Shown in pieces: positions 1-49,459 of a stretch of 49,459 nucleotides of DNA. The notes under the pieces are model-generated. The model had not been told where the DNA came from and made no database searches. It worked only from the letters and a program-made list of their open reading frames with translations. The DNA is from an uncultured Bacteroidales bacterium (GTDB lineage: Bacteria > Bacteroidota > Bacteroidia > Bacteroidales > Muribaculaceae): the NCBI GenBank assembly GCA_949285735.1, contig CASEAQ010000016.1:1-49459 (forward strand), given 5' to 3'. Positions within the stretch are counted from its first letter, which is position 1. Every line of letters begins with the position of its first letter. The translations under genes were made by a program, and so were the position numbers.

Positions 1-1597
<1,597 letters not shown>

Positions 1598-3034
1598 TTA
1601 CATTAACGGGAAATTGGGATTGTCGGTACGCGCCGATTGCATGATTGCCTTCAGCTCGCTGGCCACGTCGGGATGCTCGTTTATAACGTCATGCTTTTCC
1701 GACGGGTCGGCGGCAATATTGTAAAGTTCATAACGCCCACCATCCTTGCGTACATCCATGCGCACAAGTTTCCACTTGCCCTTGCGCACGGCTTGGCGGC
1801 CATCAAGTTCCTGAAACTCGAAGTACAAGTATTCATGCTCCTTCTGCCCCTTCTTGCCGGTGAGCAGCGGCAACAGGCTCACGCCGTCCTCGCCACGGGC
1901 TGGCTTAGACTTGGGGTCGATTATCTCGCGGAAGGTTGGCAACATATCCCAGAATGCGCACATAAAGTCGGTTTCGCACCCCTGTGCCACACGCCCCGGC
2001 CACGAGATTATCATCGGCACACGTATTCCGCCTTCATACAGGTCGCGCTTGTAGCCGCGGTATATGCCGTTGCTATTGAAGAAATCGGGGTCGGCTCCGC
2101 CTTCGCAGTGCGGGCCATTGTCGCTCGCAAATATTATTATCGTGTTGTCATACAATCCCTTCTCTTTCAGCTTTTCCACTATCTGCCCCACATACACGTC
2201 GAGCCGCGTCACCATGGCTGCGAATGTGGCGTGCGGATAAAGTTGCGTGCAGTAACCGCCGTGGCGGAAGGAACGACTGCCCGGCTCGGCACCCTTGTAT
2301 GCCTTTTCGGGGAATTTGCCCCTGAACTTCTGTATTATGCTGTCCTCGGGAACAATAAGCTCGGCATGGGGCAATATCGTGGGATACCACATAAAAAACG
2401 GCTCGTCGGCACTCATGCCATCGAGATATTCAAGTGCCTTGGCGTGAATTAAGTCGGGGGCATACTGTCCGCGCCCATATTGCACCTCAAGCACATTGTC
2501 CTTCAAGTCCACACGGCGGTCGTTGTCCCACAAGTGGTCGGGATAGTAGCTATGAGCCAGCAACTGGCAATTGTAGCCATAGAACGTGTCGCAGCCCTGC
2601 GCCTGCGGGTCGCCGGTAGTGCCCACGAAACCCAGCCCCCACTTGCCAAAGGCGGCAGTCTTGTACCCGGCATCCTTGAAGGCATGGAAAAACGTGCGGG
2701 CATCGGCGGGCATCGGGAACTGGCCTTCGGGCTCAAGCTCGATGTTGCCGCGTATGTAGGTATGGCCCGAATGCATTCCCGTGAGCAGGCACGAACGCGA
2801 CGGTGCGCTCACCGTGGTGCCCGAATAGCACTGCGTGAACCGCATCCCCTCCTGCGCCAAGCGGTCGATATTGGGCGTGGCAAATTTCTCCTGCCCATAG
2901 CAACCAAGGTCCCCATAACCCAAGTCGTCGGCAAGTATAAACACTACGTTTGGTTTTGTCTGTTGCGCATAAGCAGTACATATCCCACCCATGCCAAGGC
3001 ATAAAATGCCCGTTACGGCTATCCTGTTATCCAT
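1598..3034 (-). CDS. Exported sulfatase, S1 family, serine-type active site
   Basis: This 478-residue protein has an N-terminal signal peptide (MDNRIAVTGILCLGMGG) and the S1 sulfatase fold signature. The metal-binding aspartates follow PNVVFILADDLGYGD (Asp36, Asp37). The active-site motif is S-A-P-S-R with Ser76 as the residue to be converted to formylglycine. A Ser-type site needs an anaerobic radical-SAM maturase (anSME), not seen in this window. The later motif FASDNGPH and the segment around YEGGIRVP are typical of arylsulfatase A/GALNS-like enzymes. A longer frame opens at 3118, but a consensus promoter at 3057-3087 would start transcription near 3050, inside that extension. The ATG at 3034, directly before the signal peptide, is therefore the start. 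It leads a two-gene unit with the downstream beta-galactosidase. The substrate is unknown; sulfated galactose or hexosamine in mucin is an inference from the neighbour. Confidence 0.93.
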   Translation of the reverse strand: MDNRIAVTGILCLGMGGICTAYAQQTKPNVVFILADDLGYGDLGCYGQEKFATPNIDRLAQEGMRFTQCYSGTTVSAPSRSCLLTGMHSGHTYIRGNIELEPEGQFPMPADARTFFHAFKDAGYKTAAFGKWGLGFVGTTGDPQAQGCDTFYGYNCQLLAHSYYPDHLWDNDRRVDLKDNVLEVQYGRGQYAPDLIHAKALEYLDGMSADEPFFMWYPTILPHAELIVPEDSIIQKFRGKFPEKAYKGAEPGSRSFRHGGYCTQLYPHATFAAMVTRLDVYVGQIVEKLKEKGLYDNTIIIFASDNGPHCEGGADPDFFNSNGIYRGYKRDLYEGGIRVPMIISWPGRVAQGCETDFMCAFWDMLPTFREIIDPKSKPARGEDGVSLLPLLTGKKGQKEHEYLYFEFQELDGRQAVRKGKWKLVRMDVRKDGGRYELYNIAADPSEKHDVINEHPDVASELKAIMQSARTDNPNFPLM

Positions 3035-3056
3035 TTTCACGTTTTTAGGTTGAATA

Positions 3057-3087
3057 CAAATATAGTGAAAGTCGAGCGCATTGCAAA
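3057..3087 (-). promoter_or_regulatory. Promoter of sulfatase/beta-galactosidase unit
   Basis: Read on the minus strand there is TTTG (complement of 3084-3087), 19 bases, then TATATTTG (3057-3064). This is a full match to the Bacteroidetes -33/-7 consensus TTTG-N19-TAnnTTTG. Transcription would begin near 3050, just before the sulfatase ATG at 3034. Confidence 0.75.
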
Positions 3088-3211
3088 AAACAGCTTGCTG
3101 ATTTTTTAGCATTGCCAAGACACAGCCTATATTAGCTTATGTTATAGCAAAGTAGAGCACTAAGTCAAAAGCAGTACACCAATTTTTGCAGAGCAGCAAG
3201 GTATATGCAAC

Positions 3212-3252
3212 AAAAAAAGCCGTGACAACCACACTTTGGCAGTCGTCACGGC
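3212..3252 (-). terminator. Intrinsic terminator after second skp gene
   Basis: On the minus strand GCCGTGAC (3245-3252) pairs with GTCACGGC (3219-3226) and is followed by seven U residues (3212-3218). It lies 22 bases beyond the stop of the skp-like gene at 3275 and closes the chaperone unit before the sulfatase promoter. Confidence 0.85.
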
Positions 3253-3274
3253 CTGTATCGTTAAAGTATTGATT

Positions 3275-3781
3275 TTACTTAATGCCTAATTTTGCCTTCA
3301 CTTGCGGAGTCACGTCCTCGGCACCTGCACCCGAGTAAACTACAGCCGGTATCGACAAGTCATATATGAACGTGTAACCGCCCTCGGCACCAACGGCTTG
3401 AATGGCCTTCTGGATTTTGTCGGTTATGGGAGCCAACAATGTTTCTTGCTGCTTCTGAAGGTCTTGGGCAGCCATCTGCTGGAAGTTTTGTATCTTTTGC
3501 TGGTTTTCCTGCAATTCCTGCATGCGGCGATCCTTTATCGACTGGGGCGTAGTGGGATCGAGTTCCTGGAATTCCTTGTATTTCTTTTCAAACTCCTGTT
3601 GCAGGTTGGTGAATTCGGTCTGGTATTTTTCCGAAACAGATTGCAGCGTTGATTCAGCCGTTGCCTTGTCGGGCATCAAGTTGAAAATCTCTTGCGAATT
3701 GACTGTTCCGAATTTCAGTGTCTGTGCGGCAACGCACATGGGGAGAGCCACCAAGGCGGCCAATAAAAATCTCTTTATCAT
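3275..3781 (-). CDS. skp: OmpH/Skp-family periplasmic chaperone (second copy)
   Basis: This 168-residue protein has a signal peptide (MIKRFLLAALVALPMCVAAQT). A long charged, glutamine- and glutamate-rich coiled coil spans about residues 40-120, followed by a short beta segment (YTFIYDLSIPAVVYSGAGAEDVT). Size and layout match the OmpH/Skp family, whose trimers hold unfolded outer-membrane proteins in the periplasm on the way to BamA. It follows a second Skp-like gene by about 100 bases and has its own promoter-like site at 3840-3870. Paired OmpH genes behind bamA are usual in Bacteroidales (from general knowledge). The two copies differ clearly in sequence, so they may serve different clients, which is inference. 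Confidence 0.92.
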   Translation of the reverse strand: MIKRFLLAALVALPMCVAAQTLKFGTVNSQEIFNLMPDKATAESTLQSVSEKYQTEFTNLQQEFEKKYKEFQELDPTTPQSIKDRRMQELQENQQKIQNFQQMAAQDLQKQQETLLAPITDKIQKAIQAVGAEGGYTFIYDLSIPAVVYSGAGAEDVTPQVKAKLGIK

Positions 3782-3839
3782 CTTTAATTTAAGTTTTTAA
3801 TTTTCTGTGGAACAACGCCCGAATGTGCGTTTACGCCTG

Positions 3840-3870
3840 CAAAAATAACAAACTGTTTTGTTTTACACAA
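3840..3870 (-). promoter_or_regulatory. Promoter-like site for second skp gene
   Basis: On the minus strand TTG (complement of 3868-3870) stands 20 bases before TATTTTTG (3840-3847). The -7 element matches TAnnTTTG exactly and the -33 element is partial. It suggests the second skp can be transcribed on its own. Confidence 0.5.
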
Positions 3871-3880
3871 GTATTTGACA

Positions 3881-4396
3881 TTATTTGCCATAGCCGAGTT
3901 TCGACAGCACCTCGTTGCTTATGTCGATGCGCGGCGACGCAAATACTATGCTTTGCGATGATGCCCGGTCGAAAATCACTTGGTAGCCGCGTTCCTCGCT
4001 CACTTTCTTGATGGCGGCATAAATGTCGTCTTGGATGGGCTTGATTAGCGACTGGCGCTTTTGGAACAATTCTCCCTCGGGGCCGAAGTATTTGTAGCGC
4101 AGTTCGGTGACTTCCTTCTCCTTGGTCACTATCTCTTCCTCTTTTGTTTTCTTCTGCTCGTCGGTGAGGAACACCATGTCGCTTTGGTAGTTCTTATACA
4201 TATTCTCGGCTTCCTTGGCAAGGTCGTCAACCTCCTTCTGCCAACGCAGCGACACTTGGTTAAGCTGCTCATTGGCCATCTCGTAGGCCGGGATGTTCTT
4301 CAATATGTATTCCATGTCAACCAACGCAAATTTTTGCGCCGACGCGCTCAAGCCGCACAACATGGCAGCGGCAATAGCTATTAAAAATTTTTTCAT
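3881..4396 (-). CDS. skp: OmpH/Skp-family periplasmic chaperone (first copy)
   Basis: Translation from the ATG at 4396 gives 171 residues with a signal peptide (MKKFLIAIAAAMLCGLSASAQ), a lysine/glutamate-rich coiled coil (about residues 45-115) and a C-terminal segment with VIFDRASSQSIVFASP. This is the OmpH/Skp family of periplasmic chaperones for outer-membrane proteins. A longer frame opens at 4468, but the signal peptide begins at 4396 and a -7 promoter element at 4466-4473 overlaps that upstream start, so 4396 is preferred. The gene lies 370 bases downstream of bamA. The gap holds a repeat array, so skp expression probably does not depend on read-through from bamA alone. Confidence 0.92.
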   Translation of the reverse strand: MKKFLIAIAAAMLCGLSASAQKFALVDMEYILKNIPAYEMANEQLNQVSLRWQKEVDDLAKEAENMYKNYQSDMVFLTDEQKKTKEEEIVTKEKEVTELRYKYFGPEGELFQKRQSLIKPIQDDIYAAIKKVSEERGYQVIFDRASSQSIVFASPRIDISNEVLSKLGYGK

Positions 4397-4465
4397 ATCG
4401 GTAAAAATATCTCTTTGTTTAACGACTGAAACGCCCAAAATCGGACGATTTACAGACATTTGACA

Positions 4466-4498
4466 CAAAAATAGCGCAATAGTTTAGTTAATGGTCAA
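4466..4498 (-). promoter_or_regulatory. Promoter-like site for first skp gene
   Basis: The complement of 4466-4473 reads TATTTTTG, an exact TAnnTTTG element. A possible -33 TTG (complement of 4496-4498) is 22 bases upstream, slightly long. Transcription would start near 4458, about 60 bases before the skp ATG at 4396. Confidence 0.5.
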
Positions 4499-4517
4499 TG
4501 ATTTAATGATAATTACA

Positions 4518-4765
4518 ATTAATTAGGAAGTATATCAATTAGGAAATATATCAATTAGGAATTAGGAATTAGGAATTAGGAATTAGGAATTAGGAATTAG
4601 GAATTAGGAATTAGGAATGAGAAATTATTAATATCTTGAATGGGTAGCATACAATTCCACATTCCTCATTCCTAATTTCTCATTCCTAATTCCACATTCC
4701 TAATTCCTAATTATTCATAATTCCTAATTATTCATAATTCCTAATTATTCATAATTCCTAATTGA
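4518..4765. repeat. ATTAGGA heptamer array and opposing ATTCCTAATT repeats
   Basis: Nine perfect tandem copies of the heptamer ATTAGGA run from 4554 to 4616, preceded by looser copies from about 4520. From about 4655 to 4760 the same motif returns in the opposite orientation (ATTCCTAATT, with three copies of a 17-base unit containing ATTCATA). The two halves are complementary and could fold into a long hairpin in DNA or RNA. The array begins immediately after the bamA stop and fills nearly the whole space to the skp promoter. No reading frame is present. Related short copies occur at five other places in the window. Confidence 0.95.
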
Positions 4766-4766
4766 T

Positions 4767-7376
4767 TTAGAACTCCTGACCCAGCACGAAGTGGAAGTGG
4801 CTGCCGCCCTTCTCGCCAAACACGCTGTCGAAACCATACGCCCAGTCGATACCCATCATGCCCACCATAGGCAGGAAGATGCGCACACCGGCTCCGGCCG
4901 AACGCTTGAGGTCAAACGGAGAGAAATCTTTTATGTCGGCCCAGGCATTACCACCCTCGGCGAACACAAGCCCGTAGATGGTGGTGCTCGACTGCAACAT
5001 GAACGGGAAGTGCAGCTCGACGGCAAAGCGCGTGTAGGCGTAGCCTTCGCTACCATACGGGGTCAATGCACCGTTATCGTAACCACGCAGGGCAATGGTT
5101 TCAGTCGCGTAGGTGTAGCTGCCCGACATACCGTCGCCACCCACATAGAATGTCTCGAACGGCGACTTGAGGTGTCGGTTGTAGCTGCCAAGCAAACCAA
5201 TGTCGGCACGAGTCATCAACACCAGCGTCCATTTGCCATCGGGGTTGGTGAGCGGCGTATATGTGCGCGAACGGAATTTTAGCTTCCAATATTCAATCCA
5301 TTCATACATCTCCTGACGAGCCGCGTCGGTATTGGAATTAGACAACGCTGCCCAATCCTTCTTGCCGAAGAGCGAAGCTGGCGGAGTCATATGCAGAGAC
5401 AGCGAGAACTGGCTACCACGGCGAGTGTAAAGCGGGTTGTCGATGCTGTTACGCGCAAGCGTCAACCCAAGCACGATAGCGTTAGACGTACCGTTGTTCA
5501 TATAGTAGAGGTAATCCCAGTTCTTCAAGTAATACCACTGGTAGCTGAGTTCGGCTGTAAGTGTAAAATAGTCATCGGGCCAGTTGAGACGCTTACCGAA
5601 ACCAACCGTCACACCTGCCATCTGCAAGAACTTGTTGGGGTCGTAAGAATCCTGATACGAGTATTGATACATATCGTCATACACGCCACCACCATACAGA
5701 TACCTTCCATAGCTGTTGGCCCATGTCGAGTTGTAGTAGTCGCTGTTCACACCCGTCTGGCGCGAATAGTATGCCGACACCGACAGCGAGTTTGGCCTCT
5801 TGCCGCCAAACCATGGGTCGAGGAACGACAAGCTGTAAGCCTGATAGTAGCGGGCGTTAGTCTGCGCCGAAATGGTGAACGTCTGTCCTTCGCCCTGCGG
5901 GATAATACCCTTGTAAGACGACGGATTGAAGAGGTTCTTCATCGAGAAGTTGGTGAACTTCAAGCTCAAACGGCCAATGATACCCGTCTGCCCCCAACCA
6001 GCCGAGAACTCAATCTGGTCGTTGGCTTTAGACTCAAGATTGAACACGATGTCAACCGTACCATTCTGCTCGTTTGGCTCAGGGCGGATGTCCATCGTTT
6101 CGGGATTGAAGTGACCCGTCTGTGCAATCATCTGAGCCGAACGCATAAGGTCGCTTTTCGAGAACAATTCACCGGGGCGCACATAGAGTTCGCGGCGCAC
6201 CACTTTCTCATACAAGCGGTCGTTACCGTTGATGACCACCTTGTTGATGCGAGCTTGCGGTCCCTCCATCATGCTCAGTTCGAGGTCGATTGAGTCGCCA
6301 TGTATATTCTTTTCAATCGGAACAAGCTGGAAGAATAGGTAGCCACGATCCATATAGAGGTTTGCCACAGCATCCTCGTCTTCCGAGGTGCGCTTGGTTA
6401 TCATCTTCTGGTTGTACACATCGCCGGGCTTCATGCCGAGCACCATGTCCAAGTAGTTCGAAGGGAATATGGTATTACCCACCCAGTTGATGCTCGAAAT
6501 ATAGTAACGCTGCCCTTCCTCGATGTGCAGATACACGTCAACTTTCTTTTCGCTATAGTTCACGACGCTGTCGGCAATAATCTTGGCATCGCGATAACCC
6601 ATCTCGTTATACTTCTCGATTATGCGGTTTTTGTCATCTTCGTAATCGCTGGTGACAAACTTCTTTTGGCTGAACAGCTTCACAAGGCTGCGCTGCTCGT
6701 TGGTCTTCTTCATCACGCGCTTGAGCTTGCGGTCGCTCAGCACCTCGTTCCCCTCGATATAAATCTTGTGAACCTTTATCTTCTCGTGCTTGTCAACGTT
6801 GATGTCAACAATCACTTCATTCTCGTTGTCGGGAAGCGGACGCTGAACTACATCGACCGATGCATTCTTGAAACCCTTGGAATCGAAGTATTGCGAGATA
6901 ATCTGCTCGGCACGTGCAGCGATATTTGGAGTGAACTGGTTGCCCTTCATCAAGCCCAACCGCAGTTGCAAGTCCTCGCGCTCGCCTTTCTTCACGCCGT
7001 TGTAATTGATTTCGGCTATACGCGGTTGCTGGCGCAATGCTATTTCGAGCCACACTTTGTCGCCATATATCTTGTCAACCTTGATTTGAACTTTCGAGAA
7101 CAGGCCCTGACGCCAAAACCGCTTCGCAGCCGAAGTTATGTCATCTCCCGGAATTTCCACCCGTTGACCGATGGCAAGACCTGAATACCCTATGATTATA
7201 TAGTCCTCGTAATTATCGACCCCCGTAACCTTTATGCCGGCAATCTCATACGAACGCGGCATCGACGAATAGATTACATTAGGTGAATAAATAGTATCAT
7301 TGACCTGCCCGGCAACTGGCACCGATGCAGAACATACGACAAATGCGACTATCAGAAAGAGTAGCTTTAAACGCAT
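4767..7376 (-). CDS. bamA: Outer-membrane protein assembly factor BamA
   Basis: This 869-residue Omp85-family protein folds and inserts beta-barrel proteins into the outer membrane. It starts with a signal peptide (MRLKLLFLIVAFVVCSASVPVAG). About residues 45-430 form serial POTRA domains with the typical pattern of short beta strands and phrases such as YIEGNEVLSDRKLKR and VVINGNDRLYEKVV. A C-terminal barrel rich in aromatic residues occupies about 440-869. The chain ends in phenylalanine (VLGQEF), as expected for a barrel recognition signal. It follows uppS by 54 bases and is followed by two Skp chaperones that deliver its substrates, the usual Bacteroidales arrangement. The family assignment is very firm. 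Confidence 0.97.
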   Translation of the reverse strand: MRLKLLFLIVAFVVCSASVPVAGQVNDTIYSPNVIYSSMPRSYEIAGIKVTGVDNYEDYIIIGYSGLAIGQRVEIPGDDITSAAKRFWRQGLFSKVQIKVDKIYGDKVWLEIALRQQPRIAEINYNGVKKGEREDLQLRLGLMKGNQFTPNIAARAEQIISQYFDSKGFKNASVDVVQRPLPDNENEVIVDINVDKHEKIKVHKIYIEGNEVLSDRKLKRVMKKTNEQRSLVKLFSQKKFVTSDYEDDKNRIIEKYNEMGYRDAKIIADSVVNYSEKKVDVYLHIEEGQRYYISSINWVGNTIFPSNYLDMVLGMKPGDVYNQKMITKRTSEDEDAVANLYMDRGYLFFQLVPIEKNIHGDSIDLELSMMEGPQARINKVVINGNDRLYEKVVRRELYVRPGELFSKSDLMRSAQMIAQTGHFNPETMDIRPEPNEQNGTVDIVFNLESKANDQIEFSAGWGQTGIIGRLSLKFTNFSMKNLFNPSSYKGIIPQGEGQTFTISAQTNARYYQAYSLSFLDPWFGGKRPNSLSVSAYYSRQTGVNSDYYNSTWANSYGRYLYGGGVYDDMYQYSYQDSYDPNKFLQMAGVTVGFGKRLNWPDDYFTLTAELSYQWYYLKNWDYLYYMNNGTSNAIVLGLTLARNSIDNPLYTRRGSQFSLSLHMTPPASLFGKKDWAALSNSNTDAARQEMYEWIEYWKLKFRSRTYTPLTNPDGKWTLVLMTRADIGLLGSYNRHLKSPFETFYVGGDGMSGSYTYATETIALRGYDNGALTPYGSEGYAYTRFAVELHFPFMLQSSTTIYGLVFAEGGNAWADIKDFSPFDLKRSAGAGVRIFLPMVGMMGIDWAYGFDSVFGEKGGSHFHFVLGQEF

Positions 7377-7430
7377 ATCCGGATTGTTTATATTCGTGTT
7401 TCCTTAGTTATATTCTCTTATATATGGATT

Positions 7431-8174
7431 TCATTTTGCAACCTGTTCGCTGGTCTTGCCGAAACGCCGCTCGCGCCCCTGGTAGTCGATGACTGCCTTG
7501 CAGAAGTCGTCTTTAGAGAAATCGGGCCAGAAAGTGTCGGTAAAGTACAACTCGGCATAGGCAATCTGCCACAGCAGGAAGTTGCTTATGCGCAAATCGC
7601 CTGCCGTGCGTATCAACAGATCGGGGTCGGGAATACCCCGTGTCGAGAGCGCACTGGCAAACAGCTCGTCGTCAACGCTGTCGATACCGACGCTGCCGTC
7701 GCGCACCTGTGTTGCAATCTTGCGGCAAGCCTCAACGATTTCCCACCTTGCCGAGTAGCTCAAGGCAAGGCACAGCGTCAGCCCCGTGCAATGCGACGTG
7801 TCGCTCATGCACTTGGCGAGGCGTTCGCGGGCAAACTGCGGCATACGCTCCATGTCGCCTATCATGGTCAGCCGCACGTTGTTCTTTATCAAGTCGGGGG
7901 TTTCGCGCTCTATCGCTACCACGATCAAGTTCATCAGCGCGTCAACCTCCTCCTTGGGGCGATTCCAGTTTTCGGTCGAGAATGTGTAAAGCGTCAAGTA
8001 TCCGATACCTATTTCCGAAGCTATCTCGGTGATTTTCCTCACGGTGTTTACCCCTTCGATATGCCCCTGCGAACGGTCGAGCCCGCGTTGCTTCGCCCAT
8101 CGTCCGTTGCCGTCCATGATGATTGCCACGTGGCGCGGCAACCGATTCCTGTCTATGTTGTCAACTATCGACAT
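7431..8174 (-). CDS. uppS: Undecaprenyl diphosphate synthase (isoprenyl transferase)
   Basis: The 247-residue protein carries the cis-prenyltransferase signature HVAIIMDGNGRWAKQRG with catalytic Asp21, the LTLYTFSTENWNRP motif, and the C-terminal segment DLLIRTAGDLRISNFLLWQIAY that binds isopentenyl diphosphate. It makes the C55 lipid carrier used for peptidoglycan and surface polysaccharide precursors, in the cytoplasm at the membrane. Length is standard. It sits between a DUF6089 outer-membrane protein and bamA with gaps of 70 and 54 bases, consistent with one envelope-biogenesis transcript. Confidence 0.97.
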   Translation of the reverse strand: MSIVDNIDRNRLPRHVAIIMDGNGRWAKQRGLDRSQGHIEGVNTVRKITEIASEIGIGYLTLYTFSTENWNRPKEEVDALMNLIVVAIERETPDLIKNNVRLTMIGDMERMPQFARERLAKCMSDTSHCTGLTLCLALSYSARWEIVEACRKIATQVRDGSVGIDSVDDELFASALSTRGIPDPDLLIRTAGDLRISNFLLWQIAYAELYFTDTFWPDFSKDDFCKAVIDYQGRERRFGKTSEQVAK

Positions 8175-8244
8175 TGCTTTACTATATTCTCGTCATTCTT
8201 TTACTAAAATCTCATATTTCTCTCTCCAGGCGAGCCGTGCGACC

Positions 8245-8922
8245 TTAATCAACATAATGACACACCTTGCAACGCTTGCCAAACTCGTAGGTAATGCTCA
8301 CCATAAGCACCGAATACCAATCGGTGTTCTTGGCAAACGAGTGCTTTATGCCATTCAAGTCGCTAAGCCCGTCGAGCCCGTCACCGAAACTCTTGCGCAT
8401 GGTAAATTCAAGCCCAAGGTTCAGCCGCTCTTTCAACTTGTACTTCACTCCGACACCCATCGGCAACACCACCGAAAACGCAGTGCCGCCAACGTCGGGA
8501 GTGGCAAGTGCTCCGCCCAACCCTACCGTCAAGTAGGGAGTTATGCGCTTCAGGTTCATATATTTCGAGCCTATGCCGAAATTGAAGAAGTTAAACTCCA
8601 TCTGCGCGCCAAAGTCGTAGAGCGTCGAACTGAAATCATATATTGCCCCGCCTGGATATACCGAACCCTCGGAGTTGCCGCTTATGCCCGCAACAAACAG
8701 ATTGGCTTTCAACGACCATCGTCTGTCGATGACGTAACGGAAAATACCTCCTGCCGACCATCCAAGGCTCTTGAGCATATTGCCACGGTTGGCATCGCCA
8801 AGGTAGCCGCTCACGCCCACTCCGCCGCCAACTTCATAGCGGTAGGTTTCCTGCGCCACCAATGCAGGTGCCGCAGCAATTATTATTGCTATTATTGCTA
8901 TTATTCTTTTCAAAACAGTCAT
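8245..8922 (-). CDS. DUF6089-type outer-membrane beta-barrel protein
   Basis: From the ATG at 8922 the product is 225 residues with a strongly hydrophobic signal peptide (MTVLKRIIAIIAIIIAAAPALVAQ). The rest has alternating hydrophobic beta strands with glycine and aromatic residues (YEVGGGVGVSGYLGDANRG near the mature start, YLTVGLGGALATP, NLGLEFTMRKSFGDGLDGL). This pattern fits a small outer-membrane barrel and the DUF6089 family, which in Bacteroidales lies immediately upstream of uppS and bamA (recalled, not searched). An upstream ATG at 8970 is in frame, but the signal peptide starts at 8922. Its function is unknown; the fixed linkage to bamA suggests a role in envelope assembly. Confidence 0.85.
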   Translation of the reverse strand: MTVLKRIIAIIAIIIAAAPALVAQETYRYEVGGGVGVSGYLGDANRGNMLKSLGWSAGGIFRYVIDRRWSLKANLFVAGISGNSEGSVYPGGAIYDFSSTLYDFGAQMEFNFFNFGIGSKYMNLKRITPYLTVGLGGALATPDVGGTAFSVVLPMGVGVKYKLKERLNLGLEFTMRKSFGDGLDGLSDLNGIKHSFAKNTDWYSVLMVSITYEFGKRCKVCHYVD

Positions 8923-8992
8923 ACTAAAAGAATAACGCAAATTAGCGATGAAAAGTATATTGCGCCCCATGCAACACCACAGTTGCCCGACG

Positions 8993-10564
8993 CTAATAAA
9001 CCGGTTTGTAGGTCAAACGGTTCAACACACCGCGCCACACAGTGTCGTAGGTGCCGCCATACGTGTCATAACCGCCAAACACATATATATAAGGTATATC
9101 CCATTCAGTTACAGGCGAAATACCGTCGCCACCGCTGCTCTTCACTGCAACGGCTGCCGGAGTGGCTGTGTTGAACCACACGGGCCTTTCGGGCGAAGGC
9201 ATACTGCGCCACGACAGGATATTGACACCGCCCCCTGCACGTGAAACGACGCCATTATCGCTCATGGTGGTGTTGAAAACCACAGCATCGGCACGATACA
9301 TCGGTTGTATATATTCGGGCAACTGCATCAACGAGTCGGCAACAGCCCAGTTCACACCCATATCACGCGAAAAGAACAATGTGTTGGGCTCTTCGCCGTC
9401 GGCAGTGCGTCCGCCCCAAGCTATCAATGTCGGGTAGGCAGTCGTGGTCCAGTTGCTTTCGTTCACCGCATAGGTGGTGTATTGCACGAGCGACATACCC
9501 TCGCGCCCACCAATGTCATTGTTGCTCAACACACTCCAACCGTTACCGTCATACCCCCAGGCACGGCCCACATATTCCGACGAAGCTGTCAAGCCGCCAA
9601 TGCAAATGCCTATGTTGCTGGTTCCCCACGCATTGTCATACACCACGAAGTTCGATCTGCCATCAACAGGGAAACCGTCCTCTATTGTAGAAGGCACAAA
9701 GCTGCCGCGACGAGGATATTCATCATGGCTATATGTGCCGTTATCGGCAGTCAATCCCAATATGCGGTCGTCGTAAGCACCAATGATTTGGCTCCACGAC
9801 GTGCCGCAACTCGTCCAGTTCACACCATCGGTCGAGGAATACAACTCGCCGGTGTCGCCCGACAATATATAAAGCGCGTCGCTTGAAGCCGTCAACGACC
9901 TCACATCGGGGGTAAACGGAAATTCCACCACCTGCTTGGTCCAAGCCTCGGCGGGCGAATCGGCTGTCGCCAGCACGTAATATCCGTTGTCTGCCATCAG
10001 GCAATAAGCATGGTCGTTATATTTCACCGTGCGCTGCACAGTAACATTGCCATACATTGAGGGCAGCGTGCTATAAGCGATTTCCCCCCATTGCAACGAG
10101 TCCGACTCCAATTGGTGCACATTCACCTTCACGTCATACGTGCGGTTGGTAACCTGGTCGAGAGCTGTCACCGTTATCCTGACAGTTCCAGTAAAGTCGA
10201 TAGTGTCGGAACTGGAGTAGGCAAAAGTAGTGTCATTCATACGCTGGGCGTTGCTAATCGCCACCTCCACCGAGTAGCATGTCGGATAAGTCATCTGCAC
10301 GAGCATTCGCGATATGTCGGTACCCTTGGGTAGCGAATCGGCATTGTATATCCTTGCACCTTCAAGGTCGATTGTGAAAAACACCGAGTCGAGGTTGGCA
10401 AGTATCGCGCTATTGTCTATCAAGTTAAAACCAGTGATTGCCGTACTCGACGATGTGTAGGTTGCAACCGACGACTCGGTGGTCTCCTCATCGTCGTTGC
10501 ACGATACCCCCATCGACGCAAACGTCAATACCATAAAAGCGTATAACAAAACTCTTTTTTTCAT
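8993..10564 (-). CDS. DUF6242-type lipoprotein with beta-propeller-like repeats
   Basis: This 523-residue protein has a lipoprotein signal (MKKRVLLYAFMVLTFASMGVSC) with the lipidated cysteine at 22, followed by an acidic DDEE stretch. An N-terminal beta domain (about residues 40-150) has the form seen in Bacteroidales surface lipoproteins. The rest contains repeated blades such as LYSSTDGVNWTSC, TLFFSRDMGVNWAVADSL and YIYVFGGYDTYGGTYDTVWRG, reminiscent of kelch or BNR propellers. The layout matches DUF6242 proteins. The acidic residues after the cysteine could act as a surface-export signal, which is inference. No enzymatic residues are recognised. It lies 70 bases upstream of the DUF6089 barrel gene, so the two may be co-transcribed. 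A -7-like element (TAAATTTG, complement of 10592-10599) lies 28 bases before its start. Confidence 0.85.
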   Translation of the reverse strand: MKKRVLLYAFMVLTFASMGVSCNDDEETTESSVATYTSSSTAITGFNLIDNSAILANLDSVFFTIDLEGARIYNADSLPKGTDISRMLVQMTYPTCYSVEVAISNAQRMNDTTFAYSSSDTIDFTGTVRITVTALDQVTNRTYDVKVNVHQLESDSLQWGEIAYSTLPSMYGNVTVQRTVKYNDHAYCLMADNGYYVLATADSPAEAWTKQVVEFPFTPDVRSLTASSDALYILSGDTGELYSSTDGVNWTSCGTSWSQIIGAYDDRILGLTADNGTYSHDEYPRRGSFVPSTIEDGFPVDGRSNFVVYDNAWGTSNIGICIGGLTASSEYVGRAWGYDGNGWSVLSNNDIGGREGMSLVQYTTYAVNESNWTTTAYPTLIAWGGRTADGEEPNTLFFSRDMGVNWAVADSLMQLPEYIQPMYRADAVVFNTTMSDNGVVSRAGGGVNILSWRSMPSPERPVWFNTATPAAVAVKSSGGDGISPVTEWDIPYIYVFGGYDTYGGTYDTVWRGVLNRLTYKPVY

Positions 10565-10809
10565 CTAAAATCCGATAGGTTTTTGAATTTGCAAATTTAG
10601 CAACAAATTTGGTAAATAAAGCCGCGCTCAATGTTTTTTACGCTTGTTTATTATTTTAAGCCATATCATTACCAACGGCAGAGGATGAAAAAATTGCTAT
10701 TTCGTGCAGTTTGCACCCCTCCCCCGCTTGCAATTCGACACGGCAAAATTAAAGCATTCGCATAAAAAAGCCCATGCTGAATGGATATTGCACTCGATTG
10801 TACCGCTTT

Positions 10810-11853
10810 TTACATCGTTTTAACGTTGTTGGCAAGCGTCACCACGCGGTTGGAGCCGTGCTTTTCGACATTTGTAACAATTGCACCACTAACCACCGGG
10901 GCAGCCACTCCGCCGCCAAGCATCATGGCAGTGGCTGTCTCCACACGGGCTTCATCCCACACTCCGTTGCTTATCATGTAGTTAAGCACCTGAGCTCCGC
11001 CTTCGACCATAAGGCTCGTGATGTTGCGCCCATACAAGTCCGACAACCACGACTCGGGCATGGCACTGTCGATTTTCACATATTCGACGTTGCCCTCCTT
11101 GTCATTTTTCACATTGTTGTAAATAATCGTCGGCAATCCGTCTGCCACTACTGCACGGTCGCGACCTATCGACAAACGCCCGTCGAGCACCACCCTCAGC
11201 GGTTGCTTCGCCCCGCTCCATCGGCGCACGGTGAGCGACGGATTGTCGGCAGCGACAGTGCCTGCCCCAACGAGTATGGCATCGCAGCGCGACCGCTCGC
11301 GGTGCATCCACATCATCGACAAGTCGTTGGAGAACACCATCCTCTTGCCGCCCACGCCGCCGATATAGCCGTCGGCACTTTGCGCCCACTTGAGCATGAC
11401 ATACGGGCGGCGATGGGTGTGCGCCGCAATGAAGCGGCGATTCAGTTCGCGGCATTCGTCGGCAAGCACGCCGGTCACCACTTCGGCTCCGGCATCTCGC
11501 AACATCTGTATTCCACGACCGCTCACCTTTGCAAACGGGTCGGTGATGCCCACCACAACCCGAGGAACGCGCATTTTCACCAACAGCTCGGCACAAGGCG
11601 GCGTCTTGCCATAGTGCGAACACGGTTCGAGGGTGACATACATCGTGCTGTCGGCAAGCAATGCCTTGTCAGCCACCGATGCAATGGCATTCACTTCGGC
11701 ATGAGGTCCACCCCACTGCCTGTGGTACCCTTCTCCAATTATTTGCCCACGATGCACGACAACCGCCCCCACCATGGGATTGGGCGACACAGCTCCATTG
11801 CCCAATCGGGCAATCTGCAAAGCCCGCCTCATAAACATTTCATTTATTTCCAT
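10810..11853 (-). CDS. ribD: Riboflavin biosynthesis deaminase/reductase RibD
   Basis: From the ATG at 11853 the product is 347 residues. The N-terminal cytidine-deaminase-like domain has the zinc site HAEVNAI (His51, Glu53) and EPCSHYGKTPPC (Cys78, Cys87). The C-terminal reductase domain (about 150-347) contains RPYVMLKWAQSADGYI and MVEGGAQVLNYMI. The enzyme performs the second and third steps of riboflavin synthesis: deamination of the pyrimidine, then reduction of the ribosyl side chain. A longer frame from 11907 is possible, but the family starts at M-x-x-x-x-M-F-M-x-R-A, favouring 11853. No other rib genes are nearby and no FMN riboswitch is apparent upstream. It supplies flavin used by NqrB, NqrC and NqrF encoded further along, a functional link only. 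Confidence 0.95.
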   Translation of the reverse strand: MEINEMFMRRALQIARLGNGAVSPNPMVGAVVVHRGQIIGEGYHRQWGGPHAEVNAIASVADKALLADSTMYVTLEPCSHYGKTPPCAELLVKMRVPRVVVGITDPFAKVSGRGIQMLRDAGAEVVTGVLADECRELNRRFIAAHTHRRPYVMLKWAQSADGYIGGVGGKRMVFSNDLSMMWMHRERSRCDAILVGAGTVAADNPSLTVRRWSGAKQPLRVVLDGRLSIGRDRAVVADGLPTIIYNNVKNDKEGNVEYVKIDSAMPESWLSDLYGRNITSLMVEGGAQVLNYMISNGVWDEARVETATAMMLGGGVAAPVVSGAIVTNVEKHGSNRVVTLANNVKTM

Positions 11854-11920
11854 AACAAAAGAAGTTATCGTAGAGACGCGATTCACCACGTCGGGAAAAA
11901 CAACCATAGGAATGCAAAAC

Positions 11921-12048
11921 GCCTAATTCCTAATCGAATCAAGCTCCTCTCCGCCATCGAGAGGAATAAAAAATCAATTGGAACTACCAATTACTCACCG
12001 TTCACTACAAACCGACAGGCATAATTACTAATTCCACATTCCTAATTG
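11921..12048. repeat. Two short CCTAATT repeat clusters
   Basis: CCTAATTCCTAAT occurs at about 11922-11934 and a looser cluster (ACTAATTCC, ACATTCCTAATTG) at 12025-12048. They belong to the same family as the array after bamA and share its plus-strand ATTCCTAATT orientation. The second cluster begins three bases beyond the U-tract of the tRNA terminator. The interval 11854-12051 holds no reading frame I would accept. Confidence 0.8.
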
Positions 12049-12051
12049 AAC

Positions 12052-12086
12052 AAAAAAACAGGATTGCACCCATCGATGCAACCCTG
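12052..12086 (-). terminator. Intrinsic terminator of initiator tRNA
   Basis: On the minus strand a ten-pair stem (12077-12086 with 12059-12068, one G-U pair) closes an eight-base loop and is followed by seven U residues (12052-12058). It begins nine bases after the tRNA 3' end. Confidence 0.9.
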
Positions 12087-12094
12087 CTGCTTTG

Positions 12095-12166
<72 letters not shown>

Positions 12167-12178
12167 GTATTGTGAGTG

Positions 12179-12209
12179 CAAAGGTACAGCATTTTTCTCC
12201 ATTTGTCAA
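12179..12209 (-). promoter_or_regulatory. Promoter of tRNA-fMet
   Basis: Complement of 12179-12186 reads TACCTTTG and TTG (complement of 12207-12209) lies 20 bases upstream, matching the Bacteroidetes -33/-7 pattern. Transcription would begin about six bases before the tRNA 5' end. Confidence 0.7.
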
Positions 12210-12317
12210 TACTTTTGTCAAACTTTTTATTGTTAAATAATTTTAAATTACACTTAACACATTATATTTCAACAATTAATGACATAAATATTTTTTACCC
12301 CCTAAAGCACTCCGCAA

Positions 12318-12893
12318 TCAATAAAGTTGCGATTCAAGCCATTGCAAACGTTCGCGATATGTGCTTATAAGCCGACGCTGCGACTGCACAAGCTGCATCG
12401 AACTTATCGACGGGTTTTCTCTATTGCTCCGCTCATACCTGCGCAGACTACGCTCGGCATCACGTATCTTGTAGCGCAACTCCTTGATTTGCGAACAGTA
12501 ATATGCCCTGTCGGCTTCGCTCACCCCGTTGTCGGCAGGCGGAACATACCCAGGGCTTGGCACTGGCGGATAATTAAACCCAGGCACTCCCGATGCAGGC
12601 GTGACCGTGAGCGTATATTGATAGGTTTGACCACCAACGTATAGCAACATCGACGACAAGTCGGCGGTGAACAGCGCATTTACGTCTTCGCTTGCATAAT
12701 ACATATAACACGACAAGAATCCTTGCGGATACAGCATTATCGACGAAGTGCTGCCATCCAACTGCACCATTATGCCACCTTGCACCACCGTGACCGTTGC
12801 ATCGGGTGCATTGGAACTTTGGTAAAGCAATTGTCCCATGCCGACAAAAGTTGTTGCAACTAACAGCACCAAAGAGATTAAAAACTTCTTCAT
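12318..12893 (-). CDS. Small exported protein of unknown function
   Basis: I do not recognise this 191-residue protein. It has a clear signal peptide (MKKFLISLVLLVATTFVGMGQ) and then a beta-rich domain (about residues 25-100) with phrases such as GGIMVQLDGSTSSIMLYPQG. A proline-rich linker (about 105-125, FNYPPVPSPGYVPP) follows, and the C-terminus is a charged coiled coil (about 128-191) rich in Arg, Glu and Gln, ending in WLESQLY. The coil suggests oligomerisation or binding of a partner in the periplasm. It is a stand-alone gene with a consensus promoter at 13034-13065 and roughly 130 bases of leader. No neighbour hints at its role. Confidence 0.8.
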   Translation of the reverse strand: MKKFLISLVLLVATTFVGMGQLLYQSSNAPDATVTVVQGGIMVQLDGSTSSIMLYPQGFLSCYMYYASEDVNALFTADLSSMLLYVGGQTYQYTLTVTPASGVPGFNYPPVPSPGYVPPADNGVSEADRAYYCSQIKELRYKIRDAERSLRRYERSNRENPSISSMQLVQSQRRLISTYRERLQWLESQLY

Positions 12894-13033
12894 GACTCGA
12901 CAGTTTTCAAATGGAGTTAGATAAAATCCTAATCGACAGAGCTATGCTCCAAAAACTTCAAGAATGCCCAAACGGCATATGTCCAAACAAAACGTATATG
13001 CAGCCTAAAAATGCCATACTCGTTCTGACAAAA

Positions 13034-13065
13034 CAAATATAACAAATCCGCCAGTAATTTGCAAA
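13034..13065 (-). promoter_or_regulatory. Promoter of the small exported protein gene
   Basis: TTTG (complement of 13062-13065), 20 bases, then TATATTTG (complement of 13034-13041) is a full consensus match. Otherwise the gap 12894-13275 between coding regions holds only the about 130-base leader of this transcript and the fumarase terminator. Confidence 0.75.
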
Positions 13066-13184
13066 TTTTCACCACTATTTTTCCAAATTAAGAAATAAAA
13101 ATCAGGAATCAATTACACGGTGGTTTACAGGCTCATTTTTTGGGAATGGAGCAGATTTACGTTATGCACCCATGCAATAACGAC

Positions 13185-13225
13185 ACAAAAGAAAACAGCG
13201 GGGCTGAACTTGCGTCCAGCCCCGC
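13185..13225 (-). terminator. Intrinsic terminator of fumarase gene
   Basis: Nine G-C-rich pairs (GCGGGGCTG, complement of 13217-13225, with CAGCCCCGC, complement of 13198-13206) close a ten-base loop. A U-rich tract follows (complement of 13185-13197). It lies 50 bases past the fumarase stop codon. Confidence 0.88.
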
Positions 13226-13275
13226 CCCTTTATCAGCGGCGGAATAGTGCCGCCTTCTATGGATGTGCTACTGCG

Positions 13276-14919
13276 TTATTTGCAGTTGCAAGATTTCTGC
13301 TTGATTTGGGTGAAGAAGTCGTTACCCTTGTTGTCAACAAGAATAAATGCAGGGAAGTCTTCAACCTCGATTTGCCATATTGCCTCCATGCCGAGTTCGG
13401 GATATTCAAGGCACTTGATGCTCTTGATATTGTTCTGGGCAAGAATTGCTGCCGGACCGCCGATGCTGCCCAGATAAAAACCTCCATGTTTCTTGCAAGC
13501 GTCGGTAACGGCTTGACTGCGGTTGCCCTTGGCGAGCATCACCATGCTGCCGCCGTGGCTCTGGAACAAGTCAACATAGGGGTCCATACGTCCAGCCGTA
13601 GTCGGGCCCATCGAGCCGCAAGGCATTCCAGCCGGAGTCTTTGCCGGACCTGCATAATAAATCGGGTGATCCTTGATGTATTGTGGCAAGTCTTCGCCGC
13701 GGTCGAGACGTTCTTTGAGGCGAGCATGCGCGATGTCGCGACCCACGATGATAGTGCCGTTGAGCGACAGACGTGTCGATACGGGATACTTGTCGAGTTC
13801 CTTGAGTATCTCGCTCATTGGCTGATTGAGGTCGATTCTCACTGCATTGCCTTCGCCGGCGTTGCGCAATTCTTCGGGAATCAATTCGGTTGGGTTGTCA
13901 TCAAGCTTCTCAATCCATATACCGTCCTTGTTGATTTTGCACTTGATGTTGCGGTCGGCAGAACAGCTCACACCCATGCCCACAGGACAAGATGCGCCGT
14001 GGCGAGGCAAGCGAACCACGCGCACGTCGTGGGCAAAATACTTGCCACCGAATTGTGCACCAAGCCCAATCTTGTGAGCCTCTTCGAGGAGACGGGCTTC
14101 AAGCTCAACGTCGCGGAAGGCGCGGCCATATTCGTTGCCAGTCGTCGGCAGCGAGTCGTAGTAGTGGGTCGAAGCCAACTTCACGGTGAGCAGGTTCTTC
14201 TCGGCAGAAGTGCCACCAATCACAAATGCAATATGGTAGGGAGGACAAGCAGCCGTGCCGAGCGTCTTCATCTTCTCGACCAAGAACGGAACAAGCGTGT
14301 CGGGATTGAGCAACGCCTTGGTTTCTTGGAAAAGGTAGGTCTTGTTGGCAGAACCGCCACCCTTTGTCACACACAAGAAGCGATATTCCATGCCCTCGGT
14401 GGCTTCAAGGTCGATTTGAGCCGGCAAGTTGCAACGGGTGTTCACCTCGTCATACATATTGAGCGGAGCGTTTTGCGAATAGCGCAAGTTCTCTTGCGTG
14501 TAGGTATTGTAAACCCCGAGCGAAAGTGCTTCCTCGTCGCAATATCCAGTCCACACCTGTTGCCCCTTTTCGCCGTGGATAATGGCTGTACCTGTGTCTT
14601 GGCACAATGGCAGCTTGCCCTTTGCCGACACCTCGGCATTGCGCAAGAATGTAAGAGCCACATACTTGTCGTTTTCGCTGGCTTCAGGGTCGCTAAGCAC
14701 CTTTGCAACTTGCAAGTTGTGGCTGCGGCGCAACAAGAACGACACATCACGGAATGCCTGCTGAGCCATCATCGTCAAGCCCTCTTTCTCGATTTTCAAA
14801 ACAGGGTGGCCTTCAAATTCGCCAACCGAAACATAATCTTTCGTAAGCAAATAATATTCGGTATCATCTGCCCCCAATGGGAACGGGTGCTGATACTTAA
14901 ACTCGGGAGTTGTTGCCAT
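13276..14919 (-). CDS. fumA: Class I fumarate hydratase (iron-sulfur)
   Basis: The 547-residue protein is a class I, oxygen-sensitive fumarase that interconverts fumarate and malate. Three conserved cysteines that bind the [4Fe-4S] cluster are visible: Cys106 (LPLCQDTG), Cys225 (GTAACPPYH) and Cys311 (HGASCPVG). The N-terminal alpha domain covers about 1-330, and the C-terminal beta domain carries [26 protein letters not shown]. The length equals that of E. coli FumA/FumB. In anaerobic Bacteroidales this reaction runs mostly toward fumarate, feeding fumarate respiration and succinate formation (general knowledge). It is transcribed alone. A -7-like element TATTTTTG (complement of 14957-14964) lies about 40 bases upstream. 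Confidence 0.97.
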
Positions 14920-15273
14920 AGTAAGTTATTTATAATGTCATACTTAATATAATATGCAAAAATAGTCAACTTTTGCCACATTACGAAGCATGCTGCACCC
15001 AAAATCACCTGCTGCAAGGTTTAATTCTTGCAAAAAGCCACCATGGAATCATCAATAAGAAATGAGAAAAAATTCTGGCACCCAATCAACAGAAAAGTTT
15101 CCCAATTGAAACGCCATGTGGCACTTCAGACACGAAAAATCGCATTTCTGCGGCAGAGACATGGAAGAGCCGCACAATTCCTCATTCCTAATTCCTCATT
15201 CCTAATAAAAAAAGCAAAGCCTCCTCCCACTAAAGGAGAAAGCTCCACTTTATATTATTAACAAAAAACTTTT
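14920..15273. other. Intergenic region between fumarase and TPR gene
   Basis: This 354-base gap holds a fumarase promoter-like -7 element (complement of 14957-14964), a cluster of CATTCCTAATTCC repeats at 15177-15207 and the probable terminator of the TPR gene. A 77-codon plus-strand frame here lacks any family resemblance and includes the repeat, so I do not call it a gene. The stretch 14965-15170 shows nothing else. Confidence 0.7.
15207..15246 (-). terminator. Probable terminator of the TPR gene operon
   Basis: On the minus strand an imperfect hairpin built around CTCC/GGAG is followed by a run of seven U residues (15207-15213), about 30 bases after the TPR gene stop. The stem is weaker than the other terminators in the window. 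Confidence 0.55.
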
Positions 15274-16989
15274 TTATTTCTTTTGGTCGTCTTTTGTCAA
15301 AGTCTCCACATACTTGCGCAAGCCCTCGTTGGTAGGATCCATTTCGAGCCACTTCTGGTAGTAGAGCTTCATGCTCTCATTATCTTTTGTCACATAAGCA
15401 TAAACAGCCTTGTAACGATAAATGTTGATATACTCGTCGGGATATTCTTCCAAGTTCTTTGGATCGGCATCAAGCAAGGCAAGCAACTTGTCGTATGCAG
15501 GCATTGCCGAACCGTCCATTGCGTAGTGGCGACCATCGAAACCGCATTCCTTACCCATGCAGATGCGGGCAATGAGCGAATTTACGGCGATGTTGCCTGG
15601 AACCTTCTCGTCAACCATAGTAGCATAGTCGAGTGCCTTTTGGAACACTTCCTGACGGGCAGTAGAGTCAGCAGCAGTAGAGTCAACCATTGTTACAGCC
15701 CAGTTGTTGTAACGGCGAGCAAGGATAACCAAGTCGTTGGTCTTGTAATCGGCGCTGTCAACATACATTTGGAAGAACTTGGCAGCATTCTCATAGTCCT
15801 TAGCATCAGAGCAAGCGCTGCTTATTTCCTTCAGCAATTCAACCTTTTCGGGGTTGGCTTCATAAGCCTTCTTGTACATTTCAACGCTACCATCGGTGTC
15901 ACCAAGTGCATTCAACACGATAGCATAGTCGCTATAATCCTTCGGCTCATACTTTGCACCGGCAGGAACTGTCATCGACAAGAAATCCTTTGCAAGAGCA
16001 TCGGCTTCGTTCCAGCGTTCCATTGCGACCAAGTTGTAGAGTTGCATACGCTTCATGTAGAACACTTCAATGTCGCCAGGAGCGTGCTCGGCGATAATCT
16101 TGGCAGCCAAGTCATAAGACTCTTGGTAACGCTTGCCATAGAACAACAGACCGGCATAGCGGCTTTCGTCTTGCTTGAAGTGGTTGGGGTTTTGCATATA
16201 CACGCCATACTTCTCAGCAGCCTTTGTCCATTGGTCGTTCTTGTAATACTTTTCAGCGAGCTCGCGTTGAGCAAGTGCCGAATTTGGCTTTGCAGCAACA
16301 AGGCTTTCGAGAGTTTGGATTGCAGTTGCAGGGTCAACATAGAAATAAGTGTTGGCATACTTCACGTATGCTTCGATATTGTCCTTGCCCGAACGCATAA
16401 CCATTTCATACCAGCCAGCGGCAGAACCCCATTGTTCCTTGTCGGCAAGAATATCGCCTTCAAACACATACAGGTCGGCGCTTTGCTTGTCGCGCTTCTT
16501 GGCATCCTTCTTTGCATCTTCAATCTCATCGGCATACTTAACGGGGTCAACGTTGTAGTAAGCACGGGCGATAGCAACCATTACGGCATCGTCCTTCTTG
16601 CCACACAAATCCTTGCCTTCGTCAAACAGCTTCTTGGCAGCCTTCTCGGCATTCTTCACTGCATCCTTGTCGCCTGCCTTCAAGCTGGCGCGACGCAATT
16701 CGAGTTCGCCCATACCCACATAGTTGTAACCATATTCGGGATTGGCAGCGATACCGGCATCGAAATATTTCTCAGCCTCTTCATAGTTCTCGGTGTAAAG
16801 ACCGATGCAACCAAGATAGAAATAAGCTTCAGCTTTGTCGGTCGAGGCATCGTCGAGGTTGCGTAGCAACAGTTCCTTAGCATTGTCGTACTGACCTACC
16901 TTGTAGTATTCAATACCGTCTTTGTATCCTTGCGCCATGCAAGTGAGCGACGCGCAAAGGATTAATGATAAGAATAATTTAAACTTCAT
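15274..16989 (-). CDS. Exported tetratricopeptide-repeat protein
   Basis: The 571-residue protein has a signal peptide (MKFKLFLSLILCASLTCMAQG). TPR helix pairs follow almost end to end, with typical units such as DKAEAYFYLGCIGLYTENYEEAEKYFDAGI and NSALAQRELAEKYYKNDQWTKAAEKY. TPR arrays act as protein-binding scaffolds, here in the periplasm or on the inner face of the outer membrane. It follows the PstS-like lipoprotein gene by 35 bases and ends the transcript that begins behind tonB. This order (TonB energising genes, PstS-like protein, TPR protein) is a recurring Bacteroidales arrangement as I recall it, which suggests a role connected with TonB-dependent transport. That function is inference. 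The long opposite-strand frame is a shadow of its codon bias. Confidence 0.9.
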   Translation of the reverse strand: MKFKLFLSLILCASLTCMAQGYKDGIEYYKVGQYDNAKELLLRNLDDASTDKAEAYFYLGCIGLYTENYEEAEKYFDAGIAANPEYGYNYVGMGELELRRASLKAGDKDAVKNAEKAAKKLFDEGKDLCGKKDDAVMVAIARAYYNVDPVKYADEIEDAKKDAKKRDKQSADLYVFEGDILADKEQWGSAAGWYEMVMRSGKDNIEAYVKYANTYFYVDPATAIQTLESLVAAKPNSALAQRELAEKYYKNDQWTKAAEKYGVYMQNPNHFKQDESRYAGLLFYGKRYQESYDLAAKIIAEHAPGDIEVFYMKRMQLYNLVAMERWNEADALAKDFLSMTVPAGAKYEPKDYSDYAIVLNALGDTDGSVEMYKKAYEANPEKVELLKEISSACSDAKDYENAAKFFQMYVDSADYKTNDLVILARRYNNWAVTMVDSTAADSTARQEVFQKALDYATMVDEKVPGNIAVNSLIARICMGKECGFDGRHYAMDGSAMPAYDKLLALLDADPKNLEEYPDEYINIYRYKAVYAYVTKDNESMKLYYQKWLEMDPTNEGLRKYVETLTKDDQKK

Positions 16990-17024
16990 TTTGATTTGTA
17001 TTTTATTACGAGTTAATTAGTTAC

Positions 17025-17987
17025 TTAGTTTAGCGACACAACACGCGGCTGCACGTATGCCGGCATGACGCCCGTGTTGAGAATAATCTTCTGCCCGATG
17101 AAACCCGTCAGGAACGAGTAGAACCCGTGCGAGAGTGAACCGTTAGGCTCCGTCGTGGTGACATACACACTCCTGAACAGCGGATAACTGCCGTCGTATA
17201 TATATGCCTGATAGGGCTTGAACGCTTCTATCTCATCGTCGCGCCTTATACTCATCACTTTTATTCTGCTTGTGAAATCGATGGCTGCCGTGTCGTTCTT
17301 GTTCAACTCTGCCATGCGCTGCGCCATGTCGGTGGGATTTGAAAGGTCGGCAGTAATCCAGCTCACGCCGATAAAGCCAATGGCATTGCGGCGGCGTTCA
17401 ACCTCGGAGAACACTTGCTGCAAGCTGTCAACCGAATACACCTTGCCAAATTTCTCACCCTTCATAATCGAGTCGCTCACATACTTCACGATGCTCGACC
17501 CCGGGTGGTCGAAAATGACTCGTATCGAATCGAGCTTTGACGGAAATACGTCGCTCCAGCGCGGAGTCTTTCCCGACAATATGTCGCGCAACTCAGATAC
17601 AGAAAGTTCGTCGATGTCATTATCCTTGTTGACAATCACCGCAATAGCATCAACTGCAATCCTTTGCGTGCGAGACGGAAAGCGGTTTTTGCTTTGCAGA
17701 TAGTCGCGCTGCTCCTGTGTCAACTCCTGCGCCGTCACTATGAGCGAGGTGTTGCCATCAAGCATCGAGTCGATAGCCGAATGCGCATCGATATAATAGG
17801 GAATGATGCTTGCATTGGGATATGTATATTCAAATACATCAATCTCTTGCTGTATGATATTTTCAAACGTCTGGTCACACATGAGCGTCACAAGCCCCGA
17901 CGTGCTTGAGTCGGTCGGCGTGTGGCACGATGTTGCGGCAAACATTGAAATCGCACATATTACCGATAAGACAAAATACTTATTCAT
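17025..17987 (-). CDS. PstS-like substrate-binding lipoprotein
   Basis: The 320-residue protein begins with a lipoprotein signal (MNKYFVLSVICAISMFAATSC, lipidated Cys21). It then has a PstS-type periplasmic binding fold: early strand LVTLMCDQTFENII, RIAVDAIAVIVNKDNDI, the segment ELRDILSGKTPRWSDVFP, and a late GFYSFLTGFIGQKIILNTGVMPAYVQ. The family binds phosphate or similar oxyanions. The usual phosphate-binding serine/threonine loop near the N-terminus is not obvious (CDQTFEN in its place), so the ligand is uncertain. No PstC, PstA or PstB transporter gene accompanies it. It is flanked by a small membrane protein and a TPR protein directly behind the TonB operon, so it may serve as a binding or sensing partner rather than an ABC component (inference). 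Confidence 0.88.
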   Translation of the reverse strand: MNKYFVLSVICAISMFAATSCHTPTDSSTSGLVTLMCDQTFENIIQQEIDVFEYTYPNASIIPYYIDAHSAIDSMLDGNTSLIVTAQELTQEQRDYLQSKNRFPSRTQRIAVDAIAVIVNKDNDIDELSVSELRDILSGKTPRWSDVFPSKLDSIRVIFDHPGSSIVKYVSDSIMKGEKFGKVYSVDSLQQVFSEVERRRNAIGFIGVSWITADLSNPTDMAQRMAELNKNDTAAIDFTSRIKVMSIRRDDEIEAFKPYQAYIYDGSYPLFRSVYVTTTEPNGSLSHGFYSFLTGFIGQKIILNTGVMPAYVQPRVVSLN

Positions 17988-18018
17988 GGCGTAATACTTA
18001 TACTTTTAATTTCACATA

Positions 18019-18279
18019 TTAATACATCCCTTTGAATTGGCGATAAGCCCTCCAAAAGCCATACAATATAAACAAAGAGCCAAGGCTATAACGTGCCCAC
18101 GCAAAATCATCTTCCCAGGCAAAGAAATTGACAAACATCAAGTAGCCCATACCCAAATAGATAATAATCATGAAGATACCAAACACATATTTCATACCTT
18201 TGGGCGCACTTGCACCGCTGCGGCTTCCAGCCTGTAATGCTGGGTCTTTTGTGGGTTCGTTTTTTCCTGTTTCGGTCAT
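18019..18279 (-). CDS. Small two-helix inner-membrane protein
   Basis: From the ATG at 18279 the product is 86 residues: a polar N-terminus (MTETGKNEPTKDPALQAG) and then two predicted membrane helices (about residues 29-50, YVFGIFMIIIYLGMGYLMFVN, and 60-78, ARYSLGSLFILYGFWRAY). I do not recognise a named family. A 101-residue version from 18324 is possible but adds no domain. It is the first gene of a unit with the PstS-like lipoprotein (31 bases further on) and the TPR protein, driven by a consensus promoter at 18455-18485. The context suggests a membrane partner of that lipoprotein. Confidence 0.72.
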   Translation of the reverse strand: MTETGKNEPTKDPALQAGSRSGASAPKGMKYVFGIFMIIIYLGMGYLMFVNFFAWEDDFAWARYSLGSLFILYGFWRAYRQFKGMY

Positions 18280-18454
18280 ATTTTTAAGTTCTAAAAAGGT
18301 GCATGAGAGCGCAGAAACCAACAAAACAACATTCTTTTTGCCTCACGTGATAGTCGTTACACTCTTGCAGCGTAAAGATACACAAAAAACAGATTGGTTT
18401 TACAGCCTGCAACACGATATTAGAAATTCTTAACCATACAGGCAAGACAAATAA

Positions 18455-18485
18455 CAAATTTAGAGAAAAACACACTTCACCCAAA
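18455..18485 (-). promoter_or_regulatory. Promoter of small membrane/PstS-like/TPR unit
   Basis: TTTG (complement of 18482-18485), 19 bases, then TAAATTTG (complement of 18455-18462) matches the full Bacteroidetes consensus. The site lies between the tonB terminator and the small membrane gene, so these three genes can be expressed apart from exbB-tonB. The roughly 165-base leader down to 18279 shows no clear fold. Nothing else is seen in the gap 18280-18623. Confidence 0.75.
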
Positions 18486-18546
18486 CCCCACATTGCCGGC
18501 AAAAACCGCCGCGCTTGTACCACTCCTGCCCAACCCGCCTCCGTAC

Positions 18547-18585
18547 AAAAAAAGCCCCCGGCAATTAATACCAGGAGGCTTTTTT
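18547..18585 (-). terminator. Terminator after tonB (bidirectional in form)
   Basis: GCCTCC pairs with GGGGGC across one mismatch (complement of 18574-18579 and 18554-18559), with A-rich and U-rich flanks on both sides. It begins about 40 bases after the tonB stop and would end the exbB-exbD-exbD-tonB transcript. Confidence 0.8.
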
Positions 18586-18623
18586 ATTCATGTAATCTTG
18601 AAGTTAACTTACGGAACTCAAAA

Positions 18624-19478
18624 TTAGTTCACACCTTGAAGTTTGAATGTCACAGGCAGCGTGTACCAAACGTTTACTGCTTGACCGTTCATACGGCCAG
18701 GGATAAAGTCGGGCAACGACTTAACCACGCGCACGGCTTCATTGTCGAGGTCGCGGTCAACGCCACGTACAACCTTTACTTCACCTACCTTACCCGACTT
18801 GGTAACAACGAATTGAACGATTACACGTCCTTGGATGTTGTTTTCCATTGCCATCGGCGGATAGTTGATGTGAGAAGAAAGATACTTCATAAGTTCGGCA
18901 TCGCCACCTGGGAAGGTAGGCATCTGCTCTACTGCGGTAAACACCTGTTCGGGTTCCGGAGTCTTTTCTTCTACGATAACTTCATCTTTGTGTTCACGAA
19001 CTACGTTACGGTCGTCGGTACCTTGGTCGAAGTTGGTTTGTCCGAATGCCGTTTCGGTCTGTTGCAACTCGTCGGCACTCTTAATTTCGTCTTCAGCCTT
19101 TACATCCTCGTCTTCAGCGATAAGGATTTCGGTTACCTTCACCGTATTCAAGATTTCCTCTGGGAGGGCTTCGGGCTCAGGTTCTTCATAACGTTCCTGA
19201 ACCTCTTCCTCTTCAGGTTCCTCTTCTACAGTCTCGATGCTCACCATCACCTGTTCTATCTCATCTTTTGGACGCGACTCCTCGATTGCCTGTTGGATAG
19301 TCTGTACCAATAATGCTAATATAACTACGAGAATGATGAAGAACACAACCACAATCATAGCCTTGTTGTGGCGTTTCACCGAGTTTCTACGCAGGGCATA
19401 AGCCCCGAAGTCTTTGTTACGATTTTCAAATATAAGGTCACGCCATTCTTGCGATGAGAGATCTACGTCTTTTGCCAT
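18624..19478 (-). CDS. tonB: Energy transducer TonB
   Basis: This 284-residue protein has a short cytoplasmic N-terminus with the Bacteroidetes pattern WRDLIFENRNKDFGAYALRR. One membrane helix (about residues 38-62) follows. A long acidic periplasmic linker (about 75-185, rich in Glu and Pro) leads to a C-terminal TonB domain (about 205-284) with YPPMAMENNIQGRVIVQFVV, VVKSLPDFIPGRMNG and the closing VWYTLPVTFKLQ. TonB carries proton-motive energy from ExbB/ExbD to outer-membrane receptors such as SusC-type transporters. The linker is Glu-rich rather than the Pro-Lys type of E. coli. It is the last gene of the exb operon, 37 bases after the second exbD. Confidence 0.96.
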   Translation of the reverse strand: MAKDVDLSSQEWRDLIFENRNKDFGAYALRRNSVKRHNKAMIVVVFFIILVVILALLVQTIQQAIEESRPKDEIEQVMVSIETVEEEPEEEEVQERYEEPEPEALPEEILNTVKVTEILIAEDEDVKAEDEIKSADELQQTETAFGQTNFDQGTDDRNVVREHKDEVIVEEKTPEPEQVFTAVEQMPTFPGGDAELMKYLSSHINYPPMAMENNIQGRVIVQFVVTKSGKVGEVKVVRGVDRDLDNEAVRVVKSLPDFIPGRMNGQAVNVWYTLPVTFKLQGVN

Positions 19479-19515
19479 AATTCTTAGTCTTTACAAGTTA
19501 ATAAATCCATCATCA

Positions 19516-20256
19516 TTATTCTGCGGCTGTTTCTTGACCGTATGGGATACCCTTGACTGCCATCATCATCACCGAGTCGTTGTGGCTGATTCGGTCGATC
19601 TGGTAACGGCTGATGCTGTTGATCTGCATCTCGTCAAGAGCCGTAACTAAGCTTTCGTATGATGCATTGGGAGTCGCCTTGATGATGACTACCGGACGCT
19701 TCAAGGTAGAGTCGTTACGAATCTCCTTTGCACGTGCTTGGTAAACACTGTCGTTGGCGGCTTCGGTCGATGCCAGTTCATTGTTTTTCCATTTCGCTTT
19801 CAATTCGTTGATGCGTGCAACAACTTCCTTGTTGCGATCTTGGAAAATCTTGCGGATACCTTGAGCTGCGCCATTGGCTTCGTTGGGAAGGAATTCCTCT
19901 GTCTTCATCGGGTTAAGGGCAAGATCTATTTGTCCTTCCTCGGTAACAGGGGGCATACCTTCGTAGTAGTAAAGGTAGTTCTTAGTCGGAACGCCTTGTG
20001 CGTCAACGTCGCTGTCAAGGATTACAGTAATTGCTTCTGATTGCTTTACCTTGTTCTGCTGCTCTTTCTCCACCTTTTCGTTGGTAGGAAGGCTGATTTG
20101 CAGAGTTTGGGACTTGATCATAGTAGTACACAGCATGAAGAAGGTAATCAAAAGCATGTTCATGTCCACCATCGGGGTAAAATCGACGTGGATTGACATT
20201 TTCTTTTGGTGTGACTTGCCTTTTCCGCTGTCACCACCCGTATCTATCTGTGCCAT
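19516..20256 (-). CDS. exbD: ExbD biopolymer transport protein (second copy)
   Basis: The 246-residue protein has a single N-terminal membrane helix preceded by a basic stretch and the ExbD signature VDFTPMVDMNMLLITFFML, in which the aspartate at the start of the helix is the proton-conducting residue. The periplasmic domain contains VVIIKATPNASYESLVTALDEMQ. It is longer than the roughly 140-residue E. coli ExbD because of an insert of about 80 residues in the middle, usual for the paired ExbD proteins of Bacteroidetes. It starts four bases after the first exbD and is translated with it. Confidence 0.95.
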   Translation of the reverse strand: MAQIDTGGDSGKGKSHQKKMSIHVDFTPMVDMNMLLITFFMLCTTMIKSQTLQISLPTNEKVEKEQQNKVKQSEAITVILDSDVDAQGVPTKNYLYYYEGMPPVTEEGQIDLALNPMKTEEFLPNEANGAAQGIRKIFQDRNKEVVARINELKAKWKNNELASTEAANDSVYQARAKEIRNDSTLKRPVVIIKATPNASYESLVTALDEMQINSISRYQIDRISHNDSVMMMAVKGIPYGQETAAE

Positions 20257-20259
20257 ATA

Positions 20260-20964
20260 CTATTCGTCCTCACTTTTTAAAGCAGTCATTAAACTAAACT
20301 TATTCATCTTCATTGTTTGCAGATTGTCCATCACCACTTGAATCTTTTCGTAAGTGGTGCTCTTATCGGCCTTGATTGCAATACCTTCACCACGCTTGAT
20401 GGCAGTTTCGATATTGGGGTTCGAAGAGTTGTAGATAGCCCTCATCCAAATTTGGAATTCGTTGGGCTTCGACAAGTCTTGGTTCATGTCGATAGGAATA
20501 CCGGCTTTTTCGGGATTCTTTGATGGATCGATGTATTCATCCCTCTTTTCTTGAGAGAGGTCGAGCCAGCCTTTGAGTTCTGCCAAGCTAACACCAAACA
20601 TGTTGGTTTTGGCGAAAGTAGAGACCTCGGCTGCAGTAAGGCTGATATTTCGATTATACACCCTGTTATATTCTGCGACTACATTCTTGATTAGCTCTGC
20701 CCTCATGTTTTCGCTTGAGAATGTCGAGTCTTTGTCACCTGCAAGTGAGATGAACACATTGCCTTTCGGAGCTACAAGCACTGTAACCAAGTTGGCTGTG
20801 GGTACTTTGATTTCCGAAACCGACGAAGGTGTTATCACCGTTACAGGTTCTTTTTGCAAGAATGTAGATGTCAACATGAAGAAAGTAAGCAAAAGTACAG
20901 TAACGTCACTCATCGCGGTCATATCGATGAGCGTACTCTTCCTTTTGATTTTAACTTTTCCCAT
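20260..20964 (-). CDS. exbD: ExbD biopolymer transport protein (first copy)
   Basis: This 234-residue ExbD has a basic N-terminus (MGKVKIKRKSTL) and the signature IDMTAMSDVTVLLLTFFMLTSTF with the membrane aspartate. The periplasmic domain ends with IAIKADKSTTYEKIQVVMDNLQ. It pairs with the second ExbD, which has a different insert. Two distinct ExbD subunits could form a heteromeric stator around one ExbB pentamer. The order exbB-exbD-exbD-tonB is compact and clearly one operon. Confidence 0.95.
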   Translation of the reverse strand: MGKVKIKRKSTLIDMTAMSDVTVLLLTFFMLTSTFLQKEPVTVITPSSVSEIKVPTANLVTVLVAPKGNVFISLAGDKDSTFSSENMRAELIKNVVAEYNRVYNRNISLTAAEVSTFAKTNMFGVSLAELKGWLDLSQEKRDEYIDPSKNPEKAGIPIDMNQDLSKPNEFQIWMRAIYNSSNPNIETAIKRGEGIAIKADKSTTYEKIQVVMDNLQTMKMNKFSLMTALKSEDE

Positions 20965-21035
20965 ATTAATCTTGCGTTATTTTCTTATAAATTGTTTGAG
21001 TGTTGTTTGTTTGCCTTACTACACACATTATCATA

Positions 21036-21857
21036 TTAGTGAGTAGCAGCAAATGTTTGAACGATCGAGAAACCTACTTCGTCGATAGCGTAAGTAAGGT
21101 TGTCAATCTTGTTGGTGAAGAAGTTATAAGAAATAACAGCGAAAGCACCAGTTGCGATACCGAATGCAGTGTTTACAAGTGCCTCAGAGATACCAGTTGA
21201 CAACTCAGTAGAGTCAGGAGCACCAGAAGCAGAAAGAGCCTGGAACGACTTGATCATACCCAACACAGTACCGAGAAGACCGAGAAGAGTACCGAGGGTT
21301 GTCAATGTAGCAACGATAGGAAGGTTTTGTTGCAACGAAGGCATTTCGAGAGCAGTAGCCTCTTCGAGTTCCTTTTGGATCATTGTAATCTTTTGTTCCT
21401 TTTCGAGAACTGTGTTCTTGTCCATTTCGTCATACTTCAAAAGAGTAGCATAAACGATGGCGCCAACAGAACCCTGTTGCTTGCGGCACAAGTTTTGAGC
21501 CTCGGCGATGTTGCCAGCAGCAAGAGCCTTCTTTACATTAGCAACGAACTTGGGTATGCTGCCTTTACCTTTTGCAGAAGAAAGAGCAATCCAACGTTCA
21601 ACCGACAGAACGATTACTGTCAAGAAGCAGCATTGAAGGATAGGCACAACGAATCCGCCCATGTAAACAGTACCGAGCAGGTTGATCGGGTGTCCAGCTT
21701 CGTTGAAGTTGCTTGGATTCCCAAGAATGAACAGGAAGATGCAAAGAGCAACAATGAAACATGCAATGATTACTAAGAATGCATTCTTGATTCCACGAAC
21801 ATTGCTTACTACAGCCCCAGATTTCTTAGGAGTTTCGTTAGGCTTTTTTGTTTCCAT
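21036..21857 (-). CDS. exbB: ExbB/TolQ/MotA-family proton channel
   Basis: The 273-residue protein has three or four membrane helices: about residues 27-50 (AFLVIIACFIVALCIFLFILG), about 68-90, and a C-terminal pair around LPIVATLTTLGTLLGLLGTVLGMIKSF and ALVNTAFGIATGAFAVISYNFF. This is the ExbB/TolQ/MotA signature. It forms the stator ring that, with ExbD, uses the proton gradient to energise TonB. It leads the operon and is preceded by a promoter-like site and an unusually long, structured leader. The nqr operon diverges from the same intergenic region. Confidence 0.95.
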   Translation of the reverse strand: METKKPNETPKKSGAVVSNVRGIKNAFLVIIACFIVALCIFLFILGNPSNFNEAGHPINLLGTVYMGGFVVPILQCCFLTVIVLSVERWIALSSAKGKGSIPKFVANVKKALAAGNIAEAQNLCRKQQGSVGAIVYATLLKYDEMDKNTVLEKEQKITMIQKELEEATALEMPSLQQNLPIVATLTTLGTLLGLLGTVLGMIKSFQALSASGAPDSTELSTGISEALVNTAFGIATGAFAVISYNFFTNKIDNLTYAIDEVGFSIVQTFAATH

Positions 21858-22105
21858 AATTAAATGAATAAAATTGTTAAAAAATAATTGTTAGTTGTTA
21901 ATGTTATTAGTCATTTATAAATATTCATTCATCAACCGGGGCAATAGACTTAATTTAAGATGATGCAATTGACACAGCTGTACAAACAAGTGTAATTTAT
22001 ACGCTCTGCTCGGCTCCACCAGGAGTCGCAGCCTATTGGTATTCAGTAGGTTTCGGCAAGTTGAAGCCACAAACATCACTTTCGTTTCTCGTCTATCATT
22101 AAAAA
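21858..22105 (-). promoter_or_regulatory. Long, possibly structured leader of the exbB operon
   Basis: If transcription starts at the promoter at 22113-22143, exbB has about 245 bases of untranslated leader. On the minus strand it contains a nested hairpin with CTCC/GGAG inside CTGC/GCAG (about 22005-22035), and a stem CCTA/TAGG (22047-22050 with 22032-22035). A palindrome ACAGCTGT lies near 21980. I see no small gene in it and cannot match it to a riboswitch class from memory. Confidence 0.4.
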
Positions 22106-22112
22106 GTTAAGG

Positions 22113-22143
22113 CAAATGTATTATAAATATTTTAATCCGCCAA
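22113..22143 (-). promoter_or_regulatory. exbB: Promoter-like site for exbB operon
   Basis: Complement of 22113-22120 reads TACATTTG, and TTG (complement of 22141-22143) is 20 bases upstream. It fits the Bacteroidetes pattern and faces exbB. Confidence 0.55.
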
Positions 22144-22222
22144 CGTTGTGATACCATTTTTTCTGAAATTTTAGAAAATTAGCTACCCAAGACGCGGCTT
22201 GTTGCTGAAGAGTTATGTTATT

Positions 22223-22344
22223 CGGCAGGGCCCTTTTCACCACCTGCCAGAAGGCTGTGGCTGAAGCAAAAAAGAATTAGCAAAGTGACGAACAGCGTTT
22301 TTCGCACAAATCACAACAAGCTCTAAATATTTTTAATAACTTTG
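22223..22344 (+). promoter_or_regulatory. Promoter region of the nqr operon
   Basis: TAACTTTG at 22337-22344 is an exact -7 element, 28 bases before the nqrA ATG, although no good -33 TTTG is visible. Upstream, GGCAGG (22223-22228) and CCTGCC (22242-22247) form a six-pair inverted repeat that could be a regulator site or the end of another transcript. The rest of the interval 22144-22336 shows nothing recognisable. Confidence 0.5.
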
Positions 22345-22372
22345 CACCAAATTAAATAACAAGACTTGCAAA

Positions 22373-23695
22373 ATGGCTGAAATCAAAATTAAGAAAGGTA
22401 TAAACTTGAATTTGGAAGGTGCCATTGCCGATGCCACAATCACCGACACTTCGTGCAAGAGCTTTGCGGTAATCCCCGACGATTTCACGGGCATCACGCC
22501 AAGGCTCGACGTGAAAGAGGGCGACAGCGTGGAGGCTGGCAGTGTGCTGTACCACGACAAGAACCACACGGAGGTGAAAGTGACAAGCCCCGTGGCTGGA
22601 CGCGTTGCCGCCGTGGCAAGGGGCGAACGCCGCAAAATCGAGGCGATAGTGATCGAAGCCGACGGCAGCAACAAGGCAAAAACATTCGATACCAAGGGCG
22701 ACGTGCGCAACACGCTGCTCGAATCGGGATTGTGGTGCGCTTTGCGCCAACGCCCCTACGACATCGTTCCCGACCCGTCGGTGAAGCCTCGCGACATTTT
22801 CATCACGGCATTCGACTCGGCTCCGCTTGCCCCCGACTTTTCTTTGTTGCTCAATGGCAAAGAGAAGTACCTGGATAAAGGCATAGAGGTACTCTCGACA
22901 CTCACCGACGGCAATGTTTACTTAGGTTGCTGCCCCGAGTGGGTACCCGATGCAAAAGGTTGCATCATCAACACATTCAACGGGCCGCATCCTGCTGGAA
23001 ACGTGGGTGTGCAAATTGCCAACGTCAAGCCTGTCAACAAGGGCGAGACCGTGTGGACGCTCGATGCCGTGACGGCAGCCCGCATAGGCGAGCTGTTCAC
23101 CACGGGCTCAGTGCCATTCGACACGATAGTAGCCGTGACAGGCGAGTCGATCAAACACCCACACTACGCACGTTGCACGATGGGCTGCACGGTGGCTTCG
23201 CTGCTCGGCAACGACGTTGACAACCCCGAAAACTGCCGAATCGTGTCGGGCAACCTGCTGACCGGCAACCACGTCGCCGCCAACGGCTACTTGCGCTTCC
23301 CTTACAGGCAACTGTCGGTGATAACCGAGGTGAAAAATCCTGCCGACTTCCTTGGCTGGGCTTCGCTCAGCCCGCGCCGGTTCAGCATCTACCACTCGTT
23401 CACCAATTGGCTCCTGCGCCGCGGCAAGCCGGCAGAGTTTGACGCAAAGCTCAATGGCGGCGAACGCGCCATAATCATGTCGGGCGAATATGACCGTATG
23501 CTGCCGATGGACATTCTCGGTGAGTTCCTCATAAAAGCAATCATAGCATTCGACATCGACAAGATGGAGCAATTGGGCATCTATGAAGTCGCACCCGAAG
23601 ACTTCGCCCTGTGTGAATTTGCCGACACCTCGAAGTTGCCATTGCAGAAAATCGTGCGCGAGGGTCTCGACAAACTATATAAAGAAATGAATTAA
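22373..23695 (+). CDS. nqrA: Na+-translocating NADH:quinone reductase subunit A
   Basis: This 440-residue soluble subunit begins with KIKKGINLNLEGA, the NqrA N-terminal barrel-sandwich domain, and includes DFTGITPRLDVKEGDSVEAG and VTSPVAGRVAAVARGERR. The complex oxidises NADH, reduces quinone and pumps sodium out of the cell. NqrA contacts the membrane side and helps form the quinone site. The length matches the family. It is the first of six genes in the standard order A-B-C-D-E-F. Confidence 0.97.
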   Translation: MAEIKIKKGINLNLEGAIADATITDTSCKSFAVIPDDFTGITPRLDVKEGDSVEAGSVLYHDKNHTEVKVTSPVAGRVAAVARGERRKIEAIVIEADGSNKAKTFDTKGDVRNTLLESGLWCALRQRPYDIVPDPSVKPRDIFITAFDSAPLAPDFSLLLNGKEKYLDKGIEVLSTLTDGNVYLGCCPEWVPDAKGCIINTFNGPHPAGNVGVQIANVKPVNKGETVWTLDAVTAARIGELFTTGSVPFDTIVAVTGESIKHPHYARCTMGCTVASLLGNDVDNPENCRIVSGNLLTGNHVAANGYLRFPYRQLSVITEVKNPADFLGWASLSPRRFSIYHSFTNWLLRRGKPAEFDAKLNGGERAIIMSGEYDRMLPMDILGEFLIKAIIAFDIDKMEQLGIYEVAPEDFALCEFADTSKLPLQKIVREGLDKLYKEMN

Positions 23696-23718
23696 CCCAC
23701 TAAAGACAATAAATCAAC

Positions 23719-24927
23719 GTGAAAGGTTTAAGAAATTATCTTAACAGGATTAAACCCAATTTCATGCCCGGCGGCAAGTATAGCAAGTTGCAGTCGGTGT
23801 TTGAGGGGTTTGAATCGTTCCTGTTCACGCCCAACACCACATCGGCATCGGGCGTGAGCATTCACGACAGCAACGACTCGAAGCGCACGATGACCGTAGT
23901 CATCATCTCGCTCATTCCTTGCTTGCTGTTTGGAATGTACAACATCGGCTACCAGCACTACCTTGCAATAGGCAACGCAAGTGCCGGCTTCTGGGAAATG
24001 TTCCTCTATGGCTTCTTAGCCCTGCTGCCCACGATAGTGGTTTCGTATGTAGTGGGTCTGGGTATCGAGTTCATTGGCGCGCAGATACGCCACCACGAGA
24101 TACAAGAGGGCTTCCTCGTGACAGGCTTGCTGATACCGCTCATTTGCCCCATCAATACCCCGCTATGGATGATTGCCGTGGCTACGGCATTCTCCGTGAT
24201 ATTCGTCAAGGAAATATTCGGCGGAACTGGCATGAACATATTCAATGTGGCACTCGTCACTCGCGCATTCCTGTTCTTCGCCTATCCTGCAAAAATGTCG
24301 GGCGATGCCGCATTTGTCGCCACCGAGCCGATACTTGGCTTGGGCGAGGGGCAAGTGGTTGACGCATTCTCGGGCGCAACACCGCTCGGGCAGATTGCCA
24401 CTGCCACCTCAGCCAACCTGCAGATTACAAACATAGTCGGCGATCCCATCAGCACATTCGACGCATTCCTCGGGCTTATCCCGGGGTCGGTGGGTGAAAC
24501 CTCTACCCTCTGCATCTTGATTGGCGCGCTCGTGCTGCTATTCACTGGCACTGCCTCGTGGAAAATAATGCTGTCGGTGTTTGTCGGCGGACTGTTCATG
24601 GGCTGGATTGCCCACATTTTCCCGTCAGCTACCTACCCGGCATCGTCGTTGTCGCCAATCGACCAGATATGCCTTGGAGGATTCGCCTTCGCTGCCGTGT
24701 TCATGGCTACCGACCCTGTAACAGGCGCGCGCACCGAAGTGGGAAAATACATCTATGGATTCCTTATCGGAGTGCTTGCAATCCTGATACGCGTTTACAA
24801 TAGCGGCTACCCCGAGGGGGCTATGCTCGCCGTGCTGTTCATGAACGCTTTCGCTCCGCTCATCGACTATTTTGTGGTACAATCCAACATTCGCCGACGC
24901 TTGAAGCGTGCAAAAGCCAACAACTAA
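23719..24927 (+). CDS. nqrB: Na+-translocating NADH:quinone reductase subunit B
   Basis: The 402-residue protein has about ten membrane helices and is the sodium-channel subunit of Na+-NQR. The motif DAFSGATPLGQ holds the threonine (about residue 220) that carries covalent FMN, attached by the ApbE transferase, which is not in this window. The frame opens with GTG at 23719, giving MKGLRNYLNRIKPNF, the expected NqrB N-terminus. No in-frame ATG fits as well. It starts 23 bases after nqrA. Confidence 0.97.
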   Translation: MKGLRNYLNRIKPNFMPGGKYSKLQSVFEGFESFLFTPNTTSASGVSIHDSNDSKRTMTVVIISLIPCLLFGMYNIGYQHYLAIGNASAGFWEMFLYGFLALLPTIVVSYVVGLGIEFIGAQIRHHEIQEGFLVTGLLIPLICPINTPLWMIAVATAFSVIFVKEIFGGTGMNIFNVALVTRAFLFFAYPAKMSGDAAFVATEPILGLGEGQVVDAFSGATPLGQIATATSANLQITNIVGDPISTFDAFLGLIPGSVGETSTLCILIGALVLLFTGTASWKIMLSVFVGGLFMGWIAHIFPSATYPASSLSPIDQICLGGFAFAAVFMATDPVTGARTEVGKYIYGFLIGVLAILIRVYNSGYPEGAMLAVLFMNAFAPLIDYFVVQSNIRRRLKRAKANN

Positions 24928-24949
24928 ACACTTGGAGGAGAGAATAAAG

Positions 24950-25660
24950 ATGAATACACAAAGTAACACTTATACAATAATTTATTCTTCGATAATGGTG
25001 CTTGTCGTAGGCGCAGCTTTGGCATTCGTATATCAGGCTTTGAAACCTGCACAAGACGAAAACGTTGCCAACGACAAACGCCAGCAGATACTCAGCGCAA
25101 TCCACATAGTTGCCCCCGAGGGCAAGGTGGGTGAAACCTACGAGAAGTATATAACGGGCGAATTCCTGACCGACACCGAGGGTAACCGCACCGACGGCGA
25201 CGCATTCGGCATCGACATGGCAAGCGAAGTGAAAAAAGACGCAGCCAGCCGCCAACTGCCGGTGTTCATTGCAAGCACCGACGACGGCAAGACGGTGTAT
25301 GTATTGCCTGTATATGGTGCTGGGCTGTGGGGCCCCATTTGGGGATATGTGGCTGTGGAAGAGAATGGCGACACAGTATATGGAGCCTACTTCTCCCATT
25401 CGGGCGAGACCCCAGGCCTTGGCGCGGAAATTGCCACTGCCCACTTCCAAGAGCAATTCGTCGGCAAGGAGCTTTACAAAGATGGCAAGTTCCGTTCGAT
25501 CGACGTGATGAAAGCAGGGCAAAAGCCTGTTGACAACGCCGACTATGTTGACGCCATCTCGGGCGGCACAATCACCAGCAAGGGAGTGCAATCGATGCTC
25601 TCCGACTGCCTGAGCCTGTATGACGCATTTTTGAACAAATTGCAAACCGCAGAAAAATAA
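24950..25660 (+). CDS. nqrC: Na+-translocating NADH:quinone reductase subunit C
   Basis: From the ATG at 24950 the product is 236 residues, with one N-terminal membrane helix (about 10-31, YTIIYSSIMVLVVGAALAFVYQAL) and a periplasmic FMN-binding domain. The flavin attachment motif is DAISGGTITSKG, in which the second threonine-type position carries FMN; most family members have SGAT, here SGGT. A strong Shine-Dalgarno GGAGGAG at 24934-24940 is placed ten bases before this ATG and excludes the longer frame from 24908. Such a site is unusual in this genome. Confidence 0.96.
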   Translation: MNTQSNTYTIIYSSIMVLVVGAALAFVYQALKPAQDENVANDKRQQILSAIHIVAPEGKVGETYEKYITGEFLTDTEGNRTDGDAFGIDMASEVKKDAASRQLPVFIASTDDGKTVYVLPVYGAGLWGPIWGYVAVEENGDTVYGAYFSHSGETPGLGAEIATAHFQEQFVGKELYKDGKFRSIDVMKAGQKPVDNADYVDAISGGTITSKGVQSMLSDCLSLYDAFLNKLQTAEK

Positions 25661-25672
25661 CACACACGCATT

Positions 25673-26296
25673 ATGTTGTCAAAAATATCAAAAGAAGCAT
25701 TATTCAACCCACTGTCGCGCAATAACCCCGTGTTGGTGCAGATATTGGGTATCTGCTCGTGCCTTGCCGTCACCGCAAAACTGGAGCCTGCTATCGTGAT
25801 GGGCATCTCGGTTACTGCCATCACGGCTTTCTCAAACTTGATAATCTCGCTCATACGCAACACCATCCCCAACAACATTCGCATCATCGTGCAACTGGTG
25901 GTGGTCGCTGCCCTCGTTATCATTGTTGACCAAATACTCAAAGCCTACAACTATGAAATGAGCAAGGCGTTGTCGGTATTCATCGGACTTATCATCACCA
26001 ACTGCATACTGATGGGGCGACTCGAAGCATTCGCCCTCTCCAACAAGCCTTGGCCGTCGTTCCTCGACGGTATCGGCAACGGCATCGGATATGCAATCAT
26101 TCTCATCGTCGTGGCTTTCTTCCGCGAATTGCTCGGGTCGGGCACACTCTTCGGCTTCCAAGTGATTCCGCAAGCATTCTACGGCATGGGATATGCCAAC
26201 AACGGCTTGATGATACTGCCTCCGATGGCACTGATTACGGTGGGCTGCATCATTTGGTGGCACCGTTCGAGAAACAAGGACTTACAAGAACAATAA
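25673..26296 (+). CDS. nqrD: Na+-translocating NADH:quinone reductase subunit D
   Basis: The 207-residue subunit has six membrane helices and family motifs including NPLSRNNPVLVQILGICSCLAVT, in which the cysteine helps bind the iron centre shared with NqrE, and NCILMGRLEAFA. It starts 12 bases after nqrC. NqrD and NqrE are inverted homologues that form the electron-carrying core of the pump. Confidence 0.97.
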   Translation: MLSKISKEALFNPLSRNNPVLVQILGICSCLAVTAKLEPAIVMGISVTAITAFSNLIISLIRNTIPNNIRIIVQLVVVAALVIIVDQILKAYNYEMSKALSVFIGLIITNCILMGRLEAFALSNKPWPSFLDGIGNGIGYAIILIVVAFFRELLGSGTLFGFQVIPQAFYGMGYANNGLMILPPMALITVGCIIWWHRSRNKDLQEQ

Positions 26297-26327
26297 ACAC
26301 CTGTGTACCCTAAAAAATTAGCAAAGA

Positions 26328-26942
26328 ATGGAAGATCTTAATCTGTTTATAAAGTCGATTTTCATCGACAACATGATATTTGCCTACTTCTTGGGTATGT
26401 GTTCGTTCCTTGCCGTATCCAAGAATGTGAAAACGGCTTTCGGACTTGGCATTGCGGTAACATTCATGCTCGTGGTGACGCTGCCCATCAACTATATGCT
26501 CGACAAATACCTGCTACAGCCAGGCGCAATGAAATGGCTCGGCGAGGAATTTGCAACAGTTGACTTGAGCTTCCTTGCGCTCATCATGTTTATCGCAGTG
26601 ATTGCATCTATCACTCAACTCGTGGAAATGGCAGTGGAGAAATTCTCACCGTCGCTCTACGCGTCGCTCGGTATCTTCTTGCCGCTGATTGCCGTCAACT
26701 GTGCCATACTTGGGTGCGCGTTGTTCATGCAGCAACGCGACTTCGGCTCGGCTTGGACGGCAACCGTGTATGGCGCCGGCTCGGGAATCGGTTGGATGCT
26801 TGCCATCGTTGGGCTTGCCGCAATACGCGAGAAATTAGCTTACAGCAACATTCCAAAGCCACTGCGAGGCATAGGCATAACATTTATATTAACTGGCTTG
26901 ATGGGTATAGCTTTCATGAGCTTCCTCGGCATAAAACTCTGA
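26328..26942 (+). CDS. nqrE: Na+-translocating NADH:quinone reductase subunit E
   Basis: The 204-residue protein is a six-helix membrane subunit. It shows NMIFAYFLGMCSFLAVSKNVKTAFGLGIAVTFM and VNCAILGCALFMQQRDFG, with cysteines that ligate the intramembrane iron centre together with NqrD. Length and spacing (31 bases after nqrD) are normal. Confidence 0.97.
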   Translation: MEDLNLFIKSIFIDNMIFAYFLGMCSFLAVSKNVKTAFGLGIAVTFMLVVTLPINYMLDKYLLQPGAMKWLGEEFATVDLSFLALIMFIAVIASITQLVEMAVEKFSPSLYASLGIFLPLIAVNCAILGCALFMQQRDFGSAWTATVYGAGSGIGWMLAIVGLAAIREKLAYSNIPKPLRGIGITFILTGLMGIAFMSFLGIKL

Positions 26943-26948
26943 TGGCAA

Positions 26949-28220
26949 ATGGAACTGACGATTTTTTCAAGCGCGATACTTTTCCTTATCGTAACACTGC
27001 TCTTGGTGATTATATTGCTGGTGGCAAAAAAATACCTTGTGCCGTCGGGCAATGTGACTATCGACATCAACGGAGGCAAAAAGACACTCGAAGTGCCACA
27101 AGGCAGCTCATTGCTCTCAACACTTGCCACGCAACAGATACACCTTGCATCGGCTTGCGGTGGCAAGGGCAGCTGTGGGCAATGCAAACTGCAAGTGATC
27201 GAGGGCGGGGGCAACATCCTGCCCACCGAGACTGTCCACTTCTCACGCAAGGAGCAACAAGCCAACTGGCGACTTGGTTGCCAAGTGAAGGTGAAAGACA
27301 ACCTCAAGATACAGGTTCCCGACTCGGTTCTCGAAATCAAGGAATGGGAATGCGAGGTTATTTCCAACAAGAATGTGGCTACGTTCATCAAAGAGTTTAT
27401 CGTGGCTCTTCCTCCGGGCGAACACATGAACTTCGTTCCAGGTTCGTATGCACAAATCAGCATTCCGCCCTACGAGATGGACTACGACAAAGACATCGAC
27501 AAGGAGTCGATTGGAAAGGAATATTTGCCGTCGTGGGAGAAATTTGGGCTGTTCGGGCTCAAGTGCAAGAACACCGAAACCACAATACGTGCCTACTCGA
27601 TGGCCAACTACCCTGCCGAGGGCGACCGCATAATGCTCACCGTGCGCATTGCCACTCCGCCATTCAAGCCAAAACCTCAAGTTGGCTTCCAAGACGTGAT
27701 GCCCGGCATCGCATCGTCATACATCTTTACGCTGAAACCCGGCGACAAGGTGAAAATGAGTGGCCCCTATGGAGATTTCCACCCCATTTTCGATTCAAAG
27801 AAAGAAATGATATGGGTTGGTGGTGGCGCCGGCATGGCTCCGTTGCGTGCACAAATCATGCACATGACCAAGACACTGAACACTCGCGACCGCAAGATGT
27901 CATATTTCTACGGAGCACGCGCACTCAACGAGGTATTCTACCTGCAAGATTTCTTGCAGCTTGAAAAGGAGTTCCCCAACTTCTCGTTCCACTTGGCACT
28001 CGACCGCCCCGACCCAGCAGCCGACGCAGCTGGGGTGAAATACACTCCAGGATTTGTTCACCAGGTGATGTACGACACCTACTTGAAGGACCACGACGCA
28101 CCCGAAGACATCGAATACTACATGTGCGGTCCTGGCCCAATGAGCAAGGCAGTGGAAGGCATGCTTTACAACCTTGGTGTTGACATCGAAAGCATCCACT
28201 TCGACAACTTCGGCGGCTAA
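26949..28220 (+). CDS. nqrF: Na+-translocating NADH:quinone reductase subunit F
   Basis: This 423-residue subunit is where NADH is oxidised. It has an N-terminal membrane anchor (about 5-28) and a ferredoxin domain with [2Fe-2S] ligands Cys70, Cys76, Cys79 (CGGKGSCGQC) and Cys111. An FAD domain with RAYSMANYPAEGD and an NADH-binding domain with VGGGAGMAPLRAQ and YMCGPGPMSKAV follow. It begins six bases after nqrE and ends the operon; a terminator follows at 28261. Confidence 0.97.
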   Translation: MELTIFSSAILFLIVTLLLVIILLVAKKYLVPSGNVTIDINGGKKTLEVPQGSSLLSTLATQQIHLASACGGKGSCGQCKLQVIEGGGNILPTETVHFSRKEQQANWRLGCQVKVKDNLKIQVPDSVLEIKEWECEVISNKNVATFIKEFIVALPPGEHMNFVPGSYAQISIPPYEMDYDKDIDKESIGKEYLPSWEKFGLFGLKCKNTETTIRAYSMANYPAEGDRIMLTVRIATPPFKPKPQVGFQDVMPGIASSYIFTLKPGDKVKMSGPYGDFHPIFDSKKEMIWVGGGAGMAPLRAQIMHMTKTLNTRDRKMSYFYGARALNEVFYLQDFLQLEKEFPNFSFHLALDRPDPAADAAGVKYTPGFVHQVMYDTYLKDHDAPEDIEYYMCGPGPMSKAVEGMLYNLGVDIESIHFDNFGG

Positions 28221-28260
28221 GCCTATCTCCCGATTAAAAATCAATTTGACAATAACAATG

Positions 28261-28298
28261 CAGGGCGCACATTTATGAAGTGCGCCCTGTGTTATTTT
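28261..28298 (+). terminator. Intrinsic terminator of nqr operon
   Basis: A perfect ten-pair stem (28261-28270 with 28280-28289) around a nine-base loop is followed by a U-rich tract. It lies 40 bases after the nqrF stop. Confidence 0.9.
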
Positions 28299-28348
28299 CA
28301 TCAATTTCCCTTACACTTTGAATTTACGACAAATTAACCATTCAAAAG

Positions 28349-28380
28349 GTTGCACATTCAACATCGGTGTGCTATTTTTG
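28349..28380 (+). promoter_or_regulatory. Promoter of the Rpn-family gene
   Basis: GTTG (28349-28352), 20 bases, then TATTTTTG (28373-28380) fits the Bacteroidetes consensus with one mismatch in the -33 element. Transcription would start near 28387, 24 bases before the ATG. Confidence 0.65.
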
Positions 28381-28410
28381 TGAAAAACAACACATAACCC
28401 CATTGGCTAT

Positions 28411-29037
28411 ATGGCAAAATTCATTAACCCCTTCACCGATGTCGGCTTCAAACGCATTTTCGGACAGGAAATCAATAAAGACTTGATTATTGACTTTCTC
28501 AACAGCCTGCTTGTTGGCGAAAAGCACATAAAAGACATTCGTTTCCTCGACAAGGAGTTGTTGCCCGAGTTTGACGGCGACCGCGGTGTCATTTACGACA
28601 TACATTGCATAAATGAGGATGGGGAACAATTCATCGTGGAAATGCAGAACAAAAAGCAAAACAACTTCTGCGACCGCGCACTTTACTATTTGTGCCAAGC
28701 CATATCGAGGCAGGGTGAAAAGGGGCTCGGATGGATGTTTGACTTAAAAGCCGTCTATGGCGTATTTTTCATGAACTTCTATCTGAATCCGAAACAGCAC
28801 CGATTCCGCACCGACGCCGAAGTGGCGATACGCGACACACACGAACCGCTCACCGACAAATTGCGATTCATTTTCCTCGAACTACCATCATTTTCAAAAG
28901 AGGAAGATGAATGCACTACCGATTTTGAACGTTGGATTTATGTTTTGAAAAATATGGAAACACTTAATAGATTACCTTTCAAGGCGAGGAAAGCCGTCTT
29001 TGAAAAATTGGAACAAATCGTGGACATTTCTCCATGA
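28411..29037 (+). CDS. Rpn/PDDEXK-family nuclease, N-terminal part
   Basis: The 208-residue product matches the nuclease domain of Rpn-type (PD-(D/E)XK transposase-related) proteins. It opens with FINPFTDVGFKRIFGQE and has the catalytic set Asp63 (IYDIH), Glu77 and Gln79 (FIVEMQNKKQ). Full-length relatives are about 300 residues and continue in the same frame into a tail with EGR/EGI repeats. Here the frame stops at 29037 just after VDIS, and that tail is encoded in the -1 frame by the next gene, whose ATG overlaps this stop as ATGA. Either one base has been lost (frameshift), or the two parts are now separate, coupled genes. Rpn proteins are DNA endonucleases linked to DNA rearrangement and phage defence (general knowledge). 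It has its own promoter and may be an accessory insertion between nqr and ftsK. Confidence 0.88.
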   Translation: MAKFINPFTDVGFKRIFGQEINKDLIIDFLNSLLVGEKHIKDIRFLDKELLPEFDGDRGVIYDIHCINEDGEQFIVEMQNKKQNNFCDRALYYLCQAISRQGEKGLGWMFDLKAVYGVFFMNFYLNPKQHRFRTDAEVAIRDTHEPLTDKLRFIFLELPSFSKEEDECTTDFERWIYVLKNMETLNRLPFKARKAVFEKLEQIVDISP

Positions 29038-29330
29038 CTGTGGAAGAGAGAATGAAATATGATGCAAGCATTAATGCATACCGCACTCAACTCGCAGTGA
29101 TGGCAAACGAGCGAAACGAAGGTTACGCCGAAGGTATTTCAAAAGGACGCGAAGAAGGCATTAAAGAAGGCATTAAAGAAGGTATAAAGAAAGGCATAAC
29201 TCAAGGACGCGAAGAGGGTATCAAAGAAGGTATCAAACAAACTGCAGCCTCAATGAAATCCAAAGGTTTCACTTCCGACCAAATTGCCGAATTGACTGGT
29301 TTGCCAAAAGACGAAATAGAGAACTTATAA
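29034..29330 (+). CDS. Rpn C-terminal repeat protein, separate frame
   Basis: This 98-residue frame starts at an ATG overlapping the stop of the nuclease frame. It begins TVEERMKYDASINAYRTQL, the stretch that normally follows the Rpn nuclease domain. It continues with a charged helical repeat of GIKE units (about residues 40-65) and ends in a small domain, SMKSKGFTSDQIAELTGLPKDEIENL, typical of Rpn C-termini. In E. coli rpn genes, an internal start produces a short C-terminal protein that neutralises the toxic full-length nuclease (established work on RpnL/RpnS). This frame has the same extent as such a short form, so it could be expressed by translational coupling as an antitoxin. It could equally be the broken tail of a dead gene. 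There is no signal peptide or membrane helix. Confidence 0.75.
   Translation: MTVEERMKYDASINAYRTQLAVMANERNEGYAEGISKGREEGIKEGIKEGIKKGITQGREEGIKEGIKQTAASMKSKGFTSDQIAELTGLPKDEIENL
29147..29237 (+). repeat. 12-base in-frame tandem repeat (GIKE units)
   Basis: Imperfect copies of a 12-base unit close to GGCATTAAAGAA follow one another and encode GIKE/GITQ/GREE units in the Rpn tail frame. Being a multiple of three, copy-number change would lengthen or shorten the protein without breaking it. Confidence 0.8.
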
Positions 29331-29412
29331 ATTCTTACCGCCGTTAGAATCACTTGGCGAAAAGCATAGCAATCTGCCGCAAAACAATATCGATATAATT
29401 TGCGGCAAGCAG

Positions 29413-29443
29413 TTTCATGGGTGCTAAAAAAATAGTATTTTTG
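29413..29443 (+). promoter_or_regulatory. Promoter of the ftsK operon
   Basis: TTTC (29413-29416), 19 bases, then TATTTTTG (29436-29443) fits the Bacteroidetes consensus with one mismatch. Just upstream, GCCGCAAA and TTTGCGGC (about 29378-29407) form an inverted repeat that may terminate the Rpn transcript. Confidence 0.65.
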
Positions 29444-29515
29444 TAAACACGATTCACACATGGGCCTTTATGGCACATGCAACACATTTTTTCATGACTA
29501 TAAACATCGACAACT

Positions 29516-32098
29516 GTGGCAAAGAAAATTTACGACCCCGATATAGTTGATAACATCGAGACTACCAAAGCAAGCAGTGCAACTCCAAACAAAACTGAGA
29601 CAAAACCCAATAAGCAAAAAACGACAAAAACAGCAAACGAGCCAAGCTCATTCAGCCGATTTGTCAATTTCTGCAAAAGCCGCCGCACAAAAACATTCAT
29701 AGGCGCAATCTTGGGCGTATTTGGCGTGTATCTGCTCATCATTTTCATCTCCTATATGCAAACTGGTGCTGCCGACCAAAGCCTAATCACCTCACACACC
29801 ATGTCGGAACTTGCTGCAGCGTCTGGCAAAGTGGGCAATGCAGGAGCTTCGGTGGGTGCCAACTTGGCACATTCGTTCATATACAAAGGTTTCGGCTTGG
29901 CTTCATTCATTATTGTGATTTGGTGCTTGGTGATAGGCATTCGCATGATGAAGCAATCTGCCAATCTACATTTCTTCCACTTCACGCTAATGTCGCTTAT
30001 CAATATCATTGCATGTGTGATGGTATTGGGAGCAATTTCACTATTTGCCAATCCATTATTCTTTCCTTTGGGCGGCAACGTCGGGCACTATTGCAACAAA
30101 TTCCTGCAAGACTTCACGGGAACTCCGGGCATGATTCTAATCAACGTACTCATAGTGGTTTTGTGGGTGCTGGTCAGCTACAAAGTGCTGCACATGATAT
30201 ACACAACCGTTAACAAGTATATCCCGAAGCGCACAAAATTCAAAGAAGAAGACGAGGAGGAAGAGATTGAGCCCAAAACCAAGTCTTCGGACAACACCAC
30301 ACAGGACGAACTACAATCGAACGAAACGCCGGCAAACAATCCGTTTGAACCTGCCTCAATTGTCGAAAAAAAAGAAGAGGACGACACAGAGGAATCCTCC
30401 CAGCACCAGCCTCAACCACAAGCCACGACAAACAATGCGGCTGCAGCATATGAACTGCCTTCCCAAGAAGAAGAATTTGAAATTCCTGTTTCCGAAAACG
30501 CTAAAAGCAACAATGACGACCTCTCGGAGATAGAAAGCACAATCACCGTGTCGGCTCCCATCGAACAAGGCAACGAAAATCGCTTTGAAGCCTACGACCC
30601 GACAAAAGAATTGTCGAAGTACAAAATGCCGCCCCTCGACCTGCTTAGAGAAGGTGATACCAGCCAACACGCAGCCGACCTCGACGAACAGGAAGAGAAC
30701 AAAAAACGAATCACCGACACTCTCGCCCACTACGACATTCAAATAAAGAAAATCGACGTGTGCGTAGGCCCTACAATCTCCCTTTTCGAGATTCAGCCAT
30801 GTGAGGGTGTCCGCATCTCCAAGATTAAAGGCCTCGGCAACGACATACAAATGAGCCTTGCAGCACTTGGCATTCGCATCATAGCCCCAATTCCCGGCAA
30901 GTGCACCATCGGCATCGAAGTGCCAAACAAAGACCCCCAAACGGTGTATATGCGCTCAATCCTCGGGTCGGCAAAGTTCCAAAACTGCAAAATGGAACTG
31001 CCAATGGCATTAGGCTGCACCATCACCAACGATGTTGCAATCGCCGACCTTGCCAAGATGCCTCACCTGCTCGTAGCTGGTGCCACAGGACAAGGTAAAT
31101 CGGTGGGTTTGAACGCAATAATCGCATCTCTGCTCTACAAGAAGCACCCGTCTGAACTGAAGCTCGTGCTCATCGACCCTAAAATGGTAGAGTTCAGCCT
31201 ATACTCTAAGCTCGAACACCACTACCTTGCCAAGCTCGTCGGCGAAGACGAGTGCATTGTGATTGAGCCCAAAAAAGCAATCGCAACGCTCAACTCGCTT
31301 GTGCAGGAGATGGAAAACCGCAACCTGCTGCTGCGCGATGCCGGCGAACGCAACATCAAGGACTACAACGCCAAGTTCATTGCCCGCAAGCTGAATCCCG
31401 AAAAGGGGCACAGGTTCATGCCATACATCGTGCTTGTCGTTGATGAATATGCCGACCTCGTGATGACTGGCGGCAAAGACATCGAACGCCCGATAGCGCG
31501 CATCGCCCAAAAGGCTCGTGCAGTGGGCATTCACATGATTATCGCCACCCAACGCCCCTCGACCGACGTAATCACTGGCATGATTAAAGCCAACTTCCCG
31601 GGGCGCATCGCATTCAAGGTGGTGCAAATGGTTGACAGCCGCACTATCCTCGACTGCCCGGGTGCCGAGCAACTTGTCGGACGCGGCGACATGCTGTTCT
31701 CGGCTGCCGGCAGCGTGGTCGAGCGCATACAATGTGCCTTCATCGACACTCCCGAGGTTGAAAGCATTTGCAACTACATAAGCGACCAAGTGGGATATGA
31801 CGAAGCATACGAGTTGCCCGAATATATTCCCGAACCCGACGAACAAGGCGGCGACACTGGCGGCTCGATGAACCTCAACGACCGCGACGCGCTATTCGAC
31901 GAAATTGCACAATACATCGTGGCAAACGACACTGCCTCAACGTCATCGTTGCAACGGCACTACAATATCGGCTATAACCGTGCTGGGCGCATAATGGATC
32001 AAATGGAGGCTGCCGGCATCGTGGGCCCGGCACAAGGCGGCAAACCCCGCAAGGTGCTCATCGACTCAACGCAATTGCAAAGCCTGCTATCTCAATAA
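29516..32098 (+). CDS. ftsK: DNA translocase FtsK/SpoIIIE
   Basis: The 860-residue protein has four membrane helices in the first 230 residues (for example TFIGAILGVFGVYLLIIFISY near 60) and an acidic, low-complexity linker (about 240-380). A motor domain carries Walker A GATGQGKS (about 522-529) and Walker B LVVDEYADLV (about 639). The C-terminal winged-helix gamma domain (about 790-855, YNIGYNRAGRIMDQMEAAGIVG) reads polar DNA sequences. It pumps DNA at the division septum and assists XerCD resolution. The start is GTG at 29516 (MAKKIYDPDIVDN); the nearby ATG at 29494 is out of frame. It leads the operon ftsK-lolA-trxB-murI. Confidence 0.96.
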   Translation: MAKKIYDPDIVDNIETTKASSATPNKTETKPNKQKTTKTANEPSSFSRFVNFCKSRRTKTFIGAILGVFGVYLLIIFISYMQTGAADQSLITSHTMSELAAASGKVGNAGASVGANLAHSFIYKGFGLASFIIVIWCLVIGIRMMKQSANLHFFHFTLMSLINIIACVMVLGAISLFANPLFFPLGGNVGHYCNKFLQDFTGTPGMILINVLIVVLWVLVSYKVLHMIYTTVNKYIPKRTKFKEEDEEEEIEPKTKSSDNTTQDELQSNETPANNPFEPASIVEKKEEDDTEESSQHQPQPQATTNNAAAAYELPSQEEEFEIPVSENAKSNNDDLSEIESTITVSAPIEQGNENRFEAYDPTKELSKYKMPPLDLLREGDTSQHAADLDEQEENKKRITDTLAHYDIQIKKIDVCVGPTISLFEIQPCEGVRISKIKGLGNDIQMSLAALGIRIIAPIPGKCTIGIEVPNKDPQTVYMRSILGSAKFQNCKMELPMALGCTITNDVAIADLAKMPHLLVAGATGQGKSVGLNAIIASLLYKKHPSELKLVLIDPKMVEFSLYSKLEHHYLAKLVGEDECIVIEPKKAIATLNSLVQEMENRNLLLRDAGERNIKDYNAKFIARKLNPEKGHRFMPYIVLVVDEYADLVMTGGKDIERPIARIAQKARAVGIHMIIATQRPSTDVITGMIKANFPGRIAFKVVQMVDSRTILDCPGAEQLVGRGDMLFSAAGSVVERIQCAFIDTPEVESICNYISDQVGYDEAYELPEYIPEPDEQGGDTGGSMNLNDRDALFDEIAQYIVANDTASTSSLQRHYNIGYNRAGRIMDQMEAAGIVGPAQGGKPRKVLIDSTQLQSLLSQ

Positions 32099-32116
32099 CA
32101 TAACTATACACGCATA

Positions 32117-32731
32117 ATGAAACTACGCAACATATTCACCATAATATCACTGCTGCTGTTTTCGACAACGGCAACGGCACAGAATGCCAGCAACGTGCTG
32201 CAACAAGTCATCGACACCTACAATCGCAGCAAAGGCATCTCAGCCGATTATGTCGTCACATACGACAAGACCACCGACCGCGGCACTATCGTAATGGAAG
32301 GAAGCAAATTCCGTATCCTGTCAACCGACCTCAAATGCTGGTACGACGGCAAGACGCAATGGGCATACTCTTCCATGACCGAAGAGGTGAACATCACCCA
32401 ACCCACGCAAGAAGAACTGCAATTGTCAAATCCCTATGCGGCACTTGTCGCATTCAAGGAAAGCTCAAGCGTGTCGATGGTCACTACCCCACACGGGCAA
32501 TACATGCTATCTCTGATTCCCCAAGACAACAATAGCGATGTCAAACTGATACAACTGTTCGTTGGCACAAAAAGCTGCCAAATCGAAAAAGCGTCATTTG
32601 TCATGGCTGACAATTCTCAATACACCGTAGTAGTTGAAAATTACACCACTGGCAAGAAGTTTTCAAAGGATACATTCCAATACGACTCCAAGCAGGTGCC
32701 TGCTGGCACACAAGTTGTGGATTTGAGATAA
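32117..32731 (+). CDS. lolA: LolA-like outer-membrane lipoprotein carrier
   Basis: The 204-residue protein has a signal peptide (MKLRNIFTIISLLLFSTTATAQ) and a LolA/LolB-type beta fold with SADYVVTYDKTTDRGTIVMEGSKFRI, LKCWYDGKTQWAYSSMTEEVNI and a closing KKFSKDTFQYDSKQVPAGTQVVDLR. LolA ferries lipoproteins across the periplasm. The assignment rests on fold pattern and on position directly behind ftsK (18-base gap), where Bacteroidales LolA homologues usually occur. The Lol partners are not in the window. Confidence 0.88.
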   Translation: MKLRNIFTIISLLLFSTTATAQNASNVLQQVIDTYNRSKGISADYVVTYDKTTDRGTIVMEGSKFRILSTDLKCWYDGKTQWAYSSMTEEVNITQPTQEELQLSNPYAALVAFKESSSVSMVTTPHGQYMLSLIPQDNNSDVKLIQLFVGTKSCQIEKASFVMADNSQYTVVVENYTTGKKFSKDTFQYDSKQVPAGTQVVDLR

Positions 32732-32777
32732 AAGACCAAACGATTACCAACCACTTTCAAAAAAAACGACACCGAAT

Positions 32778-33719
32778 ATGGAAACAACAAAATGCTTGAT
32801 AATAGGTTCGGGCCCCGCAGGATACACTGCCGCCATATATGCTTCACGTGCCAACTTGGCTCCAATCCTTTATGAAGGCGGACAGCCTGGCGGACAATTG
32901 ACCATCACCACCGAGATAGAAAATTTCCCGGGCTACCCCAACGGGGTTGACGGCTACGAAATGATGGAACAGCTTCGCAGCCAAGCCGCACGCTTCGGTG
33001 CCGACATTAGGCAAGGTGTTATCACCTCAATCGACCTGTCACACCGCCCCTTCGTTGCCACAATCGACGACGGAGCAGCAACCATCGCTGCCGAAACCGT
33101 AATCGTTGCCACCGGGGCATCGGCAAAATACCTCGGACTTGACGACGAAACCAAATTCCGCGGACAAGGCGTATCGGCTTGCGCCACTTGCGACGGATTC
33201 TTCTACCGTGGCAAGACGGTGGCTGTAGTGGGTGGCGGAGATACTGCCTGCGAAGAGGCTACCTACCTCAGCAACCTCGCATCAAAGGTTTATATGATTG
33301 TGCGCAAAGACCACCTACGCGCATCAAAAGTGATGCAAGAACGCGTTGCCAAAGCCGAAAACATCGAAATATTGTTCAATACCAACACAGTCGGGCTGTT
33401 TGGCAACAACGGTGTTGAAGGTGCGCACTTGGTGCGACACAAAGGTACGCCGCAAGAAGAATTGTTCGACATCGCCATCGACGGCTTTTTCCTCGCCATT
33501 GGGCACAGCCCCAACACGGCTTTCCTAAACGGGCAACTCGAACTCGACGAGGCTGGCTACATCAAGACCTTCGGACATGGGCAGGCAACAAGCGTCGAGG
33601 GAGTGTTTGCCGCTGGCGACGTTGCCGACCCTCACTACCGCCAAGCCATAACAGCGGCTGGAATGGGCTGCAAAGCCGCCCTCGATGTGGAAAAATTCTT
33701 GCTTGCCAATGGGCATTAA
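32778..33719 (+). CDS. trxB: Thioredoxin-disulfide reductase
   Basis: This 313-residue flavoprotein has the FAD motif IIGSGPAGYTAAIYASRA, the redox-active pair Cys135 and Cys138 (ACATCDGFFYRG), the NADPH motif VVGGGDTACEEA and the C-terminal FAD motif VFAAGDVADPHYRQAITAAG. It reduces thioredoxin with NADPH in the cytoplasm. The length is that of the low-molecular-weight bacterial type. It lies 46 bases behind lolA, and murI follows. Confidence 0.97.
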   Translation: METTKCLIIGSGPAGYTAAIYASRANLAPILYEGGQPGGQLTITTEIENFPGYPNGVDGYEMMEQLRSQAARFGADIRQGVITSIDLSHRPFVATIDDGAATIAAETVIVATGASAKYLGLDDETKFRGQGVSACATCDGFFYRGKTVAVVGGGDTACEEATYLSNLASKVYMIVRKDHLRASKVMQERVAKAENIEILFNTNTVGLFGNNGVEGAHLVRHKGTPQEELFDIAIDGFFLAIGHSPNTAFLNGQLELDEAGYIKTFGHGQATSVEGVFAAGDVADPHYRQAITAAGMGCKAALDVEKFLLANGH

Positions 33720-33774
33720 CTTCATTGGACTGCAAATATCCGACGTGATAGAAGGAACCGATTGCACCGAATTT

Positions 33775-34626
33775 ATGCGCTTGACAGAATTAGTTAACGG
33801 TAGTCCTATTGGGGTTTTCGATTCGGGATATGGCGGACTCACCATCTTGCACAAGATACGCCACCGCCTGCCTCAATACGACTACCTTTACCTCGGCGAC
33901 AATGCCCGAGCACCCTACGGAAACCGCTCGTTCGACGTGGTTTACCGTTTCACTCTCGAAGCCGTGAAATACCTCTTCTCACAAGGTTGCCGACTGGTCA
34001 TACTTGCCTGCAACACGGCATCGGCAAAAGCCTTGAGATCGATACAGCAAAACGACTTGCCGCAGATCGACCCGTCTCGGCGTGTGCTTGGCGTGATAAG
34101 GCCCACGGTTGAAAAAATAGGCGAAATCACCCGCAACGGAAACATCGGCATATTCGGCACTCCCGGCACGATACAAAGCCAGTCCTACGACATTGAGATA
34201 GAAAAAATGTATGGAGCCACACTCGGGTTCCACACCTACGGGCAAGCCTGCCCCATGTGGGTGCCGCTTGTGGAAAGCCACGAAGCCGACAATCCCGGAG
34301 CCGACTATTTTGTGCAGAAATACATCTCAATGTTGCTCAGCCAGTGCCGCGACATCGACAGCGTGATACTCGGCTGCACCCACTATCCGCTGCTAATCAA
34401 TAAAATCAGGCAATATATGCCACAAGACATCACCATCGTCGAGCAAGGTAGCATCGTGGCAGACAGCCTCGCCGACTACCTGCTCCGCCACCCCGAGATG
34501 GAATGCCGCCTGAGCAAAGGCGGAACAGTGCGCTACCTCACCACCGAAAATGCCGACCGTTTCGGCCAAATGGCATCGCTATTCCTCAACCAACCAGTAA
34601 CGGCATCACATATCTCCCTGCAATAA
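33775..34626 (+). CDS. murI: Glutamate racemase
   Basis: From the ATG at 33775 the product is 283 residues, with GVFDSGYGGLTIL at the N-terminus and the two catalytic cysteines Cys79 (LACNTASAKAL) and Cys201 (LGCTHYPLL). It makes D-glutamate for peptidoglycan. A longer frame from 33685 overlaps the end of trxB and adds 30 residues without family resemblance, so the later start is chosen. In many Bacteroidales murI follows the ompH/skp genes of the bamA cluster (recalled); here it is instead the last gene of the ftsK operon. Confidence 0.95.
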   Translation: MRLTELVNGSPIGVFDSGYGGLTILHKIRHRLPQYDYLYLGDNARAPYGNRSFDVVYRFTLEAVKYLFSQGCRLVILACNTASAKALRSIQQNDLPQIDPSRRVLGVIRPTVEKIGEITRNGNIGIFGTPGTIQSQSYDIEIEKMYGATLGFHTYGQACPMWVPLVESHEADNPGADYFVQKYISMLLSQCRDIDSVILGCTHYPLLINKIRQYMPQDITIVEQGSIVADSLADYLLRHPEMECRLSKGGTVRYLTTENADRFGQMASLFLNQPVTASHISLQ

Positions 34627-34676
34627 CCCACATCATCTGACAATGTTGCACACAACCTTATTTATCCAAACGACTT

Positions 34677-35036
34677 ATGAAGGCAAAAAACTGCATATTG
34701 GCAATATGGAATCAACTGATAAGGAAAGGTGCGTGGCGCAATATCTTCGTCACGCACAATGCTTTTGGCATATTCAGCCGATATAGCCATATTTCCCGAA
34801 GGACAGGACTGCCCAAGGTACCCTACCCGTCTAAGACCTCAGCACAAAAAGCAGCCAGTGCGATGGGTAAGAAACATGGCGTACATTTTTCGGTGTACAA
34901 ATGTGCATGGTGCGACGGGTGGCATGTAGGAAAAAATGCCCAAAACAAAGTGCCGACAAAGAACATCCACCAAGCCAAATCCATAACCCAAATCCAATGC
35001 GACACTCCCCGACGGCAAAATCCACATCAGTATTAA
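34677..35036 (+). CDS. Small cysteine/histidine protein, unknown function
   Basis: This 119-residue protein is not recognised by name. The first 45 residues are basic with aromatic residues. The core (about 48-90) reads YPSKTSAQKAASAMGKKHG and then VYKCAWCDGWHVGKN, with Cys76, Cys79 and His83. This is a CxxCxxxH pattern like short zinc-binding proteins found in phage and plasmid accessory genes. The alanine-rich helix before it and the basic tail suggest nucleic-acid binding, which is inference. It lies 50 bases after murI and could be read from the same transcript. Only half a zinc site is visible, so metal binding is uncertain. Confidence 0.6.
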   Translation: MKAKNCILAIWNQLIRKGAWRNIFVTHNAFGIFSRYSHISRRTGLPKVPYPSKTSAQKAASAMGKKHGVHFSVYKCAWCDGWHVGKNAQNKVPTKNIHQAKSITQIQCDTPRRQNPHQY

Positions 35037-35272
35037 CAAGGTAAAAGGGTGAACAATCGTTGCGGAGTGATAATATTTTTGTGGGGAATATCGTTATTAT
35101 TGTTAGAGCCTGCTTGGATTATGCTGTGATTTGAGATGGTGTTGGCAACAAACATCTCGACATCGGCGCAGTTCCTCGGCAATATGAGGCTCTTGATTGG
35201 AACGTTGGGAGCGGCAAAATGCAGCACACTCTTCGGCACATTCCAAGGCATGCATAATATTTTAGGTTGCGT
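35037..35272. other. Intergenic region before porU
   Basis: A -7-like element TATTTTTG at 35074-35081 faces porU, giving a possible leader of about 185 bases. The minus strand is open from 35251 to 35033 (72 codons), with phrases such as SLILPRNCADVEMFVANTISNHSIIQAG that vaguely recall leucine-rich repeats; I do not consider this a gene. Confidence 0.4.
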
Positions 35273-38200
35273 ATGAACATACTTTTACGATACTTCTCTA
35301 TCCATATCATAATCCTATATGTGACAGCAGTTTGCCCCTCGACGGCATTCGCACTCGATGCGTCGCACTATGCCTCCGAGAGTGTCCTCGCTTCGGGGCG
35401 ATGGGTGAAAATTTCGGTAACCGAGAGCGGCATATATTCCATCTCAAATTCCACGCTTGCCCGCTGGGGATTTTCCGACCCGAGCAGCGTGAAGGTGTTT
35501 GGATATGGCGGTGCGCCCATTTCCACCACTCTCGATGACAACCAAGTCGATGACCTGCCACAAGTGCCTGTGTTGCGCCGCAGCAGCGGCATTCTGTTTT
35601 ATGCCCAAGGTCCCACGACGTGGCAGCAATCGAGCCTTACGGGCCTTGAATACAGGCAATACCAGCACCCCTATGCCACAGCCGGCTACTACTTCATCAC
35701 CGACCGCAGCGACATAGAGGCGGCAACACTCCCCACCGAGCAGATGCAGCTCGGCAGTGGCAACATAGTCACCTCGTTCACCGACCGCACTTTCCACGAA
35801 CAGGAACTTTACTCCCCCGGCGAGACAGGGCATTACCTGCTTGGCGAGGATTTCCGCTATAACACAGTGCAGACGTTCAACTTCGACCTCGAAGGGATTG
35901 TCGCAGGCTCGACTGTATCGGTCCTCACAGGCTTTGCCACAGCAACCACGGGGAGCAGCCGACTGACATTCAGGTACAACGGCAATACGCTAAGCAGCAG
36001 CAACTCCGACAACATCTCGGCTGTCTCGGGCGAATACACCCATGTCAACACCACCACATCACTGAAGCAGTTTGAGCCTGGCAGCAACGACCTCGCATAC
36101 TCAATTACCTACACCTACAACGGCACGGTATCGACTGCGCGGCTCGACTACATCACCATCAATTACACTCGCCAACTCAACCTTGGCGACGCCTCACAAT
36201 TGAATTTCCGCACAGCCAGCGAGAGTTCATCTCAATGGACCTACCAGTTGTCGGGGTGCACGTCCGACACCCATATATGGGATGTCACCACTGCCCACGC
36301 CCCCGTGTCGGTGCAATACACCACAAGTGGCACGGCAGCCAGTTTCTCGCCATCGGCTGGCGGCGCAAGAGAATATGTGGCATTCAACGAGAGCGGCACT
36401 TTTCCCACACCCACCCTCGTGGGCAGCATCAACAACCAAAACCTTCATGCCGAGGCTGCTCCCGACATGATAATCATCACACCGAGCGAATTTGTCAGCG
36501 AAGCGCAACGCATTGCATCGCTTCACGAGCAAATCGACGAAATGCGAGTGTTGGTGGTTGACCAATCGCTCGTTTTCAACGAGTTTTCGTCGGGCACTCC
36601 CGACGTGATGGCATACCGCAAACTTGCCAAAATGTTTTTCGACCGCGGCTCAAGCGACGACGGGCATAAACTTGGCTATATGCTGTTGTTTGGGCGACCA
36701 CTCTACGACAACCGCAACATCACCTCGGTGGCGCAGTCGCTCAACTACCCTCGCTTGCTGATATGGGAAAGTGCAAACGGCACCAACGAAAGCACCTCAT
36801 ACTGCACCGACGACATCCTTGGCACACTGTCAGACGGTTCAAGTTCCTCCAACATGCAGAGCCGCGGCTTGGATATTGCCGTAGGGCGAATGCCCGTGAA
36901 AAGCGTGGCAGAAGCCAGCGACGTGGTTGACAAGCTAATAGAGTATGTGACAGGGGAAGACTTCGGGTCGTGGAAAAACAACATCGTGATGCTTGCCGAC
37001 GACGGCGACAACGTCCAACACATGCAACAAGCCGAAAACACAATCACGCAGATGCTTGCCCAAGGCGGCGAGAACTATGTCTATAACCGTATATACCTTG
37101 ATGCCTACACCTACAATAGCGACGGCAGCGGCAGCAACTATCCCGATGCACGCCGCGACCTGTTCAAGAGCCTCAACGACGGCGCACTCGTGTTCAACTA
37201 CATCGGTCACGGCAGCACCGTGGGTTGGTCGCATGAGCGTGTGCTCACATGGGAAGACATCAACAACAACCTCTACTACAGCCACATTCCATTCTTCTAC
37301 ACTGCCACCTGCAACTTTACCCGCCTCGACGGCTCGACGGTGTCGGGAGGCGAATTGATGTTCCTCAACCGCCGCGGCGGCGCAATATCGATGTACACCA
37401 CCACTCGCGAAGCACTCATCGCCCTCAACGGCCCGCTATCGGTGCAATATGGCAACCAGCTCTTTACTCGCGACGACAACGGGCAATACCAGCGCATTGG
37501 CGACATATACCGCTTGTCGAAAAATGCACTCAGCGACGACAACAAGTTGCGTTTCATTCTCGTTGGCGACCCGGCAATGCGGCTTGGCTATCCCACCTAT
37601 AATGCCGTGATTGAAAGCATCAACGGCATAGAGCCTACCGAAGAGAATATGCCCGAGTTCAAGGCGCGGCAAGTGATGACTGTGCGCGGCTCGATATATG
37701 ACGATGCCGGCAACAAAGCCACCACATTCAACGGAGCGATATTCCCCACCCTGTATGATGCCGAGCAGTCGGTTGAGACCAACGACAATCAGAACGACGA
37801 CATCAAGTTTGTATATGACGAACGAAGCAACAAGCTCGCCGTGATAAAAGACTCTGTCTCGGCTGGGGAATTTACGTTCCACATCAACATCCCTTCGGAA
37901 ATATCTGCCGACAACTACCGTCCTGCACAACTGAGCCTGTATGCCTACAGCGACGATGGCAAGGAGGCAAACGGCTCGAACAGCAATTTCTACATCTACG
38001 GCTACGACGACACAGCCACCACCGACACCGTCGGGCCAAATATCCGCTCGATGTACCTCAACAGCGACGAATTTACCGATGGCTCGGAAGTCAACGAGTC
38101 GCCGCTGCTCATCGCCGAGGTTTACGACCAGTCGGGGCTGAACTTCTCGACAGCTGGAATCGGGCACCAAATGACGTTGCTGCTCGACGAGGCGACAACG

Positions 38201-38701
38201 CTCTCCGACGTATCGTCATATTTCACGCCCGAGATTGCCGCCGACGGGGAAGGCTCGGGAGGACACATCTACTATCCGCTCGAAGACCTCTCCAGCGGAT
38301 TCCACTCGTTGCGGCTAAGGGTGTGGGATACGTTTGCCAACTCAAGCGAACGCACAATCTCGTTTAACGTAGTGAATGGACTTGCGCCAAAGCTCTACGA
38401 AGTCACGGCAATGCCCAACCCTGCATCGACCGAAGCCAACTTCTACTTGCAGCACAACCGCCCCGACGCATCTATCACGGTGACAATATATGTTTACAAC
38501 CTCATGGGGCAACTGGTGTGGAACACCACCGAATCGGGGCGCAGCAATATGTTCACGTCGTTCCCCATCACATGGAACTTGACCGACCTCGCCGGTCGCC
38601 GTGTGCCTCGCGGAATATATGTTTACCGAGCCAGCATATCGACCGACGGAGTGCAGGAAACCACCGAATCGCGCAAGATTGCCGTCACAGCCGAGCCATA
38701 G
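35273..38701 (+). CDS. porU: Type IX secretion sortase PorU (C25 peptidase family)
   Basis: From the ATG at 35273 the product is 1142 residues, close to the roughly 1150 of P. gingivalis PorU. A signal peptide is followed by the N-terminal domain with GRWVKISVTESGIYSISNSTLARWGF. The gingipain-like C25 peptidase domain carries His646 (FNYIGHGSTVGW) and Cys680 (FYTATCNFTRLDG). The C-terminal region has a type IX secretion tail (YEVTAMPNPASTEANFY and PRGIYVYRASI). PorU removes the C-terminal signal of exported cargo and attaches cargo to the cell surface. A TTG start six bases earlier is possible. porV, its usual partner, is not adjacent. It converges with the DUF3078 operon. Confidence 0.95.
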   Translation: MNILLRYFSIHIIILYVTAVCPSTAFALDASHYASESVLASGRWVKISVTESGIYSISNSTLARWGFSDPSSVKVFGYGGAPISTTLDDNQVDDLPQVPVLRRSSGILFYAQGPTTWQQSSLTGLEYRQYQHPYATAGYYFITDRSDIEAATLPTEQMQLGSGNIVTSFTDRTFHEQELYSPGETGHYLLGEDFRYNTVQTFNFDLEGIVAGSTVSVLTGFATATTGSSRLTFRYNGNTLSSSNSDNISAVSGEYTHVNTTTSLKQFEPGSNDLAYSITYTYNGTVSTARLDYITINYTRQLNLGDASQLNFRTASESSSQWTYQLSGCTSDTHIWDVTTAHAPVSVQYTTSGTAASFSPSAGGAREYVAFNESGTFPTPTLVGSINNQNLHAEAAPDMIIITPSEFVSEAQRIASLHEQIDEMRVLVVDQSLVFNEFSSGTPDVMAYRKLAKMFFDRGSSDDGHKLGYMLLFGRPLYDNRNITSVAQSLNYPRLLIWESANGTNESTSYCTDDILGTLSDGSSSSNMQSRGLDIAVGRMPVKSVAEASDVVDKLIEYVTGEDFGSWKNNIVMLADDGDNVQHMQQAENTITQMLAQGGENYVYNRIYLDAYTYNSDGSGSNYPDARRDLFKSLNDGALVFNYIGHGSTVGWSHERVLTWEDINNNLYYSHIPFFYTATCNFTRLDGSTVSGGELMFLNRRGGAISMYTTTREALIALNGPLSVQYGNQLFTRDDNGQYQRIGDIYRLSKNALSDDNKLRFILVGDPAMRLGYPTYNAVIESINGIEPTEENMPEFKARQVMTVRGSIYDDAGNKATTFNGAIFPTLYDAEQSVETNDNQNDDIKFVYDERSNKLAVIKDSVSAGEFTFHINIPSEISADNYRPAQLSLYAYSDDGKEANGSNSNFYIYGYDDTATTDTVGPNIRSMYLNSDEFTDGSEVNESPLLIAEVYDQSGLNFSTAGIGHQMTLLLDEATTLSDVSSYFTPEIAADGEGSGGHIYYPLEDLSSGFHSLRLRVWDTFANSSERTISFNVVNGLAPKLYEVTAMPNPASTEANFYLQHNRPDASITVTIYVYNLMGQLVWNTTESGRSNMFTSFPITWNLTDLAGRRVPRGIYVYRASISTDGVQETTESRKIAVTAEP

Positions 38702-38738
38702 GCAACAAGAACCAAAAGTGTGGAAACAGCGTGGGCAA

Positions 38739-39245
38739 TCATTCGCTGGGGCGAGTGATTGCAATGTCGTAGCCCATCAGCCGAGCCGACACCTTGAATG
38801 GAGTTGCACTCTTGCGCGGCTTGCCGCTAAGGTAATAATAGAACAATCGTTGGCGGTCGAACGAATTTATCGACACCTGCCTCGACCCGCCAGGCAACAA
38901 GTCACACGGCACATGCACGGTGCGCTCGTGCAGCAGTCCGCCATTGACATCGATGTAACGCAACATGACGGTTATCCCCGACAAATGCCATTGAGTGTTG
39001 TTTTGCACAAAAAAGGTTTCTTCAATATCCGATACACGCTTGTTGAACCCTCGTAGGCTAACGGCATTCTCTTCAAACTGTGGGAGCAGTGGTGCATCGA
39101 CACCACCCAAGCTATCTGCCACAGCCGCCGAATCAACTTCAAGAAACTCCACATCGCGCGTCTGCGGAACAAGTGTGCGCTGCATTGCCGATGCGGCAGC
39201 CAACACTGCCGCCAGCATAATCGTGGTGGTAAACTTTCTCTTCAT
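38739..39245 (-). CDS. Exported protein of unknown function
   Basis: This 168-residue protein has a signal peptide (MKRKFTTTIMLAAVLAAASA), a linker of about 60 residues and a beta-sandwich-like region: VSDIEETFFVQNNTQWHLSGITVMLRYID, ERTVHVPCDLLPGGSRQVSINSFDRQRLFYYYL. The pattern resembles small domains that shape extracellular or periplasmic beta proteins, but I cannot name the family. Its ATG overlaps the stop of the gene before it (ATGA), so the two are translated together and probably act together. It is the last gene of the unit beginning with DUF3078 and ends 37 bases from the convergent porU stop. No terminator is visible between them. Confidence 0.82.
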   Translation of the reverse strand: MKRKFTTTIMLAAVLAAASAMQRTLVPQTRDVEFLEVDSAAVADSLGGVDAPLLPQFEENAVSLRGFNKRVSDIEETFFVQNNTQWHLSGITVMLRYIDVNGGLLHERTVHVPCDLLPGGSRQVSINSFDRQRLFYYYLSGKPRKSATPFKVSARLMGYDIAITRPSE

Positions 39246-39874
39246 AAGTATCTTATTTCATGGTGCTGGCTTTCGTTATCGTCGTATGCAGGATATACTT
39301 TGCTGAAACCGACAGGCAATTCCTCCTTTTCGACGTATGGAGATACCGAAATAAATCGGAACAACTTGGGCAGGAAACGTGTGAGATTGAAACGCACTCT
39401 CACCTTCAGGCTGTTTTGCTTGAATATAAGCGACGTGCCGTCGTCTTCAAGGGTCGCCACACATTTGCCCGGACTAAGCAGCCTCTTGCCATCCTGTTCG
39501 CCATAAAGCCACAATTCAAACTTGTGGTTGTCGGCACTCTCAGCAATGTAACCTATCACAGTACCAGGCAGCAACGACATATCCTCGCTATCGAGCAAGA
39601 CGATGCGATATTTTATCTTCTTCGAAAACTGAGGCGACTCAAAATGTTCTATTGCCACAGTCATCATCTCGTCGGGATATTCCCAAATGCCCTCTACCGT
39701 CTGCAACGGACAGCTGGCAAGCCTATCCTTAACCTCGTCAAACGAATAGCCGGGCAACACCTGCGACTGCGCTGGGGGCGTGTCGCCATAATACTCACCA
39801 TCGGCAGCAAGCGCGGTCGCTGCCCCAAACAGCAACAACAACACGCCAACAACATAATGCCTCAGCAAGTCCAT
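39242..39874 (-). CDS. Exported protein of unknown function
   Basis: The 210-residue protein has a signal peptide (MDLLRHYVVGVLLLLFGAATALAADG). A mature part follows with GIWEYPDEMMTVAIEHF and LDSEDMSLLPGTVIGYIAESADNHKFELWLYGEQDGKRL, and then an Arg/Phe-rich strand region, VRVRFNLTRFLPKLFRFISVSPY. The phrase order suggests a lipocalin-like or small barrel fold that binds a ligand, but this is a guess from pattern only. It starts 15 bases after the DUF3078 gene and overlaps the next gene by four bases. Confidence 0.82.
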   Translation of the reverse strand: MDLLRHYVVGVLLLLFGAATALAADGEYYGDTPPAQSQVLPGYSFDEVKDRLASCPLQTVEGIWEYPDEMMTVAIEHFESPQFSKKIKYRIVLLDSEDMSLLPGTVIGYIAESADNHKFELWLYGEQDGKRLLSPGKCVATLEDDGTSLIFKQNSLKVRVRFNLTRFLPKLFRFISVSPYVEKEELPVGFSKVYPAYDDNESQHHEIRYL

Positions 39875-39889
39875 AACACAACACTCCTG

Positions 39890-41404
39890 TTAATTCATGG
39901 CAAACCTGTACTTCAAGCCGAAACTCAATATTTCCTTCATCTGCCAATAGCCCCAATCAGAATTTCTCTCGGCTGAATCGTCGAAACGCAAATGCAAGTA
40001 GAATTGCGTTGACAGGTACTTGTTGATTGAGAAATTAAACGTGTTTTCCCAATCGCCCTGCACATAGTCGTAGTTGGTGAAGGCATAAACCCTCGACGAC
40101 CAACTGATTGCAGGGGTTATAGCCCACGTCAACTTGGCTTCGACATTCGAACCGAAGTCGCCTTTCACGTGCTTCCCGGCATCGACACCCATCGCCGTGG
40201 GGTCAACACGGTCGTTTTCGCGGCATATCTTCAAGTTGTAGGAAAGCGGTGCCACCGACAAGTCGAACGTTGCATACCCGTTCTTGCTCTTGGTGCCGTA
40301 GGTCATACCAAGACCGAGGTTCAATTCACCAGGGGTGAGGAACGAGGCACTCAGGTCGTTGGTGTTTGAAACATAATTGTTGAACAACTGCGTCTTAAAC
40401 TGCATCGTCGCCGAATAATACCAGTTGCGGATTGCCTTGTAACCGAATTTCGTGTTCACTTGGAACAAATCTTCACTTATGCTATAGTTGCGCACGGTGT
40501 CCTGCGGTGCCGAGCTCAAGCCTATTTTATACTGCACCGTGTTTTCAAACAGCAAGTTGGGATGCACCTGCTGGTTCAACGCCACAGTCCACGTGAAGTT
40601 GCCAAGTATGTTAAGGTTGTTGTTACCACCCTGATACCAGTTGTCGGAAATATATGCCTGCGAGAACTGCAACGACCCGTCGATGGTGTGAAGCCAATTG
40701 CGCACCTTTATCACTGGCACTTCCAATTCCTCGACAATCTCGGCGGCAAGCGGGTCGGTATCGGTCTCTTCGAGTTTCAGCGTGCGTGTCGATGGGTCGG
40801 CAGCTATCTCATACTGCTTTGGCGGCTTGGGCAGGTCGTCGAGGTTATATGCCACCATATCGGGGTGGTTGAGCATGATATGGTAGCGCAACCGCCGTTC
40901 GTCATACGTCTTGCGCATCGCCTCATCGAGGAAGCGCGAGTCATATTCAAAGCCCATCTTGTCGATACCTATGCTGTCGGCGCTATATGTGATGCTGTCG
41001 CAGTACACCTCTTGGCGTTCAAACACGAGCGGCATGAACATAAGGCTCGGCTTGAGCGGAATCGAGTCGAAATTGATTGTCGAACTGTCGCCGAGCGTCA
41101 CGGTAATGATTTTTATCTCGGGCTTGCGCCTTTTGCGCATCACAGCACGCAGGCTGTCGGCACGCATCATGCTGTCGCGGCGCACGATGCTGTCGCGTTG
41201 CAAGCTATCACTGCGCAACAGGCTGTCCATCACGTGCCTGTATGCCGAGTCAACCTCTTCGTTTTCCACAACAATTATGCTGTCGGCGCCGGCAGTGCTT
41301 GCCGACACCATTTCCACCGAAGCCTCGCCCTGCGCAAACGACAGCAAGGCATAACCCACAACGGCAACAAATATCGAGAACAAACGTACAGCTTTCAGGC
41401 TCAT
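39890..41404 (-). CDS. DUF3078-type outer-membrane beta-barrel protein
   Basis: The 504-residue protein has a signal peptide (about residues 1-25). A segment with regular DS pairs follows (about 55-90: DSLLRSDSLQRDSIVRRDSMMRADS), probably helical and charged. A C-terminal barrel (about 235-504) contains NWLHTIDGSLQFSQAYISDNWYQGGNNNLNILGNFTW, the DUF3078 hallmark, and ends in LKYRFAMN. Function is unknown; related proteins are outer-membrane barrels. A -7-like element TACTTTTG (complement of 41469-41476) lies in the 160-base gap behind the GH25 gene, so it may start its own transcript with the two downstream exported proteins. Confidence 0.88.
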   Translation of the reverse strand: MSLKAVRLFSIFVAVVGYALLSFAQGEASVEMVSASTAGADSIIVVENEEVDSAYRHVMDSLLRSDSLQRDSIVRRDSMMRADSLRAVMRKRRKPEIKIITVTLGDSSTINFDSIPLKPSLMFMPLVFERQEVYCDSITYSADSIGIDKMGFEYDSRFLDEAMRKTYDERRLRYHIMLNHPDMVAYNLDDLPKPPKQYEIAADPSTRTLKLEETDTDPLAAEIVEELEVPVIKVRNWLHTIDGSLQFSQAYISDNWYQGGNNNLNILGNFTWTVALNQQVHPNLLFENTVQYKIGLSSAPQDTVRNYSISEDLFQVNTKFGYKAIRNWYYSATMQFKTQLFNNYVSNTNDLSASFLTPGELNLGLGMTYGTKSKNGYATFDLSVAPLSYNLKICRENDRVDPTAMGVDAGKHVKGDFGSNVEAKLTWAITPAISWSSRVYAFTNYDYVQGDWENTFNFSINKYLSTQFYLHLRFDDSAERNSDWGYWQMKEILSFGLKYRFAMN

Positions 41405-41468
41405 AATATCAAGACGTTTTTTCGTATTCGGAATATACTGGTTTTCTTTTTTGTCGATTATTTTGGTA

Positions 41469-41476
41469 CAAAAGTA
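41469..41476 (-). promoter_or_regulatory. -7 promoter element of DUF3078 unit
   Basis: Complement reads TACTTTTG, matching TAnnTTTG. No convincing -33 element is seen 19-21 bases upstream. Transcription would start near 41461, about 57 bases before the ATG. Confidence 0.4.
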
Positions 41477-41564
41477 AGCATAATCTTTCTATTTCCATGA
41501 TTACGGCAATAAAAAGCAAAAAAAGCAGAAAATATCCAAAACCGTCTGCACACCACTGCCCCAT

Positions 41565-42338
41565 TTATTGCTCCAACCATGCCTTCCATTGCAGGCTGTC
41601 ACCATTGAACACATTAAGGTCAACATCACCATTGATGCCATCGACAACGCCCCAATGGCTATACTGCAATATCTTCCAGTTATAACCCACCACCTTGCGC
41701 GGATGCTTGAAAGTACACAACCACAAATCGAGATGCGAAAAGTCATCCTTTATGTAGCTGCTATAACCGTCCTTGTTGGTATATATCATCACACGGTAGC
41801 CACACGAGTCGAGCGATGCCACCATGTCGCGCAAGTTGCGCTTCACCACAGCCTCGTTATCGGCACTCTCGTTGCCCCAATCCTCCACGTCAATCACCAG
41901 TGGCAGGTCGAGCTGCCTGCCAGCTATGGCATCGATGAAATTGGCAGCTTGCAACTTGCCGTTTCCGTTCTTGCGGAAGAAATGGTACGCCCCCACCTTC
42001 AACCCGGCATTGGCGGCACTGTCGCAATTGACCGAAAACTTGCTATCCCTGAAGTCCGACCCTTCCGAAGCCTTTATATAGACAAATGTGATGCTGTCGG
42101 CAACCACGCGGCGGAAGTCTATCACACCATTATGACTCGACACGTCGATGCCGCCGATGGGGTATTCGTTTTTATACACCACGATATGTGGGCGACTGCC
42201 ATATATACGCCGCGTCACATACACCAGTCCGCCAATAAGCATCAACAGGCACAACGAGCCAACGCACACTGCCGCAATTATTATACGGCGCTTCGGCACT
42301 TCATCTTTTTTCCTTTTTTTATCCTTCTTTGCCTCCAC
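41565..42338 (-). CDS. Membrane-anchored GH25 muramidase
   Basis: This 257-residue protein has a highly basic cytoplasmic tail (MEAKKDKKRKKDEVPKRR), one membrane helix (about 19-42) and a GH25 lysozyme domain. Catalytic acids are visible: Asp65 (GGIDVSSHNG), Glu92 with Asp95 (KASEGSDFRD) and the Asp150-x-Glu152 pair (LVIDVED). GH25 enzymes cut the beta-1,4 bond between MurNAc and GlcNAc. Anchoring in the inner membrane suggests a role in the cell's own wall remodelling rather than attack on others. It starts 19 bases after the antiporter gene and is probably co-transcribed with it. Confidence 0.93.
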   Translation of the reverse strand: MEAKKDKKRKKDEVPKRRIIIAAVCVGSLCLLMLIGGLVYVTRRIYGSRPHIVVYKNEYPIGGIDVSSHNGVIDFRRVVADSITFVYIKASEGSDFRDSKFSVNCDSAANAGLKVGAYHFFRKNGNGKLQAANFIDAIAGRQLDLPLVIDVEDWGNESADNEAVVKRNLRDMVASLDSCGYRVMIYTNKDGYSSYIKDDFSHLDLWLCTFKHPRKVVGYNWKILQYSHWGVVDGINGDVDLNVFNGDSLQWKAWLEQ

Positions 42339-42357
42339 AGTACTCTCTCCTCAAGCC

Positions 42358-44715
42358 TTATCTCAATTTTTCGAGCTTCTGCGTGTCGCCCACCATCCAC
42401 AACACGTCGTGGGCGCAGAATGGCACTGCTCCATCGGGCTTTATATATTCGCTACCGCGCTGTATCGCCACAAGTAGCGACGAATAGTCGTCGCGCAATC
42501 TCACCGAGGCAGTAGTCTGCCCAATCAACGGGGAATTTTCACCAATCTCGAAGTGGACAAGGTTGATGTCGCTGTTGCCGCTTGCCTCCATCGATGCCGG
42601 CGCAGCCTTTTCAATGACGGGCAGCAACGCCTGTATCTGGCTGTCGGTGCCAACAATGCCAAGCACGTCGCCGGGGAATATGCGCATATCGCCTGTCGGA
42701 ATGGGGTAGTGATGCTCGCCACGCTGTATGCCCACCACGTTCACGCCATAGCGGCGGCGTATGTCGGCATTGCGCAAACGCTCACCAACGAAAGGACAGC
42801 CATAGCCAACGGTGACACGCGCCACGTGCAAGTCGGACACAAGCACCGCGTCGCGCCCGCTGCGCCTCAACTCCCGCTCGTTAAGATTCTTCATGAATTG
42901 CGTTTCAAGATCGTGCATGCTGCGCTTCACCTTGTTGGAGAAGAACAGGATAATCACCACAAACACCACTACGCCAATCACGAGGGCGACAACAGGCGAA
43001 TATATGTGCCCAAGGTAGCCAATGAGCAACGACGATGCCACAACCAGCCTCACGATTATAATCAACACCAGCGGAAGCATCGTCTTGCTACCCTGCTCCT
43101 TCAGTTTTTCACGTTCCGACCGTTTCACGCCTGTAACCGCAAGCGCAAGCAGGAAAGGCGACAAGACCACAAGCGTGGCAACCACCGACACCAATTCTCC
43201 CCATTGGTCGCCGATTATTTCCACCATCAGCGGCATGAAATAAAGTTCCGACAACGTGATTATGGCAATCGAAATCACAGTGTAGAGCAATATCTTCCAC
43301 ATACTGCGCTTCACGATGCTGCGCCACAATGACTGCCCCTCGTTGAGCTGCGTCTCGGTGGTGCTGTAACGGTCAATCAAGAACTGCAGCCGCTGAGGCA
43401 AATGCCGCGACACGAAGTTATAGGCAGGTTCTGCCATCTTTATGAAATATGGCGTGCCAAACGTCGTCAACACCGACACTGCAACCACGATAGGATATAT
43501 ATAGGAGTTGAGTACTCCCAGCGACATGCCAAGCGATGCAATGATAAATGCAAACTCACCTATCTGCGTGAGGCTGAAACCTGTCTCCATCGATGTTTTA
43601 AGGTCTTGCCCAGCCACGAGCGAGCCGACCGTGCCGAAAAGCACCATGCCGACAACCACGACCACCGACAGTAGCAGTATTATCCCTGCATACTCGCCGA
43701 TAATGGAAGGATCGACCATCATGCCCACCGAAATGAAGAACACTGCGCCAAACAGGTCTTTGACAGGCGTAACCACTTTCTCGATATGTTCTGCCTCGCA
43801 AGTACCAGCCAATATCGCGCCCATCAGGAATGCGCCGAGTGCAAGCGAGAAGCCCGAGAACACCGAAAACACAGCCGTGAGCATACACAGCCCCATCGCC
43901 GTGACAAGCAGCAACTCGTCGCTGATGAACTTGCGGAAATAATTGATAAACGACGGTATCACAAACACACCCACCGTGAACGTGATGACAAGGAAGAAGA
44001 CGAGCTTCAGTATGCTCATCAGCATCTCCTCCCCAGCAACGCTGTTGTTGATGGCTATCGACGACAGTATTACCATCATAACCACGGCAAAGAGGTCTTC
44101 ACACACCAGCACGGCAAACACATGGGCAGTAAACTTGCGCTGTCGCATGTTCAGGTCGGTAAATGCCTTTATGATTATCGTTGTTGACGACATCGACAGC
44201 ATCGCCCCAAGGAAGAGCGCATCGATAAAGGCAAATCCTAACAAATGCCCCACGGCAAGCCCTATGCCCATCATGCACACCACTATAATCAACGCAGTGA
44301 CCACTGCCGATCCTCCCACATTGAGCAACTTCTTGAAACTAAATTCAAGCCCAAGCGAGAAAAGCAACACGACGATACCTATTTGCGCCCAAAAGTCGAT
44401 ATTCGCCTCATTGGCGATGGACGGGAAGAAGTTGAAGTGCGGGCCCACGAGGAATCCTGCCACAATATAGCCAAGCACCACGGGCTGCTTGAGCTTCTTG
44501 AAGATTATCGCAGCCACAGCCCCCACCACGAGCAATAGTGCAAGGTCGCCTATAAGGCTGTTGGTCTGGAAGCTCGCATCGCCGCCCTCGCTGGCTGCAG
44601 CCTCGCCACCAGCCACCTCGGTATGCACTTGCCCGCTTTCAGCCTGCCCGAGATTGATTGCGCCGGGGCAGTTGGCAAACACGGCATCAAAAGCCGTCAT
44701 ATCCGAAAATATCAT
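42358..44715 (-). CDS. CPA2-family cation:proton antiporter with TrkA-C domains
   Basis: The 785-residue protein has a non-membrane N-terminus of about 50 residues rich in Ala, Glu and Gly. About 12 membrane helices of the Na+/H+ exchanger fold (KefB/KefC-like) follow, for example LKQPVVLGYIVAGFLVGPHF and LGAMLSMSSTTIIIKAFTDLN. A further membrane segment around residues 480-590 leads to two C-terminal TrkA-C domains (about 630-700 and 705-785). TrkA-C domains bind small regulators such as nucleotides. K+ or Na+ efflux in exchange for protons is likely; the ion cannot be decided. No nucleotide-binding TrkA-N domain is seen. It lies between an MgtC-like gene and a GH25 muramidase. The start might be the ATG at 44700 instead. 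Confidence 0.93.
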   Translation of the reverse strand: MIFSDMTAFDAVFANCPGAINLGQAESGQVHTEVAGGEAAASEGGDASFQTNSLIGDLALLLVVGAVAAIIFKKLKQPVVLGYIVAGFLVGPHFNFFPSIANEANIDFWAQIGIVVLLFSLGLEFSFKKLLNVGGSAVVTALIIVVCMMGIGLAVGHLLGFAFIDALFLGAMLSMSSTTIIIKAFTDLNMRQRKFTAHVFAVLVCEDLFAVVMMVILSSIAINNSVAGEEMLMSILKLVFFLVITFTVGVFVIPSFINYFRKFISDELLLVTAMGLCMLTAVFSVFSGFSLALGAFLMGAILAGTCEAEHIEKVVTPVKDLFGAVFFISVGMMVDPSIIGEYAGIILLLSVVVVVGMVLFGTVGSLVAGQDLKTSMETGFSLTQIGEFAFIIASLGMSLGVLNSYIYPIVVAVSVLTTFGTPYFIKMAEPAYNFVSRHLPQRLQFLIDRYSTTETQLNEGQSLWRSIVKRSMWKILLYTVISIAIITLSELYFMPLMVEIIGDQWGELVSVVATLVVLSPFLLALAVTGVKRSEREKLKEQGSKTMLPLVLIIIVRLVVASSLLIGYLGHIYSPVVALVIGVVVFVVIILFFSNKVKRSMHDLETQFMKNLNERELRRSGRDAVLVSDLHVARVTVGYGCPFVGERLRNADIRRRYGVNVVGIQRGEHHYPIPTGDMRIFPGDVLGIVGTDSQIQALLPVIEKAAPASMEASGNSDINLVHFEIGENSPLIGQTTASVRLRDDYSSLLVAIQRGSEYIKPDGAVPFCAHDVLWMVGDTQKLEKLR

Positions 44716-44742
44716 AATGTAATCGCGTTGTTATTTTCCTGT

Positions 44743-45468
44743 TTATATATTAATGTCACTCGTCAATGTTATTGTCTCGACGGGAAATTTTCTGCCTATC
44801 TCATTCATTATAGGTGCAAAATCCGTCTTGCTCTTGGTGAACACCACGAGCGAGATTGCCGACTTGTTTTGCTTGTAGTCATATTTTATGAAACGGTCTT
44901 GGACAAACACGCCGTGCGCGCCAAGTATCGCCTCGATTATGCCAAAATCGTCAATCACGCCGCTAAGCACGATATTAATCGCCCGCGACTGCCCGCTCAT
45001 GCTTGCCCGGCGGCGGTCATACCGCTCAAGCGAGACAAGGATAAACAGCACCAAGCCCGTGGCGACAAACGAAACGATATACATCCCTGCCCCGATGGCA
45101 AGCCCGATGGCTGCCACCATCCATATTCCGGCAGCCGTCGTCAGTCCACGCACCGAGCCTTTCATCTGTATTATCGCCCCGGCACCAAGGAAACCAATGC
45201 CCGTGAGCACCTGTGCGGCTATACGCCCGGGGTCGCCATTCTTCAACCCCAAATATTCTTGCGGGATATAAATGCTAAGCAGCATCGCCAACGTGGCACC
45301 CATCGAAATGAGGGCAAAAGTACGGTCGCCGGCTATCTGCCCCTTGCTCTTGCGCTCCAAGCCCACTATCGAGCCGATGGCAAGGCTCAAGACGAGTTTG
45401 AATATTGAACCGACCACCGTCACGTCGTTCGACAAAATGTCGTTCCATATACTCCTCCAAATTTCCAT
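44743..45468 (-). CDS. MgtC/SapB-family membrane protein
   Basis: This 241-residue protein shows the MgtC N-terminal core: about four or five helices with KLVLSLAIGSIVGLERKSKGQIAGDRTFALISMGATLAML and GRIAAQVLTGIGFLGAGAIIQ, followed by a C-terminal ACT-like domain (about 165-241). MgtC relatives affect magnesium-limitation survival and ATP synthase activity in other bacteria; the role here is unknown. It is the first gene of the unit with the antiporter, 27 bases ahead of it. A -7-like element TAAGTTTG (complement of 45489-45496) lies just upstream. Confidence 0.93.
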   Translation of the reverse strand: MEIWRSIWNDILSNDVTVVGSIFKLVLSLAIGSIVGLERKSKGQIAGDRTFALISMGATLAMLLSIYIPQEYLGLKNGDPGRIAAQVLTGIGFLGAGAIIQMKGSVRGLTTAAGIWMVAAIGLAIGAGMYIVSFVATGLVLFILVSLERYDRRRASMSGQSRAINIVLSGVIDDFGIIEAILGAHGVFVQDRFIKYDYKQNKSAISLVVFTKSKTDFAPIMNEIGRKFPVETITLTSDINI

Positions 45469-45654
45469 CTTGCAAACTTTTTAGGGTGCAAACTTAGCAA
45501 TAAATTACATTCGTTCGAATAAAATTATGAATTTATTCTTTGCGCAGACACTCCGATTTGTTAATACGACCATATAAATTGGGCATATTGGTTAAATAAT
45601 GTTGCTTAGGCAAATTTTATTGCCCGAAAATTATGTTGTATAACACATTCTGCT
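45469..45654. other. Divergent intergenic region between mgtC-like gene and orphan RNA
   Basis: It holds the -7-like element of the mgtC-like gene (complement of 45489-45496) and AT-rich sequence with an inverted pair GGGCA (about 45579) and TGCCC (45621). No reading frame is supported. Confidence 0.4.
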
Positions 45655-45662
45655 TACCTTTG
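45632..45662 (+). promoter_or_regulatory. Promoter of the orphan structured RNA
   Basis: TATG (45632-45635), 19 bases, then TACCTTTG (45655-45662). The -7 box is identical to those of both tRNA genes in this window, suggesting strong transcription starting near 45669. Confidence 0.6.
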
Positions 45663-45668
45663 CGCCAG

Positions 45669-45807
45669 TTATTCATGGTATTAGTTTTAAGGCAAACTAA
45701 AGATGAGTGTCGTGAGACAATCACTTCTGTTTTTAGGTTTATGTTAATGGTATTAGAAGGTTATTTAAAGCGATCCTGGGCAGTGATGCCGAGGATTTAT
45801 TTTTTTA
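45669..45807 (+). ncRNA. Orphan RNA with two tandem ATGGTATTAG/GTGA-hairpin modules
   Basis: Two modules follow each other. Each has the ten-base box ATGGTATTAG (45675-45684 and 45747-45756) and, 22-23 bases later, a hairpin whose four apical pairs are capped by a GTGA tetraloop: TGTC/GACA at 45708-45719 and GGCA/TGCC at 45779-45790. Below each apical stem is a single mismatch and then further pairs (three pairs in module 1; six pairs, AGGATT with GATCCT, in module 2). The second hairpin runs into a U-rich tract (45797-45807) and so can serve as terminator. A 77-codon frame across it breaks this logic and has no family match. The next plus-strand gene, nagB, is about 570 bases away beyond an oppositely oriented tRNA, so this looks like an independent small RNA rather than a leader. 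Confidence 0.6.
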
Positions 45808-45858
45808 TATCCCCACCACACCCACACATTAATTCCAACAATGGTGGCAGTAGAAAAT

Positions 45859-45888
45859 ATTCCTAATTCCTCATTCAAAATTCCTAAT
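45859..45888. repeat. ATTCCTAATT repeat cluster beyond tRNA-Leu terminator
   Basis: ATTCCTAATTCCTCATTC followed by AAAATTCCTAATTA, in the same orientation as the other dispersed copies, directly beyond the U-tract of the tRNA-Leu terminator. Confidence 0.8.
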
Positions 45889-45925
45889 TAAAAAAAGCGG
45901 ATTCATCAACCATCTTGATGAATCC
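45889..45925 (-). terminator. Intrinsic terminator of tRNA-Leu
   Basis: A perfect eleven-pair stem (complement of 45915-45925 with 45899-45909) around a five-base loop is followed on the minus strand by GC and a run of U residues (45889-45896). Confidence 0.9.
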
Positions 45926-45944
45926 ACCTCTAATGTTTAACCCG

Positions 45945-46027
45945 TGCCCGAGATCGGAGTCGAACCGATACGGATGTTACTCCACTGGTACCTGAAACCA
46001 GCGCGTCTGCCATTTCGCCACCCGGGC
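45945..46027 (-). tRNA. tRNA-Leu (CAG)
   Basis: The minus strand folds into an 83-base cloverleaf with acceptor GCCCGGG/CTCGGGC. The anticodon stem-loop CTGGT-TTCAGGT-ACCAG gives anticodon CAG. It has a long class II variable arm (GTGGAGTAACATCC) and a T-loop TTCGACT. Discriminator A, no encoded CCA. A single-gene unit with its own promoter and terminator. Confidence 0.95.
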
Positions 46028-46040
46028 TTAAACAGTGGCA

Positions 46041-46072
46041 CAAAGGTAGGCATTTTAACCGATAATGCCAAA
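46041..46072 (-). promoter_or_regulatory. Promoter of tRNA-Leu
   Basis: TTTG (complement of 46069-46072), 20 bases, TACCTTTG (complement of 46041-46048): a full consensus match, with initiation about seven bases before the tRNA. Confidence 0.8.
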
Positions 46073-46108
46073 TAAAATCGGGAAAAATTGTAAAACGGAC
46101 ACACGTCA

Positions 46109-46214
46109 CTTTCATTTAATGTGCAATGACGGAATATGTGAACACGTGGACGGCTTCGCCGCCCTCTGTGCCACTCTATTCCGAGCCACACTGTTATAAC
46201 ACTTTAAATGAAAG
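46109..46214. repeat. Nested inverted-repeat element, 106 bases
   Basis: Perfect 11-base outer arms CTTTCATTTAA (46109-46119) and TTAAATGAAAG (46204-46214) enclose inner pairs GGAATA/TATTCC (46131-46136, 46177-46182), GTGG/CCAC (46146-46149, 46171-46174) and CGGC/GCCG (46151-46154, 46158-46161). No reading frame. It could be a structured RNA, a cruciform regulatory site or a tiny MITE-like element; no target-site duplication is evident. Nothing else is seen in the gap 46073-46318. Confidence 0.65.
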
Positions 46215-46318
46215 AGCCTTGGATTTTATGTACTCAGATTTTTTATATTTATAGGATAAGTAATAATAATTTTGGGAAAAGCCGAAGAGAATTATGCGGT
46301 AATTACGAGGGTTTTCTG

Positions 46319-46326
46319 TAACTTTG
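46319..46326 (+). promoter_or_regulatory. nagB: -7 promoter element of nagB
   Basis: TAACTTTG matches the consensus; no clear -33 box. Transcription would begin near 46333, which rules out the in-frame TTG at 46324 as a start and supports the ATG at 46372. Confidence 0.5.
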
Positions 46327-46371
46327 CGTATCAACAAAAAAACCTTTTATAAAGAACTTAAAACAAACATT

Positions 46372-47181
46372 ATGAGACTTATCATCGAACCCGACTATGC
46401 CGCTGTTTCGGAGTGGGCTGCAAACTATGTAGCTCGCCAAATCAACGATTTCAACCCCACACCCGACCGCCCATTCGTATTGGGCTGCCCGACGGGTAGC
46501 TCACCACTGGGCATGTACCGCAAGCTCGCCGAGCTGTGCGCTGCCGGCAAGGTTTCGTTTGAGAACGTTGTGACATTCAACATGGACGAATATTGCAACC
46601 TTCCCGAAGAACACCCGCAAAGCTACCACTCGTTCATGTGGAACAACTTCTTCAACCACATCAACATCAAGCGCGAAAATGTCAACTTGCTCAACGGCAA
46701 CGCTCCTTGCAAAGAGGAAGAATGCGCCCGTTATGAAGAAAAAATTCGCTCGTATGGCGGCATCAAGTTGTTCCTTGGCGGCGTAGGTCCCGACGGCCAT
46801 ATCGCATTCAACGAACCTTGCTCGTCGCTCACATCGCGCACTCGCGAAAAGACCTTGACGCAAGACACCATCATAGCCAACTCGCGCTTCTTCGACAACG
46901 ACGTGAACAAAGTGCCCAAGACGGCTCTCACCGTTGGCGTAGGCACAATCATGGACGCTCAAAGCGTGTTGCTCATCGTCAATGGCTACAACAAGGCTCG
47001 CGCATTACAAGCTGGCGTTGAAGGTGGTGTTTCCCACATGTCAACCATCAGCGCGCTGCAAATGCACCCCAAGGCAATCATCGTTGCCGACGAAGATGCC
47101 GTAATGGAACTCAAGGTGTCAACCTACCGCTACTTCAAGGATATCGAAGCTGCCAACCTCAATCCGGCAACCCAACTGTAA
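46372..47181 (+). CDS. nagB: Glucosamine-6-phosphate deaminase
   Basis: From the ATG at 46372 the product is 269 residues, beginning [21 protein letters not shown]. The catalytic residues fall at the same numbers as in E. coli NagB: Asp72 (NMDEYCNLP), Asp141, His143 and Glu148 ([13 protein letters not shown]). It converts glucosamine-6-phosphate to fructose-6-phosphate and ammonia, the last step that brings amino sugars from mucin or peptidoglycan into glycolysis. It is transcribed alone, with a promoter element upstream and a strong terminator downstream; nagA is not adjacent. Confidence 0.97.
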
Positions 47182-47203
47182 CCAACAACATATTACAATT
47201 TCA

Positions 47204-47250
47204 CAAAGGTGTTTCCCCTCAACAGTGCAAAGGAAACACCTTTGTTTTTA
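47204..47250 (+). terminator. Intrinsic terminator of nagB
   Basis: A perfect 13-pair stem (47204-47216 with 47232-47244) is followed by UUUUU. It starts 22 bases after the stop codon. Confidence 0.93.
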
Positions 47251-47446
47251 CCACCTACATCACTCATACCATCACACAAGTGCTATAAATTTTCAAACTT
47301 TTTTTTTCTTGCAAATACTTAATTTACAACTTGCCGCCGTTTTTAGTCATATTGGTTATATACATCGGTATAACTACATCTATTAATAATAATTTTAAGA
47401 TGTGAAACAACGCATATAATCCAGCGGCTGCAGCTCGCTCACAGCT

Positions 47447-48871
47447 ATGCAACTTCCCGACAACGTTGAAACGCTCGGCGACTCGGCTTTCATAGCCTGC
47501 ACCAACTTGGCAAGCATCAACCTGCCGGAGAAAATCGACCGATTGAGCAGCGGACTGTTCAAGAATTGCAAATCGCTGCCCAACATGGAGATTCCATCAC
47601 GCATCGGCATGATTGGCTCTTACACGTTTGCCGGCTGCGAGGGCATGACCGAAATCAACATTCCAAGTGGCATTGTGCGGCTATACGACGGCGTTGCCGA
47701 TGGTTGCACCAATTTGCAGAAAATAAGCCTGCCACGAAGCCTCATGTGGATAGGCAACAACGCCTTCAGGAATTGCTCAAGCCTCACCGAGATTGCTTTG
47801 CCCGACGAGGTAACCGAAATTGGCGCATATGCCTTTGAGGGCTGCAACAAGCTCACTTCGCTCACGATTCCCGACGGGGTAGCCAGCATCGGTCGCAACT
47901 GCTTCTCGGGCTGCACCGAACTTAGCGAAATCACGTTGCCCGAAGCTCTCACATACCTCAATTTCCAGACTTTCGGCAACTGCACCAAGTTGGAGAAAAT
48001 CAAGTTGCCATACAACCTTGCAGGAATGGACTATCGCGTATTTGAAGGCTGTACCGCCCTTTCGACGGTTTACATACCCAGCCGCACATTGGAAACGCGC
48101 TCCAACATCTTCCAAGGCTGTCCGGCAATCGCCGAGGTGTGGTTTAATACCGAAACGCCCACCATTCTCGAATTTGAGTCAGCCGAAAAGCCAGTCCTGC
48201 ACGTGCCTTATGGCGACAAAGATGCTTGGGCAGCGCAATATCCCGGCTACGAACTCAAAGAATGCGGCACCATACACATCAACAAGGCAGATGAATATGC
48301 AACCGACTTCATAAGCACCGACTTCATCATGCCCGAAGGAATGACTGGTTATCTCGTTTCCGACGTGTCGGGCGACTCAAGGACACTATACCTCGACGAG
48401 CACTATCCTGCTGGCAGCAACGTTCCTGCCTCGACAGGCTTGATAGTGAAAGGTGGCGGCACGGCAATGTTCGACGTGGAAGCTCAGCAATCGGCACAAT
48501 CCGAAGCTACCAACCTGCTCCGCGGAACCGATAGGAAGGAAATGTTCGAGAACATTCCGGGCGAACGTTACTACCGCATGACGCGCAACGACAACAACCA
48601 ACTCGGTTTCTTCTACGGCGAATCAAGCGGCAAGGCGTTTGAAAACAGCGCACATGAAGCCTACCTTGCCGTACCTGTTGCAAAATCATCATTCTTCGGC
48701 TTCCTGATGGACGATGCCGAGTCGGCAGCAATATCCGCCCCGACAATCAGCGACGATGGCAAAATCCACTCCGTCCACACTCTCAACGGCATAAGCCTGA
48801 AAGTAGAAAACCGCTCACAACTCACACCGGGCATCTACATAATAAACGGCAAAAAAGAAGTAATCAAGTAA
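47447..48871 (+). CDS. BspA-like leucine-rich-repeat protein, 5' truncated
   Basis: The 474-residue product has about nine BspA/TpLRR units in its first 240 residues, for example FRNCSSLTEIALPDEVTEIGAYAFEGC, then a domain of about 190 residues and a short C-terminus ending PGIYIINGKKEVIK, like a sorting tail. Such proteins are normally exported and bind host or bacterial surfaces. Here the first ATG lies inside a repeat: the same frame upstream still codes SGCSSLTA but is closed by TAA at 47417-47419. Just before that stop stands GTG AAA CAA CGC ATA (47402-47416), which looks like the beginning of a signal peptide. The signal peptide and first repeats seem to have been deleted, so the product may be untranslated or stay in the cytoplasm. 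A terminator follows. Confidence 0.85.
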   Translation: MQLPDNVETLGDSAFIACTNLASINLPEKIDRLSSGLFKNCKSLPNMEIPSRIGMIGSYTFAGCEGMTEINIPSGIVRLYDGVADGCTNLQKISLPRSLMWIGNNAFRNCSSLTEIALPDEVTEIGAYAFEGCNKLTSLTIPDGVASIGRNCFSGCTELSEITLPEALTYLNFQTFGNCTKLEKIKLPYNLAGMDYRVFEGCTALSTVYIPSRTLETRSNIFQGCPAIAEVWFNTETPTILEFESAEKPVLHVPYGDKDAWAAQYPGYELKECGTIHINKADEYATDFISTDFIMPEGMTGYLVSDVSGDSRTLYLDEHYPAGSNVPASTGLIVKGGGTAMFDVEAQQSAQSEATNLLRGTDRKEMFENIPGERYYRMTRNDNNQLGFFYGESSGKAFENSAHEAYLAVPVAKSSFFGFLMDDAESAAISAPTISDDGKIHSVHTLNGISLKVENRSQLTPGIYIINGKKEVIK

Positions 48872-48893
48872 CCCACCACAACAATGGTATCTC

Positions 48894-48925
48894 CAGGGTG
48901 CACAACAACGTGCGCCCTGTTTTTT
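48894..48925 (+). terminator. Intrinsic terminator of BspA-like gene
   Basis: CAGGGTGCAC (48894-48903) pairs with GTGCGCCCTG (48910-48919), one wobble, followed by six U residues. It lies 22 bases after the stop codon. Confidence 0.9.
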
Positions 48926-49009
48926 GCATCCCTACAAAAAACACCCTAAAGAACATCACACAACCGCAGAGATGCAAAAATACAACCAATACATTTCCAC
49001 CTACGAGTA

Positions 49010-49310
49010 CCATAACAGTAGCCCCACCGACTTCCTTAGCGGTGTGATAAAGCCCTCTTTGAGGGGCGGCGGAGCCGTCCAACTTTGCCGTAACCGGCGG
49101 TGACGCAGAAGTAACCGTCGGACACGGCACCAATCCACCCAGTCCATGGACCTCGGAGAGGTCCAACGGGCGACATTTGCCAAGCTCCTGCTGTGCCATA
49201 ACATTTGCCGTAGAGCCGTGGCGTGCCGTGGCTCGTTTATGCCGCCACGAAAACGCATGTTCGTCCTGATAGCAAATCAGGGCTGACGAGCCGCGGCTCT
49301 ACGGGGATTG
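49010..49310. repeat. Hairpin-rich intergenic element
   Basis: This non-coding stretch is dense with inverted repeats: GGACCTC/GAGGTCC (49148-49154, 49158-49164), a ten-base perfect pair CGTAGAGCCG/CGGCTCTACG (49209-49218, 49294-49303), CCTGAT/ATCAGG (49265-49270, 49276-49281), and the direct pair GTAACCGGCGG / GTAACCGTCGG near 49090-49115. A 111-codon minus-strand frame runs through it but shows no domain and crosses a terminator, so it is not called. It looks like a composite repeat that may occur elsewhere in the genome. The stretch 48926-49009 shows nothing notable. Confidence 0.6.
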
Positions 49311-49329
49311 GAGATACCCGGCATCCACT

Positions 49330-49353
49330 ATTCCCAATTCCCAATTCCTAATT
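49330..49353. repeat. ATTCCCAATT/ATTCCTAATT repeat cluster beyond 5S terminator
   Basis: ATTCCCAATTCCCAATTCC followed by TAATT, in the same orientation as the other dispersed copies, ends seven bases beyond the U-tract of the 5S rRNA terminator. Confidence 0.75.
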
Positions 49354-49359
49354 TTGGCA

Positions 49360-49396
49360 CAAAAGAAAAGCCCCCGTGGTGTTGTCCACAGGGGCT
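49360..49396 (-). terminator. Intrinsic terminator of rRNA operon
   Basis: On the minus strand AGCCCCTGTGG pairs with CCACGGGGGCT (one mismatch) around a six-base loop, followed by a U-rich tract (49360-49368). It lies about 12 bases after the 5S rRNA 3' end. Confidence 0.88.
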
Positions 49397-49407
49397 TCCC
49401 CTTTAAG

Positions 49408-49459
49408 GGGCGGCGACCTACTCTCCCGCTTTCGCAGTACCATCGGCGCGGCTGGGCTT
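49408..49459 (-). rRNA. rrf: 5S rRNA, 3' half (cut by window edge)
   Basis: On the minus strand the last 52 bases read GCCGATGGTACTGCGAAAGC followed by GGGAGAGTAGGTCGCCGCC, the conserved 3' half of bacterial 5S rRNA. It marks the end of an rRNA operon that enters from beyond the right edge on the minus strand. The exact 3' end is set to within one or two bases. Confidence 0.93.

What the first reader, a model, noticed from the sequence alone, without database searches (positions are those of the whole stretch)
45632..45807. Orphan RNA built of two tandem box-plus-GTGA-hairpin modules
Seen directly: the ten-base box ATGGTATTAG occurs twice 72 bases apart, and each copy is followed after 22-23 bases by a hairpin with a four-pair tip, a GTGA (GNRA-type) tetraloop and a single mismatch below the tip. 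The stem sequences differ (TGTC/GACA versus GGCA/TGCC) while the architecture is kept, which is what a selected RNA fold would look like. A promoter with the same -7 box as the tRNA genes stands upstream and a U-tract ends the second hairpin. No gene follows on that strand. A tandem, tRNA-level-expressed small RNA or a paired binding site for an RNA-binding protein would fit. I have a vague memory of similar boxes in other Bacteroidales genomes, which I cannot verify.
Basis: partly seen in the sequence, partly recalled or inferred. Interest (0 to 1): 0.75.

Follow-up and report, generated by a model that had tools for sequence, protein, structure and literature searches.

The report
Twin-box FopS-type regulatory small RNA
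A Muribaculaceae-type bacterium carries a doubled form of a known Bacteroides regulatory RNA, apparently switched on by the sugar-starvation regulator and apparently aimed at sugar-foraging genes, in a family that mostly lacks the RNA's known protein partner.

Summary
In detail: two ATGGTATTAG boxes 72 bp apart, each followed by a GTGA hairpin. It is not an orphan. Both modules match Rfam FopS (RF04319) below its cut-off (42.9 and 27.3 bits against 56): a doubled, diverged FopS-type sRNA.

100 further copies lie in 96 of 119 stretches returned by a capped pattern scan. Both hairpins covary; the 77-codon frame is not conserved. Linker plus box 2 occurs in 41 of 247 genomes of the family, 5 of 30 genera.

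Three things go beyond the published family. (1) FopS matches 119 of 119 family genomes, but the partner domain RRM_1 (RbpB) only 2 of 119. (2) The promoter carries the Cur/BT4338 palindrome: 1 mismatch of 14 here; 56 of 101 copies have at most 2, 0.2 expected. (3) In this genus the linker before box 2, not the boxes, is complementary to leaders rich in glycan-use genes; this signal is uneven between samples.

Verdict: new variant of a known kind. Likely circuit: Cur, twin-box FopS, glycan-use mRNAs. Expression and regulation are untested.

The parts
45632..45647 (+). Cur/BT4338-type palindrome TATGTTGTATAACACA, centred 15 bp upstream of the -7 box
   Evidence: 1 mismatch of 14 to TATGTTnTAnAACATA; consensus from PMC3878776 and PMC6989115
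45655..45662 (+). -7 promoter box TACCTTTG (TANNTTTG)
   Evidence: sequence; TANNTTTG 18-21 nt upstream of box 1 in 99 of 100 homologues
45666..45806 (+). twin-box FopS-type sRNA; 5' end inferred from the Rfam model and the promoter (about 45666-45669), 3' end at the U tract
   Evidence: RF04319 hits 45666-45734 (42.9 bits) and 45737-45809 (27.3 bits), cut-off 56
45675..45684 (+). box 1 (FopS/GibS R1-type box), followed by TTTTAAGG
45700..45726 (+). hairpin 1, AAG.TGA.TGTC-GTGA-GACA.TCA.CTT; CTGTTTTT follows, not called as a terminator by the simple scan
45726..45749 (+). linker and candidate seed TCTGTTTTTAGGTTTATGTTAATG; core AGGTTTATGTTA 45735-45746
   Evidence: segment whose complement is enriched in 5' UTRs; core near-invariant in homologues
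45747..45756 (+). box 2, followed by AAGGTTA
45772..45806 (+). terminator: GATCCT-G-GGCA-GTGA-TGCC-G-AGGATT and U tract (by eye and fold; the simple terminator scan did not list it)

Best explanation
This is a FopS-lineage sRNA made of two FopS units in one transcript of about 140 nt. In module 1 the terminator has become an internal hairpin; module 2 keeps the terminator. Transcription is probably driven by a Cur (BT4338)-type Crp regulator at the promoter palindrome, so the RNA should rise when sugars run out. The stretch before box 2 (linker) then probably pairs with the translation-initiation region of SusC, SusD and glycoside-hydrolase mRNAs and blocks ribosome loading, as FopS-10 does for one susC in B. 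theta, here without an RRM protein. Shown here: homology, covariation, promoter motif, distribution, complementarity. Inferred: expression, Cur control, direct pairing, sign of regulation.
For: FopS matches on both modules. 100 homologues with the same layout in 96 of 119 stretches. Covariation score 0.204 vs 0.100 shuffled (hairpin 1 tip) and 0.324 vs 0.174 (terminator), 0 of 500 each. Cur palindrome in 56 of 101 promoters at <=2 mismatches vs 0.2 expected; the 59 sites with <=3 are centred 15-17 bp from the -7 box. In 840,753 bases of this genome 4 sites have <=1 mismatch and 2 precede the two twin RNAs, the second one at another spacing. Linker complement of >=9 nt: 20 of 285 own leaders in the SusC-centred sample, 0 of 300 shuffled linkers as high; same-genus G431 12 of 272, 4 of 300. 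Genes with it are secreted in the own genome (18/20 vs 105/265; second sample 5/5 vs 77/264). SusC, SusD, glycoside hydrolase or sialidase make up 15 of 25 own, 4 of 12 G431 and 3 of 8 G469 positives, and 0 of 5 in non-carrier G479, 0 of 1 in G559. SusC leaders with >=8 nt: 5/14 own, 4/10 G431, 5/10 G559 with its own linker, 0/10 G479. Precedents: FopS represses susC (PMC11697453); Cur activates the sRNA MasB (PMC10994844).
Against: No transcript data. The linker signal is uneven: second own sample 5 leaders, 82 of 300 shuffles as high, reversed and sense linkers 4 each, and the poly-U segment of the terminator scores higher (9); G469 8 leaders, 20 of 300. 457 UTRs beside homologues and the general G559 sample show no linker excess. 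The first own sample was picked around SusC loci; cut-offs of 8 and 9 nt were set after seeing data; gene starts are first ATGs of long ORFs. In G431 and G469 the link to secretion is not significant (6/12, 4/8). Two of the five G559 SusC matches are AAACAAAA. The boxes, the published seeds, show no enrichment. Box 1 and box 2 are predicted to pair with each other in 73 of 94 copies. 35 of 101 promoters have >4 mismatches to the palindrome. No Cur orthologue was located; a crude motif scan of held stretches found no candidate.
Confidence: 0.6

Rival explanations
1. The UTR motif is not a target site. TAACATAAACCTAAAAA is a general leader feature of secreted-protein genes in this genus (translation enhancer or other), and its complementarity to the linker is coincidence. 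The RNA then acts through its boxes on other targets.
For: Enrichment is strong only in the SusC-centred sample; G559 carries the same core linker but its general UTR sample shows none.
Against: The linker is the highest-scoring segment of the RNA in the first own sample, G431 and G469, though not in the second own sample; in the first own sample reversed linker 0 and sense copy 1 against 20; SusC leaders match in carriers and not in G479.
Confidence: 0.24
2. A self-masking RNA: the two boxes are GU-palindromes (UGGUAUUA) that pair with each other and close the molecule; box-box pairing, opened by target or protein, is the regulatory step.
For: Helix probability mean 0.60 against 0.05 in shuffled context; TTC before box 1 and GAA after box 2 are invariant in the 62 rows of A1.
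Against: The box pairs are invariant, so there is no covariation; the helix is lost in 9 of 10 copies with a diverged box 1.
Confidence: 0.2
3. A protein-binding sponge: two boxes give two binding sites for an RNA-binding protein that RbpB homologues serve elsewhere.
For: FopS and GibS bind RbpB in B. theta, GibS with two CLIP peaks (PMC11697453).
Against: RRM_1 in 0 of 1 own and 2 of 119 family genomes, 0 of 91 at least 90% complete.
Confidence: 0.15
4. A short peptide from the 77-codon frame.
For: Open frame 45633-45866, open over much of its length in the nearest relatives.
Against: In most of 100 homologues the box-1 frame stops within 26 codons, and box spacing mod 3 is mixed, 47/32/21; stems covary.
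Confidence: 0.02

Closest known systems
FopS, family of paralogous sRNAs, Rfam RF04319 (Bacteroides thetaiotaomicron; PMC11697453)
   Same: UUCAUGGUAUUAG box, AAGG after it, GUGA-type terminator hairpin, TANNTTTG promoter box, several copies per genome, proposed action on glycan-use mRNAs.
   Different: Two units in one transcript, first hairpin without a directly following U tract, near-invariant new linker, scores below the cut-off, Cur-type palindrome, no RRM_1 match in the genome.
GibS, Rfam RF04182 (PMC7366714)
   Same: About 140 nt, R1-type box at the 5' end, internal hairpin, single-stranded stretch, terminator.
   Different: 25.5 bits against cut-off 115; GibS has R1 plus a different R2, a PM2 promoter and another locus (between pab and glycogen genes).
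MasB sRNA of B. theta (PMC10994844)
   Same: An sRNA activated by Cur.
   Different: Sequence relation not tested; different published target (BT_1675).
Multi-seed sRNAs such as LhrC or GcvB (seeds recalled)
   Same: Several pairing segments in one sRNA.
   Different: Other phyla; sequence relation not tested.

Membership tests
FopS (RF04319) | Covariance-model score at or above the gathering cut-off of 56 bits | tested here: not met
   42.9 and 27.3 bits; none of 10 homologous loci reached it. Two single FopS copies in the same genome do: 77.7 and 57.4 bits
FopS (RF04319) | R1-type box near the 5' end | tested here: met
   box 1 and UUC context
[quoted passage not shown]
   two hairpins; only the second is directly followed by a U tract
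FopS (RF04319) | multicopy family | tested here: met
   7 model hits in this genome, counting both modules of this RNA
FopS (RF04319) | association with RbpB | tested here: inconclusive
   binding not testable; no RRM_1 match in a genome 79.8% complete, 2 of 119 family genomes
FopS (RF04319) | represses susC-type mRNAs by pairing at the start region | tested here: inconclusive
   in-silico complementarity only, through the linker
GibS (RF04182) | model score at or above cut-off 115 | tested here: not met
   25.5 bits
GibS (RF04182) | PM2 promoter and induction by GlcNAc | not testable with these tools
   PM2 letters are not given in the passages seen
Bacteroidales-1 (RF01693) | model match | tested here: not met
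   no match
Cur/BT4338 regulon | palindrome wwwTATGTTnTAnAACATAwww in the promoter | tested here: met
   1 mismatch of the 14 inner positions; the outer www were not scored
Cur/BT4338 regulon | cur-dependent expression and Cur binding | not testable with these tools
   needs a strain and ChIP or Northern blot
Cur/BT4338 regulon | a Cur orthologue in the genome | not tested

The most novel reading that the evidence does not exclude
A Cur-driven, RbpB-independent riboregulator of glycan foraging. Duplication of a FopS unit turned the boxes into structural or masking elements and created a new seed between them. One near-invariant 12-nt linker then addresses many PUL leaders (SusC, SusD, glycoside hydrolases, a hybrid regulator), giving this Muribaculaceae genus a second, RNA-level arm of carbon-catabolite control.
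Probability: 0.3. Interest if true: 0.82.

Novelty: new variant of a known kind. Interest (0 to 1): 0.64.

Why it matters
In the papers I saw, RNA-level control of polysaccharide use is worked out only for B. theta, where it involves RbpB and FopS. Here FopS-type RNAs match every one of 119 genomes of a family in which RRM_1 is nearly absent, so the RNA must work alone or with another protein. The twin-box form ties the master carbohydrate regulator, an sRNA and PUL leaders into one testable circuit.

Tried and rejected
Bacteroidales-1, tRNA or another Rfam family for the locus: no hit at the cut-offs; permissive search gives FopS and GibS first, then chance-level families. Peptide from the 77-codon frame: not conserved. 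GibS orthologue: score far below cut-off. Phage origin: the 23 viral stretches with the box pair are, by eye, simple repeats or unrelated; one phage record and two records of the plasmid collection match only 38-44% of the query, not read further. Box 1-box 2 helix as the conserved fold: predicted, but lost in 9 of 10 diverged copies. MAFFT columns for hairpin 1 were misaligned, so pairs were counted outward from the loops and on subsets with few or no gaps. Limits of those counts: the hairpin-1 pattern itself demands a GNRA-type loop and constrains tip pairs 1-3, so only pair 4 is free; terminator loops were taken from predicted folds; the tip subset holds 4-base loops only; the terminator subset holds 23 of the 24 rows (L051 left out). 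RNAduplex of whole segments against SusC leaders was weak (p 0.08 for linker plus box 2, 0.83 for box 1). Consensus RNA against 457 UTRs of relatives: no linker peak. No covariance model of the twin form was built. Of the 8 non-own hits in the order-wide pattern search six were read and none is this RNA; L135 and L141 were not read.

Rows dropped: 23 chance stretches of 119; 6 of 101 twin copies without a recognised tip (2) or T run (4); one over-long row; SusC leaders: own 14 of 37 matches, and the 10 loci given of 15 (G431), 14 (G559) and 27 (G479) matches.

This lowered the share of glycan genes in G431 and, with the poly-U result, my confidence from 0.62 to 0.60 and raised the first rival from 0.22 to 0.24.

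Papers: PMC11697453 abstract, sections 7, 8, 13, 14, 28 and passages; PMC7366714, PMC10994844, PMC3878776, PMC6989115, PMC12119571, PMC13370916 passages only; others seen only in search listings. That a twin or tandem FopS is not in print rests and on no occurrence of 'tandem' or 'dual' in PMC11697453; supplements were not read.

Full report
Observation. Both boxes, both GTGA hairpins, the mismatches, the promoter box and the U tract are as described. The reading 'no gene follows on that strand' is too strong: a nagB-like gene (recalled name) starts about 0.5 kb on, beyond a tRNA-Leu on the other strand.

Identity. No Rfam family but tRNA reaches its cut-off in the window, but with permissive settings both modules match FopS end to end (42.9 and 27.3 bits). 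Module 1 reads box, AAGG, hairpin; module 2 reads box, AAGG, terminator hairpin. This is a doubled FopS unit. The same genome has single FopS copies (77.7 and 57.4 bits, over the cut-off; two weaker) and a second twin RNA at C15 with diverged boxes.

Homologues. The boxes are invariant by construction of the scan, and I kept pairs within two mismatches of TTTATGTTA before box 2. 99 of 100 have TANNTTTG 18-21 nt upstream of box 1. Submitters call most hosts Muribaculaceae, Prevotellaceae, Porphyromonadaceae or Bacteroidales. The window shares gene order with L062, L083, L102 and L132. L062 is titled Muribaculaceae; L132 is Ca. Avimuribaculum pullicola, which NCBI lists as Bacteroidales incertae sedis. 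I call the family (code f1) Muribaculaceae from these titles, and because contig lengths of G469 and G431 equal those of records titled Muribaculaceae. In L132 the sRNA stretch is 87% identical to the window, the coding neighbour 73%. In whole genomes of the family, linker plus box 2 (one mismatch allowed) is found in 41 of 247: 9 of 9 of the own genus, 5 of 30 genera, mostly one to three copies; the reversed control hits 1 of 247.

Fold. Counted outward from the loop in 82 distinct copies, tip pair 4, the one my search pattern leaves free, is CG, TA or AU in 72. On subsets of 23 rows each, the covariation score and the share of paired cells beat all 500 shuffles for both hairpins; the number of pair types and of pairs changed on both sides does not. 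The outer arms of hairpin 1 pair better with their own partner than with swapped partners, in 63 distinct arm pairs and in 17 dissimilar representatives (0 of 5000 each). The protein frame is not kept.

Partner protein. FopS matches 119 of 119 family genomes, 113 over the cut-off. RRM_1 matches 2 of 119, 0 of 91 that are at least 90% complete; the control Bacteroides ihuae is positive. Across 237 genomes of the order, strong FopS matches (E below 1e-6) occur in 43 genomes of 20 family codes, 18 of them without RRM_1. FopS is thus wider than the Bacteroidaceae reported in PMC11697453 and not tied to RbpB.

Promoter. Upstream lies the palindrome TATGTTGTATAACACA. The consensus TATGTTnTAnAACATA was proposed for the Crp-family regulator BT4338/Cur (PMC3878776) and tested at fusA2 (PMC6989115). 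56 of 101 twin promoters have at most two mismatches of 14 (0.2 expected), and the 59 with at most three are centred 15-17 bp from the -7 box; 35 of 101 have more than four. In 840,753 bases of this genome four sites have at most one mismatch; two precede the two twin RNAs, the C15 site standing further from its -7 box. A looser form, TGTTnnnnAACA, is exact in 8 of 29 single FopS promoters. The FopS paper's main text does not mention Cur or Crp. Cur activates the sRNA MasB.

Targets. I asked which 8-mers of the RNA have complements in 5' UTRs. In 285 leaders of this genome one segment stood out, the linker (positions 59-78): CATAAACC in 7 leaders against 0.36 expected; 7 of its 18 copies in 442,753 bases lie in leaders against 0.29. 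That sample was chosen around SusC loci. Segment sums, observed/expected: first own sample 77/14.4, second own sample 22/12.3, same-genus G431 29/11.3, non-carrier G479 15/9.1, carrier of another genus G559 3/9.5. Leaders with 9 or more nt, with shuffled linkers of 300 as high: 20 (0), 5 (82), 12 (4), 5 (42), 1 (281), and G469 8 (20). In the second own sample and in G479 the poly-U segment scores higher than the linker. Neither box 1 nor any single FopS of the genome shows such a peak. Signal peptides by a simple rule: own positives 18 of 20 and 5 of 5, against 105 of 265 and 77 of 264; G431 6 of 12 and G469 4 of 8, not significant. Strict glycan genes (SusC, SusD, glycoside hydrolase, sialidase): own 15 of 25, G431 4 of 12 (one of them a glycogen debranching enzyme), G469 3 of 8, G479 0 of 5, G559 0 of 1. 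Others include a hybrid two-component regulator, a ROK protein, fucose isomerase and an MFS transporter, but also an ABC transporter, a carbamoyltransferase and shikimate dehydrogenase. The GH36 gene carries the site in both G431 and G469. In 110 random negatives of the second own sample no glycoside hydrolase family matched two or more; single matches beyond the first 25 of 159 families are not shown. SusC leaders with 8 or more nt: own 5/14 (shuffled mean 1.22), G431 4/10 (0.97), G559 with its own linker 5/10 (1.63), G479 0/10 (0.38). In the own genome the matches begin 12-37 nt before the start codon; FopS-10 and GibS act near start codons in B. theta.

Mechanism. I favour: Cur-type activation on sugar limitation, a single twin RNA, linker (with box 2) pairing over the start region of glycan-use mRNAs, repression of translation. 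Folding predicts that the two boxes pair with each other in 73 of 94 copies and that the linker is about half open; 9 of 10 copies with a diverged box 1 lose that helix, so it is optional at most.

Novelty. FopS is known; a twin form, its linker seed, its Cur palindrome and its RRM-free setting were not found in the papers searched.

Noticed in passing
window 45944-46027 (-): tRNA-Leu (CAG) on the opposite strand between the sRNA and a nagB-like gene; GlcNAc metabolism beside a GibS/FopS relative may be coincidence.
   Followed up: no
L030 7033-7218 (+) and 7302-7438 (-): In one close relative the twin RNA lies next to a Bacteroidales-1 (6S-like) RNA.
   Followed up: no
L117, L125: Two and three twin RNAs in a row about 344 bp apart, a local array of duplicates.
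   Followed up: no
L147, L154, L156, L157, L159, L160, L162, L171: Twin copies whose box 1 has diverged or been lost while box 2 is kept (box 2 was the search key), as if the 5' seed were free to change.
   Followed up: partly
L003 about 1480-1620 (G000:C15): Second twin RNA of the window's genome, boxes ATGGTAAAAG and AAGGTATTAG, same linker, and a Cur-like palindrome with 1 mismatch further upstream.
   Followed up: partly
L204, L205: The only two RRM_1 genes among 119 family genomes, both in genomes below 90% completeness; contamination or late transfer is possible.
   Followed up: no
L045: Array of ATGGTATTAG units about 74 bp apart in an uncultured bacterium, perhaps a CRISPR-like repeat; unrelated to this RNA.
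   Followed up: no
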